This document shows positions 1 through 64,000 of a stretch of DNA of 64,000 nt, piece by piece. The translations under genes were made by a program, and so were the position numbers. The notes below the pieces were generated by a model. That model was not told the origin of the DNA. It saw nothing but the letters and a program-made list of their open reading frames with translations, and did not search any database. Numbering within the stretch: position 1 is the first letter of the stretch; each line of letters starts with the position of its first letter. This DNA is from Candidatus Absconditabacteria bacterium (lineage in GTDB: Bacteria; Patescibacteriota; Gracilibacteria; Absconditabacterales; Absconditicoccaceae), in NCBI GenBank assembly GCA_028685875.1, contig JAQUDD010000005.1, positions 1-64,000 of the forward strand. The letters run 5' to 3'.

Positions 1-590
1 GAATTTTCTACATACGTGATATCCTTACCATATTCTTCTCTTCTTCTTTGAAGGGACACTCCTTTTACCACACTTCCTACCGTAAGTCCCAGCCATTGAT
101 ATAAATATCCAATCCACTGTGCATCACGAGAGGCGAGGTAATCATTCACGGTTACCACATGTACTCCTTTCCCTTCCAAGGCGTTCAGATATACAGGAGC
201 AGCAGCTACAAGTGTCTTTCCCTCTCCCGTCTTCATTTCTGATATCTTCCCTTGGTGCAAAATAATTCCCCCCAAAAGCTGTACATCATAGGGAATCATA
301 TTCCAAGTCTGCTTTTCTCCTTTTACTTCAAACTCTGATCCTACCATTCTCTTTGCAGCTTGCTTCACAATAGCAAACGCTTCTGGTAAAATCTGATCTA
401 ATGTTTCTCACTTGGTAATTCTCTCCTTAAATTCAGGAGTTTTTGCTTTAATTTCTTCATCACTAAGCGTTTCATATTTTGCAAACCATTCGTTAATTTC
501 CGTTACAATGGGCCGCATTTGCTGCAGTTGTTTCTTGTTGTAATCTCCTCCAATAAGAGTAGTAATCCAGTTAAGCATACCTCTAATCAA
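1..590 (-). CDS. secA: Protein translocase ATPase SecA, N-terminal part (runs off the window)
   Basis: SecA is the ATPase motor that drives preproteins through SecYEG at the inner face of the membrane. The first 196 residues are visible and the rest lies beyond base 1. The Walker A region reads [11 protein letters not shown], and the following [13 protein letters not shown] stretch is typical of SecA nucleotide-binding domain 1. A TGA at 408-410 falls on the conserved glycine before [12 protein letters not shown], so it is read as glycine; in the standard code the gene would look like a 60-residue stub. The start at 588-590 gives the usual short SecA N-terminus. Identity is very secure. Confidence 0.97.
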
Positions 591-724
591 AAATAAAAAT
601 CTGATATTCTATCAGCAATAAACTATACAAATATGGAGCAATAAAACAAATGAAATTTTTCTAAAACAATACAAAGAGAGGTAAATTCTTCTCTAGAGTT
701 ACTATAGTTATCACTCTTTTTTCC

Positions 725-750
725 AAAAAAAGACAGATTTCTCTGTCTTT
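725..750 (-). terminator. Rho-independent terminator of the pyruvate kinase-like gene
   Basis: A perfect 9-bp stem (729-737 with 742-750, loop TTTC) is followed on the minus strand by a run of Ts (A run at 725-731 on plus). It lies 25 bases after the stop of the pyruvate kinase-like gene. Confidence 0.85.
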
Positions 751-774
751 CTTCTCTTGCATAGAGGATTATCC

Positions 775-2178
775 CTAAATATTCTTGAAATTATACAGTT
801 CAACTCCATTAATCATGTCTGATTTTACCTCAGAATTGGATTCATTTGCCTGAACAATCAAGATTTTATCATCAAGGGAAATATTCCCTTTAAAGATAAT
901 TCTGATCATCTCTTTCCCAATTCTCTTGAGATTCTCATAGTTGAAGGATTGAGAAATCTTATATCCTTTTACTCCCCGGATCACATTAAGAAATCTGTAG
1001 GTATCATTCCCCTTAGTAAAGGTAATAACAGGGACACTCGGATTGAGTGATGCGATTCTTGCAGAAGTATATCCATTTTCTGTAAAGCAAACAATCGCTT
1101 TAATATTGAGTTCCTTGGTGATTCTATATGCATTATAAATGATATAATCCCTTACTTCAAAATCAGCCTCATCAAATCTTTTAAGATCTTTCTCAGCAAC
1201 TTGGAGTTCATATTTTTCTAGTGCAGTTTCCAAAACACTAATTGTATCAAAGACATCATCTTCAACGATCATGGTCCCTAGATTCAGTCCATCAACCCCT
1301 GTCTTGCAAAGTGTTTGAAGTATTTGATCTTGTTTAAGTGCATAATTTTTATTTCTTCCTCCCTTGATATAACTTACCAGAACCGGGATTCCCTTCCCTC
1401 TAATCCGTGCGATACAATCTTCCAAACTTTTCTCACTCAACCAAGGATTAATCATATCAGCTACCAAAATAATTCCCTCAGCTGCCTGCATAATTTCATC
1501 AAGATGTTCTAATCCATGCTGAGTTTCAATCTTTGCAAAGATTTTCATTTCAGCTTTATTGTGATCTTGCAAGAAGGAACGCATATCCTTGATATGCTGT
1601 GCAGAATAGGCGGCAGATACCGCTAAAATATGGGTTCCGTATTCAATCCCTCGGAGAATGTCTTTTTTGTCTTGTTCACTAATCGTGCTAATTTCTTCTT
1701 CATGGTGTTCTAGGCTTACTCTATCATACTGAAAAATCTGACCTGTAGCTGCAGAGAGGACTTTACATTCCGCATAATCTTCTTTCTTCTCTTCTACTCT
1801 GAGCACTACTTCAGACTGCTCAAAAACAATCTCACTTCCTAGAGGAACTTTGTCTAGATGAGCGTAATCAATATAAATTTTCTTATCACTTTCTTGGGTA
1901 TATTCAGAATAATCAATAGTGATAGTCTGGTTCTTTTTAACTGGGATGTCTGTAGTGTTTTTTACCCTAACATTATTCCCTTTTGTCTCCAGAATAATCG
2001 TCTTGCTATTGTCCAGCTTCATCAAGGTATCGATATATTTCTTATTATTATCATCGAATCCACGAGAAAGCGTAATGCTAAATGCATCCACCATATTGAT
2101 AATTTTTGAGAGAACGGTTTCTTTAGCCAAAATAGGGCTAACACTCGCTATAATCTTGGTGAAACGAAAGTTATTCAT
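775..2178 (-). CDS. Degenerate pyruvate kinase paralogue, probable pseudoenzyme
   Basis: The 467-residue length and colinear motifs place this in the pyruvate kinase family: KIIASVSP at the N-terminus, then ETKG and AKIETQHG. Most catalytic positions seen in active enzymes are changed. The RLNFSH segment is SITLSRGF, losing the Arg and Asn that bind ATP and K+. DTKGPEIR is ETKGNNVR, and the metal-binding ARGDLG motif is VADMINP. The catalytic Lys of the KIE motif remains. No TGA occurs in frame and the stop is TAG. A second, intact pyruvate kinase lies at 43273-44691, so this copy is free to have another role, perhaps regulatory or structural. Function is unknown; family membership is clear. 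Confidence 0.85.
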   Translation of the reverse strand: MNNFRFTKIIASVSPILAKETVLSKIINMVDAFSITLSRGFDDNNKKYIDTLMKLDNSKTIILETKGNNVRVKNTTDIPVKKNQTITIDYSEYTQESDKKIYIDYAHLDKVPLGSEIVFEQSEVVLRVEEKKEDYAECKVLSAATGQIFQYDRVSLEHHEEEISTISEQDKKDILRGIEYGTHILAVSAAYSAQHIKDMRSFLQDHNKAEMKIFAKIETQHGLEHLDEIMQAAEGIILVADMINPWLSEKSLEDCIARIRGKGIPVLVSYIKGGRNKNYALKQDQILQTLCKTGVDGLNLGTMIVEDDVFDTISVLETALEKYELQVAEKDLKRFDEADFEVRDYIIYNAYRITKELNIKAIVCFTENGYTSARIASLNPSVPVITFTKGNDTYRFLNVIRGVKGYKISQSFNYENLKRIGKEMIRIIFKGNISLDDKILIVQANESNSEVKSDMINGVELYNFKNI

Positions 2179-2340
2179 ACAAAAAAAAGGACAGATAAAG
2201 GGCGGCGTCTTATACTCATTTTTTTGAAAAATGCAAGAGAAGATTCCTTGTGAATACGAAGAAAACAGCTCTTAAGCTATATTTCTAGTCTCTATTTTCT
2301 TTATTTACTCTTTAGATACTATTAAAAATACTCAACTCAA

Positions 2341-3780
2341 TTATCTATCATCTACCACTACAAAACCTCTTCTCTCAATTTGTCTCACAGCATTTCTATC
2401 ATTGATAGAGATAATTCCATTTGCATCAGTTCTCATCTGTTTAATTTCGTCCCCTACGAGAAGAGAAATATCTTTATTCTGATATCCATCAGGAAAAGCA
2501 ATAATGAGTTGTCCACTTTTCTTTCCTCCACTAATGTCTGTCTTCACTTCCAAAAGAGGAAGTTCATCAAAGGTCTTTACAGTAATAGAAACTCAGACAG
2601 CTTTTTCAAGTTCTCCGATTGCAGAGCCACCTCTTCCAATGATTTTTCCTTTCACAAATTCAGGAACATAGAGTTCAATACTATTCCCTCTCATCTTAAC
2701 CACAAATTCGCAGTTCAGAATGTTTTTTAGTTTCTTCTCAATTCCTTCTTTTGCATATCCTGAAATTGTTGCTTTTCTATTGGCAGCAGGAGTTCCTTCT
2801 GTTCCTTCTTCAGGAATTGGCATTACCATTACTTGTTCACCAAAGGTATAGATTTCATAGAGCTTTCTTTTACTTAAAAATGAAGATACTACGATCACGG
2901 GTCTTGCAAGTTCTTCACTGAGCATTCCATCAGGAACTTTCGCTGTAAGCTCAAGTTGAAGGATTTCAGAAATCTGACCTTTATCAATAAAAATCACGGT
3001 ATCAAGGACCTGCGGGATCATTCCCATCTCGATTGATCCAATGAATCTCTGAATACTATCAATCGGCTTGGTAGCATGGATCACTCCCACCATTCCAATT
3101 CCTGTCAATCTCAAGTCTTTATAGAGCTCGAAATCAGGTTTATTTCTTACTTCATCATAAATGGTATAGTCAGGTCTGGAAAGAAGTAAAATATCTCTTA
3201 CTTCATCGTGAGAACCGTGCGTAAAACTATATTGCACCACATCATCATCTACCATGAGATCACGAGGAGATTCCACGGTTTTAATGATATGATTGTCTTG
3301 ATGATAGACTTGTACCAATGCTTGCACAAAGGTAGATTTTCCACTTCCAGGAGCTCCAGAAACTAGAATTCCTTTTGCAGTATTTCTGAGTAATTCAAAG
3401 GTTTCTTCACTGAGATTATAATCTTCAATCGTGGTTTTTTTTACCGGTCTTACCGCAGTAATTTCCAGTCCATCTGAAAGAGGAGGGTATACAATTACAA
3501 TTCTGTAGGGTCCGAGCTGCAACACTTTGGAAAGTTTTCTGTCAATTTCTAGAAAATTCCCTCTCTGATTGGTAGCTTCTTGAAAAATCTGATCAATGAG
3601 TGCTTTCAGATTTTCTTCACTCATAATTTCCTTTTCATCCATCACAGGTTTCCAGTTTCCGGGAAATCCCTTTTTTCTGAGAACAGGTCTGTCAGCCTTA
3701 AGATGGAGGGACATTGTTGTTTCGTCGAAATAGATATCAAGAGCATAAGTCTGTGTTTCTTTCTCTACTTTTGTTGTCAT
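2341..3780 (-). CDS. PilT-like ATPase with C-terminal KH domain
   Basis: A 479-residue protein with a secretion-type ATPase core: Walker A SGAPGSGKSTF near residue 145, then a Walker B-like DYTIYDEVR and the HATKPIDSIQRF segment typical of PilT-like ATPases. Near residue 390 the KH signature IIGRGGSAIGELEKAVGVSI appears, its GRGG being the nucleic-acid-binding loop. One in-frame TGA (2593-2595) lies in this KH helix at a glycine. The ATPase-KH order matches COG1855-type ATPases, common in archaea and CPR bacteria, but I see no N-terminal PIN nuclease domain; the first ~110 residues are different. Probable role: a nucleic-acid-associated motor. Not a pilus retraction ATPase. Confidence 0.8.
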
Positions 3781-3964
3781 TGAGTTTTATTTAGAAAGTA
3801 TAAAGCATCCTAAGTATAAATAGCTTCTTCATTTTTGCAAATAATAAAAAATATTCTTCAGCTTTTTCTTAGTTTTTCTCTTCCTATATGTTGATTTTTT
3901 CGCTAGTTTCCATATAAGCGACATAGTAAAAAGGTGTATTTAGTTCTTATCGCTATTCTAGATA

Positions 3965-4534
3965 ATGTATTTTCATCTGATTGGAATTAAAGAAAAAGAG
4001 AAACAACAGTTCCAAATAGACATTCTCTGTGAAGCTGGTTCTGAAGAAGAACTAAAGTATTTTTTGGATGCACGGTGAGTAGTGGTAGTTTCTTTAGAAA
4101 ATTATACTTCTGACCCCATCAGTTTTGGAAGATTAAGAGCAGAAATCGAGGTAAAAAACCAAAAGATCCAGATCGTATTACAGAGAACGGAATTAGAGGA
4201 AACCATAAACTTTCTCTACGATATGGGAACAAGAGTGCTAGATATCAATTATCTGGATACTCCCTTTACTCAACAGGAAATAACACAGCTTATCAACAAA
4301 GTGGAGCATGAATTTGCCCAAGAAACCAAAATTCTTCAAGCTGAGAAAGATGCAGGAGAACAAAAAGAGAAGAAGAAATACACAAATAAGAGTATCCCTC
4401 AGACAATAAAGATTATTAATGATAATGTGGATCGTATTGATCAGCTTCTACTTATTGGAAACACAATCTTAGATTTCCAAGAAAAAAAACAGTTAACAGA
4501 AATTGCCAATGAGCTAAAAAAAATCAGACTTTGA
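3965..4534 (+). CDS. Unknown protein with GspF/PilC N-terminal-like segment
   Basis: A 189-residue soluble protein, first of three same-strand genes (15-base gaps). One in-frame TGA at 4076-4078 joins the N-terminal 37 residues to the rest. The segment AGSEEELKYFLDARG followed by VVVVSLE resembles the small N-terminal beta domain of type IV pilus/secretion membrane proteins (PilC/GspF), but no GspF transmembrane domain follows. The C-terminal half is charged and helical. I do not recognise the family. The ATG at 3965 is the first in frame and is kept because the domain-like segment begins directly after it. Confidence 0.75.
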
Positions 4535-4549
4535 ACTAACTTCAACAAA

Positions 4550-5083
4550 ATGGTAATTCTTCTCCTTGATGCTCAGGGAGTAATTGAGAAAAATGAGGAG
4601 AAAGTACTTATAGCCCTTGATGATAAGAAATTTCTCATTGACAGAAATAGTATCATTTCCAATATTGATGTAATTTCAGAATCCTCAAAGCAGACCCAAG
4701 CAGAGGAGAGAAAAATGCTCAAACAAGTATTGAGTACCAAAGATGTTCTTTATGTAAGTGGGAAAAATATCACTACTTTTGCAAATTTTCTGTATAAAGA
4801 TTTGTTACTTTCTTTTACAACTCCTCAGCAGTTCATAGCTAATTGTTTGCTCCGGTGTGAATATCTGCTTCTGGTCACTGTGGTAGGATATGCAGTACGA
4901 GGATTTATTCTATGAGATGGATCATCTCTCTATCTTTTTCATATGGGGTTAGCGGGGACTCTTCTTTATCTCTATTTGCTCATCAGTCCTAAAAGACTTT
5001 CTACCCAAATTCTTTGAATATTAGGGGGGGCTGTTATATACTATATTCTCTATTCCTTGCTCAGCAATACGTTCGCTTTTTAA
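4550..5083 (+). CDS. Unknown membrane protein
   Basis: A 177-residue protein with a soluble N-terminal ~100 residues and two or three hydrophobic segments near the C-terminus (around residues 103-175). Two TGA codons (4913, 5015) fall within the membrane part and read as glycine, for example in LGILGGAVIYY. The stop is TAA at 5081. It sits between the preceding unknown gene and the large polytopic protein, 14-15 bases from each, so the three are probably co-transcribed. No family recognised. Confidence 0.7.
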
Positions 5084-5097
5084 CTCCTTGAGAGATA

Positions 5098-6438
5098 ATG
5101 GCTCTTCTTCTTTCCTTTATGATGTCGGTATTATTTTCACTCTTTTTCTACAGGATAGGAGTATGGTATTTTGCGTTTTTGCCAATTGCATTTTTTATAT
5201 TTATGCTGACTCATAGTTTCGGAAAAATCTTTACTCAGATAGATGTAAAAGATTCCCGATATACGTATAGCTTATTTCTGATTTGGATCCTCGTAATGAT
5301 AGGAATTAGTGGTTTGCTCTTTTTTGTAGGAATCAAAGAAATTCACGTTTTTCTCTCTTTGCTAGTTCTCAATATCTTCCTTCGAATTGCTGCCCATGTT
5401 TTTGATTATCAGGATGGAAAAGAGCTCTTTGAGTATGGTGCCTACGTCCTTACTATTATTATTTTAGGAGAGAGTCTGATTTCTTATGGATGGAAGACAC
5501 TTCGAATTGTAGCAAGTATATTCGTCTTGCTTCGACTCTGAATATATGCGTTTATGGTATACATTCTTCCTCTTTTGTTTCCTACCGTCAAAAGATATGA
5601 ATATCAGCTGGCACTTACAGGTCTAGTTGCCTTGTTAATGTTCATTATCAATAGCTTGACTCCATTAGGATTCTGACTACTTCTTTCCTTATGAGTATTA
5701 AGCGTTGTATACGGAGTAATCTATCTTATCTTACAACGGAAAGTACAACCAAAAGAGAGCACAACAATTTCTGTCAGGAAAATCTTAGCAGGAGAAAGGA
5801 TAGCTAAAGATACACCTCATATTGCTCTACGAAAAACTTCTTTACATTATCGAGTCAAAGATGCTCCTCAACGAATGATTCGCTCTCTAGAAATTCCAAA
5901 CCTTGTCTTGCTCCTTGGAGTATTGGCTTCTTATTTAGGAAGTTTAGTCTTTGGACAGGGAGGATTAGATCTGTATTATCGGTTAGCACTACTAGTCTTT
6001 GGTGTCAACATTTACTTACTCAAAAAAGAAAAGTTTGCCACTAATATCTCCAGGTTTGCACTTGCATTGGTAGCAAATTTTGCAATTTACTCAGCACTGC
6101 TAGCTGCAGGTGGAGACAATATCCCAAATATCCTTCCTATAGCTGTTCTTTGGACCTTTGTATGCCAAATTGCCCTCTTCTACATTCCTCGTATCAAATC
6201 ATCGGTCTTCTTCAGCAAAAAAGACTATCTCTATCGAATCATCGTAAGTTGCCTCGCAATTGTATGTAATATTATCTTGCTTTTCCAATTATCCCTTCCG
6301 GGGCAGTTTCTGTTTTCTCTCATCTTCTTTTATTGTGGGGTAGAACTGATGGTTCTCTACTACCTCTTCCAGTATCTTAGTGGAATGGAAGACCTCTCAG
6401 ACGAAAAAAAAGCTGAACTCTCCAATAGCTCAGATTAA
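5098..6438 (+). CDS. Polytopic membrane protein of unknown function
   Basis: A 446-residue protein made largely of hydrophobic helices: several between residues 1 and 210, then a soluble loop with many basic residues (about 215-255), then more helices to about residue 430. Three TGA codons near 5539-5691 read as glycine and bridge what would be two separate standard-code fragments. A GAGAG stretch just upstream may serve as ribosome binding site for the ATG at 5098. Last gene of the three-gene plus-strand set. I see no transporter or enzyme signature. Confidence 0.75.
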
Positions 6439-6496
6439 ATTGCTTTTTCTCATCCCCCAGCTCCTTCTCGATCAACTTCCCAATTACGCGTCTAAC

Positions 6497-6859
6497 TTAA
6501 GATTGAGGAACCTGGATAGACTCAATATTTGCATCCAAAAGATTGATACTCGGTCCATAAAGATCAGAGTCTGTAAGCTTGTCTCGATTACTTCTTCTCA
6601 AATCTAAAATCTGTGTCTTCATAATCTCATTATTGAAGTTAACATTACTAAGTTTATTATTTGCTTGTCTCAAAAAGTACCCCTCGGTAGAAGACTTATT
6701 CACAAAAATCAAGAACATCACCAAACAAAATAAAATCAATATTCCCAAAATAATGATCTGAATGAGAGAAACAAATTCTTTCCTGATCCTATACTTAGTA
6801 AGCCAACTTTGATAGGCTTTGTGAAAGTTTCCTTCACTAAAGAGTAATAACTTCTTCAT
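6497..6859 (-). CDS. FtsL-like single-pass membrane protein
   Basis: A 120-residue bitopic protein: a basic N-terminal tail, one transmembrane helix (about residues 35-55), then an extracytoplasmic segment with a short predicted coiled coil. Sequence alone is not diagnostic. Its position 16 bases after rsmH, the place held by ftsL in the dcw cluster, and its size and topology suggest the divisome protein FtsL, which forms a complex with FtsB/FtsQ. No in-frame TGA; stop TAA. Confidence 0.6.
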   Translation of the reverse strand: MKKLLLFSEGNFHKAYQSWLTKYRIRKEFVSLIQIIILGILILFCLVMFLIFVNKSSTEGYFLRQANNKLSNVNFNNEIMKTQILDLRRSNRDKLTDSDLYGPSINLLDANIESIQVPQS

Positions 6860-6875
6860 TTAAGAATACTAGGAG

Positions 6876-7760
6876 TTAAACAACTTTTTCTATAATTCTG
6901 AGTTTTGCACTTCTTGCAGCCTTATTTTTTTCAACCTCTTTATAATGGGGCTGAATCACTTTCTTATGCACAAGTCTAAACTTCCCTCCTTCTTCGAGGG
7001 CCTTAAAAGCGAATTTCGTAATCCTATCTTCGATACTATGATAGGTCATAATCGCACATCTTCCTCATTTTGTTAGTACATTGGGAAAGTCTTGTAAGAA
7101 TTGTTCTAGTTGTTCAAGCTCTTTATTAGTTTCAATCCTTAATACCTGAAAGATTACAGCGATCTTTTTCTGGTTACAATGAAGATTGTAGAGAATCTCT
7201 TTGAGTTCTCAAGTGCTTTCTATCTTCTTTTTCTTTCTTTCTTCAATAATCCCTTTAGCAAAATATTCAGCACTCTTTTCTGAAAAGTCTCCATATTTTA
7301 TCAAAATCCTTACAAGTTCTTGAAGAGAGTAGTGATTCACAATATCTTTCGCTGTTGTCTTGGCATCTTGGTTAAACCTCATGTCAAGATCTGCGTCTGT
7401 CTTGATAGAGAAGCCTCTTTCCCCATCTTTGAAATGTTCCATATTTACTCCCAGATCCAGAAGCATAAAATCAAACTTCCCTTCTTGTTCTCAGATAGAT
7501 CTAATTGCCGCATAACTACTATGAAGCAGTTTCACTTGTTTATTTCGTTTCCCAATAAATACCTCCCCTTTATCCATGACTCTTTGATCCAGGTCGCAAG
7601 CAATTACCTCTACTTTTTGACCAGGATGCTGTTCTTCTCGATGGTTAAGTAAATATTCTACATGTCCTCAATGTCCGAAAGTTCCATCAAAATACCTCCC
7701 AAAACTGTTAGGAAGATTTTCAAAGGTTTCCCTCGCCAATACTGGAGTATGTCTGAGCAT
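6876..7760 (-). CDS. rsmH: 16S rRNA (cytosine-1402-N4)-methyltransferase RsmH (MraW)
   Basis: RsmH methylates N4 of C1402 in the decoding centre of 16S rRNA using SAM. The protein is 294 residues, close to the usual ~310. It starts with MLRHTPVLARET and has DGTFGHGGH (SAM motif I, one Gly encoded by TGA), LLDLGVN in place of the usual DLGVSS, and GRCAIMTYHSIEDR near the C-terminus, matching the family's SFHSLED(R) motif. Four or more TGA codons are in frame, all at family glycines. Upstream neighbour of the FtsL-like gene, as in the division/cell-wall cluster; no mraZ is seen. Confidence 0.95.
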
Positions 7761-7998
7761 GCACTATTCATAAATAAATATCTCTTTGTTTAGTCTTTTC
7801 CTCAGGAATTTCAAAGATAAAACATCCTTCTAAAATCTAAGTACCCTATAATTTGACATTATATAATATTATGATGATGCGCTATATTAAAGTAAAATAC
7901 TGCAGAATACCTATAATCTAAAAAGAGAAAATTGCTTGCAATTGTGGTCGGAAACACTATACACAAAAGCATCAGATTTTTATTATTTTTTAGTACCT

Positions 7999-8619
7999 AT
8001 GGCAAAGAGAACCATTCAGAACAGAACTATTGAAGTAATTCTTCTTCAGAGTGATAAGCATCTTGGAGAAAAATATGAAGTAGTAAGAGTAAAACCTATT
8101 TTCGCAAGAAATATTTTGTTACCAAAAGGATTAGCAGTAGTAGCTGATAAAGCAGCAAAAAACAACTACAAGCAAAAAATGGAGGCAGCTACTACAGCAA
8201 GAGCTAAAAAAGCTACTTCACTTGAAGACTTGTTTACAAAAATCTCAAATGACGAAGGAATTGTGATCATCAGAAAGGCAAACGATGACAATACCTTATA
8301 TGCAAAGGTAGATGAACATGATATCGCGGAAAAGATCAAAGAAATTTACCAAACTGAAGTGGATGCCCATCTCTTCAAGCTCAAAAAGAAGCTCAGCGAA
8401 GTGGGAACGCACGCCGTAATATTCACTTACAACGATCTCAAAAGAGAAATTATCGTAAAGATTGAAGCAGAAGTTTCAGCGAAACAAGAAAAGAAAGCTG
8501 AAGCTACAGAAGCAGTAGAACAAGTAAAGACTAAAGAAGAACTCAAAGCTGAAAGAGATACCTTAAGAGCAAAAGAAAAGGCTGAAAAAATTGTAAAGCT
8601 AAAAGAAAAGTATAAATAA
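7999..8619 (+). CDS. rplI: 50S ribosomal protein L9
   Basis: L9 bridges the base of the L1 stalk to the rest of the large subunit. After a basic lead MAKRTIQNRT the classical N-domain follows: IEVILLQSDKHLGEKYEVV and FARNILLPKGLAV. The C-terminal domain is present, then a charged Lys/Glu/Ala tail (last ~45 residues) not usual for L9, giving 206 residues against about 150. The reading frame extends upstream to 7936, but ATG 7999 is preferred because it begins just before the L9 core. A possible -10 (TATAAT, 7912-7917) lies upstream. Ends before a strong hairpin. Confidence 0.93.
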   Translation: MAKRTIQNRTIEVILLQSDKHLGEKYEVVRVKPIFARNILLPKGLAVVADKAAKNNYKQKMEAATTARAKKATSLEDLFTKISNDEGIVIIRKANDDNTLYAKVDEHDIAEKIKEIYQTEVDAHLFKLKKKLSEVGTHAVIFTYNDLKREIIVKIEAEVSAKQEKKAEATEAVEQVKTKEELKAERDTLRAKEKAEKIVKLKEKYK

Positions 8620-8635
8620 GAAAATATCTTCTCCA

Positions 8636-8668
8636 TAAAAAAAAGACTCCTATAGGGAGTTTTTTTTA
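8636..8668 (+). terminator. Terminator of rplI, probably bidirectional
   Basis: The stem pairs ACTCC (8646-8650) with GGAGT (8656-8660), and flanking A and T runs extend the pairing on both sides. The T run 8660-8667 ends rplI transcripts; the opposite A run can serve the convergent cls gene. Confidence 0.8.
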
Positions 8669-8690
8669 ATTCAAGGTAGATACCTAAATA

Positions 8691-10100
8691 TTACATCAAA
8701 GGAGCAAACAGTCTCACAATAGATTGCGTTACTTTTCTAATCTTACTTCTTTTTTGTCGCTGTTCTAAAAGGATTTCTTTACAGTCTTTTATATCTTTTT
8801 CAAAGAGAGACTTTTGCTCTTTAGCGATCTGCTGATCATAGAGGTAGCAGTTGCATTCAAAGTTATATTCAAAGCTTCTAAAATCCATATTCATAGAGCC
8901 AAAACTGCTGAGATAGTCATCTGCGACAAGTGTCTTTGCGTGAATGAAACAGGTTTCGTGCTCATAAATCTTTACTCCCACTTGGAGGAGATCTCTATAG
9001 TAGGATTGTGCAGCCATATGGACAAAAGGAGAGTCAGAGTGTCTGCTTAGCATAATGCGCACATCAATCCCACTCATTGCAACGATTTTGAGGGCATTGA
9101 TGAGTCCTTCCGTTGGCAAGAAGTAGGGAGTCTGAATATATAAATACTTTTTTGTGTTGCTTACAATCTGAATCGTAGCAAGAAGTAGGGTCTTTTGCTC
9201 GAAATTTGGTCCTCCAGAGACGATTTGAAAAAGATTCTCACTCGTTTTCTCCATATCAGGAAAGAAATATTCGACATCTTTAATATCTTTCTGTTCTGAA
9301 ATAAGTCGATCAAGGACAAATTCAGTTTGAATACCATACACGCCATGTCCATGAATTCTCAGATGGGCGTCTTTTCGTGTAGGATCATAAAAGTATCTAT
9401 CTCCGATATTCATTCCTCCGATATATCCGATCTTCCCATCAATGATTGCGAGTTTTTTATGATTACGGTAGTTGATCTTACTTTTGAAGGCAGGGAAAGA
9501 AACTTTCATAAAAGGACAGACTAGAATTCCCGCCTTTTTCATCTCATTATAGAAGCGGGGAGGGATTCTTCGGCCGGCTACATTATCATAAAGAAATCTA
9601 ACCTTTACTCCTTCCTGGGCTCTTTTCATAAGGGCCTGTTTAACGAGATTTCCACTTTTATCATTTTCGAAGATATAGTATTCCATATGGATATGATGTT
9701 GAGCTTGCTGGATATCTTGCAGAAGTTGATCAAGTTTTTCTTTTCCCTGAAGGATTGTTATCTCACTCCCTGCTCGGAGAGAAGATCCCCCTCCTTCCTC
9801 TATGAGGTGTGCAAGACTTTGATAGTTTTCTTCTGGTTGTTGGGTATCCTGCTGGATATCAAAACGAAAAGGATTTTTCTTCAGTCTTTTTTGGAAAGTA
9901 CGAAGAATCTTTTTTGCTTTCCGGTCTTCTCCCCCAAAGAGATGATAGCAGATAATTCAGACAAGAGGGAGAAATACAAGAATTAATACTCGAGCAAGAG
10001 TCCTAATAGGGTTTCTATTCTCAGAAATAATAGCAAAAAGTGCATGAAGTATTGTAAGCCCATAGGCAAAGTAAATAAGGTAATACCACCAAGATTCCAT
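8691..10100 (-). CDS. cls: Cardiolipin synthase-like phospholipase D family protein (copy 1)
   Basis: A 469-residue membrane enzyme expected to join two phosphatidylglycerols into cardiolipin. Two N-terminal membrane segments (residues about 5-60, PLDNc type, one TGA-encoded Gly) precede two HKD motifs: HKKLAIIDG with GYIGGMN, and HAKTLVADDYLSSFGSMN. The usual C-terminal LFAPLM ends the protein. It is the last gene of a glycosyltransferase-cls-cls operon, 21 bases after its tandem paralogue. Start at 10098-10100 chosen because it yields the complete N-terminal membrane region. Confidence 0.93.
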
Positions 10101-10121
10101 ATATTTCTTTCATAAAATAAA

Positions 10122-11558
10122 TTACATCAAAGGAGCAAACAGTCTCATGATCGATTCTGAGAACTTCTTTCGCCAAGGTCTCGTTTTCCATTCTTTTAAA
10201 TCAATTTCTTTACACTGTTTCAAATCCTCTTCAAACAGTTTTTTATTTTCTTTCGCCAACACTTCATCATAGAGGTAGGAATTAATCTCAAAATGATGCT
10301 CAAAGCTTCTAAAATCCATATTTACGGATCAGACACTAGAGAGATAATCATCTACAACTAGGGTCTTAGCGTGAATAAACCCAGGAAGATATTCAAATAT
10401 TCTTACTCCAGCTTTCATTACTTCCTCATAATAGGAATGAGCAGCGGGATCAACATAAGAGGCATCCGTCTTTTTGGGTATCATAATGCGCACATCAATT
10501 CCGCTTAGCCCTGCTACACAGAGTGCATGAGTAATTTCCGTGTTAGGAAGAAAATACGGAGTCTGAATATAACAATACTCTTTAGCATTATTTAGAATAT
10601 TCGTTGTTGCTTGTAAGATAGAATTCCGTTGTGCATAATTTCCTCTAGGAACGATCTGTATACGATTGTTGGAGTAATGCTTACACTTTGGAAAATACTC
10701 CTCAAAATGCTGAATATCCTTTTCTCAACTATTAATCCAATCCAAGAGAAAGGAGGCCTGAAGTCCATACACTCCCTCTCATTGGATCCTCATATGAGTG
10801 TCTCTTCGTGTTGGACTGCTATGATACTCATCTCCTACGTTCATACCCCCCATATATCCGATCTTCCCATCAATCACGACCACTTTCCTATGATTACGAT
10901 AGTTGATGGTACTCTGTCGCCCTTTAAAAATTCCCTTAAAAAAGGGAGAAACTTTTACTCCTGCCGTGTTCATCTCACGATAAAAGCTAGCAGGGATCAT
11001 CCAATTAGCAGCATTATCGTAGAGAAACCTAACTTCTATCCCTTCTTCAGCCTTTTGCATCAATGCTTCTTTTACCTTTGTCCCTATAGCATCATTATCA
11101 AATCTAAAATATTCCATATGGATATGATGTTGAGCTTGCTGTATATCTTCCAAGAGTTGTCAGAATTTTCTTTCTCATGAGGTAATAATCTCTATATCAC
11201 TACCTTCTCGTATCCAAGCGTTAGGGTGATTCTTTAGGAGTCTCACTAAAGGCTGGTAGCCTTTATGAACATGCTCTGCAGTATCTTTAATATGCAGCTG
11301 TTTCAGTACCTGTTTCATTTCCTTCGTATAAAATTCAGGAATCTTTTCTTTCCCTCTGTGTCCTCGTCCAAAGACATAAAAAAGCAGAACTCAAAGAATG
11401 GGGACAAAGATGATCGTAACCATTCGAGCGAGACTTCTGATAGGATCTCTATTTTCACTGATCATTACTGCCAATGAGAAAAGTACAATAATTGCGTAGA
11501 TTGTTAAAAATCCTGCTTCAAAGATTTGTTCGATAATGAATAAGATATGCTGAGACAT
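10122..11558 (-). CDS. cls: Cardiolipin synthase-like phospholipase D family protein (copy 2)
   Basis: A 478-residue paralogue of the next gene, with the same layout: two N-terminal membrane helices, HRKVVVIDG and a second HAKTLVVDDYLSS motif, ending LFAPLM. About six in-frame TGA codons occur. Several align with ordinary GGN glycine codons in copy 1, for example in SSV-TGA-SVN versus SSFGSMN, and RIQ-TGA-EG versus RIHGHG. This is an internal proof that TGA means glycine here. Its ATG follows the glycosyltransferase TAA after two bases, so translation is probably coupled. Substrate may differ from copy 1. Confidence 0.92.
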
Positions 11559-11560
11559 TC

Positions 11561-12697
11561 TTATGATGGATCTGAATAAAGCTGTTCAAGTTGCTGAATA
11601 TTTTTTTCTCGACTAAAGTCTTTCTGTGCTATAGCTTCAATGCTTCCCGTTCTGGCTCTTTCTACTCCTTGGACGATGGCAGATGCAGATCTTGGCTGGA
11701 TGAAGATAACCTTCCCACTTACAACTTCTGGGATGGCTGCAAGCTGAGTAGTGATAAGTATTTTTTCCATCGCGCAAGCTTCACTATGCACGGATCCAAA
11801 TCCCTCTGCGAGGCTCGGGGCAATCACGAGATCAACGCAAGCAACCAGTTCTCTGAGTTTGTCCACCTCTCGTCCATCGAAAATGACTACGCGATCTGGT
11901 GATCAGCTTTTTTTAGCTTGTTGTTTAATCGTTTTTCTGAGGAGATGGTCTCTTTTGGCATGAATGAGATTAAAAATCAGAATGGCATCAGGATTGGCTT
12001 GTAAAAGCTCAGGAATGGCTTGCACCAGATAATCGATCCCTTTAGTGATTCCGCTGTGTCCGTAGTAGAGCATGAGATATTTTCCTTCTCGTTGATACTT
12101 CTGCTTTCGCTCTTTGATGGTGTTTTCTTTTACTTGCTCCTTACTCCAAAATTCGGTATCTACACCATTGTAAAGTAACTGTAATTTTTGGTCCTTGATC
12201 CCATAACGCGTCCTGAGACTATTGAGTGTATAGAGGGAAACGCAGGCATAGACTTCTTGAGGAAAACAAAAAATCAGCCATTCGCAGAGTTTCCATATTC
12301 AGCTGCTATATCGAGGCTTAAAGCTCGCTCGTAGCGCTCAAAAAATCTCATGTACGGTCAGAATCCTCTTTTTCTTGAAAAGAAATCCCAAGACACTCCC
12401 AATGATTGCGCTGGTATAGGTCGAAGTATGAATAATTTCTATTTCAGGATTGTTTCTCAGTATCTTTGCTCCTGCGCGAAATGCTTTCCAAAAAAAGGAG
12501 CTTCTTCCTTTTCCTATTCTGTGGATAGTGAGATTGTCTTGTTGTTCAGATTTTTTCAACTTGGGATCAAAGCGTGAGGTAAGAAGCGTGATATGGTATC
12601 CTTTTTTGCATAGACGAGAAATCGTGTTTTCAAACACATTTTCAATGCCTCCTCTGTGAGGGGGACAAAAATCTAAGATAAAAAAAAGCTGTTTCAT
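11561..12697 (-). CDS. Group 1 (GT4-like) glycosyltransferase
   Basis: A 378-residue GT-B enzyme that probably transfers a sugar from a nucleotide donor to a lipid or polysaccharide. The N-terminal domain shows PPHRGGIENV and HITLLTSR. The C-terminal donor-binding domain shows YYGHSGITKGIDYLVQ and the E-x7-E signature in EGFGSVHSEA. Several TGA codons read as Gly. First gene of the operon with two phospholipase D-type enzymes, which suggests glycolipid or membrane lipid synthesis; the actual sugar and acceptor are not visible. Confidence 0.88.
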
Positions 12698-12826
12698 ATC
12701 TTATCTCGCGAGTAAATCTGCCTTTTTATAGTTTTTTATCTCCTGCTTGCAAGGAGACTCCTTCTCTTGTGAAAGTTGGTCCTTCTTCGTCCTCTTCTTC
12801 CTTTATCTTGTGAAGGTATATTATTT

Positions 12827-14374
12827 TTACAAAATCCCCAAAATTCTCCTCACTTCAAAAAATTTCTCGGCATCTTGATCATGAGCAAAGGCTTTTAATC
12901 CCATAAAAACTTTCCCTTGATGTTTTATTTTCTTCATCTCGAGAGGAGTGATCTCTCTTTCTGTCTCTTCGAAATCCTTTCCGCGATAGAGGATACAGAT
13001 TTTTTTCTCTTTTTTGATTGCTTTCTCCAGCTCAGCATAGATCGGTAGCTGTTCGACGGGCCTTTCAAAGGTTTTCCCTTTAAATTGCTGCATAAAATTG
13101 AGCACTGCTTTATCCAAAATAATATCCCTGAGCAAGATCGGCGTAGTCAGCTTCAGACCTTTGATGCTCTTGCATCTACTGAGGGCGACATAGGTCTGAC
13201 CGTGAGCGAAGCTCCCGCCTCTGAGATCGAGAATGACCTTATCAAAGGTCTTCCCCTGAGATTTGTGGATGGTGCAGGCTCGCGCGAGTTTAAGCGGAAT
13301 TTGAGCGAAAGATCCCATCACTTCGCTATCCAGTTTCTTGCTATCAAAGTCGTAGACATATTGACTGACTCTCCAGGTGTAGGGTTTCACTTCTACCGTT
13401 TCTCCATCAAAAAGTGTGACTTCTACGCTGCTTCTTGAGATGCTTTTCACGGTTCCGATCGTTCCATTTGCTCGTCTCCCTGCGTTGTCATTCACGACAA
13501 ACATCACTTGAGCTCAGACTTTTAAAACTAATTTTTCTTCTGTCGGAAAATAGGAAGGTGCCATACTTCCCTTCACAATCGCCGGGAAAAGTTCTTCTTC
13601 TTCATTAATTTGCTCGAGCATCTGCTGATTAATCTCATCGACGGTGCTGTTTCTTCCCGCCAGATACATATCTCCTGGCTCAAGTCTGAATTTTTCTTTG
13701 CTCACGACCTGCTCGTTGAGTTGATTTAAGGTGTCTTGATCAACAAGGTCTTCTCTGATGGTATTCAAGATATCAATAAAAAACGGATCCCTTTGGCGAT
13801 AGATTTTCTCGAGTTCATGAAAGGTAAAACTAAACTCACCATTGGTAATCACCTTACTCGAGAAGAAATAGGGACTAGGATATTTCTCTCTGAAAAAAGC
13901 TTTCTCCTCATTAGTCACCACCGGGGGAAGCTGAAAAAGATCTCCGATCAGGATCATTTGTTTCCCACCGAAAGGGAGTTTATTTTCACAAACGATCTGA
14001 AGATAGAGATTGATAAAATCAAAGAGATCTGCTCTCACCATGGAGATTTCATCGATCACCAGCGCATCGAGCTCGGTGAACATCGGATCTCCGATGAACA
14101 TTTTTGCTTCTTTTTTGATGGATTTTTCGGTGGATTTTGGTCAGATTTTGAAAAAAGAATGGATCGTTGATCCTCCGATATTAAGCGCAGCCACGCCGGT
14201 GGGAGCGAGGACGGCGATATTTTTTTGGGTATTCGCAATAAAAGAGCGGAGGAGCGTAGATTTCCCTGTTCCTGCTTTCCCAGTAAGAAAAAGATTCTGC
14301 TTCGTCTTTTCCATAATGTAGAGTGCCTCTAATGCCTTTTCATCGAAGTTAAGTTCCATTCTCTGTTTTCCCAT
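12827..14374 (-). CDS. Pif1-family DNA helicase with C-terminal WYL-like domain
   Basis: A 515-residue superfamily 1B (5'-3') helicase. Motifs in order: Walker A TGKAGTGKSTLL near residue 30, LAPTGVAALNIGG, Walker B ALVIDEISMV, IGDLFQLPPV, and near the end ACTIHKSQGKTFDKVILD and YVALSRC. Two TGA codons read as Gly. After the helicase core the last ~70 residues (ILYRGKDF, TEREITPLEMK, FEVRRILGI) resemble a WYL domain, an arrangement known for some bacterial Pif1 helicases. Likely resolves G-quadruplexes or stalled forks. Apparently transcribed alone. Confidence 0.9.
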
Positions 14375-14476
14375 AGTAAACTATATTTCACAGTAGGGTT
14401 TTAAAGAGGGATTACAAGCAAGAAAAAAGCTAGACTCTCTTGTGGTTTGACATCTTACTAAAAAGTCTACAGAAAT

Positions 14477-14505
14477 TTGACAGATATAGAAAAAAGATAT
14501 ATAAT
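14477..14505 (+). promoter_or_regulatory. Consensus sigma-70 promoter for the M23 peptidase gene
   Basis: TTGACA (14477-14482), 17-base spacer and TATAAT (14500-14505) match the sigma-70 consensus exactly. The ATG of the M23 gene lies 35 bases after the -10 box. Confidence 0.9.
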
Positions 14506-14539
14506 ATGTTTATAGTATTTTATACCAGAAAACAAAAAC

Positions 14540-15922
14540 ATGAAGCATCGAGCCACATATGATCAAATGTATGCCAAGTTTAATCAGAAACTCTGAGAAA
14601 GAATCATTAAGAAAAATCACAGAGGAAGAAGGGTTGAAAAACTCTATAATGCCACCACGAAATTTTCTCGTACACGAATCTATATGGGGGAACTTGCTTT
14701 AGCATTTACGTTTATGTTTACTTCAGTGCTCTTTGGAAATGGAAGTAATTTGCCAAATAATACTACGCTTGTCTATCCTTTCTATCAAGTATCTACCCTC
14801 GAGTGTAGAACCTTAGAATGGGATGCTATGCCAGATTCTTGTAAGATTAATCTACCGATTATCCACGGAGCTAATTATGAAACCTATCAGTACGATAAAA
14901 CCTACACAGACATCTATACAGTCCTTCGAGGAGCTTCCTATTCTCTCGGACGGGATCAGTCTGTAGGGGCGCACTCAGCTACAGATATTGCAACGGCAAA
15001 AGGTACTCCAATGTATGCAATTGCAGATGGAGAAATCTACTCAGCAGGATGGAATAGTGCATATGGAAATCTAGTAAGACTTAAGTTTAAATATAACGGA
15101 AAAATCTATTATGCAGTATATTCTCACCTAGATAGCTATAGTGTAAAAGCTGGAGATCTCGTAAAGAAAGGACAAGAAATCGCAAAAGTAGGAAATACAG
15201 GAAATACTTCTGGAGCCTTAGGAGGATATCATGTGCACTTTGAAATGGATCAAGATGCTTCTGGAAGACCAGCATATTCTTATAATGGATGTGCGGATTT
15301 GGCTGTAGGGCATTACCAGATTATCCAGCAAGGACTTTGTAGAGTAGAATTATTCAAGAATACCTTGGATCCTATAGCATTCCTAGAAAGTGCATGAGCA
15401 ACCTATCCTGATACTTCTGATCATGGCTCAGCTCCTACAGAACCAACGACTCCCTCTGAGCCAGAGACGCCTACTGAGCCAACAACTCCTACAACACCAG
15501 AACTTCCTACAACACCTACTGAGCCAACAACTCCTGTACAACCTACCCAACCAGAAGAAGATACTAAAAATCTGATTGAACTTGACTATAATAAACTAGA
15601 TCTCACAGGAAAAGAATTTCTCAATAAACGAGATATTACGATAGAACAAAGTACCAAGGAGGCAATTTCTCTAGATCAAACGATTACCTTCACCATCACA
15701 ATTAAACACAAACAAACAGGAGAAGCGTTTCATGGAACTTTAAACCAACCACTACTTTTCATTGCTAGTAATACGAATGTAACCCTAGATCCCGTCTCTA
15801 CTGTACTTGTCTCTCAAGGAAAAGCGATAGTGACTCTTACTCCTCAAAAAGTAGGAAGCGTTTACCTCGCAATCAATAAAGGAATGGCAAAAATCTGAGG
15901 GACTACCATCGTGATTAAGTAA
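14540..15922 (+). CDS. M23-family (LytM) peptidoglycan endopeptidase
   Basis: A 460-residue envelope protein. A basic N-terminal ~50 residues precede a hydrophobic signal/anchor (about residues 50-70). The LytM domain follows: GAHSATDIA (zinc-site region, with the usual H-x3-D spacing), AIADGEIYSAGW, VYSHLDSY and GGYHVHFEM with the H-x-H pair. Next comes a linker of about 45 residues with repeated TEPTTP units, then a beta-rich C-terminal domain. Three TGA codons read as Gly. The domain order suggests a secreted wall-cutting enzyme held off the membrane by the Pro/Thr linker. It has its own consensus promoter and terminator. Confidence 0.92.
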
Positions 15923-15937
15923 TATTCTTTTATCTAC

Positions 15938-15969
15938 AAAAAAGCCTGAATATCCTTCAGGTTTTTTTT
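15938..15969 (+). terminator. Terminator of the M23 peptidase gene
   Basis: CCTGAA (15945-15950) pairs with TTCAGG (15956-15961), followed by eight Ts. Confidence 0.88.
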
Positions 15970-16095
15970 CAATTGCTACTTTTGTGGATTTTGCTTCAAT
16001 CTCAACAGGAGAAAGTATTTCATTGAGTGAGTCAGACATCGATAATTTAAGACAACTAGAGTAAATGTGTAGCTGTGCTTAGGATAGCAGAAAAC

Positions 16096-16824
16096 TTATC
16101 CCCTGATAAAAATCTTATCGGTATACTCGCTCAGAATATGTTTCACCGCATCAACTTCTTCACGTGTGCATGCAGCTAATCCTTTGAGTGGGTAGGGTCG
16201 TCCCATTTCTTCCCACTTACTTGTACCAAGATTGTGATAAGGCAAAAGTTCTACTCTCTGAAAATTAGGCAAAGTCTGAATAAATGTTCAGAGTTTTTTG
16301 ACATCCTCTTCCCCATCGGTATATCCAGGAACTACCACATATCTCAGCCAGTAATTCTTCTTTTCTGCATCCAAATACTTCACAAAATCAATGGGGGGTT
16401 GATTCTCTTTTCCTGTAAGCTGAAGATGTTTCTCAGGATTCATCTGTTTGATATCAGGTAGGACATAGTCAGTATATTTCAGACACTCCTTTACTTCATC
16501 ACTAAGGAAGTAGCCATTAGTATCTAGACAAGTATTGAATCCTTTTCCTTTCAAGAGCTTTAAGATAGGAAGAAGTTCCTTTGCCTGTAACAAAGGTTCT
16601 CCACCACTGAAAGTTATCCCACCCTTCATCCCAAAATATTCTTTTTGTCTCTCTGCAAGATCAAGAATATCTTCTGCAGAATATTCTTTTCCTCCCATGA
16701 GAGGAATCGTATCTGGATTGTGACAGTACATACAGCGAAACATACACCCTTGCAAAAAAATTACGAGCCTGATACCAGGTCCGTCTTGGGTTGCAAAGGT
16801 TTCATACGAATGCACTTTTATCAT
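16096..16824 (-). CDS. pflA: Pyruvate formate-lyase activating enzyme (radical SAM)
   Basis: A 242-residue glycyl-radical activase. The radical SAM cluster motif is CMFRCMYCHNPD (C-x3-C-x2-C) and GGITFSGGEPLLQ follows. FATQDGPGIR near the N-terminus is typical of PflA. One TGA at 16288 reads as Gly and adds the last ~64 residues, which a standard reading would lose. It makes the glycyl radical on pyruvate formate-lyase, pointing to anaerobic pyruvate metabolism; no pfl gene is in the window. Confidence 0.94.
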
Positions 16825-16970
16825 ATTTTTTACTTTTTGTTCATAAAATACTTACTCCAACGGAAATACTTATAGGGATTTAGCTACTATTTTCAATATC
16901 AGAGAAGACTCTCTCTTACAAATTCAGAGGATTTCTCTATATTCAGTCCATATTATCTTCATAATATTCT

Positions 16971-18140
16971 ATGCTCTATCAATTCAAAAGCAAAGCTGAA
17001 GATTTCCTCGTAGAAGAACTCCTCCCTCAAGCACCAAAATGAGAAGGAGATGTCTTCTATGTCTTTTTTGAGAAAAAAAATCTGACTACCATCGAAGTCC
17101 TTGAACACCTCGGAGCAAAACTCAAAATTTCTCGTGAGGACCTCTGAATCGCTGGACTCAAAGATAAGGTAGGGATTACCAGACAACGAATCTCTGTGTA
17201 TAAAAGCATCTTACAAAGAATTGGAGGAGAAGTCATTTTTTGTGCTTGTCTCGAGGAGATTTGTAAGATACTGAAAACGACTTGGTCAGATCACCCGCTT
17301 AGGATAGCAAATAATGCAGGGAATCGTTTTGTGGTTCGTTTAAGATCTACTGGATTGCCACGCCTTACAGGCTCGCAATGACAAGAAATTAAAAATCAGA
17401 TTTCTGCTAATATAGAAAAGGTTAAAGAAAGAGGATTCCCTAATTGTTTCTGATCTCAGAGATTTGGGAAGAGAAATAAGAATTTCCTTGAAGCAAAAAA
17501 GATTATGGAAAGCTGAATATCGTGATTTCCCCAATCAGGAGGACAGTATCCTTATCATCTCAAGTTTATGCTTCAGGCCTACGCAAGCATGTATTTCAAT
17601 GAATATGTAATGTATCGCCGAGAAAAAAGTCAGCTTTTGCTCTGAGGAGATATCTTGGTGGATCGCTTTCATCCTGTAGAGGTAAAAACCGCCGTGTACG
17701 AAAACCAAGAAGTTCATCTTTTTGATTATCTCAGATGCAAAAGGGATTTCTGAAATCAGAGTTTTTTTGAACCTCATCACTTCAATGGAAGCGAAAGTTA
17801 TGATCCAAAGAAACGATTCCCTACAGGACCAATGCTGGGGAATAATTTGCTGCTTGCTCCTCAGGGAAGCAAGGCGAGAGTCCGTGATGATCTCTTACTT
17901 GAACTAGCTGAATTTAATGAGCAAGCGATAGAAGTCTGTAAACTGTATCAATTACGAGGGGTGAGAAGAGCACTTCGAGTGAAGGTGGGGGATTTTGCTT
18001 ATAGCTTTGAAGGAAATGATCTCTTACTCAACTTCTCACTTCCTACAGGAAGTTATGCAACCGTCTTGCTTGCCTTCGTACTAGAAGGGATTGATGGTAA
18101 AACTTTGAGAGAAAATAGATTAGAGATTCCGAGGATATAA
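16971..18140 (+). CDS. truD: tRNA pseudouridine(13) synthase TruD, with an in-frame repeat insertion
   Basis: A 389-residue pseudouridine synthase acting on U13 of tRNA. The catalytic region reads IAGLKDKVGITRQRIS (the Asp in GLKDK is the nucleophile). Later come GFPNCFGSQRFGKRN and FPTGPMLGNNLLLAP, all TruD signatures. About ten TGA codons are in frame, so no standard-code fragment covers more than a part. Between NRFVVRLRS and the helix before GFPNCFG lies an extra segment encoded by 17351-17383, a palindromic repeat element also found in uvrD and near 57300. The frame stays open, so the protein is probably functional. Confidence 0.92.
17351..17383 (+). repeat. Palindromic repeat element inside truD
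   Basis: A 33-bp segment with GGATTGCCACG on the left and CTCGCAATGACA on the right. ATTGC pairs with GCAAT, and an inner CCT pairs with AGG. The same ends occur, in opposite orientation, inside uvrD (23375-23409) and in the intergenic cluster (57292-57334). Its length keeps the truD frame. Confidence 0.75.
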
Positions 18141-18141
18141 A

Positions 18142-18172
18142 AAGACCTAAGGTAAGTTTCACCTCAGGTCTT
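18142..18172 (+). terminator. Hairpin between convergent truD and the purM remnant
   Basis: AAGACCTAAGGT (18142-18153) pairs with ACCTCAGGTCTT (18161-18172) with one mismatch. T-tracts are weak; it may serve both convergent genes. Confidence 0.55.
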
Positions 18173-18194
18173 AATATTCTTAGTTAAGAATTAA

Positions 18195-18680
18195 CTAGTA
18201 TTCAAAAGTCCCATATGGACTCTGAATAATTAACTCTTTTTTGTTGCTCTGCTCAACATGGCCGATGATTTGTGCATCGACATTGAACGAATGTGAAATA
18301 TCTATCACTTCCTGAGCAAATTCTTCAGGAAGATATAGTTCCACCCGGTGTCCCATGTTAAACACTTTGTACATTTCTTCCCAAGTTGTCTGGCTTTCTG
18401 ACCGAATAATTCGGAATAATGGAGGAAGAGGAAACATATTGTTTTTTACAACTCTTAGATTGTCTCCTAAGAAGTGTAAAATCTTCGTTTGTGCACCACC
18501 GGAGCAGTGCACTATTCCGTGAATCTTTGTTCGGTCTAAACAATCAAGAACCTTTTTGATTACTCAAGCCGAAATTGCAGGAATGCTTGTTGGTTTAATC
18601 TTTTCTTTTTTCAATTTATTTTGTGCAATCTGAGTAACAGAATCAACGATAATTGTTGCTAAAGGGGTGACATTGAGCAT
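18195..18680 (-). pseudogene. purM: PurM (AIR synthase) C-terminal half, 5'-truncated
   Basis: About 161 codons encode only the C-terminal AIRS_C domain of phosphoribosylformylglycinamidine cyclo-ligase. Signatures: IHGIVHCSGGAQTKILHFL, NMFPLPPLFRIIR, EEMYKVFNMGHRVELYLPEE and IIGHVEQS. The N-terminal ATP-binding half is absent: the frame meets TAA at 18699-18701, just upstream of the ATG. One TGA reads as Gly. The wording of the motifs is closest, from memory, to Bacteroidetes PurM, so it may be a transferred piece. It sits in a decayed island with a recombinase remnant. An alternative is a stand-alone domain that is still made; the frame is intact. Confidence 0.75.
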
Positions 18681-18721
18681 CACTCTATGATATTTGTTTT
18701 ATTAGATTTATTCTAGATTCT

Positions 18722-19054
18722 TTAAAGATTAGTATCATATTCTCAAATAGGAGGTATTTGGTTTGGATCTAATTGATTTTCTTTATCTGCTTTTTCTTTT
18801 TTAATTTCTTCTCTAAGCTCTTCTCTCATTATTTCTTCTTCTAATTCTGCCTTAATTTGTTCTTTAGTTTTTTTTTCAAAATAAATTGTTCTTTCTTGTT
18901 TTTCAATTTCTTTTTGATACTTAAAAGCTACAACAAATGATAGCATTACAACAATGATTCCTAACCATAAATATCCCTGAATTGAGAGTATCATCATAGT
19001 TACAATTGAGATAAAGATTGTTGCTTTTTGTTTTGCTTTTGTTAATGCAATCAT
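18722..19054 (-). CDS. Small membrane protein with charged C-terminal tail
   Basis: A 110-residue protein: two hydrophobic helices (about residues 10-45), then a strongly charged Lys/Glu helix and a Pro-containing end. One TGA near the C-terminus adds seven residues before TAA at 18722. The ATG at 19054 is preferred over one at 19114 because the latter overlaps the promoter. Family unknown. It lies between the purM and recombinase remnants and may be cargo of the former element. Confidence 0.65.
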
Positions 19055-19085
19055 CTTCTTTGAAGAAAAAAATAAAACTAAACAT

Positions 19086-19114
19086 ATTATAAATTTTCGA
19101 CTAAAAAATGTCAA
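19086..19114 (-). promoter_or_regulatory. Consensus sigma-70 promoter for the small membrane gene
   Basis: On the minus strand TTGACA (19109-19114 on plus) is followed by 17 bases and TATAAT (19086-19091). It gives a leader of about 25 bases before the ATG at 19054 and so decides the start. Confidence 0.88.
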
Positions 19115-19169
19115 ATTTTCCAGCTGGAAAAGGAGCTGGGCGAGCTAGGATCGTCGCTCCATCCTGTTA

Positions 19170-19541
19170 TTAAATTAAGTTATTGATCAAACTTGCAGTC
19201 TCAGCAAGTTCTCTATTACATGCATGAATATATAAACTAGTAGTTGCAAGGCTACTATGTCCTGCCAACTTCTGTATTTTATATAAATCAGCTCAAGATC
19301 TTGCAAGAAATGATAGATGGGTATGCCTGAAAGTGTGAGCAGTAAAAGGAATATTTATTTTTTCGCTAATTTTTCTTAGTCTTCTTCCTATTCTATTTTG
19401 TGTCCGTCAAATTATTTTATCATTTGATCCTTTTCTGAATATCTTACATTCTTCGATAATCTCATTTTTTATAAAAATAGAGCGTATTTTCTTTCCTTTT
19501 CATAAAATAGTAATTTGTTTGTACTTATTTGTTATTTAACA
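19170..19541 (-). pseudogene. Tyrosine recombinase (phage integrase family), C-terminal remnant
   Basis: The frame encodes the C-terminal catalytic part of a tyrosine recombinase: KGKKIRSIF, then HTFRHTHLSFLARSGADL, IQKLAGHSSLATTSLYIH. These supply the H-x-x-R, the G-H and the nucleophile Tyr. Upstream it runs into TAA with no usable ATG, and the N-terminal arm- and core-binding domains and the first catalytic Arg are missing. Two TGA codons read as Gly, so the remnant already uses the host code. It ends in a double TAA stop. Confidence 0.82.
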
Positions 19542-19678
19542 CTCGTTTTGTTTTTATAGTATATATATAAATCTCTCTCAAAGTCAATCTTAGCTTGGTG
19601 TTCAGATCTTTCTTTTTTTGATAAAATGAGGATTTTATTTATACTTGATCTATGATGTTTTATCTTGTTAGATAGTAG

Positions 19679-21373
19679 ATGCGAAGTGGAATTTTAGAAT
19701 TTTTATGAGGACTATGATTGTTTCTCTTTGGACTTGCCTACTTAGAAGATGCAGTATCAGCCTTTTCTAGAGGAGGATTCAAGCAAATGATCAAAAAATT
19801 TACTGCAAATACGCCATCTTCTCTTCTTACAGGAATAGTGACCACACTAATCGTACAAAGTTCTAATCTGGTCTCTGTTCTAGTGCTTGCTTTCGTTGGG
19901 ACAGGGGTACTTTCTTTGACGGGAGCTCTCGCAGTAATTCTCGGTGCAAATATTGGAACCACAATTCCGGATGCGATTCTCTGAGCGATAGGAATGAATT
20001 ATGACATTAAGGTACTGACTTACCCTCTCTTTTTTCTATGAGCCATAGGAATTACCTTCTTTTCACGTAAGGAAAGAATTCTTTGAGTGGCCAAGGCATT
20101 TATCGGGTTAGCATTAATATTTCTCTCCTTTGCCTTTATGAAAAGTGGATTGGTCTTCGTAACAGAGATGATAGATTTAACAGAGTATCTCTCGATGAAT
20201 TCTCGGATATTCTTCTTGATTGGACTTGTATTAACTTTGCTCGTACAATCTGGAGGGGCAACCTTCATCGTAGCTCTGACTTCTGTAAGTTCGTGACTTA
20301 TCACCCCAGAAGTTGCATTCCCAATTATTCTTGCCTCGTTCCTAGGATCAACGATTACGATTATTCTCGGATCGCTCGGAAATCAACCAGCAATTAAAAA
20401 ACAGGTTGCAGCAGGGCATGTCGGATTTAATATTCTCGTTTCCTTTTCAGGGATGCTTTTGCTTCCTTGGATCATCGATTTTTTCTCTTCTACCTTTTTC
20501 AGTCGATGGGGAGCGATTACTGGACTTTCAATTTTTTATGTGGGATACAGAAGTTTAATTGCTCTACTTGTTCTCCCTTTTCTCGGAGCAATCTCACGTT
20601 TTTTGGAGAATAAAATCGTGGATAATGAACAGCATTTTTCTCTGGCTGTACAAAAAGTCCCTACTTCCCCTGTAGATCATGAGATGGCCCTTTTGGCGAT
20701 TAAACAAGATATTCTGATCTTCTTTAAAGAAGTGGTGGGGTATAACCTGAATATTTGGGATTTCTATTTGACGGACATTTCCAAAGCAAAAGAAAAAACA
20801 GAAGAAATTCTAGCAAGAGACCTAAATTTTTGAGCTCTGTATCTCAAAAGGGAATACCAAGAAGTGAAAGAAATCCAGGAAGAATTGCTTACTTTTCTCT
20901 TCAAAGTGCAGCAAACTGAGGAACAAAATCCTGACATTTCTTGGCAGTTTTCAACGCTTTATCAAGTAATCATTGATATAGGAGATTCATCAAAATACTT
21001 GAAAGATGTACGAGATCGTGTAGAGGATTGGCAATGGAGTACGAGCAAGGTATTGCAAAAAGATTATCTCACTTTGAGAAAAATGGTCTTAGATTTTTAT
21101 ACCTCTCTCTTACAACTTTTAGCCAATCTTGATAACAGAGAGTTTCATGAAATGTTACACGATTTACTCAAGAGAATAGAAAAGAACGACAAGAAATACT
21201 TTAAGCTCTTCCACAATACAAGTGAAAAAGGAGATCTTGAACTTGCTAATTTGATCCAAGTGAATCGTTATTTTTCCATGTCGTGCTTATCTCTCGTGAA
21301 AGCAATGGAATCCATTGAATTCACCCCAGAAGAAAGCAAATATCTGAAGGAGTATGTGGAGAAGTTATTCTAA
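19679..21373 (+). CDS. Na/Pi cotransporter family protein with PhoU-like C-terminal domain
   Basis: A 564-residue membrane protein. The N-terminus reads FLGGLGLFLFGLAYLEDAV, with two glycines encoded by TGA. The paired repeat typical of this family is visible: IVQSSNLVSVLVLAF with ILGANIGTTI, and later LVQSGGATFIVALTS. After about residue 330 a helical soluble region (to the end) resembles PhoU-like domains that regulate phosphate uptake. Several further TGA codons lie at membrane-helix glycines. Probably imports phosphate with sodium. ATG 19679 gives the full first helix. Confidence 0.92.
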
Positions 21374-21391
21374 ACATCTATATCTCTTATT

Positions 21392-23722
21392 CTACACCAC
21401 GTCCAAAAATCTCAGCTCCACTTTTCTCAGTCCAAACTTCGGATTATGAAACTTCACAATCGCCATATTATTCCACACTTCCATCACATATCCCGTCCCA
21501 AACAGCTTATGTCTTACGGTATCTCCCTCATTCACATCACTAGCTTCTTCTCTTCCCACTCCACTACTTAAATCATACTTTTTCACTAGATCACTGGGTA
21601 ATTCATCCAAAAACCTGCTTGGCGGATTCATCTTCGTCTGTCCCCAAGTCATCCTCGAATAGGCATTAGACAAGAACAAAATATCCTTCGCCCTCGTAAT
21701 CGCTACATACATCAGCCTTCTTTCCTCTTCCAGAAGTTTTGGCTCCAGCATCGAATTCGACAAAGGAAAGATATGATCTTCGAGTCCCACGACAAATACC
21801 ATCGGGAATTCCAGTCCCTTACTGCTATGCACCGTCATTAATTTAATCGCGTCCAAATCTCCCTTTTCATCCTCAGCAAGATCAGAAAGGAGAGTCACTT
21901 CTTCCATCAGTTGTCTCAGGGTTTCTTCTCCCTTCTCGAAATATTTACTCGCCATATTAATAAGCTGTCCGATATTTTCATATTTTTCGTTTGCTTGTTC
22001 TTCTCAGCCTTCTTCTTTTACGAGGTAGTCTCTGTAGTGGATCTTTTTCACCAAAAGTTCAATAAAATCTGAAGGAGTAGCATGAGGAAGCTCAGCTTTC
22101 AGCGCTTCAATCGTCCGGATAAAGTCCTTCACACCATTCATCGCTTGTGGCGTAAGTTTGAGTTCTTCCGTCGGTATATCTCCCTTTCGCATCATATTGA
22201 TGCTTTCATAGATCGAGATATTGTGCAAGAGTGAATAACTTTCTATCTTTTCAAACGTCGTCGATCAGATTTTTCTATTGGGAGTATTGATAATTCTCTT
22301 AAGCGAAACATTATCCTGAGGATTGATAAAATATTTCAGATAGGCGAGCACATCTTTGATTTCCTTCCTCTCAAAAAACTTAAAAGCTCCCTGAATTTTA
22401 TACGGGATCCCTTCTTGAAGTAAAATCTGCTCAAAAGGTCCTGACTGAGAATTCGTCCTATACAAAATCGCTACCTGTCCTCGAGAATTCAGCTTTCCTC
22501 CATGTTTCATCTTCTTTATCAATTCAACAGTATTCGCTGCTTCATCAATATCCGTGTTGTGTGAGAAAATCGTGATCTTGTCATTCCCTTCTCTATGTGC
22601 CACGATATTCTTCTCATACTGATTCAGATTATTTTTAATCACCGCGTTCCCAGCAGCAACGATATGGGGTTTTGAACGATAATTCATTTGGAGCTTAAAC
22701 ATCTGGATATCTGGTCGATAGCTTTTTACATTGAGAAAATTCTCCATCAACGCGCCTCTTCGCCCATAGATACTCTGAAAATCATCTCCAATCAGCGTGA
22801 TATTCGCGCCACCACCGGTCATCATCTTCATCAACTCAAACTGAATCCGGTTCGTATCCTGCGCCTCATCCACCAAGATATAGTCAAAATGGTTCTGCCA
22901 CTTTTGCAAGGTCTCAGGAGAAGTTTTAAAAAGCAGATAGGGGAGGAGGAGCAGATCATCAAAGTCAAGTGAGTTCGTGGTCTCCAGCTGTTTCTGATAT
23001 TCTTCATACACTTTTCCCATGGTCTGATCGTAATCACTATCTACACCTTTCAAAAAATCCGCAGGCGTGACCCCAGTATTTTTTTGTTTTGAGATTACAG
23101 CTCTGGCTTCCTGAGGTTTGAAGACATCCTGCAGATTTAGCCTTTTCAAAATATCTCTTACCAACGCTTGCGTATCTCCGCTATCCAGAATTCCAAAATT
23201 CTTATTATACTTCATTCCCAGCTTATCAATATCTTCCTTCAGAATTTTCAAAAAAATCGAATGAAACGTTCCAATCCACTTGAGCTGATGTTGCTGGAGC
23301 TGGAAAGTGTGAAAAGCTTTTGGCTTACTGGTCTCCATCGCAGAGATAAAATCCATGAGATCGTCTTCACTTTCGTCATTGTGAGACTCGTTAGAGTCGT
23401 GGCAATCCACTGAATGTTTGCTGTCTGGATTGCTTCATTCTTCGCAATAACTGCTGTTGTCTATCCCTGCCTCACTAACTTCCTCAGAGATTTGCACCAA
23501 TCTCTCCTTCATCTCATTTGCAGCTTTATTAGTGAAGGTTACCGAGAGAATTCTCTGCACAGGCACCTGCAATCCTCGTAGTAAATATGCAATCTTATAC
23601 GTAAGTACCCTAGTTTTTCAACTTCCTGCTCCTGCAATAATGAGAGAAGCGGTCTTGGTATGTAAGGCTGCTGCAGTCTGTTCATCATTCAGTTTACTTG
23701 AGATATAATCTTTTATTTGCAT
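21392..23722 (-). CDS. uvrD: UvrD/PcrA superfamily 1 DNA helicase with an acidic insertion
   Basis: A 776-residue 3'-5' helicase. Motifs: [14 protein letters not shown] at the start, Walker A AGAGSGKT whose last Gly is [61 protein letters not shown], and [17 protein letters not shown] and YVAITRA. The C-terminus has a Tudor-like end ([18 protein letters not shown]). Between motifs Ia and Ib there is an extra ~60 residues, very acidic and Ser/Asp/Asn-rich; part of it is encoded by palindromic repeats at 23375-23451. Acts in nucleotide excision and mismatch repair or fork restart. Confidence 0.95.
23375..23451 (+). repeat. Two palindromic repeat copies inside uvrD
   Basis: Copy one (23375-23409) starts GTCATTGTGAGACTC and ends GTCGTGGCAATCCA; GACTC pairs with GAGTC around GTTA, and ATTG with CAAT. 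Copy two (23426-23451) is inverted and degenerate: TGGATTGC...CGCAATAAC. Together they look like a REP-type pair. They encode the acidic insert of UvrD in frame. Confidence 0.7.
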
Positions 23723-23811
23723 CCAAAAGTCTGATTTTTTGATAAAGCTTCTTCAAAAGAATGTATAAGAAAGTCATCTCATTCTTCAATCTGATATGAA
23801 AAATAAGAGAC

Positions 23812-23839
23812 TTGACTTTTAGAATATAAAAAATATAAA
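23812..23839 (+). promoter_or_regulatory. Promoter of the 130-residue membrane gene
   Basis: TTGACT (23812-23817), 16-base spacer, TATAAA (23834-23839); 27 bases before the ATG. Confidence 0.7.
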
Positions 23840-23866
23840 AGTAAAAAAAACTAAAAACATAATCTT

Positions 23867-24259
23867 ATGAAATCAAAAAATTTGTTAAAATACCAAAGAA
23901 AAGCAAATTGGAAGAATTATCTTCCCTGGGTTATAGGAACAATAGTAATAGGTTTACTTTCTCTATTGGGTCTATTTACTACAATATATTGGGCATTAAA
24001 CACGAAAAATACCTATATATTGTTGTCAGGTGCTATAATAGGATTGGTCCTGTGTTCTCTATGTTATCGATTTTTTAAGCACACTTGGATAGTGATTGAA
24101 CAGTCTATGTTTACTACAAGATTATCTGTAACAAAAGAGTATTTACTCAAACGCGCAGACTCAATCAGGATTAAAGAAAAAGAAAGAAGAGAAATCTTAT
24201 TGACACTAATAGAGGTGAATTCCCTCTTAAAATCTACTAAAAAGGGCCAGGTAGAATAA
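23867..24259 (+). CDS. Small two-helix membrane protein, unknown
   Basis: A 130-residue protein with two transmembrane helices (about residues 18-42 and 50-70) joined by a short loop, then a long charged, probably helical cytoplasmic tail. It has its own promoter and terminator, so it is transcribed alone. No in-frame TGA. No family recognised. Confidence 0.75.
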   Translation: MKSKNLLKYQRKANWKNYLPWVIGTIVIGLLSLLGLFTTIYWALNTKNTYILLSGAIIGLVLCSLCYRFFKHTWIVIEQSMFTTRLSVTKEYLLKRADSIRIKEKERREILLTLIEVNSLLKSTKKGQVE

Positions 24260-24276
24260 CTCTACTTGGCTTTCCT
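24246..24276 (+). terminator. Terminator overlapping the stop codon of the preceding gene
   Basis: GCCAGGTAGA (24246-24255) pairs with TCTACTTGGC (24261-24270), ten pairs with one G-T, loop ATAAC. The TAA stop lies in the loop. The T-tract is short. Confidence 0.65.
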
Positions 24277-24289
24277 GTATATGATAATT

Positions 24290-25228
24290 TTATTCTCCAT
24301 ATAAAATCATCCCATCTTTATGCTTTTCATATAATTCTTTGATTTCCTGTGGAGCATCATAGACAGGGAAGAGTGCCTGACCAAGCTTAATTTTCATATC
24401 CACCTCATTAGCAATACGTTCATTATTCGCTAGCCAAGACTTCGCCTGCTCCTCACTATACCCATTTTTTTCACACATTGTGAGAATTTCCTTTTCGGTC
24501 ATAATGTGGTATTGCCCTGCTGGTTGACGACGATGTGCATCGTACATTTTTGTTCCATCCTTAATAGAAAGAGCCATCTCTCGTGCTTGTTTATCCTTCG
24601 GCTCTGGATAAAAGTAGTTATTATTCACAATGATGTTGGTTCAACTTTTTCCAGCAAGAGAAAGTACGAGTTGATTAACTTTTTTCACTTCGGGAAGCAG
24701 GTGTTCATCCTGTGCAACAAGCTCCAAATAACAATGTTCTCAAAAAATTGACTGAATGTTTTGGTGTAGTTCTAGAATTTTTTCTTCTTTCTCTCCACTG
24801 ATCAGCATTTTCCCCATCCGACTATCTGCTCCTCCATAAAAGACAAGAATTCCCTCGCTCCATTCTTTCAGTTTCTCAAAATCAATCTTTGGCTTATCTG
24901 CCAAACCTTCCTGATTAGCAAAGGAAACCAGTTTCATCAAGTTATAATATCCTTCATCTGTCATGGCAATCAAGCAGATATTCCCAATATTCTTCGCCAA
25001 ATAACTCCCTTCTAGATGTTGAACGAATCCCAGTTCTACACCTACAATCGCCTTGAGCCCCTCATCTTTTGCAGCAAGGTAAAAAGCAGGAATCCCATAC
25101 ATTCCCGTATAATCGGTAATGGCAATTGCTGGCAATCCCATTTCCTTTACCTTCTTTACGATATTTTTGGGATGAGAAATTGCTTCCAAAAAAGAAAAGG
25201 TACTATGTCCATGTAAAGGAATATACAT
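24290..25228 (-). CDS. DnaE-like PHP domain protein lacking the polymerase domains
   Basis: A 312-residue protein that matches the N-terminal PHP domain of DNA polymerase III alpha: YIPLHGHSTFSFLEA, MGLPAIAITDYTGMYGIPAFY, GLKAIVGVELGF. It continues through the whole PHP region and stops with TAA at the point (DGMILYGE) where normal DnaE goes on into the palm. A full DnaE is about 1000-1200 residues. Metal-site residues are changed: ITDY in place of ITDH, and NNNYFY in place of NDVHY. Two TGA codons read as Gly. ATG at 25228 begins the PHP strand. It could be a reduced paralogue, one half of a split dnaE, or a remnant. Confidence 0.8.
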
Positions 25229-25306
25229 AAAATTATTAACTTGTAAATAAAAGCTATCACTACTTTCCAAGATAGTGTTTTAATCTGCTTTTTCAAATCG
25301 ATATTT

Positions 25307-25336
25307 TTTGACAAATCCCTAGAAGGAGAATATACT
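25307..25336 (+). promoter_or_regulatory. Promoter of the 87-residue gene
   Basis: TTGACA (25307-25312), 18-base spacer, TATACT (25331-25336); the ATG follows 18 bases later. Confidence 0.75.
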
Positions 25337-25354
25337 TAATAGTCATTTTATTTT

Positions 25355-25618
25355 ATGACGTTATTAAGGAAGATGTGAGAAATAGTACAATTTGAATTCA
25401 AAAGTGATTTTTCAACTCCGGTAGAAGATGAAACTAGTCCTGAGTCAGGAGAAAATTCAGTATCTAAAAGACAAGAATCTTTACAAGCATCAGTAAATGA
25501 CGATTTATTGCTAAGTATCATGGGAAATGCAGATATAGATCTGTATGAAGAGGCTGACGATGGATATGACGAAAGCTACCTTACTATGTGAAAAAATAAT
25601 TATTCCTTGGCAGTATAA
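25355..25618 (+). CDS. Small acidic protein, unknown
   Basis: An 87-residue frame visible only when TGA is read as Gly (two TGA codons). It is acidic and rich in Ser, Glu and Asp, with no membrane segment. Support comes from context: a good promoter just upstream and a strong terminator 48 bases after TAA. No family recognised. Confidence 0.55.
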
Positions 25619-25665
25619 TATTGCTTTTGTCCCCTAGTAACATAATATTGTTTTTTAAATACATC

Positions 25666-25698
25666 AAATCTGATCTTCAGTCAAGGTCAGATTTTTTT
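25666..25698 (+). terminator. Strong terminator after the small acidic gene
   Basis: AAATCTGATCTT (25666-25677) pairs with AAGGTCAGATTT (25683-25694), twelve pairs with one G-T, loop CAGTC, then a T run. Confidence 0.88.
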
Positions 25699-25782
25699 GT
25701 TGTCGTTGTGAATATAGAGAAGCGGCGAAGCAATCTAGAATCCCAATTATTGTAACTCTAACAAATAAATAAAGAAATAATA

Positions 25783-25812
25783 TTGACTTTATTGTATAAA
25801 TAATTATATAAA
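25783..25812 (+). promoter_or_regulatory. Possible promoter of the two-helix gene at 25887
   Basis: TTGACT (25783-25788) and TATAAA (25807-25812), 18-base spacer; the leader would be about 70 bases. Confidence 0.5.
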
Positions 25813-25886
25813 TGTGCAAATATAAAAATGAAATGGTAAAGGATGCTCGCCATAGTAGCATTCAAAAATAAAATAAGATAAATAAA

Positions 25887-26141
25887 ATGGAAGAACATCT
25901 ATCTTTCTTGGCAGGTTGTCTATTTGGAGGAATAGCAATAGGATTATATCTTTCCTATTTAATTAAAGATTCTCCCCATTCCCAACCTATCATAGCCAGC
26001 CTGATATGCGCTGGATTAGCACTCTTGTTTTTCAGTATTGCCATATATACTAATACTAAAAAACATAATAAATGAAAATATCCCTTTCTTAAAGACAGTT
26101 ATGATTTATTTATATGGTATTCCATATTAAATGTGTTCTAA
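25887..26141 (+). CDS. Small membrane protein with two helices
   Basis: An 84-residue protein: hydrophobic helices at about residues 5-25 and 35-55, then a polar tail. Reading TGA at 26073 as Gly adds 21 residues (GKYPFLKDSYDLF and on) before TAA. No family recognised. Confidence 0.6.
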
Positions 26142-26283
26142 CTGCCTTTTTTATAAAAAAAGCTATGCAAAAGTTATCTTAACTTTCTAGCTGACTATTT
26201 AAAAGGATGCTATAACAAACTGTCCCCATAGATATCTTCACTTAATCTTCTGCAATCTCGTCGTAATCTTTTCAAAAATCATT

Positions 26284-26391
26284 TTGTAATCTTCCCACCT
26301 ATTTTCCCTCCAATACTTCCTTAATGACTTTTCCCTCAATATCATTACTAATATATCTTTCAATCGGTCTCGCTCCATACTAAGGATTATA
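26284..26391 (-). pseudogene. Duplicated, broken 3' end of clpC
   Basis: About 108 bases closely match the last ~90 bases of clpC plus ~17 bases after its stop (compare 27400-27510). The shared peptide is YGARPIERYISNDIEG then IKEVLEGK and TAG. In this copy the codon before YGA is TAG where clpC has CAG, so it cannot be an open clpC end. It lies about 1 kb downstream of clpC in the same orientation, with the HAD gene between. The 310-base stretch 26142-26451 holds nothing else I can name. Confidence 0.8.
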
Positions 26392-26451
26392 GGAGGATCG
26401 TTACTATGAGTTAGGTAAGGCATCCAAATACTTGGAATCAGAATGGTTTAC

Positions 26452-27168
26452 TTATTTAAATAATTCAAGCAAATCCGTGAGACATCCAATACTTACATGA
26501 TGTTCTCGTACTTTAATTCAAGGAATATATCTATTAATACGAACAAAATTCATTCCAGCAGCAAGCGCTCCTTTTTGATCGGTAGCACTATTTCCTATCA
26601 TCACGGCATCTCCCTTCCCTTTCCCACTTTCTTTAAGGACCTTATCAAAGATAGGCCTTTCTGGTTTTCTCATTCCTTCCAGACAAGAGAAAATCTGATA
26701 ATCAAAAAATCCCCCTAAACGCTCCTTTGCAGGTTCAACATAAGGCAATGCAAGATTAGAGAGCAGAGCGGTGGCATATCCTCTCTTTTTTAATTCACTG
26801 ATCGTATGGAGAGTATCATCAAAAAGTTTTGTAGAATCAACACTTCTTTGAAGATCCTGTGTAAAAGTAGCCAAAAACTCTGCAAATTGCTGATCAGAAA
26901 AAGAAAGAGAAGAATGTTGAGCAACATATTTGATAAAATCCTCAGCTGAAATATTCTCTTCAAGAGATTTGATAATATAGTCAAAAGAATCCTGTCTATC
27001 AGTAATCCCCATCCTCTTTAGAAGATTACGAAAAGGGTGAATATTACCATCACAACTCATACAAGTCCCATAAAGATCAAAGACGATGAGTTTTTTTTCC
27101 CAGTTTGTGTTGAGAGGCGATACTCATGAGCCTTCAAGTTCAGAAGTTCCAGATATTGTCTGTTTCAT
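26452..27168 (-). CDS. HAD-superfamily hydrolase
   Basis: A 238-residue phosphatase-like protein of the haloacid dehalogenase superfamily. Motif I is VFDLYGT, as in the DxYGT variant; motif II lies in TALLSN; motif III and IV are in RKPERPIFDKVL and GDAVMIGNSATDQKGALAAGM. A helical cap occupies residues about 45-110. Two TGA codons read as Gly; the second restores the last 21 residues. Substrate unknown. It has its own promoter. Confidence 0.87.
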
Positions 27169-27203
27169 CTTTCTTTAGGATCAAGAGAAGAGTAAAGACT
27201 ATA

Positions 27204-27232
27204 ATCATAGATATATAATAGCTCCTTGTCAA
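27204..27232 (-). promoter_or_regulatory. Promoter of the HAD hydrolase gene
   Basis: On the minus strand TTGACA (27227-27232), 17-base spacer, TATGAT (27204-27209). Confidence 0.75.
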
Positions 27233-27334
27233 GGGGAAAAGAAAGCAGAAATAAAAGAACGAAACGCACTATCTTTTCATCCTTCCTATTCCTTCGTAAG
27301 TATTTTCACGGGTCTGCTTTCCCGTAACAACATG

Positions 27335-27360
27335 CAAAAAAAGGGCAGAGAACCTGCCCC
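27335..27360 (-). terminator. Terminator of clpC
   Basis: GGGCAG (27343-27348) pairs with CTGCCC (27354-27359); the minus strand then runs into seven Ts. Lies ~60 bases after the clpC stop. Confidence 0.85.
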
Positions 27361-27416
27361 ATAAATCTGCAGGGGGCACCTACCCTACATTTTCTCAAAT
27401 TTTGTAATCTTCCCGC

Positions 27417-30008
27417 CTATTTTCCTTCCAATACTTCCTTAATCAATTCTCCCTCAATATCATTGCTAATATATCTCTCAATTGGTCTCGCTCCATACTG
27501 AGGATCATAAATTTTATCAATAATCTCTGAAATCTGCTTTTTGGTGAACTTTGGTAATTTCACAGACTCATTCGCCTTCCAGATATTCAAAAAAGTATCC
27601 AGCTGTTGCACAAAGATATTTGCCATGTTTTCCTTCGACAAAGGTCTAAAGATAATCTTATAATCAATCCTATTCAAAAGTTCTGGACTCAAAAAGTTTT
27701 TCAATTGTTCCATAATCCTTTCTTTCACGCTCTCAAAATCCTTATCTGCTACTTCTTTTTCACTTCCCGTAGCAAACCCAATATTCACCTGCTTTCTCGA
27801 AAATTCTTCACTTCCGATATTGCTCGTCATCACGATAATCGTACTTTTGAAGTCAATCACTCTTCCTTTACTATCCTTGAGCTGTCCTTCATCCAAAATC
27901 TGTAATAAGATATTAAGTACGTCAGGACTTGCCTTTTCAATTTCATCAAAGAGCACTACGCTATAGGGCTTTCTTCTTACCGCTTCGGTAAGTCCTCCTC
28001 CTTCTTCAAATCCTACATATCCAGCAGGAGAACCTATCAATTTACTTACAGAAAACTTTTCCATAAATTCAGACATATCAAATCTGATCATCGCATTTTC
28101 ATCTCCAAAATAGTCTTTCGCAATCTGCTTCGCCAAAAAGGTTTTTCACACTCCACTTGGTCCAAGGAAAAGGAAACTTCCAATTGGTTTCTTCTTTTCT
28201 ACCATAGAGAGTCTACTTCTCGTAAGTGTTTTTACTACAGCATTCACTGCTTCATCTTGTCCGATAATAGTTTCCTTAAGGGTAACATCAAGTCTTCTCA
28301 GTTTACTAATTTCATCTTCATTGACGATATTTACCGGGATTCCTGTCTTTTCTGCTAAGACATTCCCAATGTCTTTTGCATCAATTTCACTTCTCAGGTG
28401 AGTAGGGATATTTTTGTGAGATCTAATAGTCTGTAATTCTTTCTTCAGTTTCTCTTCTTCCTCCTTGAGTTCTGCAGCAGCAAAATAATCCTGACTATCA
28501 ATCGCTTTCTCAATTTTCTTCGCGACTTTTTCAATTTTCTTTTCAACTTTTTTATAGCTATCATCATTATCAAGTTTTTCTTGCATGGTAGACTCTCTCG
28601 CACAGGCTTCATCCAGAATATCTAGTGCTTTATCAGGAAGTTGTTTATTCAACACATATCTCTTGCTCAAATTAATCGCAGCAGTAATTGCCTCATCCAA
28701 AATCTGTACTCCATGAAAATCTTCATAGGTCTGCTTCAGTCCTTGGATAATTAGCTGAGTATCTTCAATACTTGGTTCATTAACTATGACTTCCTGAAAT
28801 CTTCTCTTCAATGCTGCATCTTTTTCAATGAATTTTTGGTATTCATCAAAAGTAGTTGCTCCAATCAGCTTTATTTTTCCTCTTGAAAGCAGAGGCTTAA
28901 GCATCTGAGCAGCATCATTATGATCTTGACCTCCTGCTCCGATAATTGTATGAAGTTCATCAATAAAGAGAATAATATTGTTTGTCGGATCTACAGCCTC
29001 TTCTAGAATTGCCTTCATTCTTGATTCAAATTCTCCCCTATATTTCGTCCCCGCAACGAGCGTCCCCATATCCAGAAGGAAAATTTTCTTTCCTTTCAAC
29101 TTATCAGGTACATTCCCAGCCACGATTCTCTGAGCAAGTCCTTCAACAATCGCAGTTTTCCCTACTCCTGGTTCTCCAATGAGTAGCGGATTATTTTTCG
29201 TCTTCCTCAAAAGCGTATAAATCACTTGATTAATTTCTTGTTCTCTTCCAATAATGGGATCTAAAAATCCCTCCTTCACTTCCTTGGTAAGGTCAGTTCC
29301 AAAGTATTCGATATTCAGCTTTTTTTCTTCTTTCTTTTTGGTAGCCGTCCCATTGGCATCAATATTTTGTTCAAAATCCTGTCCAATTTCGCTTTCCACG
29401 CTATCCAAAAACTTCTCCAAGTTATCTAAATTGTCATTTACATTGATATTCATGATCGCTACATCGCTAATATTTAAAGATAAGTTCTTAAAAATTTTAC
29501 TCAAAACCTTGAGAAAAGCAAACACACCTTGCTGCTTAGAGAGGGGATTAAAGAGCACTTTTTTGCAGTTTTCAATAAAGATTTCTCTTTCGATCCTATC
29601 GCTTTTTAGCAATTCTAAAATTTTACTTTCATTGGACAAATGCAAAAAAGATATATAAAATAAGAAACAAAAGTCGACTTGCGACATCTTAAAGATTTTT
29701 TTCATCTTGGTAATCTCCAAATCGAGTTGTTTCTCAATCGCTAGATGAGCTTCATGAGGGATCTTCCCCTTTTCAGCCAGAACCCCCCTCAGGTGTTTTT
29801 GATAAAAATCCTCAAAAGTCTGAGCTTTATTGAGTCCGAGCATCGCTGCAAAGGCAGGGTAGTATTCCGTCTCTCTGATAAAACTAAAACTTCCCCAAAA
29901 GATGCTCTCAGCATCAAGAGAGGAGAGTGTTGTATTAGTGGCGAGATATTGTGCATTTTGTATGCTAAATACCGCGTCAGCAGTGAATATTTGAGTATTG
30001 TTATTCAT
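27417..30008 (-). CDS. clpC: ClpC-type AAA+ unfoldase
   Basis: An 863-residue Hsp100 protein that unfolds substrates for ClpP. The first ~230 residues form a divergent N-domain. AAA module 1 has IGREQEINQVIYTLLRKTKN, Walker A GEPGVGKTAIVEG and IILFIDELHTIIGAG. A short middle region includes a UVR-like AAAELKEEEEKLKKELQ. AAA module 2 has Walker A GPSGVGKT, whose Gly before Lys is TGA, then DMSEFMEKFSVSKLIG and VVLFDEIEKA. The loop VNIGFATG may be the IGF/VGF-type contact with ClpP. Ends with the ClpB D2-small domain. Only one TGA is used. Confidence 0.95.
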
Positions 30009-30187
30009 GTTATGTAGCCCCTAAAGTAAATAGGTGCTATATTTGTAGTAAATTTTTATGAAATTGCAAGGAAATATTACTCTTCAAAAAAATTGATATT
30101 GTATAATAAAACAAGATTTGTTGTTGACTTTATATATAAAATAATTACATACGCAGATAGTGAATTATTTATATTTTGATCGTGAAG

Positions 30188-30889
30188 ATGCTCAGAGATA
30201 CACATGGACAATTATTTATAGATTTTTGAGAAGATAATGGGAAAGTATATCGAGAAGAGGGTTTTAATCCTTCCTGAGAGATATATACACTTATGAAAGT
30301 AGAAAGCAAAACGGAAGAAGAAGAGGAAAAATTTACTTGAAAAGCTAAGGAAATTTTTCATTGAGCAGCAGGAGATATAGATGATATTTTGGAAACGATA
30401 CGAAAAGAAAAATACACCATCTCAAAAATGGAAGAACTTATTGAGTCTAATACTACAGATATATTCGAAAAACCTTTGGATAAAATAACAAGAATCTTGG
30501 TCCCTCTTGTTTTAAAATGAGGAATCACTTTCTTCAAAGAAAAAATTAACAAGCTTTGGACTACAGGAGAACTACAAAAAAAGTTCATCTTGTATCTCAA
30601 TCAGGGAAATTATAGCCTGGAGGACATGGAAGAAGATGATACCACACTGTTTCAGTATTTTTTAGAAGGAGATTCGGCAGGGAAGAAGGTTCTTCAAGAT
30701 ATTGAAAATCTTTTTCTAGAGAGTTACCAGAATGATGAAACGTTTAAAGCATATATTGATGTCATACGGAAATATCGAGAGGAAGATATAGCGTTTAACA
30801 ATATCCAGAATAGTCTAAAAGATACGAAAAATACTCTAGAACAACTGGAAAAACAACTCAGAAACACATCAAGAAACAAAAATTCATAA
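30188..30889 (+). CDS. Unknown soluble, helix-rich protein
   Basis: A 233-residue charged protein, mostly predicted helix, ending in a coiled-coil-like stretch (last ~45 residues) with Lys/Asn-rich tail. Five TGA codons read as Gly join four small standard-code pieces. ATG 30188 is used; GTG 30182 in the same frame is also possible. No family recognised. Divergent from clpC and convergent with pilB. Confidence 0.7.
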
Positions 30890-30933
30890 GGATTCAGAAT
30901 TGTATTTTCAAAAGGGATAATATTACCAGAAAT

Positions 30934-30962
30934 AAAAAAACCCTGAATAATCTTCAGAGTTA
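30934..30962 (-). terminator. Terminator of pilB
   Basis: CTGAA/TTCAG stem with flanking pairing, followed on the minus strand by seven Ts; 22 bases after the pilB stop. Confidence 0.75.
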
Positions 30963-30984
30963 TACTAATCTTGTTTCTCAAACA

Positions 30985-32631
30985 CTACGCAATTACTCTA
31001 TGAAGTTCCTCCATAGTAGTTTTCCCCTGCAGAACTTTCAAAATACCATCTTCTTGCATAGAGAGGAACCCATTAGCTCTCGCTTTAGCAAAAATTTCTG
31101 ATTCATTTGCTCCATCAATGATGAGTTGTCTGAGTCTTTCTGTAATTTCCAGAATCTCTAGGATAGCAACTCTTCCCACATATCCTGTATGATTACATTG
31201 TTCACAGCCATTAGCTTGGGGAACCGTTCCATCATACTCAATCTTGAAATTTGGATCAAGTTCTTGCATCGTCTTAATATATTTCTCAATTTCTACCTGT
31301 TCTGCATAGGTAGCTTTTCTTTTACTCACACAATGAGGACAAAGTTTACGAACAAGCCTTTGTCCCAGTATAAGTTGCAGAGCAGGAGCCAGAAGATACG
31401 GTTTCACATCCATTGAGTTTAATCTTGAAATACTCGCAATAGCACTATTGGTATGGAGTGTAGTAAAAACGAGATGTCCAGTAAGTGCTGCGTTAATAGC
31501 AATTTCTGCTGTTTCTGTAGATCTCGTTTCTCCAATTAAAATAATATCCGGATCATGTCTAAGAACAGCTTTTAATCCTGTTTCATAGTCATAATCTTTC
31601 GCATAATTAATTTGTGATTGCTGAATCCCTGGCATCTCGTACTCAATAGGATCTTCTAGCGTGATAATTTTGCTGTCTCAAGTATTGAGCGTATGGAGAA
31701 TAGAGTAAAGGGTGGTAGTCTTACCGGATCCCGTAGGACCAGTAATGATGATAATCCCCGTTGTCTTCTCGATATATCTTTTCAAAATATCATAGGCTCT
31801 ATCTGAGAATCCAATTTCTTGAAAACTGGAAACTCCCTTAGCTCTATCCAGAAATCTGATTACGGTGGATTCCATATGCATCCCTGGCATAAAGTTCACT
31901 CTGGCATCTACCTTTTTACGTTCTCCATTAGGATTTGTTGCTTCAAAGCCAAATCTCCCATCTTGAGGAAGATAGTCGATATTCATTTTTGCTCCTGAGA
32001 TAAATTTTAACTTTTGAAGATATTTCCAGAAATCCTGTTTTTCAAAGCTGATTACATCATGGAGAATCCCATCAAGTCTGAGTCTGAGGGCGATTTTTTC
32101 CCCTTCTGGCTGAAGATGAAGGTCTGAAGCACCAGATTGAAAAGAAAGTCTGACCATTTCCATAATGAAATCTCCAGGATCCTTACTATCTCTCGTTTCA
32201 TAGAGCTGCTGGATAATTTTTACTGCAGATTTCCCCTCTGCTTGTTGCTGGATAGTGTGCTCTTCCTGCTTCTTAGTCTCAATTTGTTCCAGTTCATCAT
32301 ATCGTTTTAAGGCATACAAAAATCCCTCAACAGAGGTGTAAAAAACCTTCGTCTTTACCCCTTTCTCAGCGAGTTGTTTGATGATCTTCTGCAATTCTTC
32401 GGGATGATTATTTGTCGTAAGGATATAGATAAAATTTTCCGAATCCTTATAATACAAGATGGTCTGTATCTTTTCTGCATGCTCTTTTGGAATCTTTTGT
32501 AATTGCGAAAAATCCACTTGTAGTGCTTGTACATCGTTAAGTTCCAATATCGTATTGATGAGCGGATTCGTCATATTCTCAGCAGAAATAAAAGGAATTT
32601 TCTTGCAGTATAAGAGGAGTATACTCATCAT
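30985..32631 (-). CDS. pilB: Type IV pilus assembly ATPase PilB (GspE family)
   Basis: A 548-residue secretion ATPase that drives pilin polymerisation at the inner membrane. An atypical N-terminal domain (about 130 residues) precedes GASDLHLQPEG, Walker A TGPTGSGKTTTLYS, the Asp box ITLEDPIEYEMPGIQQ, Walker B region DPDIILIGETRSTETAEIA, and the His box TGHLVFTTLHTN. A tetracysteine zinc site is present: CPHC and CEQCNHTGY, typical of PilB/GspE and absent from PilT. One TGA reads as Gly. Other pilus genes are not in this window. Confidence 0.94.
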
Positions 32632-32690
32632 AAGTATATCCTAAATATCGAAAAAAAGCAAAAAAAGTCTGAGAAAAGTCTGAGAAGAAA

Positions 32691-32930
32691 TTAGGCAAGA
32701 TTTTCAGATTTTTTACTCTCTTGTTTAAGCTGTTCTACTTGTTCTTGAAGTGAATCTTTGAGTGTCCCTGCAGGAAGCGATTTTACTGCTCCAGAAATCA
32801 TAAAAAGGAGATTAGTATAAGTATCTTTATCCATAAATCCTGCTTCAATCAAAGCGATCATCCCTTCAGAGAGATCTCGATGATCCTTAAGTTGATGGAG
32901 AATAAGGAGAACGGTTTCTTTTTGCGACAT
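32691..32930 (-). CDS. Small helical protein, unknown
   Basis: A 79-residue soluble protein (starts MSQKETVLLILHQLKDH). The ATG at 32930 is chosen because an in-frame ATG at 32999 lies upstream of the promoter. No TGA; no family recognised. Transcribed alone from a good promoter. Confidence 0.65.
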   Translation of the reverse strand: MSQKETVLLILHQLKDHRDLSEGMIALIEAGFMDKDTYTNLLFMISGAVKSLPAGTLKDSLQEQVEQLKQESKKSENLA

Positions 32931-32958
32931 AGTGAGCGCTAAGAGATAAACTACCCTA

Positions 32959-32987
32959 AGTATAAAGACTTTTTCCTTATTTGTCAA
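32959..32987 (-). promoter_or_regulatory. Promoter of the 79-residue gene
   Basis: On the minus strand TTGACA (32982-32987), 17-base spacer, TATACT (32959-32964). Confidence 0.85.
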
Positions 32988-33036
32988 AAAAAGGGACATA
33001 ATCTCCCTTTTTAGTATATCATCTCCAATAAGTAGT

Positions 33037-33495
33037 TTATTCTTTCTTTACTTTTAAGTTTTCTAACTCCTGCTCAATCCTATCACATTCTTCCGCTAAG
33101 GCGTCAACATCAAATCCTTCCTGAAAGAGCATTCCCAATAAGACGCGAAGCGTTGCTTCATGATCCTTATTTACCTGCTCTTTAATTTCTTGCCAATTAA
33201 TGGCTTTGAGCATGATGAGAAATTGAGGATCGTAGGGTAATTTCCCCATCTTCAGCAAAAAGGCAACTGCAGGATAGCCAAGATATCCCTGATTTGTGGA
33301 ACCACTATCATTAGAAACAATAACATTGGTCTCAGGATCATAAGAAATAGTATAAGACTTTCCTTTCGTGCTTGCTGAATAGCACTTTCCTTGTGTTCAA
33401 AGAAGTCCTTCAAGTTCTACTCTGTGATCCGCGATGGCTCAGAGTGCCTCATATATTTTGATTTTTGGGGGGAGTTTTCGAAGAGTACTTTCCAT
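33037..33495 (-). CDS. Unknown protein
   Basis: A 152-residue soluble protein. Two TGA codons near the N-terminus (in YEALGAIADHRVELEGLLG) read as Gly; a standard reading would show only the last 73 residues. A hydrophilic beta-like segment (KSYTISYDPETN) is followed by helices and a charged C-terminus. No family recognised. Confidence 0.7.
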
Positions 33496-33623
33496 CAGAG
33501 AGAAGAAAGATAAAAAACTAATCCTAAATCAATGCTAGAATTGTTATAACAAAAATCAAGGATAAACATACAAAAGCCGATAACAATAGCTTACCTTATA
33601 GAAAATCTGATTTTCCTTCTCTA

Positions 33624-34031
33624 CTAGTATCCTGATATAAGTACTCTTCTTTCTGAAGGAGAAAGCTTCTCGATCTTGAGATGAATATAGTGTTGAAAGG
33701 GGAGTTGCTCAACCCATTTTGGCCGTTCAATCAACACGTAGTCATATTCTCCCATCTGATCAAGAATACCTTTTTCTATCACTTCCCCAAAGGCAGAAAA
33801 TCTGTACATATCAATATGAAGAAGGGTATCATCGTAGACATTGAGATAAGTATAAGTAGGACTCTGTACCTGTTCAGGATTGATGGTTAGTCCTGTAGCA
33901 AACCCCTTAGAAAAGGTGGTTTTCCCTGCTCCGAGTTCTCCTTCCAGAAGAATAATATGATGATTTTTACTTAATTCTTTCCCCAATGCACTCATCTCTT
34001 CTGGAGAGGAAATGATATATTCTTTGCTCAT
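33624..34031 (-). CDS. tsaE: tRNA threonylcarbamoyladenosine biosynthesis ATPase TsaE
   Basis: A 135-residue P-loop protein of the TsaBDE complex that makes t6A37 on tRNAs. Walker A GELGAGKTTFSKGFATGL, followed by VQSPTYTYLNVY and LLHIDMYRF, all characteristic. No TGA in frame; stop TAG. The partner tsaB is at 57354-57977. Confidence 0.95.
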   Translation of the reverse strand: MSKEYIISSPEEMSALGKELSKNHHIILLEGELGAGKTTFSKGFATGLTINPEQVQSPTYTYLNVYDDTLLHIDMYRFSAFGEVIEKGILDQMGEYDYVLIERPKWVEQLPFQHYIHLKIEKLSPSERRVLISGY

Positions 34032-34104
34032 ACCATTATCTATATAATAAACTGTTTATATGCTATACTTTCTCATCACAAAAACAAGAATTCTTATCAA
34101 AAAA

Positions 34105-34159
34105 ATGCCTCGACCGAGGCCAAGACATTTTCCCTGTTTAGTCTTTTGCTTTAAAAGAC
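34105..34159 (-). terminator. Two hairpins downstream of the BdbC-like gene
   Basis: GCCTC/GAGGC around GACC (about 34109-34122) has an A run on its plus-strand left side, giving a T run on the minus strand. A second stem pairs GTCTTTT with AAAAGAC (34141-34159). They lie 80-130 bases past the stop and before tsaE. The rest of 34032-34236 shows nothing clear. Confidence 0.6.
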
Positions 34160-34236
34160 AATGAGTATCTTAGGTATGCCGGAGAGAAATGCAAGAGTTT
34201 TTTTAGTAGAGAGAAGCCATGGCTTTATTACCGGTA

Positions 34237-34710
34237 TTATTCTACTTTTCATTCTTCATTATTTTCTTTCATTCCTCAAATGCAAGCAAATCCAATAAGA
34301 ATAAAAGCAATTAGACAGAGGAGAGGAATCGTAATGAATCCAAAATAATTGAGATAAGGGACGGTACAAGGATTATCAGGAGCACACATAAAAGAATTAA
34401 CTGCAGAGTAGAGCACATAATTCTGATATATTTCTAAAATAATTCCTAAAATAGTGAGAGGGAGAATATATTTCCAAATCTTCCCATCTTTAAAAATCAA
34501 AGCAAACAGAGAAAGGAGAAAAATCGGATACATTAAAATTCTAGCGTATCGACAAAGATTGCAGATATTAAAACCATTCTCGGGATTAAAGAGCTCTCAG
34601 GTCTGGAGATTAAGAATAGGATCTCAGAAATATCAGAAATACAGGGATCCAAAGGTAGCAAGAGCAGAAACTACAAAAATACTTCATAATCGAAGAGGCT
34701 GATTTTTCAT
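34237..34710 (-). CDS. BdbC/DsbB-type thiol oxidoreductase membrane protein
   Basis: A 157-residue, four-helix membrane protein that would pass electrons from a periplasmic thiol oxidase to quinone. The first redox pair is in ICNLCRYARILMYPIFLL (C-x2-C followed by the R-x-L-M-Y-P motif of BdbC). The second is CAPDNPC in the second outer loop. At least seven TGA codons read as Gly, making the N-terminal third invisible in the standard code. No thioredoxin-like partner is nearby. Supports disulfide formation in exported proteins. Confidence 0.88.
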
Positions 34711-34851
34711 TACAACAACGGGGAATAAAATATATGCAAGTTCCTTTTTAGAAATTCTGGGAAAAAGGTAAAGAGATTTTTTCTGAATGCTCTTGTTATT
34801 TGGGGTACTCTTACGTACTATCTATCTTTGTATTTTATCTATACAGTAGTA

Positions 34852-35820
34852 ATGAAACTGAAAGAAATTGGGATCTCCACGATGATTGGATTGGGAGTGG
34901 TCGCCTGTGGAGAGGGAGGTAAAAAAGAAGAGTCTTACAAAGATATTTCTCCCACAGAAAAAATTGAGGAAGTACAAGAGGATATTTCTTCAAAAATTTT
35001 TGGGGTAGTATTGAGTGAATATATCCAAAAATCTGATTCTACCTATTTTACTCTAAAAGACCTTCTCCAAGAGATACCTCAAGATAAATCAGAGATTATC
35101 ATAAAAAGGCCTCTTTCTGAGTTAGTAGAAAAAAATTCTAGGACAAAAGGAACCAATCCCCTAAGTAAAGTAAAAAAAACATTCGGAGAAATATTGGGGT
35201 ATAATCAGGTAGATTCTATTATGAAGAAAAATCCCCAACTAGCAGATAAAAACATAGAGCCAACTACAGAATATACAAAGTTTTTGTGAGATACTCTTTC
35301 TTATCCACTGATATATCCGGAATTAAAAGACAAGTTTCCTGGTTATTTTAACGAAATCTTTGAAAAAGATAATTTTACCTATGCTCAGAAAGATAGTCTA
35401 AAGATAGCAAATACGGAAAGCCCTATAAAAGTAGTGATTATGAATGTGGGAAGTGGGGAACAAGCGTTATGAGTTTATAGGGATGAAAAGCTATTTTTAA
35501 CAACCTATGTATCGGTTGGAAAAAATTGAAGAACTCCTACATGATTGTACGAAGAAAAGGCATTATTTAAACACGGGTGGTCAAGCAGATATAAATGCCC
35601 CCTTCCCTATGCAGTAGGATTTAAAAAGATTAAAAAGAAAGATGGAACACGAACCTGGTGATATTTATTGCACGATTGAGAGGTTAATTGAATTCCCCTT
35701 TCTCATGGATGTATTAGAGTCCCAGGACTATACCAAGAGATTATATATTATTTGGTAGATAAGAATACTTTTATTCGGGTTGCAGATAACCTCTATCATG
35801 TTGACGAAAAAGAAGGATAA
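34852..35820 (+). CDS. L,D-transpeptidase (YkuD) lipoprotein
   Basis: A 322-residue exported enzyme that would form 3-3 cross-links in peptidoglycan. A short signal ends GLGVVACG, a lipobox with Cys at about residue 18. A ~170-residue acidic/helical region precedes the YkuD domain: VSVGKNGRTPTGLY, then HDGEVNGIPLSHGCIRVPG with the catalytic His-Gly-Cys-Arg. Seven TGA codons read as Gly, including the one after TPT and the two around the active site. ATG 34852 is chosen because it starts the signal. Transcribed alone, with the terminator starting inside the gene. Confidence 0.93.
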
Positions 35821-35832
35821 CTATCCTTCTTT
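35809..35832 (+). terminator. Terminator overlapping the L,D-transpeptidase stop codon
   Basis: AAAGAAGGATA (35809-35819) pairs with TATCCTTCTTT (35822-35832); the TAA stop is at the hairpin tip. Confidence 0.7.
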
Positions 35833-35892
35833 GCTTATTTTTCTCTTCTTCCTCTATTTTTATCCAGCTAAATTATAATACTAAAAGTGGAG

Positions 35893-36747
35893 TTACTTGT
35901 TTACTTTACCTATTAAGAATTTAATCATGATGTCTGCGATGTTGATGTTCGTTTTCTTTTGTGTCCCCGAAAAATCACAAGGAAAGTTAACTTCCGAAAC
36001 GTATGGGCGTTCTGTAGACTCTTCAAACAAGATATCAACACCTCAAAATTCTACTCCAAAAGAATTTACCGCATTAACAGCCAAGTCTTGAATTTCTGCG
36101 CTATATGTTTTTGCTTCCCAAACTCTAGTTTTATCATCACCAATATTTGACCTAAAGTCGTGAGAGATTGACATAATAGCTATATCGCTTGCTATCACTT
36201 TATTCCCCACGACTACTAGTCTTCCTTGTTGGTGATGTTGAACAAACCTACGAAGAATGAATTTAGTATTTCCACTTTCCAAATAATCAATAATCGAACG
36301 TAAACTTGAGATACTATCTACTTTCATTACACCTACACCATGACTTCATCAGGTTACCTTCAATACAACAGGGAATCATCCTAAATGTTCAACATATTGT
36401 TCTAAAAGACCTTTATTCGAAAGATCAGGAATTGTTGGAATAATCGGTAGTCAGACCATTTTGTTAAATAAAAAGGAATCATTACGAAAATTTATTCCTT
36501 CTACTGGGTTCTTGTGGAAAGACACGCCTCATTTAGTAAGAACGAATGATTCTATGGCCCTGCAAGCGTGGGTTGAACTAGATCTGTATAGTAGGTCTCA
36601 TTTTTTTACCAATCCCTCTTCTAGAAAATTAAAATCTTCAGGGATAATATCCAAGAAGTCTATGTTATTGTTTATGCATGCCTCTTCTAAAAAGTCTCTA
36701 ATATTAAGGTTCTGGGAGAGATTTTTTCTTATAAAAAAGAGTTTCAT
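35893..36747 (-). CDS. RimK-like ATP-grasp ligase
   Basis: A 284-residue ATP-grasp protein, expected to join an amino acid to a carboxylate through an acyl phosphate. Visible parts: FPVVLKVTGGSHGVGVM (ATP-binding loop, its GG encoded by tandem TGA-TGA), LRRFVQHHQQGRLVVVGNKV, DFRSNIGDD, and GVDILFEES with PYVSEVNFP, the metal-binding end of the fold. Seven TGA codons in total. It follows the ligase/carboxypeptidase fusion by 24 bases on the same strand, so both are probably one operon. Substrate unknown; RimK relatives add glutamate to protein C-termini or build gamma-glutamyl peptides. Confidence 0.85.
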
Positions 36748-36771
36748 AATAATTGAAATTAGAGTATAAAA

Positions 36772-39183
36772 TTACCTAATGAGCACCAAATCCGCGACTT
36801 TCACTTTACCCAAAAGTACACCTTTACCAATATTACTTCCTTTTACTTTTTGGTATCCTTCTAAGTATACTTTATTTTTTTTCCAGCAATATCCCTTTAA
36901 TTTTGATGAATTATGAATGAGCCCTTTCCTAATCCTAATACATGCCTTAAATTTCCCTTCAACAGAGTAGTGAGGATACACAATCCCCGCAAGATCAAAA
37001 AGCTGCTTAAAGTTCAAATGCATGGCTTCATGAAGGAGATAATATTTTTTATAGATTCAAAAACTCTCATATCATTCTGGTAACTTCTGCTTAGCATTCC
37101 ATATTGCAAGCCCTTCCTCATCTCTTAAGTAGTTAGCCGTCCCACTTGCGAAGATTTTCCATCAACTTTTCTTCCCATTGAGATATCTCGTCAAATGTGT
37201 ATCCACCTCATGTGCAATGAGCCCTTCAACCTCTCCTTCTCTAAAGGAAATCCCTTGAGAAATATTGATCTTTACTTCCTTTCCCATCGTAATCGACATA
37301 CGAGCTAAGTTATCCGAATTCTCAACGATTTCTATCCCATAAATCCCAAGTTCATTTAGCCTTTTCTCAATCTTCTCATAAACATAGTCAAAAGAGACAA
37401 AGTCTCAGAGTAAATTCTTATCTTCTTTTTCTCTGACTTTTTCTTTGCTGAGCTTGATAAGCTCCTCATCAAAGTCTCCTCGTAGGAGAGTGTTCCCTTT
37501 CTCAATCGCACCAAAGTCCTGCTTCATATAGGCTGATAAGAGCTGATGTCTAATAACGAGTTCTTCAACTTTCTCACTAAACAGCTGTACTAAAGGACTT
37601 TTGAGATTCCCACTGGCACATTGTTCTTGGAGCTGTTGCAGCTCATCAGCCCATTGCTCCATCCTTTTTTCTTCAGGGAAGTTATAAGAAAAAGTCGGAG
37701 CGTAATTTCCTTTTCGGGTGATGAAATTATCCAGTTCTTCTAAGTAATTTTTTGGTCTTAGTCTTGCGGTTAGATTTAATCTTTTGTGGAGGAGATCAAT
37801 TTTGTCGTCAAGCTGATGTAAAGCAACTAGTTCACTATCTATCACCGCTTCTGGCTTGAGAATATTAATGGTTTCTACTTCTTTTTTGATGGGCTTAATC
37901 AGATAATTTTCTGCTACTTTTCTTCCGAGGATGATTTCATTATGTAATTTTTCAGCAGCAGAAAATTCTAGTTGCTTGAGAATGACATAATTTTCAGGAA
38001 GTTCAATATAGAGCGTCTGATTCTGTTCCTGAATCTTTTCTAAGAGACTTGGGGAAATATAGTTCAGCTTTTTGTTTAGATCTACGCTTACTTTTACAGA
38101 AAAGTCTTCAGTTATTTCATCCCCTTTTACTCTTAATATTCCTGGTTGAGAAAGGTAGAGAATCTTTTCATTCTTACTTGTTTTCTGGTCCCTTCTAAAG
38201 AGTGTTTTTGCGATCTCTACTCCTTTTTGTGGTTCTTGAATATTCAGATCTTCAATCTTTTTTAAAACATTCCCAAGCTTCACATTCGAAATCTTTTGTA
38301 CTTCAAGTCCTGCTCTCGCATTAATTTCTAAAAGCTTCGGACCATCTTCCGTAATTACCCAATCTAGAGCGAGATATCCCAAGTTTACAAAATACTGAAT
38401 CTTACTAGAGAGAAAAAGCAGATCATCCCAAAAGGGAATTTTCTTCCCCTGATACTCCTTACTCTCTCCAGGAAAAGTCTTCATATAAATATTCCCTTTT
38501 TGGAAAGTGCTAAATAGTATACCATTCCCTATTTCGATTCCACATCCGATCCCTCCGGAATTGATATTTGCCTTACCTCAAGACTTTTCGGTAGGGATCC
38601 TAATCATTGCGGCCACAGGTACAAGATTAAAGACAATGATTCTAATATCTGCCAATCCTCGATGACAAAAATCTTTAAATCCCGTCCCCGGAAGTAACTT
38701 TTCTTCAATAAGAAGGGTATCGTTACTTGTCATCGAATAATGTCCATCCAAGATGTCAGAACAATGTAATTTAAGCTGATCTTCATCTAAAATCTTTTTC
38801 CCAACTCTAAAGATCTGTTTTTTTTCTTTTACTGTTGTGGTTTTCTTCCCCTTGCGAGAAAGAAAAGAGAGAACTCCTTTATGAATAGGCTGTTCAACTT
38901 CCTCTTCTCAGAGATAGGAAACGAGCATAATTCCTCTTCCTTTACTTCCATGGTTAGGTTTGATGACAAAATCCTTCTTCCCCAATGCAGAAAAATCAAA
39001 AGCAGCAAGTTCTTTATTTGACTTGATTAATGCATAACTCTCTGCAAAAGGAATCCCCCTGTCTCCGAGGAAGTTTTTAGTCTTTTGCTTATTATCAGCT
39101 AAACGAATAGCCTTCTTCTCATTAAATTTTTTAATATAGTGCAGATTTCTTGCATTATTTCAGAGGATTCAGAAGCTGAACAT
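36772..39183 (-). CDS. Fusion of ATP-grasp ligase and DUF1704/MATCAP-like metallocarboxypeptidase
   Basis: An 803-residue two-domain protein. Residues about 1-330 match the alpha-L-glutamate-ligase-related ATP-grasp family (ATPgrasp_ST): NNARNLHYIKKFN, FVIKPNHGSKGRGI, LADIRIIVF, PVAAMIRIPTEKSGGKANIN, LGYLALDWV and LLEINARAGLEVQ. Residues about 400-800 match DUF1704, the family of eukaryotic tubulin tyrosine carboxypeptidase MATCAP: EGLIAHEVDTHLTR (H-E-x3-H zinc motif), GTANYLRDEEGLAIW (the QEGLA motif, here EEGLA) and KNKVYLEGYQKV. Seven TGA codons read as Gly. A ligase and a likely terminal-residue hydrolase in one chain suggests a reversible tagging enzyme. Family calls are firm, the reaction is inferred. 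Confidence 0.85.
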
Positions 39184-39258
39184 CAGAACTGATGAGGATA
39201 AATCAGCCAAGAGTATAAAGAAACAGCTTTTGAATGCAAACAAACTTCTGATCAGAAG
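39181..39258. promoter_or_regulatory. Two inverted repeats in the divergent control region of the ligase locus
   Basis: CTTCTGATCAGAAG (39245-39258) is a perfect 14-base palindrome. CATCAGAACTGATG (39181-39194) is a second dyad that covers the start codon of the ligase fusion. Both share the core CTGAT/ATCAG. They may be operators, but no regulator gene is adjacent. Confidence 0.4.
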
Positions 39259-39322
39259 ACCTTGTTTTTTTACAACAAAACCCTACTACTAATTACGAAT
39301 TTACTATTATAACTAGCGTACT

Positions 39323-39772
39323 ATGTCCCTCTTAGAACAACTTACGGCCGACTATAAACAAGCAATGAAAAACAAGGAAGAAATTAAAAAATCTGCTTTA
39401 AATTACCTCCTTGCGCAGGCAAAGAACAAGCGTATAGAATTACAACAAGACTTAACTGATGATGAGATCATCGCCCTCCTCAAAAAAGAGATTAAAGCAA
39501 TCAATGAAGCAATTTCCTTCCTCGAAAAGGCAAATAAAAGCGCAGAGATAGCAGAAGAGCAAGAAAAAAAAGCGGTACTTGAACACTATCTTCCCGCAAT
39601 GCTTTCCCTAGAAGAAACAGAAAAATTGATTGATACACTTTTATCGCAGCTCAATATTACTGATCTCAAGACAGGAAGAGGGCTTCTTATGAAGGAATTG
39701 ATGGCAAACTATAAGAGTGAACTCGATACGGCTCTCGTGAATGAGATCATCAATAAAAAGCTAGCTGCTTAG
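39323..39772 (+). CDS. GatB/YqeY domain protein
   Basis: A 149-residue protein of the YqeY family: MSLLEQLTADYKQAMKNKE, SALNYLLAQAKNKRIE, KKAVLEHYLPAMLS and TGRGLLMKELM match it along its whole length. The domain is related to the tRNA-binding tail of the amidotransferase subunit GatB; the cellular role of stand-alone YqeY is uncertain. No TGA in frame. Divergent from the ligase locus. Confidence 0.92.
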   Translation: MSLLEQLTADYKQAMKNKEEIKKSALNYLLAQAKNKRIELQQDLTDDEIIALLKKEIKAINEAISFLEKANKSAEIAEEQEKKAVLEHYLPAMLSLEETEKLIDTLLSQLNITDLKTGRGLLMKELMANYKSELDTALVNEIINKKLAA

Positions 39773-39856
39773 TTTTTCTCAAAGCGCTCTTGAAAAATTA
39801 CCCAGAAAAGTTATTACCATGCAGAAGTATTTTTATCTTTCTCCTTTTCTTTGATA

Positions 39857-40300
39857 ATGAAAAAAATTCAGAAAAAATTTCTCAATAATTGTATTAAGTT
39901 AGTTATTGGACTCTTCCTTTTGGGAATGTCTTATTTTTACCTCCAGGCTCATCCAGCAGAGCAGATTTCATTTTTTTCTGGATTCAAGGTTATTTTCCAA
40001 AATACTGAGATATTTTTCCAAAATCTTTTTGGAGACAACGGAGATCTACTCAAGCAAAAGTATGCATTAGAATCTTACTATCAAGCTTTAATCTCTCTAG
40101 CCGAAGAGAAGCCTTGTGCAGACCCCCTCCTCGTTAATGATTTACATGCAACATATGAGAAATTACTTGCTGAACCAAAAAATACTTTGGCACATACTTT
40201 GGACACCTATCATCAGAAGCAGTTTGAATTTGACAGGGCATTGAGAATTGAGTGTGAAGAAACCTTCGTTGTTCCGGAGACGGATTCAGAAATGAATTAA
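39857..40300 (+). CDS. Membrane-anchored protein of unknown function
   Basis: A 147-residue protein with a basic N-terminus, one hydrophobic segment (about residues 10-30, signal anchor) and a soluble outer part that contains two Cys residues which could form a disulfide. ATG 39857 is preferred over an upstream TTG. No family recognised. Ends before a shared terminator. Confidence 0.65.
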   Translation: MKKIQKKFLNNCIKLVIGLFLLGMSYFYLQAHPAEQISFFSGFKVIFQNTEIFFQNLFGDNGDLLKQKYALESYYQALISLAEEKPCADPLLVNDLHATYEKLLAEPKNTLAHTLDTYHQKQFEFDRALRIECEETFVVPETDSEMN

Positions 40301-40327
40301 AGGTATTTCCATTAGTCTATTACAACG

Positions 40328-40354
40328 AAAAACAGCATTAATTTGCTGTTTTTT
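40328..40354 (+). terminator. Bidirectional terminator between convergent genes
   Basis: AAACAGCA (40330-40337) pairs with TGCTGTTT (40344-40351), followed by Ts on plus and by Ts on minus. The TAA of the convergent CAP gene lies in the loop. Confidence 0.82.
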
Positions 40355-41201
40355 CTAAGAGATCAACACTATAGTGCACTACGAGATAATATCTATTTTT
40401 TGAAGAATCAATACTTACTCCAATTCCCATTTGGGTGTATTGAGGTAGGGAAAGCGCTCTATAATGTGCCCCATTATAGGACTTTTCTTTCATAAAGAGG
40501 TTAGTCCAAGTTGTTTTAAGCGATGAAATAAGAGTGTTAGTACAATCAGAGCTACTGCATTTATAATATCCATATCCCACATTCTCGCTGAAGGAAATAT
40601 TTCCGTTTCAAAGTACAGGATATACAATACTTCTCTCTTCAAACCAACCTAGTAATTTAGTATAATTATAATATCCATCTCCTTTCACTCTCTCATGAGT
40701 ATTGCTTGTTCTTAACTCATCTCTTAATATATCGCTCCACTCACCAGCAGTCCTTTCTAAGTCACTATGATAGGAGAGGGGAGAGAGTCCTAGACTACTT
40801 CTTTCCTCATTGTGCCAAGAAAGAAGAGCATCTCTTACTTTTTGTATATCTACGTTATTAATCTGGATATGGCTTGTTCCATCCGAGATGAGGGTTTGTA
40901 CTTCCTCTCCATTATTTGTACTGTTTTGAGTTGAAGGAGTATTCGTCGATTGGAGCTTTGCTATTTTCTCTCAGCTATATCTATCGAGTTCAGCAAAGAT
41001 ATCTTTGTATTCTGAGTTTTTAAATTTTGGTGTTCTTACAAGTGCTTGGATCTGCTCCAAAAAACTGACCTGTTCTTTGAGGGAGGATCTTTTTTCTACT
41101 TGCTTATCAATGGCAGTAGTGAGTGACTCAATTCCAACAGCATGAGACATCCCCACACCAATAAAAGCTCCAAAAAGGACACCAAGAAACAGCTTTTTCA
41201 T
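40338..41201 (-). CDS. Secreted CAP (SCP/PR-1) domain protein
   Basis: A 287-residue exported protein. A clear signal peptide (MKKLFLGVLFGAFIG, cleavage likely after SHA) is followed by a helical region of about 100 residues. The CAP domain follows: LLSWHNEERSSLGLSPLSY, then AGEWSDIL, SFSENVGYG and, near the end, HYRALSLPQYTQMGIGV. The paired His and Glu of the CAP cavity appear to be present. Two TGA codons read as Gly. ATG 41201 is chosen because it starts the signal peptide. Function of bacterial CAP proteins is varied and unclear. Confidence 0.88.
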
Positions 41202-41340
41202 AATGGTCCAAAAAACTAAAAGGCATACACTCCATAAATCATAGAAAACTCGATACAAATAGCAAAACTATTTTTTTTCTTGATTTTTCTTTCTGTAACC
41301 AAATACTTTTTTCATACTATTTAGCTCCTATTCTATTTCT

Positions 41341-42393
41341 ATGAAGAAATATTTCTACGCTGTTTTCTCTCTCATTCTTTCTTTTTCTCTATGCTGATTT
41401 AGTGCTGCTTATCAAGAGATTTTAATCGAAGAGAGAGGAGGAAAGGCAATGAGAGTAATCAAAACCATCTTAGATGGTGAACACTTTGTAGTAACTGTCC
41501 CTGCAGATACAGGAGGAGAAACCTTAGAATCGCTCACAAAAAAAGTGGGAGGAACTTCTGCAATTAATGCTGCTTTCTTTTGCCCAAAAGACTATAAGGA
41601 GTGTGGTGGTCAGACCTTTGCAAATTTTGAAAGAATTTTCAAAGGAGACGGAGCAAATTATAGTAGGTTTCGACCCGATACAAGTGTGAGGGGAATTTTT
41701 GGTTTCCTCCAGGATGGAAGTCCACTTTTTGTCCAAAATAAGATCAGTACCCATGATGTCGGACTGATCAGTAATATTAATGCAGAAAGAATAGAAGAAC
41801 TCTATCGAGGTATTTCTAATTTCCCCGTTCTTTTATTAGAATGAGAAGATGTTACCTCAGCTAGCTCTGCCCACATTGACAGCAAGATGACGGGAAAAGG
41901 AACGAGAAATTTCATCTGTTCTACAGAGGATGGAAGAACTATCTATATGGGTGTAATAGGATCTTCCAGTGTTTGGGACCTTGCTCCCTACCTTAAGAAG
42001 CACTTTGATTGTTACAATGCGCTCTTCTTGGATGCAGGGGCGAGTACTGCAATGGTGTACGATGAAAATGTGCTTGCAAGAGGAACAAGAACACTGATTA
42101 CCGATGCTTTTGTAGTAGTAGATAGAGAAACTTATCTCGGTCTCTGAGGAACAATCCCTCAGGGAGTAACACCACATATCCCAGAATATACTCTTACTAC
42201 AGAAGATAATAAAATGCTGCAGAGATTTATTAAGGTCATTGATGCTATTTACCAACAATATGATAAATCAACCTATAAAACAGAATTAATTTCCCTCTTC
42301 CGTAAACAAATTAACTCAGGAAAGCTAACAGAAAGTAGAAAAGCAATATATAATCAGGTTTTGATCTACCTGTTCACAATAGATTCACTTTAA
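41341..42393 (+). CDS. Secreted phosphodiester glycosidase (NAGPA-domain) protein
   Basis: A 350-residue exported protein with signal peptide (MKKYFYAVFSLILSFSLCG; the Gly is TGA). The NAGPA domain is seen in TSAINAAFFCP, RGIFGFLQDG, IYMGVIGSSS and CYNALFLDAGASTAMVY. This family removes or hydrolyses sugars linked through a phosphodiester, in bacteria often on exopolysaccharide or wall polymers. Three TGA codons. A ~75-residue C-terminal helical extension follows. It heads a plus-strand pair with the aldo/keto reductase. Confidence 0.88.
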
Positions 42394-42407
42394 TATATGC
42401 TCCCATA

Positions 42408-43202
42408 ATGAAAACAATCCCCCAATTAGGATTTTGAACACGACAACTCAACGATGAACTTTGTTCCTCCCTAGTAAAAGAGGCATTAGTATCTGAATAT
42501 CGTCATATCGATACCGCTCAGATTTATGCCAATGAACAAGAGGTGGGATCAGGGTGGCATTCATCAGATATCCCTAGAGAAGAAATCCGGATCACGACCA
42601 AGATACGAACTCAGAATTATGGGAATCTTCTTTCTTCTTTTGAGCAAAGTCTCCAGAAACTACAAACAGACTATGTCGACCTACTTCTTCTTCATCGACC
42701 CACAAATCTTAAGCAACATGAACAGTGCTTTGATGCTTTACTTCACCTCAAGCAACAAGGAAAAATAAGGGAATTCGGAGTTTCCAATTTTACTCTTGCT
42801 CAGCTCAAGCATGCTTGGGAATACACTCAAGGTCAGATTTTTACAAATCAGATTGAATACCATATCTCTCTTTCACAGGATACTTTAAAATCCTATATGG
42901 ATGAAAAGGAAATCCTTTTAACTGCTTATTCTCCTTTAGGTCATGGGAATCTCCTCAAAGATCCTACTATCCAATCCCTCGCAAAAAAGCATCAGGTAAG
43001 TGCAGCACAGATTTGTATTACTTGGCTTTTACAGCAATGATGTATTGTCATCCCCAAAGCAAGTTCTTTAGAAAGAATTCAGGAAAATCTTCAAGCACAA
43101 GATATTACCTTAGATGAGGAGGATCTTGAGGTAATTGCTGGATTACCAAAAAATCACCGTTATATCAGTCCTCCCTTTGCTCCTGAGCGGGATCAAGACT
43201 AA
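42408..43202 (+). CDS. Aldo/keto reductase
   Basis: A 264-residue NADPH-dependent reductase with the (beta/alpha)8 fold. Start PQLGFGTRQL, catalytic Asp-Tyr in YRHIDTAQIYANEQEVG, Lys in RITTKI, His in DYVDLLLLHRP, and VIPKASSLERIQENLQ at the NADP-binding end. Two TGA codons read as Gly. Lies 14 bases after the phosphodiester glycosidase; the substrate is unknown. Confidence 0.92.
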
Positions 43203-43223
43203 GTGTTGAAATACTTTTTAAAT

Positions 43224-43260
43224 AAAAAGACTGAGTTGTAGAGGCTCAGATTTTTTTTCA
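43224..43260 (+). terminator. Terminator between the aldo/keto reductase and pyk
   Basis: CTGAG pairs with CTCAG, with A and T runs outside extending the stem; Ts follow on plus. Confidence 0.7.
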
Positions 43261-43272
43261 TACAATAGTAAA

Positions 43273-44691
43273 TTAGTCTACTTTGGTTATTCTAATAAGA
43301 GGATCCATGGTATCCCCCCTTTGTTTAGCTCCAATGATTACCAGTTTATCTCCACTTTTAATATATCCTTTTTCTAAAAGCATATTCACGGCAATCTCTT
43401 GGTTCTCAGAAGTATGTTCAGCCCATTCAGCAAGCTTCATCCCCTTAACCCCAAAGAGAATAGGTAATGCATTGAAGACTTTCTGACTAGCAGAAAAAGT
43501 AAAAACTATCTGATTGGGTTTATACCCAGCTACATATTTTGCAAGATTCCCTGTATGAGTAAATACAATAACACCATCTGCTTTAATTTCATCAGCAAGC
43601 AGTAGAGCGTGTTTTACGAGATGTTTCTTTTCTAATTCTATTGCGTTCTCCGTTTGAATATCAAAATCTTTATGTTTATTATTGGTGTGTCTTTCGGCTT
43701 CTTCCACGGTTTCTCTCATAAGCTGAACCGTTTCTACAGGAAACTTTCCAACGGCAGTTTCATCTGATAGCATTACACAATCTACCCTAGCCATTACGGA
43801 ATTATACACATCAGAAACTTCTGCTCTAGTAGGGAAGGGAGAGGTTGTCATGCTTTTTAATAATTCTGTGGCCATAATGCAAGGTCTTCCATATTCAAAG
43901 CATGCATCAATAATCACTTTCTGATAGTAAGGAAGTTCATGAATAGGAACCTCAATTCCCAAATCTCCTCTAGCAATCATTATTCCATCAGAGATCTGCA
44001 CGATTTCACGGATATTATCTAGTCCTTCTTTATTTTCTATTTTAGAAATAATCTGAATATGACTTGCATGGTGTTCTTTTAAAAACTCTCTGATTTCTTG
44101 TACATTTTCTTTAGTCCTGATAAAGGAAGCTGCAATATATTGTACTTCATTCTCAATCCCAAATAAGATATCAGACTTGTCTTTTTCCGTAAGTCCGGGG
44201 AGTCTTAGAGAAATTCCAGGGAAGTTTATGTGTCTTCTTGATCCAATATCACACGTACCCAAAGAAGTTACCATGAGGTAATTTGGTGTAACTTCCGTTA
44301 CGATTACATCCATTAACCCTGACTCGATAGCAATACTATCTCCTACTTTGAGATCGTCTAAAAGATAAGGATAATCACAGAACATATCAGAATCCTGATC
44401 CATTTTTTTCTCATCTACAAAGATTCTGAAAGAATCTCCCTTCTTATAAGAGTATTTTTTTTCTCTTACCCCAGTTCTAATCTCTGGACCTTTGGTATCA
44501 AGCAATATCCCAAAATTTGTTGTTCCTTCTGTATTTAATCTTTTAATGGTATCTACCAAAGGTTTTGTGGTCTCAGCTTGCGCATGAGAAAAGTTAAGTC
44601 TCACAATATTTACACCAGCATTATACATATCAATCAATAATTCTTCTGTATAGAAATGAGTTATCGTGGCAATAATTTTCGTCTTATTCAT
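43273..44691 (-). CDS. pyk: Pyruvate kinase
   Basis: A 472-residue glycolytic enzyme (phosphoenolpyruvate + ADP to pyruvate + ATP). All key motifs are intact: NIVRLNFSHA, LLDTKGPEIRTG, IISKIENKEGLDN, IMIARGDLGIEVP, MTTSPFPTRAEVSDVYN and VMLSDETAVGKFP. A C-terminal regulatory domain is present. No TGA in frame. ATG 44691 (MNKTKIIATI) is used because upstream in-frame residues are unlike the family. The degenerate paralogue is at 775-2178. Confidence 0.96.
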   Translation of the reverse strand: MNKTKIIATITHFYTEELLIDMYNAGVNIVRLNFSHAQAETTKPLVDTIKRLNTEGTTNFGILLDTKGPEIRTGVREKKYSYKKGDSFRIFVDEKKMDQDSDMFCDYPYLLDDLKVGDSIAIESGLMDVIVTEVTPNYLMVTSLGTCDIGSRRHINFPGISLRLPGLTEKDKSDILFGIENEVQYIAASFIRTKENVQEIREFLKEHHASHIQIISKIENKEGLDNIREIVQISDGIMIARGDLGIEVPIHELPYYQKVIIDACFEYGRPCIMATELLKSMTTSPFPTRAEVSDVYNSVMARVDCVMLSDETAVGKFPVETVQLMRETVEEAERHTNNKHKDFDIQTENAIELEKKHLVKHALLLADEIKADGVIVFTHTGNLAKYVAGYKPNQIVFTFSASQKVFNALPILFGVKGMKLAEWAEHTSENQEIAVNMLLEKGYIKSGDKLVIIGAKQRGDTMDPLIRITKVD

Positions 44692-44782
44692 CAAATCACT
44701 TTTCAGGGGGTAAAACAACCAGCATTGTAAAAAAAAAGACTTAGAAAGCAATGCAAAGATACTCTTCCTCCTTCATTGTATG

Positions 44783-44816
44783 AAAAAAAGACCTCCTAAG
44801 AGGTCTACTTTTTTTC
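44783..44816 (-). terminator. Terminator of AMP phosphorylase copy 1
   Basis: AGACCTC (44789-44795) pairs with GAGGTCT (44800-44806), loop CTAA, T run on the minus strand (A run 44783-44789) and Ts also on plus. Confidence 0.88.
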
Positions 44817-44836
44817 TATTTATCTATATTTTTATA

Positions 44837-46429
44837 CTACTTAATCGTATACGCGGGTCTAAGTTCTTGTTGCTCCTTAGCAAGGCTGATTTTTGTATCA
44901 TCATTTGCATACATAGTGTAGAGAACTTCTCACTTCTTAACTTTATCTCCAATTTTCTTATGAAGATATAATCCTGCTTCATCTACGATAGGACATCCTA
45001 GTCTTCTGGCAATCTGATTAATATTATGGAGATTGATCGCAGTTACCTTCCCTTCTTCAGTAGCTACCACCTCAAAACTATGCTTCCCAATATTTAACTT
45101 CTCAGAACTAACTTCAGGCTTCCCCTTCTGAGCCTTAATAATGGTTTGCATCATCTTCCAAGCTTCTCCTGATGCTAATTGTTTTCTAGCAAGAGCATCA
45201 GCTTTTTTCCCTTTCGCTAATCCCACCATTTCAATGATCTTTGCAGCCAAGTGAACCGACTTAGTTTCAAGGTCAGCCGGTCTTTTTTCATGTTGCTGAA
45301 GTACTCTAAGTACTTCTCTCACTTGAAGTACCGCACCGACACCATTCCCCACTACTTCATTTGCAGGAGTAATCTGAACAGACATCTTGATCCCCAGTTT
45401 ATCTCCCACAAATTCAAATTTTTTCTTCCAGTCCAGCGCTTCTTCCATGGTAGAAACCTTAGCAGTAGCCCCCACAGGAATATCAATGAGTAAGTGAGTC
45501 ACTCCCATAGCGTACTTTTTTGCCATAATACTACTCACTACTTTGGCTCTGGATTGCATGGAAAGCGGATATTGTACTTTAATGATTTTGTCATCTGCAG
45601 GAGCGAGATCAAGTCCTCCTCCCCAAACGAGACAACAATTAATATCTTCAATCAGCTTTTCAATCTGTCCTTGATTGAAATTAATATCCATGAGGACATT
45701 TACACATTCCCCTGTAGCAGCAGGGGAGGTAATCGCTTTTGAAAAATTTTTAGGAATTTTAATCCCGAGAGAGGCAATCAGTGGCACGATAATCATCGTC
45801 GTTTCATTTCCTGGAACTCCACCAATACAGTGTTTATCTGCTACGATCTCTCCTTTAGGATACTTGAACATAATTCCACATTCTGCCATAGCTTTAGCGG
45901 TCTGATACATTTCTTCATCGGTAGTAGGGTAGAAAAAGCTGGAAGCAACATAGTAGGTCATCATGATTTCACTGAGCTTCCCTTCCGAGATATCTTTGAT
46001 AATAGCAAACATTTCTTCATAACTAATGTTTTCTCCTTTCATCTTTTTTCTGATTGCATCATTCGCAACTGAACTAGACTGAGTTACCTGAATTGAAAGA
46101 GGCTCCTTCTCTACCACTGGGAATCTCTCCACTACATCCTGATAGACTCCCACCGTTCCAGGTTTAATTAAGTCAGAGAAAGCTACTTCAGTAACGATCT
46201 TTTCTCCATTTTCTTTAAGGAGAGATACTTTATCTTCTGCGTTGATCCCAAATCCGAGCGCCTGTTCTTCATTAAGTACTACAGTAAATTTTCCCCCTTC
46301 TTTTACGGGCAGGAGAATTACTTTAGCGTTAAAAAAGTTATCACTACTTTTCCCAAGGATCGTAGTCTGATTTTTCTTTTTCTTCCCGGAAGATATATTC
46401 GTGAGAAGTGTTGTTAATTTGTTTGTCAT
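44837..46429 (-). CDS. deoA: AMP phosphorylase / thymidine phosphorylase family (copy 1)
   Basis: A 530-residue enzyme of the archaeal-type AMP phosphorylase group, which splits AMP with phosphate to adenine and ribose 1,5-bisphosphate. The extra N-terminal domain (VLNEEQALGFGINAEDKV, TVGVYQDVVERF) separates it from ordinary thymidine phosphorylase. The catalytic part has KHCIGGVPGNETTMIIVP and AITSPAATGECVNVL. C-terminal PYNP domain: AGLYLHKKIGDKVKKGEVL. One TGA near the end restores the last 31 residues; stop TAG. It has its own promoter and terminator. The archaeal route continues through R15P isomerase and RuBisCO, not seen here. Confidence 0.9.
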
Positions 46430-46465
46430 TTTTGTATTGAAAGTGTTAAAATAAAAACTTAGTTA

Positions 46466-46494
46466 AGTATAGTTAGAAGAATATTCTTTGTCAA
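46466..46494 (-). promoter_or_regulatory. Promoter of AMP phosphorylase copy 1
   Basis: On the minus strand TTGACA (46489-46494), 17-base spacer, TATACT (46466-46471). It sits just after the stop of copy 2, so copy 1 can be transcribed independently. Confidence 0.85.
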
Positions 46495-46501
46495 ATCAGA
46501 C

Positions 46502-48019
46502 CTACTTCAATTCCTTATAGCTATAAAAGTGTTTCTCCGCTAGCATCTCTTTTGCTCTCTTCATTTTATTTTCAGAGGTAGAGTACATCGTATAGATAAT
46601 CTCCCCTTTTCTCACCTTATCTCCAATTTTCTTATAGAGGTAGATTCCTGCTTTATATTCACTTGGAGCTCCAAGACTTCTTACCATCATGTTGAGATAT
46701 TTCATATCCACTCAGATAATCTGATAGTCATGATCAGCTTTTACCTCATGCGTAATCTTTCCAAGCTCAAGTTCTTCTGATCTAATATGGGGATTCTCTC
46801 CTCTTTGTGTTTTGATAATTTCTTGCATTTTCTTCCAAGCTTCTCCACTTACAAGCGTTTCTTTTGCCAACTTTTCAGCTTCCTTCATAGTTTTTCTCAT
46901 CCCACAGAGGAGAATCAATCTAGCTGAGAGGAAAATTGCTTTTTCTTCAAGATCTCTCGGTCTTTTTTCATGTTGCTGCAAGATTCTGAGTACTTCTCTT
47001 ACTTGTAGTGCAGCCCCAATCCCATTTCCCACAGGCTGATCAGCCTGGGTAATCTGTACATCCATCTTCACATCTAATGCTTCTCCTACATTTTTAAAAT
47101 GCTGAGCAACCCTTTTTGCATCTTCTCTACTGTTTACTTTCGCAGTAGGTCCCATAGGAATATCAATAAGGCAATGATTAATCCCCATCGCATAATTTTT
47201 CGCCATAATAGAGGAGATCATCCTTGCATACGGCTCCATTCCAAGAGGAGAGGAAACCTTAATAATTCTATCATTTGCAGGAGCAAGGTTGAGTCCCTCA
47301 TTCCATACCAAACAAGCACCATTTTTATCTACCATTCTAATAATCTCCTGCTTTTTGAAGCTAATATCCATGAGTACATTCACACATTCTCCTGTAGCAG
47401 CGGGGGAGGTAATAGATTTAGAAAAGGTCTTTGGCACGGTTATTCCCAGAGAAGCAAGAAGCGGAATAATAATCATGGTGGTTTCATTTCCCGGAACCCC
47501 ACCAATACAGTATTTCCCAGCCACTACCCCCGGGAAACGATACATATCTCCCGTATATGCAGTTGCCTTCGTCGTATAGGCAAGTTCATGATCATCGGTC
47601 TGGTAGAAGAAGCTCGTCGCAGTATAGTAGGCAAGCACCAGATCAGAAAGTTTATTATTCTGAATATCCTCTATGATGGCATCAATTTCTTCATCGCTAA
47701 TCTTTTTTCCAAGCATTTTCTTTCTAATAGCCTGCATTGAAAGAGGATTGTGTTGTACATAACTCACGAGGACATTGTCTCCTTCTTGGATCGGATATTC
47801 ATTAAGCAATTCATGGGTTACTCCAATTTCATTTGCCTGGATATAATCATTAGAAAGCACTACATCCACGATGTACTCTTCATTTTTACGGATCAAGGAG
47901 ATTTTATCTCCTTCCTTAATTCAAAATTTTGCTGCCTGCTCAGTATTGAGAATCGCGAGAAGTCCAGATCCCCCTTGGATGTTAAAGACTACGATTTTTG
48001 CGCTAAAGATTTCGTTCAT
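46502..48019 (-). CDS. deoA: AMP phosphorylase / thymidine phosphorylase family (copy 2)
   Basis: A 505-residue paralogue of copy 1 with the same domains: N-terminal ILNTEQAAKFGIKEGDKI, catalytic KYCIGGVPGNETTMIIIP and SITSPAATGECVNVL, and C-terminal AGIYLYKKIGDKVRKGEII. Two TGA codons (at residue ~33 and in the linker before VDMKYLN) read as Gly. Stop TAG. It begins 15 bases after the large unknown gene (48035-51286) and may be co-transcribed with it. The two copies differ clearly in sequence and may prefer different nucleotides. Confidence 0.9.
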
Positions 48020-48034
48020 GATGGTATGGGTATG

Positions 48035-51000
48035 TTAAACTAAAGTTTCTTCTTTTGCTAAAATAGGAACTGAATCAAAAAGATTAAGATTCACCTCTAA
48101 TAAATTGTCGGCATATTGTCTATCTTGAATCTCTATTTTGCTATTGTATGCGCGTTGTATATTGTTATGTATATCATTAATCTCTGTATCTTTATTCCCT
48201 CGGTCTTCTTTTCCTTGGCTGAGTTGAGTGACAAAATTGTTCATCTCTGTCAGGTTTATCTTTTGTCTATCAGGATCAAAATAGTCACTATTTTTGTTTA
48301 TTCCCTCACTAAAGTGTTTTACGAAGAGATACATGCTATTCTTCATACTTGACTCTCCATTGAGCGCATATTGTTCTTGCATTACTCAACTATTGTGTTT
48401 GAGAGGGAAAAGAGATTGTAGGATTTGCGAGGTTTGAATTTCTTTAGCAGATCCTTCAGTAGGAGTGCCCTTAGGGTTTATTCATCCATTTTTGTAGTTC
48501 ACAAGCTTTAAGAAAGTGCTCATCGTTTGTCTTAACCTTTTTACTTCCTCGGGTGTAGTAAGCGAATTATCAATAATTTGCATCATATGGTATATTCCTT
48601 TATTGTGTTCTTTGCTAATCTCCGAAAGACTTCCTCCTTGGAGCTGTAATAAGTCAACCATCTCCTTCATTGTCTGATTTTTTTCAGCAAGGAACTCAAT
48701 ATTTGCTTGATGATATCCAATAGTTTCTACATTATACGCTTCTCCAAGAGTTCTTTTAAAGTCTTCTCTTTTTTTCATCCTTTTTTCTCTGTCTTGTTCT
48801 GAGGTCCTTTCTTTATTTGCTTTATTTGGACCAGAAGAATTTCTTCTATTTGCCTCCAAACTGTGATACCCTACTTTCTGAAGTCCTTCATAACTTGGAA
48901 GCATAAAGAGAGGGTAGTTTGGATTCGTATCATTAATCAAAAAGCTTTCCCTATCTGAATCCTTAGAAATGGTTTGATTCCCAAAGACCCCTCCTGTTCC
49001 CATATCATAAGCAAAGCTAATGGCTGTTCCATTAAGATTCCCATGAATAACAAGCTTTCCACTCTCAATGCTAATATTTTCAATATCATCAACACGGAAC
49101 TCTTGAGTTCCTAGGGACATATTCATATACTCTCAGATGGTATCAAACACATATCAGAGAGCTTCAAGTTTAACCTCTTTGACCTGATTCCTAAATATTC
49201 ACTCTCTAAATCATGATTTAACATCTATAGGTTGTTTTTGTTCCCCTCAATGTTCTTGTTTTTTCTTTTGATGTTCTCTTAAGGTATTTAAAATATGATT
49301 AACCGTATGATTAGCATTTTCTTCCTCTTCTCAGAATGTTTGTACTATATAATCCTTTAGTCCAAGGGTATTAAGTTTCCCTTCTGAGGTAATAAAAGCC
49401 GCTAAATCAATATGGAGCTCTTTCAGTTCCTTTTCTAATTCTTCGGGTCGATCTTTCTCTTTTTTATTTTCTTCAGATGGTTCTTCAGGAGTTTCTTTAC
49501 CGGTATTTTGTGGGTTTTTGGTCATAAAGTCAGGGATTCTTAGTTTTTTATCTTCCTGTTCCAAAAATAATTTTACTGCAGGATTTGCCGCCAAAATTTC
49601 CTTTCCACTCAGCTCTCAGAAGTTATCGGTCTTAATCTTTTCTTTTGCAAGAGCTTCTTTTTTAATTCTAATTTCCTCCCGTTTCCCTTGTCTTCTAAAC
49701 TCTTTCATCTCATTATTTCTCTTTTGTTCAAGAAATTTCTTATAGAATACTCCCTCAGGAGAAGTATTTTTAAATCAACATCCATTACACCATTTGTTAA
49801 ACGATGTTGTTTTATTTTCCCATTTTTGAGCAAATTCTCTATTAATATCAGTGATTTCTGGAGAGGCTCCATTCTTGCTTTGAATGAACATATCCATAAT
49901 ACTCCAGAGTTCTTGATCTTCACTCCCATTAAAGGTTAGTTGTTTTGCCTGTTTACTGTCCTTTCCATAGATAGCAAACATATAAATTTGGAAAGAGGAG
50001 ATCGTATGTTGAAGGATATTCTTTTCTTTCTGTTTTTTCTCACTCAAAATCTCCTCCTTAGTTCTATTAGGATCATTAAAGGTATCAACAATATCTTTAA
50101 GAATCACCTCACTTAAAAATCCGATTACAGTAGTATGAGACATCACTTCCTCATAAGTTTGTCCCTGTAGGACTAGAGAACTGACAGGTGAAGATAATAA
50201 GGTTCTAATCTGAGCTCCAGCATTTGCTCCTTCCTTGTTGATAAGCCCAGACTTTTGTCTAAGAAAATCTATAGCAATATCTACTCTAGCAATATTTTCT
50301 TGTTTTTCTAAAGCACTTCCTGAAATATTTGCGAGATTGTCCTTGAATGCAAATACTTTAGACCTATATCTCATATTTCCAACAAGGTATTCGGGAGTGA
50401 GATTTGTTTTCCCAGATTCTTTGTTGTTCATTTGTAGTGCTAACACTTCTTCATAACGGGGATCTGCAACAAAAGTAAGAAGGGACAATCTTCTTATATT
50501 CTTTTCTTGGGGATCAAGAATGTCTTTTGTTGATTCTTCAACAAAATCGTAAGCTGCTTGTAACACAAGAGTGTTGTTAAACAATAATTTTTGAAACTCA
50601 GAAAGGTCTGGAGTACTTAGTAATTGGGCTTGTGTATCCTGAAGATGTAGAGGAATGTCTCCTTCTATTTGATTTTGCTTCTGCAAGTATTCAGTAGCTT
50701 GTTTCTTTCTAAGAATAGAAACAAAGTCTTCCTTGGTTATCTCTGACTTTTGATTGGTAAGTGCATCTAATATCTCTTGCTCATTAGCGAATTTTTCATT
50801 CCTTTTAAATATACCCTTTTCAAAGGACCCATAGTCACCTTTTTCTAAAAAGGTTTTTATAAAGTCTTGTTCATACAAAGAAAGTTGAGAGTAGATATTT
50901 GAAATATTCTGATAGGTTTCTTCAACAATTTCACGAGAGATAAGTTGGTCAGGATACAGAATATCTTTATTTTTTTCTTGAGAAGAGGTCTGTAGCGAAT

Positions 51001-51286
51001 TTTTCGTCTCAAGTATTTTAATAATATCCTTAATCTTTTCTTTTCTTGAACAACAACTAGCATTTTTTATTTGGTTAAAATGTTCTCTTGTAAAAACCCC
51101 AGAGTCAATGAAATGATTGATCTGCCCTTTATCAAAGGCACTTTGGAGAATGGTAGTGATCTCAGAGATTTCTTCAGGAGAGAAACTTTTACCAATTAGA
51201 TTTTCCTCAGTTTTCGGAGAAATCACCTCAGTGGGGGTATTTGTTGTTTCTACAGAAGGTATTTTGTTTTCTTCAATTCAGGTCAT
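48035..51286 (-). CDS. Giant protein of unknown function (paralogue 1)
   Basis: A 1083-residue protein obtained by reading about twelve TGA codons as Gly; the standard code shows only four pieces. No signal peptide or membrane helix is visible; the chain is charged and mostly helical, with a Lys/Glu-rich zone (around residues 560-600). The C-terminal ~350 residues are homologous to the upstream gene: GYVFDTIGEYMN versus NFFDTLGEYLN, ISFAYDMGTGG versus TSFAYDMATGK, and LTTPEEVKRLRQTM versus LRTPEECREMRRNM. I checked the gaps between the pieces codon by codon and found no TAA or TAG. Family unknown. Confidence 0.8.
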
Positions 51287-51320
51287 CTGCAAACGCATAG
51301 CAATAAAAATACTCCCTTTA

Positions 51321-51365
51321 ATTCTAATCAAAAAAAGAATCCTGTCAAAAAGCTCAGAATTCTTT
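51321..51365 (-). promoter_or_regulatory. Overlapping terminator and promoter between the giant genes
   Basis: Terminator of paralogue 2: AAAGAATTCTG pairs with CAGGATTCTTT (51334-51344 with 51355-51365) followed by a T run. Within the loop and stem lies a promoter for paralogue 1: TTGACA (51343-51348), 16-base spacer, TAGAAT (51321-51326). Confidence 0.6.
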
Positions 51366-51427
51366 CTCCTATTCCCTCTTGTCTTTTCTTGAATATGATG
51401 CTAAATTGTGTAAAGAGATACTTATGC

Positions 51428-53875
51428 TTATCCGAACTCCTCATTTATCTCCTCAAGCCTCATATAATCTTCAGTCTTCTTTTTATGTATTCCCGTATAT
51501 TCCTCATTTTTCTCTAGTGAAGCAAGATAACGAGAAATCTCGAAAATCTCAATATTTTGAGCTTCTTGGTAACTGATATTCTCTGCTATATTATTATCAA
51601 TCCCTTTCGTAAAGAGTTTCATAAACATGTAAATTCCATTCTGGCTATTATTAGCTAAGTGTTGAATATTTCTTGCATCTTCATTCCTCTTTTCCTTGCT
51701 AAAAAGGGTGTAGAGAAGTGGAGATTTTCTTATTAGTTCTGTGTTCTCTTGCTGAATAGAATTGCGATGAAGTTCAGCATTAATTTCTGCATGTTCATTA
51801 GCACTCTGTGTAGTGCTTTCCGTAGAAAAGTTCTGCTCATTGTCTTTGATAATATTTTGTAGCTTATTCATATTTCTCCTCATTTCTCTGCATTCTTCAG
51901 GAGTTCTAAGACTCGCATCCAGAAGCTTAAGCAAATGAAACATCTCGGGAGCATTACTCTTTTCATAGCGATTCTGATTATTAATTCAAAAATCTGAGAT
52001 GATTTGCTGCAAAGTTTTGTTTTTCTCGATATGATGTTCGAGATATTTCTTCTGGTAACTTACAATTTCTTTATTAGTAGTTTTTTCAACATCTTGTCCT
52101 GTAGCTTGCTTCTCAAACCCTGCAAAACTTGGTAACTGAAAGAGTTCTGTTGTTGCCCGAGTATTTTCGATACTAATTCTTCCCTCACTTTCTTCCACAA
52201 TACTATTGCTATAGAGTTTCCCTGTTGCCATGTCATAAGCAAAGCTGGTAGCAATATCCGCAGAAAAAGGATTACGGTCATTAATGGTACCTGAGACAAT
52301 GATTTTTTCATCTTGAATACTAAATCCTTCAGCAAGATTTAAATTAAAAGATTCTTTAGCATTTTCTTGGTCTTTACTCGTGTAGTTGAGATACTCCCCC
52401 AAGGTATCAAAAAAGTTGCTGAGTGCCTTGATGGTAGAAGAGTTCTCCTGCTCAATATACGCCCATTCTTGTTCTGCGACATATTGGGTAATGAGTTTTT
52501 GGTCAGGATGCAGAATTATTTGAACTAATTCCTTTGTTTGCCGTTCATCTATTCCAAGTCCTTCAAGGAGATCGGTTAAGAGTTCTTGATCTTGTAGTTC
52601 CTCTTCAGAGAGTGCATATAATTGGCTATACATCTCTTCTCCCATAGGGTAGTTTTTAATGCTGTTTTGTATCGCGAAAAGTCTTCCTTCCTTTTCCCAT
52701 TGATTTCTGAGAGCTCCATCAATAGGTATTTCTTTTTGCTGTTTCACATACTCTTTGACACTAGGATTACTTCTTACGATCTCTTGTGAAGAGATAGTAT
52801 GTAAATTTTTGGTAGTACTTTGAAGAGTATTCCCACTTCTCGACTCTTGCTCTTCTCTTGCTTGTTTCTTCTCTAGGAATGTAGTAATCACCTTACTTGA
52901 TTCTTGGTAACTTTTCTGCCATTCTCTCGCTTTCTTGGTAGTTGCAGTTTTCCCCATCGCAATATTCATAATTTCTCTTGTCTGAGTTCCCTCAATTCCA
53001 TCTACCGAAATCGTTTCATCTCCAAAGATAATCCTTGCAAAAAGCTGAAGATACACCAGTTCATCTTTGGAAAGGGCAGTCTTTGCTTCTTTCTTTTTCC
53101 CTAGTTCTTCATATTTGCTATAGATATCAGAGATATCAGGAATTTCTAGGGAATTAATTTGCTCCAAAATCTTCTGATACTCTTCACTTTCAGGATCTAG
53201 TTGTTCTAATTTTTCCTCTAAGGCAGCTCTCTCTTCATGTAACCTCACGACTTTAGTAAGTTCTGAATTATTATCTATAAAATCTCTAATAAGCTGATTT
53301 CTGATTTTATTTCTCGCTGTGGTTTTCGGGAAGTCTAAAATTGCATTAATTTGTTGGTGAAGATACTCAAAAGAGGCACTTGGTTTCATTGCTTCTATCA
53401 GCATCTTACTCTGATTTCCCATCTTCCCATCTACAGAGATCCCTTCATCAAATTTTAGATATCCATATACTTGTAAACCCACAAGATCAGAAGAAGCATA
53501 CGGTTCTTGAAGAGAAAAATTCTTCTCAAAATGACTAATATAAGCATTTCTGAGGCTTGCATTGTTCGCTAGTTCCTGAAGTCTTTGTTGTCTTAACCCA
53601 AGTTGATTAGTACTTACTAATCTTCAAATTTCTTGTACTTTATGAATCGCTTGTTGCTCCTGAATGTTTTCTTGTTCAATAGTTGTAATAAATTGATTGT
53701 GTTTCTTACTAAGTTCTGGATTGCTCTTTGCTTCCCAATTATTCAGAGAAATTATTTCTTCTTTTTCTTTTGTAGCATCAGGAAAAGGTATAGAGCTTTC
53801 AGTCCTTCAGTCTTCAGTATTATTAATGATTTCCTCCTCAGGGAGATTGTACTTTAATCCTTCAGTCATACCCAT
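51428..53875 (-). CDS. Giant protein of unknown function (paralogue 2) with peptidoglycan-binding-like repeats
   Basis: An 815-residue protein; three TGA codons read as Gly. Two segments resemble the PG_binding_1 fold: LVGLQVYGYLKFDEG then SVDGKMGNQSKML (about residues 125-160), and YLQLFARIIFGDE then SVDGIEGTQTREIMN (about 290-325). The C-terminal third is homologous to paralogue 1. Long charged helices link the parts. No signal peptide is seen, so the location is unclear despite the PG-binding-like units. ATG 53875 (GGTATGGGTATG) is used; 53869 is also possible. Confidence 0.8.
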
Positions 53876-53900
53876 ACCTTAATTAAAACGATACTTCTTA

Positions 53901-53929
53901 ACTATATCTAAACCCTCTTCATCTGTCAA
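53901..53929 (-). promoter_or_regulatory. Promoter of giant paralogue 2
   Basis: On the minus strand TTGACA (53924-53929), 17-base spacer, TATAGT (53901-53906), 26 bases before the ATG. Confidence 0.82.
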
Positions 53930-54015
53930 AAGAATCAGCATTTTTTTGCTTTGTGTTTGCAATCTTTGAGAGCTTTGCTATATTTTTGCTAGTTTTTACT
54001 TTTCAGTTTGTAATC

Positions 54016-54624
54016 ATGGCAGGTATAGATCAACTCTTAGAAAAATATGGGGATATCCTCAAAGAAGAAATCAACGTGAAAGAGGTTGTCCCCTTTGTCT
54101 CTGATACACCCATCGTGAAAATCTTCAAACCACTCGGATCCCAGCTTTCTGCAAAATTTGGAAAAGATACTGGACAAATTATCGCCAACGGAAAGCAAGG
54201 AAATGTAAGAGAGATAGAGGAAGGAATTGAAGTATTTTCTCCTAATGGTGGATCGCGAATACTCGCTCCCGAAGATTTTGAAGTAGTCTATGAAGGATTA
54301 GAAGGTGATGACATCACGGTAGAGGGAAATGTGATTGTGAAGCTCGACCTTGAGCTTACACCCGAACTTGAAAGAGAAGGAATCGCTCGTGAAATTTCTC
54401 GTTTTCTCAATCAAATGAGAAAGGATGCTGATTTTTCTGTAGATGCAAGAGTAGTCATGACCTATCAAGGAGAGGAAAGTCTTGAAGCAATTATTATAGA
54501 ATTTGCAGAATTCTTCAAAGATGAGGCATTGTTACTTTCTCTTAATCATTGAGAAGTTCAAGGAGATATTGTGACAGAGTTCTCTTCTGAAGGAAAGAGT
54601 TTAAAGGTTGGACTCGCTCATTAA
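54016..54624 (+). CDS. Free-standing isoleucyl-tRNA synthetase C-terminal domain
   Basis: A 202-residue protein matching only the C-terminal tail of IleRS (the DUF5915-like region): KEEINVKEVVPFV, then FKPLGSQLSAKFGKDTGQI, LAPEDFEVVYEG and ELTPELEREGIAREISRFL with NQMRKDADFSVD. No catalytic domain (HIGH, KMSKS) and no long upstream frame exists. ATG 54016 begins just before the domain. One TGA reads as Gly. It may be half of a split ileS, a paralogue with a separate job, or a remnant; the intact frame argues against simple decay. Confidence 0.8.
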
Positions 54625-54701
54625 TCTCTTTTTACTGATCTTTCATGAAAAACCCCTTATTTGATCAATAGTAGTGATAACTATACTTATAGTCAGTGAC
54701 C

Positions 54702-54744
54702 TAAATAAAAAGCTGCTTGCTCAAAAGGAGCTCAGTTTTTATTG
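54702..54744 (+). terminator. Imperfect terminator after the IleRS-tail gene
   Basis: AATAAAAAGCTG...GCTC pairs with GAGCTCAGTTTTTATT with small bulges, ending in Ts. Confidence 0.55.
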
Positions 54745-54798
54745 ATTTATATTTATAAATATCTATAAGCAAGTTCTATTATTTTATTAGGATAAAAT

Positions 54799-55350
54799 AT
54801 GAATACATCAGACCTTTTTGATCCTTCTAGATATTCAAAAAAGGAAATAACGGATGCAGCATTAATTGTTCATCCATCCTCTACTAAATATAACCTAAAG
54901 CAAGAAGAAATTGCTCAGATTTTTGAGGTATGAAGTAATTTTACTCATCTGGATGTTCCGATAGTAGATGAATATGGAAATGAATATTGGGATAGTGAGG
55001 GATATTACATGGCAAAAAGGACAGAGAACTTAAATGAGAAAAAAATGATAGCATTTTTATCCATATGATATTGATGTTCAAGAAAAGCTCGAGATCTTTT
55101 TGATCTGGAACAAGATGAAGAGAAAAGAATTTCTTATATGAGAGAGGCAATTAAGCTAAAGTTTGATAGCAACCCTAGATTGAGGGAGGAGCTTTTTACT
55201 ACAAAAGGTAGAGATATCATAGAATATACCTATTGGTGAGATGTATTTTTTTGAATAGAGCAAACTACTTTGCAAGGAAGAAATATCTTGGGAAAACTAC
55301 TTGTAGAGTATAGAGATGCTTATCTAAGAGATAACGAAAATAGAGAATAA
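54799..55350 (+). CDS. NADAR-family (YbiA-like) protein
   Basis: A 183-residue gene that is invisible in the standard code because of five in-frame TGA codons. It carries NADAR features: SNFTHLDVPIVDEYGNEYW, SEGYYMAK (the conserved Glu/Tyr region), MREAIKLKFDSNPRLREEL, and the C-terminal YWGDVFFGIE with GRNILGKLL. NADAR proteins bind NAD/ADP-ribose-type ligands; some cleave riboflavin intermediates, and others remove ADP-ribose from nucleic acid as partners of DarT-type toxins. No such toxin or riboflavin gene is adjacent. A GGAT stretch lies just before the ATG. Confidence 0.82.
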
Positions 55351-55423
55351 TCTTTTTCAAGCTTTCCTTTGAAATTCTCAGCGCTATTCATATAGTGGTA
55401 GCTGATTTAGCTTACTTACTACG

Positions 55424-55879
55424 ATGGCAAAGACGGCAATGGAATACGCATTAGGATATCTTTCTCGTTATCCCAAGACCGAGCAGGAGATGAAAATCAT
55501 CCTGATGAAGAAGGGATATGACGGAGAAACCACCCAAAAAACGATGGAAAACCTCAAGAGAAACGACTTTATCAACGATGAAAAATTTGCAGAGAGCTTT
55601 TTCTACGGCGAAGTAGTCAAAAAAGGAAAACCCGTCTACAACATCAAACAAAAACTTCTTCAAAGAGGAATAGAGAAATCAGCCATTGAGAGCTATATCG
55701 CTCAGCACGAAGAAGAGATTGCTCAGGGAATTTCGGAGGGAATTGAGAGAGAAATCGCTACGTATAAGAAAAAGGGCGTTGAGGGATTTGATATTATCCA
55801 AAAACTCATGAGAAAAGGTCATAGGTTGCAAGATATCAAAAGTGTGATCCAGAAAAAGCAAGAGGAAGGCGGCGAATAG
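55424..55879 (+). CDS. recX: RecX-family regulatory protein
   Basis: A 151-residue protein made of three-helix repeats: AMEYALGYLSRYPKTEQEM, LKRNDFINDEKFAESFF and IKQKLLQRGIEKSAIESYI match the RecX fold, which binds RecA filaments and limits their activity. No TGA in frame. Located 73 bases after the NADAR gene and 50 before the YebC-like gene; recA is not in the window. Confidence 0.88.
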   Translation: MAKTAMEYALGYLSRYPKTEQEMKIILMKKGYDGETTQKTMENLKRNDFINDEKFAESFFYGEVVKKGKPVYNIKQKLLQRGIEKSAIESYIAQHEEEIAQGISEGIEREIATYKKKGVEGFDIIQKLMRKGHRLQDIKSVIQKKQEEGGE

Positions 55880-55929
55880 TCCTTCTTTATTTTTCCTTTC
55901 TAACTTTTACACTTTTACCTTATCTACTC

Positions 55930-56682
55930 ATGGGAAGACGACATAGTATCGCTGCGAGAAAAGCGAGCGGAGACGCTGCAAAATCTAGAACTTATTCCAT
56001 CATCTGAAAAAAAATCCAAATTGCTGCCAAAAATGGAGCAGATCCCAAGATGAATCCCAGCCTTGAAATGATTTTGGACAAGGCGAGATATTACGGCTTG
56101 CCGAGAGATGTGATCGATAGAGCGATCCTCAAAGGATCCTGACAGCTCGAAGGCGAGGAGATGAAGGAGATTACCTACGAAGGATACGGACCTAATGGCT
56201 CAGCCGTGCTGATTAAAACCATTACTTCAAATACCAATAGAACTAGTTCAAACATTAGAACTCTTCTTACTAAAGCGGGAGGAGCTATGGCAGAAATCTG
56301 ATCTGTAGCATGGCAATTTCAAGACAAAGGATTTATCGTAATCGATGGAAAAGCAATCAAATATGAAGATAAGGGAAGAGAAATGGAAAAAGTTGAGCCT
56401 TTCGATGCAGAAGAGCTAGAAATGGAACTTTTAGAGCTTCCTATCACAGATCTCTCTATCGAAGACGGAGTAGCTGAGGTGTATACCAGCAAAACAGACT
56501 TTATCGAAGTGAGAAAGCAAGTTGTGGGACTTGGATATCATATTACCGAGTCTGATTTGCATTATTTCGCAGATAATATGGTTACGCTCAGTAGTGAAGA
56601 TCTTGAAATTTTTCAAAAAATTGTTGATGGACTAGAAGAAGACGATGATGTGGATGCAGTCTATCACAACGTGGAGCTATAA
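55930..56682 (+). CDS. YebC/PmpR (TACO1) family protein
   Basis: A 250-residue protein of the YebC family, which acts as transcriptional regulator or helps translation of difficult motifs at the ribosome. MGRRHSIAARKAS takes the place of the usual GHSKWANIKHRK. Then come NPS-LEMILDKARYYGLPRDVI, AILKGSG, ITYEGYGPNGSAVLIKT, TNRTSSNIRTLLTKAGG and the C-terminal ITDLSIEDGVAEVYT. Four TGA codons read as Gly. Follows recX on the same strand. Confidence 0.92.
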
Positions 56683-56747
56683 TTATAAGAAATAAAAAAA
56701 GTCCTCTCAAACTATCAAGGTAGACTCTTTCTTATTGTTCGAAATTT

Positions 56748-57152
56748 CTACTTATTTTCACTTTTCTTCCATCTCTCTAAGATAAGCATCGCGCTAACCG
56801 TATCTGTTGCTTCATTCTTTTTGAAATTCGAGATGATCTCTCAGCTTTCGACGCTAGTATAGTCTTCTTCCATAGTTTCAATAGTGATCTCGTCTTTCTC
56901 GATGATATAATTGAGAGATTGCATAAATTTTGTAATCTTTTCTTGAATATCCTTTTGCTTGCTCGGCCATCCAAGGACAATCGTCTTCACATTATGCCTC
57001 TTGATAATATCCGCAATATGAAAGTAGACCATTTGATCATTCATGAGATATCCAACAGGAAAGATAATTTCACTAGAATTCGGACTATAAGCAAGTCCAA
57101 TATATTTACTTCCTCGGTCGATACCAAGTGCGGTTGGGGGGATTCTTCACAT
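56748..57152 (-). CDS. ruvX: Putative pre-16S rRNA nuclease / Holliday junction resolvase-like YqgF
   Basis: A 134-residue RNase H-fold protein. ALGIDRGSKYIGLAYS is the first strand with its catalytic Asp, TIVLGWP follows, and EATDTVSAMLILE carries the C-terminal acidic residue. Two TGA codons (second residue, and before EIISNF) read as Gly. Family members mature the 5' end of 16S rRNA. Stop TAG. Confidence 0.9.
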
Positions 57153-57192
57153 AAGAAATCGGCTAAATAGATAAATAGTTTTTGTAGTGTTT

Positions 57193-57334
57193 GTCATCCT
57201 GAGTGAAACGAAGGATCCAGACATGTTTTTCTTGTAATAATAGAGTATTGATGGATTCTTCAGCTTCGCTTCAGAATGACAGAATATTTTCTGGATTGTC
57301 ACGTCATTCGTTTCACTCATTCCCCGCAATGACA
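57193..57334. repeat. Cluster of three REP-like palindromic repeat units
   Basis: Unit a (57193-57219) starts GTCATCCTGAG and ends AAGGATCCA. Unit b (57252-57280) is its inverted partner: TGGATTCTTCAGCTTCGC ending AGAATGAC. Unit c (57292-57334) starts TGGATTGTCACG and ends CGCAATGACA, the same ends as the elements within truD and uvrD. The region between ruvX and tsaB (57153-57353) has no gene. Confidence 0.78.
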
Positions 57335-57353
57335 ATAGCATTCGGTCACTTGC

Positions 57354-57977
57354 TTACTTTTTGCTTGGGGTGATGATGGGATCGATCATATACTTTGCTT
57401 CAATGGAAGGAGTCCCTTTGACTTCCTTTTCTTCAACATATTTATGGATCAGCTCTTTAAGAACACTATATTGATTATGAGTAAAGGTTCTGAAATCCTC
57501 TGGATAATAATTATAATCATAGACAACATCTAGAAACACATCTTCTTTATTAATAGTATTCTCTTCTAGATATTGTTTAAGCTGGTCAAAATTCATTTGT
57601 CAGACTTTTTCTTTCCTCTCAAAGTCCCAGAGCCAGATATTTTTTTTCTGTCCAATATAAATGACTCCCTGTTTAGGCATTCATCCCTGCCCGTAAGCAT
57701 ACTGATACAACTCAATTTTGCTCACAGAGTAAAAATCAATCTGATCTCCGACCAAAGCATTCAGTAAATTCATACAGAGACTTCCCACCCTAAGATTCGT
57801 AAATCCACCTGGACCATTCACAATATATACTTTCTTGAATTGATATTTTCTCCATCGTTCTACAAGCACTTTCCCCAGCACATTTTCCACTCCATTTCTT
57901 TCCAAAAATAGCTCTTCTTCCTGATAAGAGAGATGTATTTGATCACTTGAGATATTGAAAAAGAGTATATTATTCAT
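57354..57977 (-). CDS. tsaB: tRNA threonylcarbamoyladenosine biosynthesis protein TsaB
   Basis: A 207-residue ASKHA-fold protein, the dimerisation partner of TsaD in t6A synthesis. The key stretch is VYIVNGPGGFTNLRVG, close to the GPGSFTGLR motif. Two TGA codons (57681 and 57600) read as Gly and join three standard-code pieces. The C-terminal half is poorly conserved, as is usual for TsaB. Partner tsaE is at 33624; tsaD is not in the window. Confidence 0.9.
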
Positions 57978-57992
57978 AGCATCTATATATAC

Positions 57993-58020
57993 TAAAAACT
58001 CCCTAAAACTTCAAGGGAGA
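57993..58020 (-). terminator. Terminator after the 162-residue unknown gene
   Basis: CTCCCT (57999-58004) pairs with AGGGAG (58014-58019), and Ts follow on the minus strand. Confidence 0.78.
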
Positions 58021-58025
58021 TGTAG

Positions 58026-58514
58026 TTATTCTGGTAGCATCTGTGGATTTGCTCAATATATCAATAAGAGTTCTTTAATTTCTTCTTTAGAGTAGTATTG
58101 AAATTTTTCAAACATAGTAGCAAACTTATCTACATTTCTATTCTTGATAAGTCTATATTCAATCTTCTCTTGATCTTCAAACGCAAAGCGATCTCGGAGA
58201 TCAAGCACCATATTCCCATTTCTCTGCTTGATTAATAGGTCTGCAACGTCATCATCTAGATCAAGGATTTTGTGTATATGTGGTTTTAATGTTTTGAATG
58301 TGGTGTGATAGTTTTGTCCAAGTCCGTTTTTCGGATATAATAATCAAAAAACCACTTTTTTATCTAAAATTTTATAGTTCACCAAATCTTTTTCTAAGGC
58401 CTCGAACAGTTTTTCTTTTAGGTATTCCTGCGCACGATTTAGGGGGAAGACCGCTCAATATCCCTCTGATAGTCTCTGTTCTACATTAAAGTATGTCATT
58501 AGGTGGTGTGCCAT
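58026..58514 (-). CDS. Unknown protein, visible only with TGA as glycine
   Basis: A 162-residue soluble protein from ATG 58514 (or 58499) to TAA 58026, with three TGA codons. It is rich in charged residues (KILDLDDDVADLLIKQ, RFAFEDQEKIEYRL) and predicted to be mostly helical. A terminator follows directly. I do not recognise a family. Confidence 0.65.
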
Positions 58515-58534
58515 AAAGGTGTGTATAAAAGATA

Positions 58535-58879
58535 TTATTCAAACATTCTTTGTAAGTCTTCATCTTTAATCATTTTTGGACTTCGCATAGGTTCAAAGCT
58601 AATAACCACTTCTACTCCTCGAGCAGGTAGTGCCTCACTTGTGGCTTGTTCTACCATGGAAATTAACATATCTGCCATCGGACAAGCAGGTGTAGTAAAG
58701 GTCATAGTAACTACGACTATTTTTTCTTCTACATCAACCTGAATATCATAAATCAATCCCATAGTAAAAATATCTACCAGAGGAAACTCTGGATCATATA
58801 CCGTCTTCAGTTTTTCTTCTACTGAGCTAATAAGCTCTGTCACCTCTCCAATATTTTCTATACTATTATTTTCTAACAT
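58535..58879 (-). CDS. MIP18/SufT-like iron-sulfur assembly protein (DUF59)
   Basis: A 114-residue protein with the compact DUF59 fold: VYDPEFPLVDIFTMGLIYDI, then VTMTFTTPACPMADML, whose Cys is the conserved one of this family. Members help insert or maturate Fe-S clusters. No TGA in frame. Its start overlaps the end of the preceding membrane gene by 14 bases, so they are translationally coupled. Fits the presence of Fe-S enzymes such as PflA. Confidence 0.88.
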   Translation of the reverse strand: MLENNSIENIGEVTELISSVEEKLKTVYDPEFPLVDIFTMGLIYDIQVDVEEKIVVVTMTFTTPACPMADMLISMVEQATSEALPARGVEVVISFEPMRSPKMIKDEDLQRMFE

Positions 58880-59246
58880 GTTTTGGATCTAGGAATAAGA
58901 AATATTGCAAGAGGATAAATCCCGCAAGCAAAAAAATCCCCCGCCGTTTGGACCATATCCCCAAGAATAAGAGTAAAATATTAATCAAAGAATAAAGTCC
59001 AAAGAGCAAAGAAAGTTTGTAACTATCTTTCAGATTTCTATCACTTTCTTCTATTTTTCTAAAGAGCTCTTGGATAAAGAAAAATAGAAAGAAACTGCCC
59101 CCTCGCCCAAGCAAAAAAACCCCTACCAGTGCGAGTCAAATTCCGATTGCAGGGTCTTCAAAAACATTAATCATCGTATAATCTATTAGTAGGATGATTG
59201 CTCCGACAGTTACCTTGATAAGTGAGGCGATTTTGTACATATTCAT
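58866..59246 (-). CDS. Small polytopic membrane protein
   Basis: A 126-residue protein with three or four hydrophobic segments; one TGA (in AIGIGLALVGVF) reads as Gly and restores the N-terminal third. ATG 59246 or 59240. No family recognised. Coupled to the DUF59 gene. Confidence 0.65.
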
Positions 59247-59274
59247 ACTTCTCCAGTTTAGGTGTACAATAAAA

Positions 59275-60129
59275 TTAGTGAAGATCGACATTCACTTCTT
59301 CTTGATGTTTTCTTGTTTGTTCTAGTTCCGCTTGATCTTCCTTACTTAGTTCTGCTAGAGACGGAAGATAAAAAGGATTATTTCCCCATTCATAGAATTT
59401 GTAATATATTGCATCCCAGATTCCTGCTCCCAAAATAGTCAAAGGATAAGCAACCACCGCAGGCAGGAAAATATAAATCAACACCTGAGAATCAAATGCC
59501 TGTCCTTGAATTCCTCCTGTGATTGCGAGATAGATGATGGTACTCAAGATAAATCCGAACGTATTCCCAATCAGACTAGAGGCTGCATAATTCGGATGTG
59601 CAAGGAATTCAATCAAATTTACTGTGATAAAGAGTGAGAAGATGATCTGGATCCCCAGTACAGTAAAGAGTGTCGTAACTCCAGAAAAGAGAAAATATAT
59701 TAGAATAAAAAGGACAAAAATAATGATAGAAGTGGTAAAATTAAGTCCAAACATCTTCTTTAGATTATAATATCTTTTGCTAAAAAACAGATTGTACATA
59801 AATGCAAGCCCAAAGCTTCCTATCATCCCAGCAATAAATCCAATGACTGCTAAAAGAATACCAAGTATTCCACTCGGACTTCCTTCTGATCCAAGCAATC
59901 CTCCAATTGCAGAAAGTACTGCAAATAAGAGAGCAGAAACACAAGCTCCTACTGCAAGTCCAATAAAGACTTTCCCAAAGAGTTGTCCTGTAGTAATATC
60001 CGTCGGAGCATTATCAAAGGAAATCTTCTCAGGTTTTTTAGTCACTACAGGAACTACAGGTTCAGGAACAGCGCCTCCTATTGGAGGAATATTGGTAGGA
60101 TCAAATGCGACGTTTTGATTCGTTTCCAT
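59275..60129 (-). CDS. Multi-pass membrane protein, YIP1-like in layout
   Basis: A 284-residue protein: a Pro-rich cytoplasmic N-terminus (PTNIPPIGGAVPEPVVP), then five or six Gly/Ile/Phe-rich transmembrane helices (about residues 50-245), then an acidic C-terminus. The layout resembles YIP1/DUF-type membrane proteins, but I see no diagnostic motif. ATG 60129 is chosen because upstream in-frame residues look non-coding. No TGA in frame. Confidence 0.7.
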   Translation of the reverse strand: METNQNVAFDPTNIPPIGGAVPEPVVPVVTKKPEKISFDNAPTDITTGQLFGKVFIGLAVGACVSALLFAVLSAIGGLLGSEGSPSGILGILLAVIGFIAGMIGSFGLAFMYNLFFSKRYYNLKKMFGLNFTTSIIIFVLFILIYFLFSGVTTLFTVLGIQIIFSLFITVNLIEFLAHPNYAASSLIGNTFGFILSTIIYLAITGGIQGQAFDSQVLIYIFLPAVVAYPLTILGAGIWDAIYYKFYEWGNNPFYLPSLAELSKEDQAELEQTRKHQEEVNVDLH

Positions 60130-60154
60130 AATGAAAGCAAGGGAAAATAAAGAT

Positions 60155-60700
60155 TTAGATACAAGTGATCGTAGTAAACGATTTAATGATATCTTTTTGT
60201 TCTTGAAGTTGATCGCTAGAGTGAGACCATACCACAATTGCATTATCTCCTTCTACAAAGAGCTGAGTCATATAGAGTGTAGGAATATTAGGTAAGAATC
60301 CAGCAGTAATACGATAAGAAGCTAGAATTACAGATTTTTGTTCTCCCTTACAATTCAAGAAGAAACTACTTGTCTGTTCATCTTCTAATTCCAGACCATT
60401 CTCCCTCAAAGCATCAAGAGACTGCTTAGCAAAAACGGTTACACTCTCTCCCTTATCATATTTCTGAGCTACAGCAAGAGAATCAACGTAGTCGTCTGTG
60501 TCAGAAATATTTTTATAAAGTCCCAAAAGATTAGGATCATCAGTTTCACTCAGAATCTGTCTTTCCCAAGTACTCCCTCCTTGATAGAAAAGAGAAAAAC
60601 GATCCACACTCAGTGTGGAAGATTCTCTTGCGCTACTTGTACAAGCAGAGATAATGCCTAGGCAGAGTAAAAGCATGGAGGAGAGAAAATACTTTTTCAT
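60155..60700 (-). CDS. Putative lipoprotein
   Basis: A 181-residue exported protein. MKKYFLSSMLLLCLGIISAC is a typical lipoprotein signal with the lipobox Cys at residue 20. The mature part is mixed alpha/beta and could be a small substrate- or wall-associated domain. No family recognised. Lies 25 bases upstream of the membrane gene on the same strand. Confidence 0.75.
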   Translation of the reverse strand: MKKYFLSSMLLLCLGIISACTSSARESSTLSVDRFSLFYQGGSTWERQILSETDDPNLLGLYKNISDTDDYVDSLAVAQKYDKGESVTVFAKQSLDALRENGLELEDEQTSSFFLNCKGEQKSVILASYRITAGFLPNIPTLYMTQLFVEGDNAIVVWSHSSDQLQEQKDIIKSFTTITCI

Positions 60701-60716
60701 TTGGTAAAAAACTATA

Positions 60717-61016
60717 CTAAATAAAAAGATAGAGAATTGCCAAGGAAATACCAATTACAATTCCAATAATAAAACTTTTAATAGCAATTTTTTCTTTATC
60801 ATCAAAATCCTGATATTCTTTTCTTCCCGACCAAAGTGTGGCGAGAAGGTATCCGGTAATCAGTCCACAAAGTACTAAATACCCTGGGACAAGAATAGTT
60901 TTAATGAGCACAAAATTTTCAGGAGAAAAAAGAATATCTCCCCTAATATAGACGATTCCCACTAAAAGCGTAAGAAAAAAGAAGAATCCTTTGAGTATTT
61001 TGAAGAATATCCGCAT
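60717..61016 (-). CDS. Small membrane protein
   Basis: A 99-residue protein with three hydrophobic helices (about residues 5-25, 40-60 and 78-98). ATG 61016 (MRIFFKILKG) gives a normal basic start. Unknown family; precedes the lipoprotein gene by 16 bases and is probably co-transcribed. Confidence 0.65.
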   Translation of the reverse strand: MRIFFKILKGFFFFLTLLVGIVYIRGDILFSPENFVLIKTILVPGYLVLCGLITGYLLATLWSGRKEYQDFDDKEKIAIKSFIIGIVIGISLAILYLFI

Positions 61017-61206
61017 TGCTTTGCCATCCACTAGGAGTAAAATTCACCTATAAGTATCTATTTATCGGGGAAAATCAAGAAAAGATATACATGAAGATAA
61101 AACAAGATAAATATCTTTTGGTTCTCTTCCTCCACCTTGCAATCCTATGCATAATCCATAGACTTCAAAGTTGAATTTATCCAGCTTTATTTTGCGCATT
61201 TCTTCT

Positions 61207-64000
61207 ATGCCAAGTCCAAAGAATCCTAATCTAAAAGCCTCAACAAAAAAGTCTTCTCCAGTAAAACAATCTCAGAAAAAAAAGAAAGCTGTCACAAAGG
61301 TGGGTGCTCTTCCTGCCACTAAAAAACTCAACACAATTCCGACGGCGATGCTCTATGAAGATTTTTCCTCTCTCTCCGAAAAGATTGTTTTTCAAGGAGT
61401 AAAGACAAATAATCTCAGAAATATTGATCTGACTCTCCCTAAAAATAAAATTATCACTATTACTGGAGTTTCAGGAAGTGGTAAGTCATCGCTAGCTTTT
61501 GATACCATCTATAAAGAGGGGCAATTTCGTTATATTGAATCCCTTTCGAGTTATTTGAGACAGTTTTTCAATCTTTGAGAAAGACCCGATATTGAGTATT
61601 GTAGCGGACTTTCTCCAGCGATTGCGATTGAACAAAATAAAAGAGGGGGAAATAGCAGGAGTACCGTAGGAACGTTGACGGAACTGGATGATTATATTAG
61701 GTTATTGTTTGCCAAAGTCGGAGATACCTATTGTTATAGCTGTGGAAAACATATTCAACCTCAGACAGTAGAACAAATTTTGGCAGAGCTTCAGGAAAAA
61801 TATGCAGGACAAAAGATTTATTTGCTTAAAGAGTCATGATCGCTTACCAGTAAAGCGGACTTGCAGAAATTTGTAAAGAATAATAAACTTAAAGTCGAAA
61901 AGGGCACAGGATTTACGAGATATCTCCTCATCAAAGAACAACAAGAAGAAACGACAGCAAAGGATGACCTAATTTCTGGGAAAAAGAAGAAGAGCAAAGA
62001 TTCTTTCTCTTCTTCATCTTCAGGCTCTGCATGACAGGCATTTTCTGCCCCGATTGAGTATTTTTATCTCGAAGAGCCTGTGATAGGAGAAGACTATTTC
62101 CCATTAAAAGTATATGGAATTTATGATCGTGTGACGATTGAGGAACAGAGGATTCCAAGATTGAAAGAAGATATTATAAAAATTTTGGGAGAAAGTAAAA
62201 AATTCTGAGTATATGCAATGGAAGGAGCAGAGACATCTTTGGTTGAGGAATGAATTTCTACAGAACTGCTCGGAACTTCCAATGTGGAATTTTCTAGTTC
62301 TGCAAAGAAGAAGTCTAAAGATTCTTCGTCTTCGGCTTCGAATGGTACAGCTATAGAGTGGTTCACAGATAAGATGTTCTGTCCAAACTGTAATATTACC
62401 TATCCTGAATTTACCACTCAGCATTTTTCTCCTAATAGGCAGGAAGGAGCCTGTCCTCATTGTCATGGAATCGGAGAAGTCTTGCAGGTGGATTTTGATA
62501 AGATCATCGAACCAAGTTCTCCACTAAAGGATGCGGTGCTTCCCTGGAGAGATTCTAATCTCTGACAAGCGATTCTCAGAAAACTTTGCGAGAAATATGC
62601 AATGAATTTAGAAAAAAATTGGCAGGATCAGCCAGAATGGTTTTTACACGTGGTGGTGTATGGAGATAATGAACTCATCAGAGTCCCCATCTGAGGAAAA
62701 CTGACTAGCATGTATTACCAGGGAATGGAAGATATTATCAAAGAGCAATATGCAAAAGGTGTGCTTACGGTCGATTTTCAGGCGATGTTAGATATGAAGC
62801 CCTGTCCAGAATGTTTTGGATCAAAACTAAAAAAGGAATCCCTCCACGTATTCCTCACTTTTCCCAAAAGGAAAGCAAAAGCTGTCGAGAGTCTGCCTTC
62901 TTTTTCTTCTTTCTTTGTGAATCAAGAGGAATTGCCTTTTACTCACCCCGAAGAAGATGGGAGCTATAAAATTAATATTTGGGATTTACAGAAGATCCAG
63001 CTCCAAGAACTCGGAAAAGTGATAGAGCTTTTTGTTGAGCACACTTTGCACTCGGATATCTTGATTCATAGAATAACCAAGCCCTTGCTTGATAGAATCT
63101 CTACGGTAGAAGATCTTTGACTTGGATATCTAATGACGATTAGGCAGATTGATACACTTTCAGGAGGAGAAATTCAGAGACTGAGACTAGCAAAACAGCT
63201 CGGAAATAAATTGACAGGAATTGTCTATGTGCTAGATGAGCCTACAATTGGTTTAGATATTGCAGAGATTGAGAAGACGATTACCGCAATTAGAAAACTT
63301 AAGGCGATGGGAAATACCATTATTGTAGTAGAACATAATGAGGAATTTATCGAAGCATCAGATTGGATTGTAGAGATTGGACCTGGAGCTGGAGATTTTG
63401 GAGGATATCTGATTTTTAATGGTCCTTATGAGGAGTTTCTAAAGTCTGACTGCTTAACCGCGCAATACATAACGGGAAAGAAGAAAGTGGAGTTAGATTT
63501 TGAACATCATCCTTCCAATCACCGAGTAAAAATTTTTAAAGCATCGAAACACAATCTTACGTGAATAGATGTAAGTCTAAATTTGGGAAGTTTTACGGTG
63601 ATTAGTGGAGGAAGTGGAGCAGGAAAGACGACATTGATGTATACGACTTTGTATAGATTTCTCAACGAGAAGGAAAAATTTGTGCAGTCCTATATCAGAC
63701 TTCAGCTTTTGAAAAAATGATTATCTTGGGAAGAAATTTTGGCTGCTCCTGTGATGAGATCTGAGGAATATGCACACTTCGAAAATTTAGCGTTACAAGA
63801 GTTTTATGCTGACCTGTGAGTTGAGAGAATTCAAGGATACGAAGAGATAAAAAACACGATTTATGTGGATCAATCTAGTATTGGAAAAACTCCAAGAAGC
63901 TGTCCTGCAACGTTTGTGAATGTCTTTGATAAGATTAGAGTGCTGTACGCAGGGACAACAGAAGCAAAATATCTAGGATTTAATAATAGCTATTTCAGCT
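61207..64000 (+). CDS. uvrA: Excinuclease ABC subunit UvrA (runs off the window)
   Basis: UvrA recognises bulky DNA damage in nucleotide excision repair. About 930 residues are visible. After a basic Lys/Ser/Pro-rich ~50-residue extension come [15 protein letters not shown], Walker [29 protein letters not shown], zinc Cys pairs (CYSCG, CPNC, CPHCHG, CPEC), the signature [26 protein letters not shown] and the second ATPase start [11 protein letters not shown]. At least eleven TGA codons read as Gly. Two Ser/Lys-rich inserts (around 61975-62035 and 62305-62345) are unlike normal UvrA. Confidence 0.95.

Follow-up and report, generated by a model that had tools for sequence, protein, structure and literature searches.

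In Pseudomonas aeruginosa, the genes rloB and rloC belong to one pathway with RloA, which cleaves polyglutamate (PMC12239564). Loss of either gene rescues the loss of the RloA proteases at low osmolarity, and rlo mutants show cell-shape and ampicillin phenotypes, for which the authors give no direct cell wall target (PMC12239564). RimB has two effects on polyglutamate, cleaving the polymer and stimulating its synthesis by RimK, and hybrids of the two proteins (RimBK) are known (PMC11957791). Among the members of the MATCAP/TMCP family are carboxypeptidases that take residues off tubulin tails (PMC10499314). In Photobacterium damselae, a MATCAP-family gene was upregulated 27-fold at low salt (PMC10308900), which agrees with the link of Rlo to low osmolarity.

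We analysed a 64,000-nucleotide stretch of DNA (the window) from a Candidatus Absconditabacteria bacterium. Read in genetic code 25, its minus strand holds a single open reading frame of 803 residues (P0001), followed after a gap of 24 bases by one of 284 residues (P0002):

36772..39183, minus strand: fusion gene P0001, 803 amino acids in code 25, comprising ATP-grasp, degenerate retropepsin-like and MATCAP metallopeptidase domains
38254..39150, minus strand: RloC-type ATP-grasp ligase domain, residues 12-310 (PF14397, TIGR02291, RimK/ArgX fold, conservation)
37882..38202, minus strand: retropepsin-like domain in the middle of the protein, residues about 328-434, with VDL in place of the catalytic DTG (hhalign, motif columns, PF05618 in unfused relatives, model matching RloA)
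36775..37770, minus strand: MATCAP (DUF1704) domain, a predicted metallocarboxypeptidase, residues 472-803, Pfam match from 486 (PF08014; PDB 7z5g by sequence and structure)
37195..37212, minus strand: H-E-V-D-T-H metal-binding/catalytic motif, residues 658-663 (H, E and H invariant in 88 of 88 fusions)
37105..37119, minus strand: E-E-G-L-A motif, residues 689-693, with E690 as putative third metal ligand (conservation; role of the motif in the human enzyme, PMC10499314)
35893..36747, minus strand: RimK-like ATP-grasp gene P0002, 284 amino acids, 24 bases downstream of P0001, accessory and not universal (PF08443)

In table 11 both genes are broken and the longest open reading frame there comprises 359 amino acids. 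Two of the eight TGA codons, those for G5 and G8, fall where 77 and 79, respectively, of 80 relatives using the standard code have glycine. This supports TGA as a glycine codon, and code 25 is the right reading here. An earlier note on this DNA had described an 803-residue ligase-peptidase fusion with HExxxH and EEGLA motifs, a second ATP-grasp gene 24 bases further on and the concealment of both genes by the standard code, and all of this was borne out: coordinates, lengths and gap were right, Pfam recovered both domains, and P0002 matched the RimK-like family PF08443 (E 3.5e-19). The view of P0001 as a two-domain protein was incomplete; ligase and peptidase are present, but a third, retropepsin-like domain between them had been overlooked. 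No signal peptide was found in P0001, so a cytosolic location is expected. A hydropathy scan returned one segment (residues 176-194), which lies within the ATP-grasp fold and has no counterpart in the homologue from locus L081.

The N-terminal domain matched Pfam ATPgrasp_ST (PF14397; E 3e-44, 151.6 bits, cut-off 31.4) and NCBIfam TIGR02291 (E 6e-56), the latter with a score of 189.7 that is below the equivalog cut-off of 314.2. Its best structural neighbours in the PDB were RimK and ArgX, with LysX also among the nearest folds, and the tubulin tyrosine ligase family (PF03133) was absent from the Pfam matches of P0001 at E 1. The analogy with tubulin tyrosine ligase drawn in the earlier note is therefore not supported: this half is of RloC/RimK type, which makes the polyglutamate-type Rim/Rlo systems the nearer model.

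The assignment of the C-terminal half to DUF1704/MATCAP was borne out. It exceeded the cut-off of PF08014 (E 6e-13, 48.9 bits versus 27), human KIAA0895L/MATCAP (7z5g) was recovered from the PDB by sequence, and the predicted domain superposed on that structure with 2.6 Å over 266 residues (Z 24.8). Among 88 aligned fusions, the H, E and H of HExxxH and the E and G of EEG were invariant in every one, as were the ATP-grasp residues K75, E160, R181, D274, E286 and N288. We know of no function described for bacterial MATCAP (QEGLA) proteins. Near the fusion, several code-25 genomes carry a further stand-alone MATCAP-like gene, which is highly divergent and about 530 residues long (L035:3997-5610, also L034, L040, L041 and L043); Pfam confirmed the domain for L035 only.

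The middle domain of P0001 itself gave no match in Pfam, and it was hidden in the structure search with the whole model, where the other domains filled the list; folding it alone revealed it. Profile comparison by hhalign related it to the RimB/RloA retropepsins (Prob 95, E 2.7e-8). The separate model of the window's domain (mean pLDDT 75.8) retrieved retropepsins from the PDB, with RloA (9g58) as the best match (Z 9.5, 2.4 Å over 89 residues). PF05618 matched the same region in unfused relatives and exceeded its cut-off in most of those scanned. In relatives from outside the class the catalytic motif reads AKIDTGA or similar, and D[TS]G was present in 19 of 20 unfused relatives versus 9 of 88 fusions, with VDL in the window. 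Judged by profiles and models, the middle domain is a degenerate relative of RimB/RloA retropepsins, and its catalytic motif is gone in this genome. A search of 59 related genomes found PF05618 in none of them, nor any separate RloA/RimB gene.

Within these 59 genomes the fusion was detected in 43, a few of the matches being to the peptidase only. A scan of GTDB genomes returned 382 related stretches, the best 80 of which all carry the fusion as one full-length open reading frame; almost all of these bear the label Peregrini-, Peri- or Gracilibacteria. This rules out an assembly join or frameshift as its source (80 of 80 loci). A peculiarity of code 25 is ruled out as well, since most copies belong to standard-code Peregrini- and Peribacteria. 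Two contigs titled Nitrospirota and Kiritimatiellales (L087 and L130) hold fusions typical of Peregrini-/Peribacteria and are probably mislabelled or misbinned. In the open-access literature we found no paper linking DUF1704 with ATP-grasp, an association that Iyer and colleagues may mention in their 2009 survey of amidoligases, and none on ATP-grasp in Gracilibacteria.

The earlier note had asked whether the two halves are separate genes in close relatives. There the fusion is one open reading frame; in more distant classes the halves are separate and often adjacent. Neither this refuting outcome nor the other one named in the note, HExxxH residues that stay apart in a predicted structure, was encountered. 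In a phylum-wide sample, genomes from outside the class mostly encode an ATP-grasp-retropepsin protein without MATCAP. In the 20 unfused loci examined, the gene of a seven-transmembrane (7TM) protein lies next door in all 20 and DTG is intact in 19, at least eight (L192, L193, L201, L202, L204, L207, L209 and L211) have a separate MATCAP gene in the vicinity, and additional ATP-grasp genes follow in several. Maximum-likelihood analysis of the ATP-grasp domain unites all fused proteins in one clade (support 100/99); in a larger tree the fused state changes once and the DTG state nine times. As far as these sequences tell, MATCAP was joined once, at the base of the class, onto an older ATP-grasp-retropepsin protein, and the retropepsin site mostly decayed afterwards: there is one fused clade with one change of state, and DTG is intact in nearly all unfused relatives. 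The MATCAP tree was unresolved, and the captured stand-alone MATCAP is not traceable from it. Since the fusion arose once, its link with the loss of DTG rests on a single event; the corresponding Fisher test (p 2e-13) is inflated by relatedness, the tree providing one independent contrast only.

These data also bear on the idea that MATCAP has nothing to do with the Rlo-type ligase to which it is fused, being a chance passenger with a different substrate. Stand-alone MATCAP genes without the ligase do occur in two of the genomes (G016 and G049), and in Sinorhizobium and Vibrio its linkage or fusion partners are other genes. However, MATCAP recurs beside unfused ATP-grasp-retropepsin genes, even the Sinorhizobium gene adjoins a glutathione-synthetase-like ATP-grasp gene, and the fusion has been kept throughout the class without change to its catalytic residues in any of 88 copies, so that we regard a passenger as very improbable. 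Two further arrangements of the family were seen: in L202 (7016-9939) a stand-alone MATCAP gene is directly followed by a gene with an N-formylglutamate amidohydrolase domain, and in Vibrio (L164:5113-7104) both domains form a single protein.

The earlier note had taken the RimK-like gene for the partner of the fusion; the conserved partner is the 7TM protein. Among the best 80 of the 382 GTDB loci, a 7TM gene lies directly upstream of the fusion in 70, usually within about 20 bases, and within the locus in 74. The protein corresponds to Pfam 7TM_transglut (PF14402), the membrane half of RloB. Scans of 7TM proteins gave no RloB transglutaminase domain (PF14400); the proteins instead carry a PKD domain or nothing named. 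By sensitive profile search, the 7TM protein was present in 40 of 40 genomes that encode the fusion's ligase part, although two of these matches were weak (one of them directly upstream of the fusion), versus 0 of 19 others, which gave at most weak matches to its outer, PKD-like part (Fisher test p 3e-11, inflated by relatedness). Among the eight genomes of the window's own genus, two have both fusion and 7TM protein and six have neither. In the genome studied here the 7TM gene is located outside the window, on another contig (G000:C14:17372-18901), and its product matched NF052267 with E 1e-5, far below the cut-off. A plasmid of Halobacterium sp. DL1 encodes 7TM and RloC-type ATP-grasp domains in one unannotated 584-residue open reading frame (L163:6164-7918), with transposase genes nearby.

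The closest match of P0002 adjoins the fusion in one congener only. This distribution rules out P0002 as an obligatory partner, though other RimK-like genes recur near fusions. Beside the fusion in L032 (8707-10854), a RimK-like gene precedes a Mur-ligase gene whose closest resemblance is to the second half of cyanophycin synthetase (E 3e-44), a pair that resembles a split polymer synthetase.

Other neighbours invite a reading as peptidoglycan editing, with ligase and peptidase acting on stem peptides or wall-precursor amino acids and the 7TM protein handling the precursor. In one Patescibacteria family (L194-L197), a class A penicillin-binding protein gene directly follows the ATP-grasp-retropepsin gene; in L194 it spans 2050-4875 and also encodes a bacterial Ig domain (Pfam, L194 only), and L195-L197 hold genes of similar size. 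MurE-like and cyanophycin-synthetase-like Mur ligases lie near the fusion in L042 and L032. In the window, an L,D-transpeptidase-like gene with an SHGCIR motif (34828-35820, plus strand) is convergent with the RimK-like gene across a gap of 72 bases. The cell-shape and ampicillin phenotypes of rlo mutants point in the same direction (PMC12239564). But all of these wall-gene neighbours are lineage-specific, the sole constant partner being the 7TM gene, and the authors of the rlo study themselves name no direct wall target (PMC12239564). This makes wall editing distinctly unlikely.

We favour, with a probability of roughly 0.6, a rewired Rlo/Rim-type system in which an RloC-type ligase adds amino acids, MATCAP trims in place of an aspartic protease and the 7TM protein serves as partner. 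This function is inferred from homology and gene linkage; we know of no reaction established for either RloC or RloB. The fusion protein would be the cytosolic half of an envelope system of Rlo type. Its ATP-grasp domain would add amino acids one by one to an acceptor, L-glutamate being the likeliest judging from the family only, and the 7TM protein would handle acceptor or product at the membrane. The MATCAP domain, in the trimming role of the aspartic protease, may shorten the carboxyl end and thereby set the length or reverse the addition. The dead retropepsin may have been retained to scaffold or stimulate the ligase. Several points count against this model: the fusion, expected in the cytosol, would trim from the opposite side of the membrane to periplasmic RloA, the 7TM gene of this genome lies on another contig, and the 7TM proteins differ from RloB in their outer part.

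The earlier note had proposed a writer and eraser of a terminal residue. Part of this stands: the fusion is real, both sets of catalytic residues are intact, and an adder and a remover in one protein fit the data. The RimK-like gene as partner and tubulin tyrosine ligase as model are not supported. A rival reading is a cytosolic, reversible tagging of protein termini resembling tubulin tyrosination, in which ATP-grasp adds one residue and MATCAP removes it. The MATCAP fold with intact motifs is compatible with this, the ATP-grasp neighbours RimK and ArgX do modify proteins, and both domains are expected in the cytosol, given the lack of a signal peptide and the hydropathy scan. Yet such tagging would leave the near-universal 7TM partner and the descent from an ATP-grasp-retropepsin protein unexplained, and no target protein is in sight. 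We consider it rather unlikely.

A more specific and quite tentative idea, towards which we lean less than against, is that the eraser of an amino-acid-polymer machine was swapped: MATCAP would have taken over trimming, and the remnant of the dead retropepsin would have been kept to drive the ligase. Were this true, the ancestry of bacterial MATCAP genes, and through them of the human tubulin enzymes, would go back to trimmers of such polymers. The fusion also suggests a possible origin of human tubulin carboxypeptidases. A class-wide natural fusion ties the MATCAP and RloC families together in a multi-domain enzyme conserved within the reduced genomes of this group. Since the fusions are single proteins, many of them from standard-code bacteria, they are suited to direct assay of ligase product and peptidase substrate.

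How does the locus compare with known systems? With human MATCAP (TMCP1 and TMCP2, PF08014) it shares the fold (Z 24.8) and the HExxxH and EEG motifs, but identity is about 20%, and the protein described here is fused to a ligase and has no tubulin target. Clusters of MATCAP (QEGLA), ATP-grasp and N-formylglutamate amidohydrolase genes in Proteobacteria also place MATCAP next to an ATP-grasp gene. However, their ATP-grasp is of the glutathione-synthetase type, the genes are separate, and in Vibrio it is an amidohydrolase domain to which MATCAP is fused. With RimB/RimK and the RimBK hybrid (PMC11957791), the locus has in common a polyglutamate-type ATP-grasp ligase paired with or fused to a retropepsin. 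In the hybrid, RimB is N-terminal to RimK, an order also seen in Thioclava (L171), whereas here the ligase is N-terminal and belongs to the RloC subfamily. In addition, RimB/RimK has an active retropepsin and lacks both MATCAP and a 7TM partner.

The likeness is broadest with RloABC of P. aeruginosa, composed of the retropepsin RloA, the membrane protein RloB and the ATP-grasp protein RloC (PMC12239564). An RloC-type ATP-grasp, an RloA-type fold and the 7TM domain of RloB all recur, and the genes are linked in most relatives (7TM adjacent in 70 of 80), although the 7TM gene is on another contig in the window's genome. The differences are that all enzymatic domains are united in one protein here and that the MATCAP peptidase was added. 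RloA is secreted, periplasmic and carries DTG, whereas the retropepsin of the fusion is internal, lacks a signal peptide and is mostly dead (VDL in the window). RloB combines an inactive transglutaminase with the 7TM domain (PF14400 and PF14402), whereas the 7TM proteins here bear PKD domains with no transglutaminase detected. Since the 7TM protein thus departs from RloB in its outer part, we set the system apart from RloABC and class it as a variant with a probably similar mode of action.
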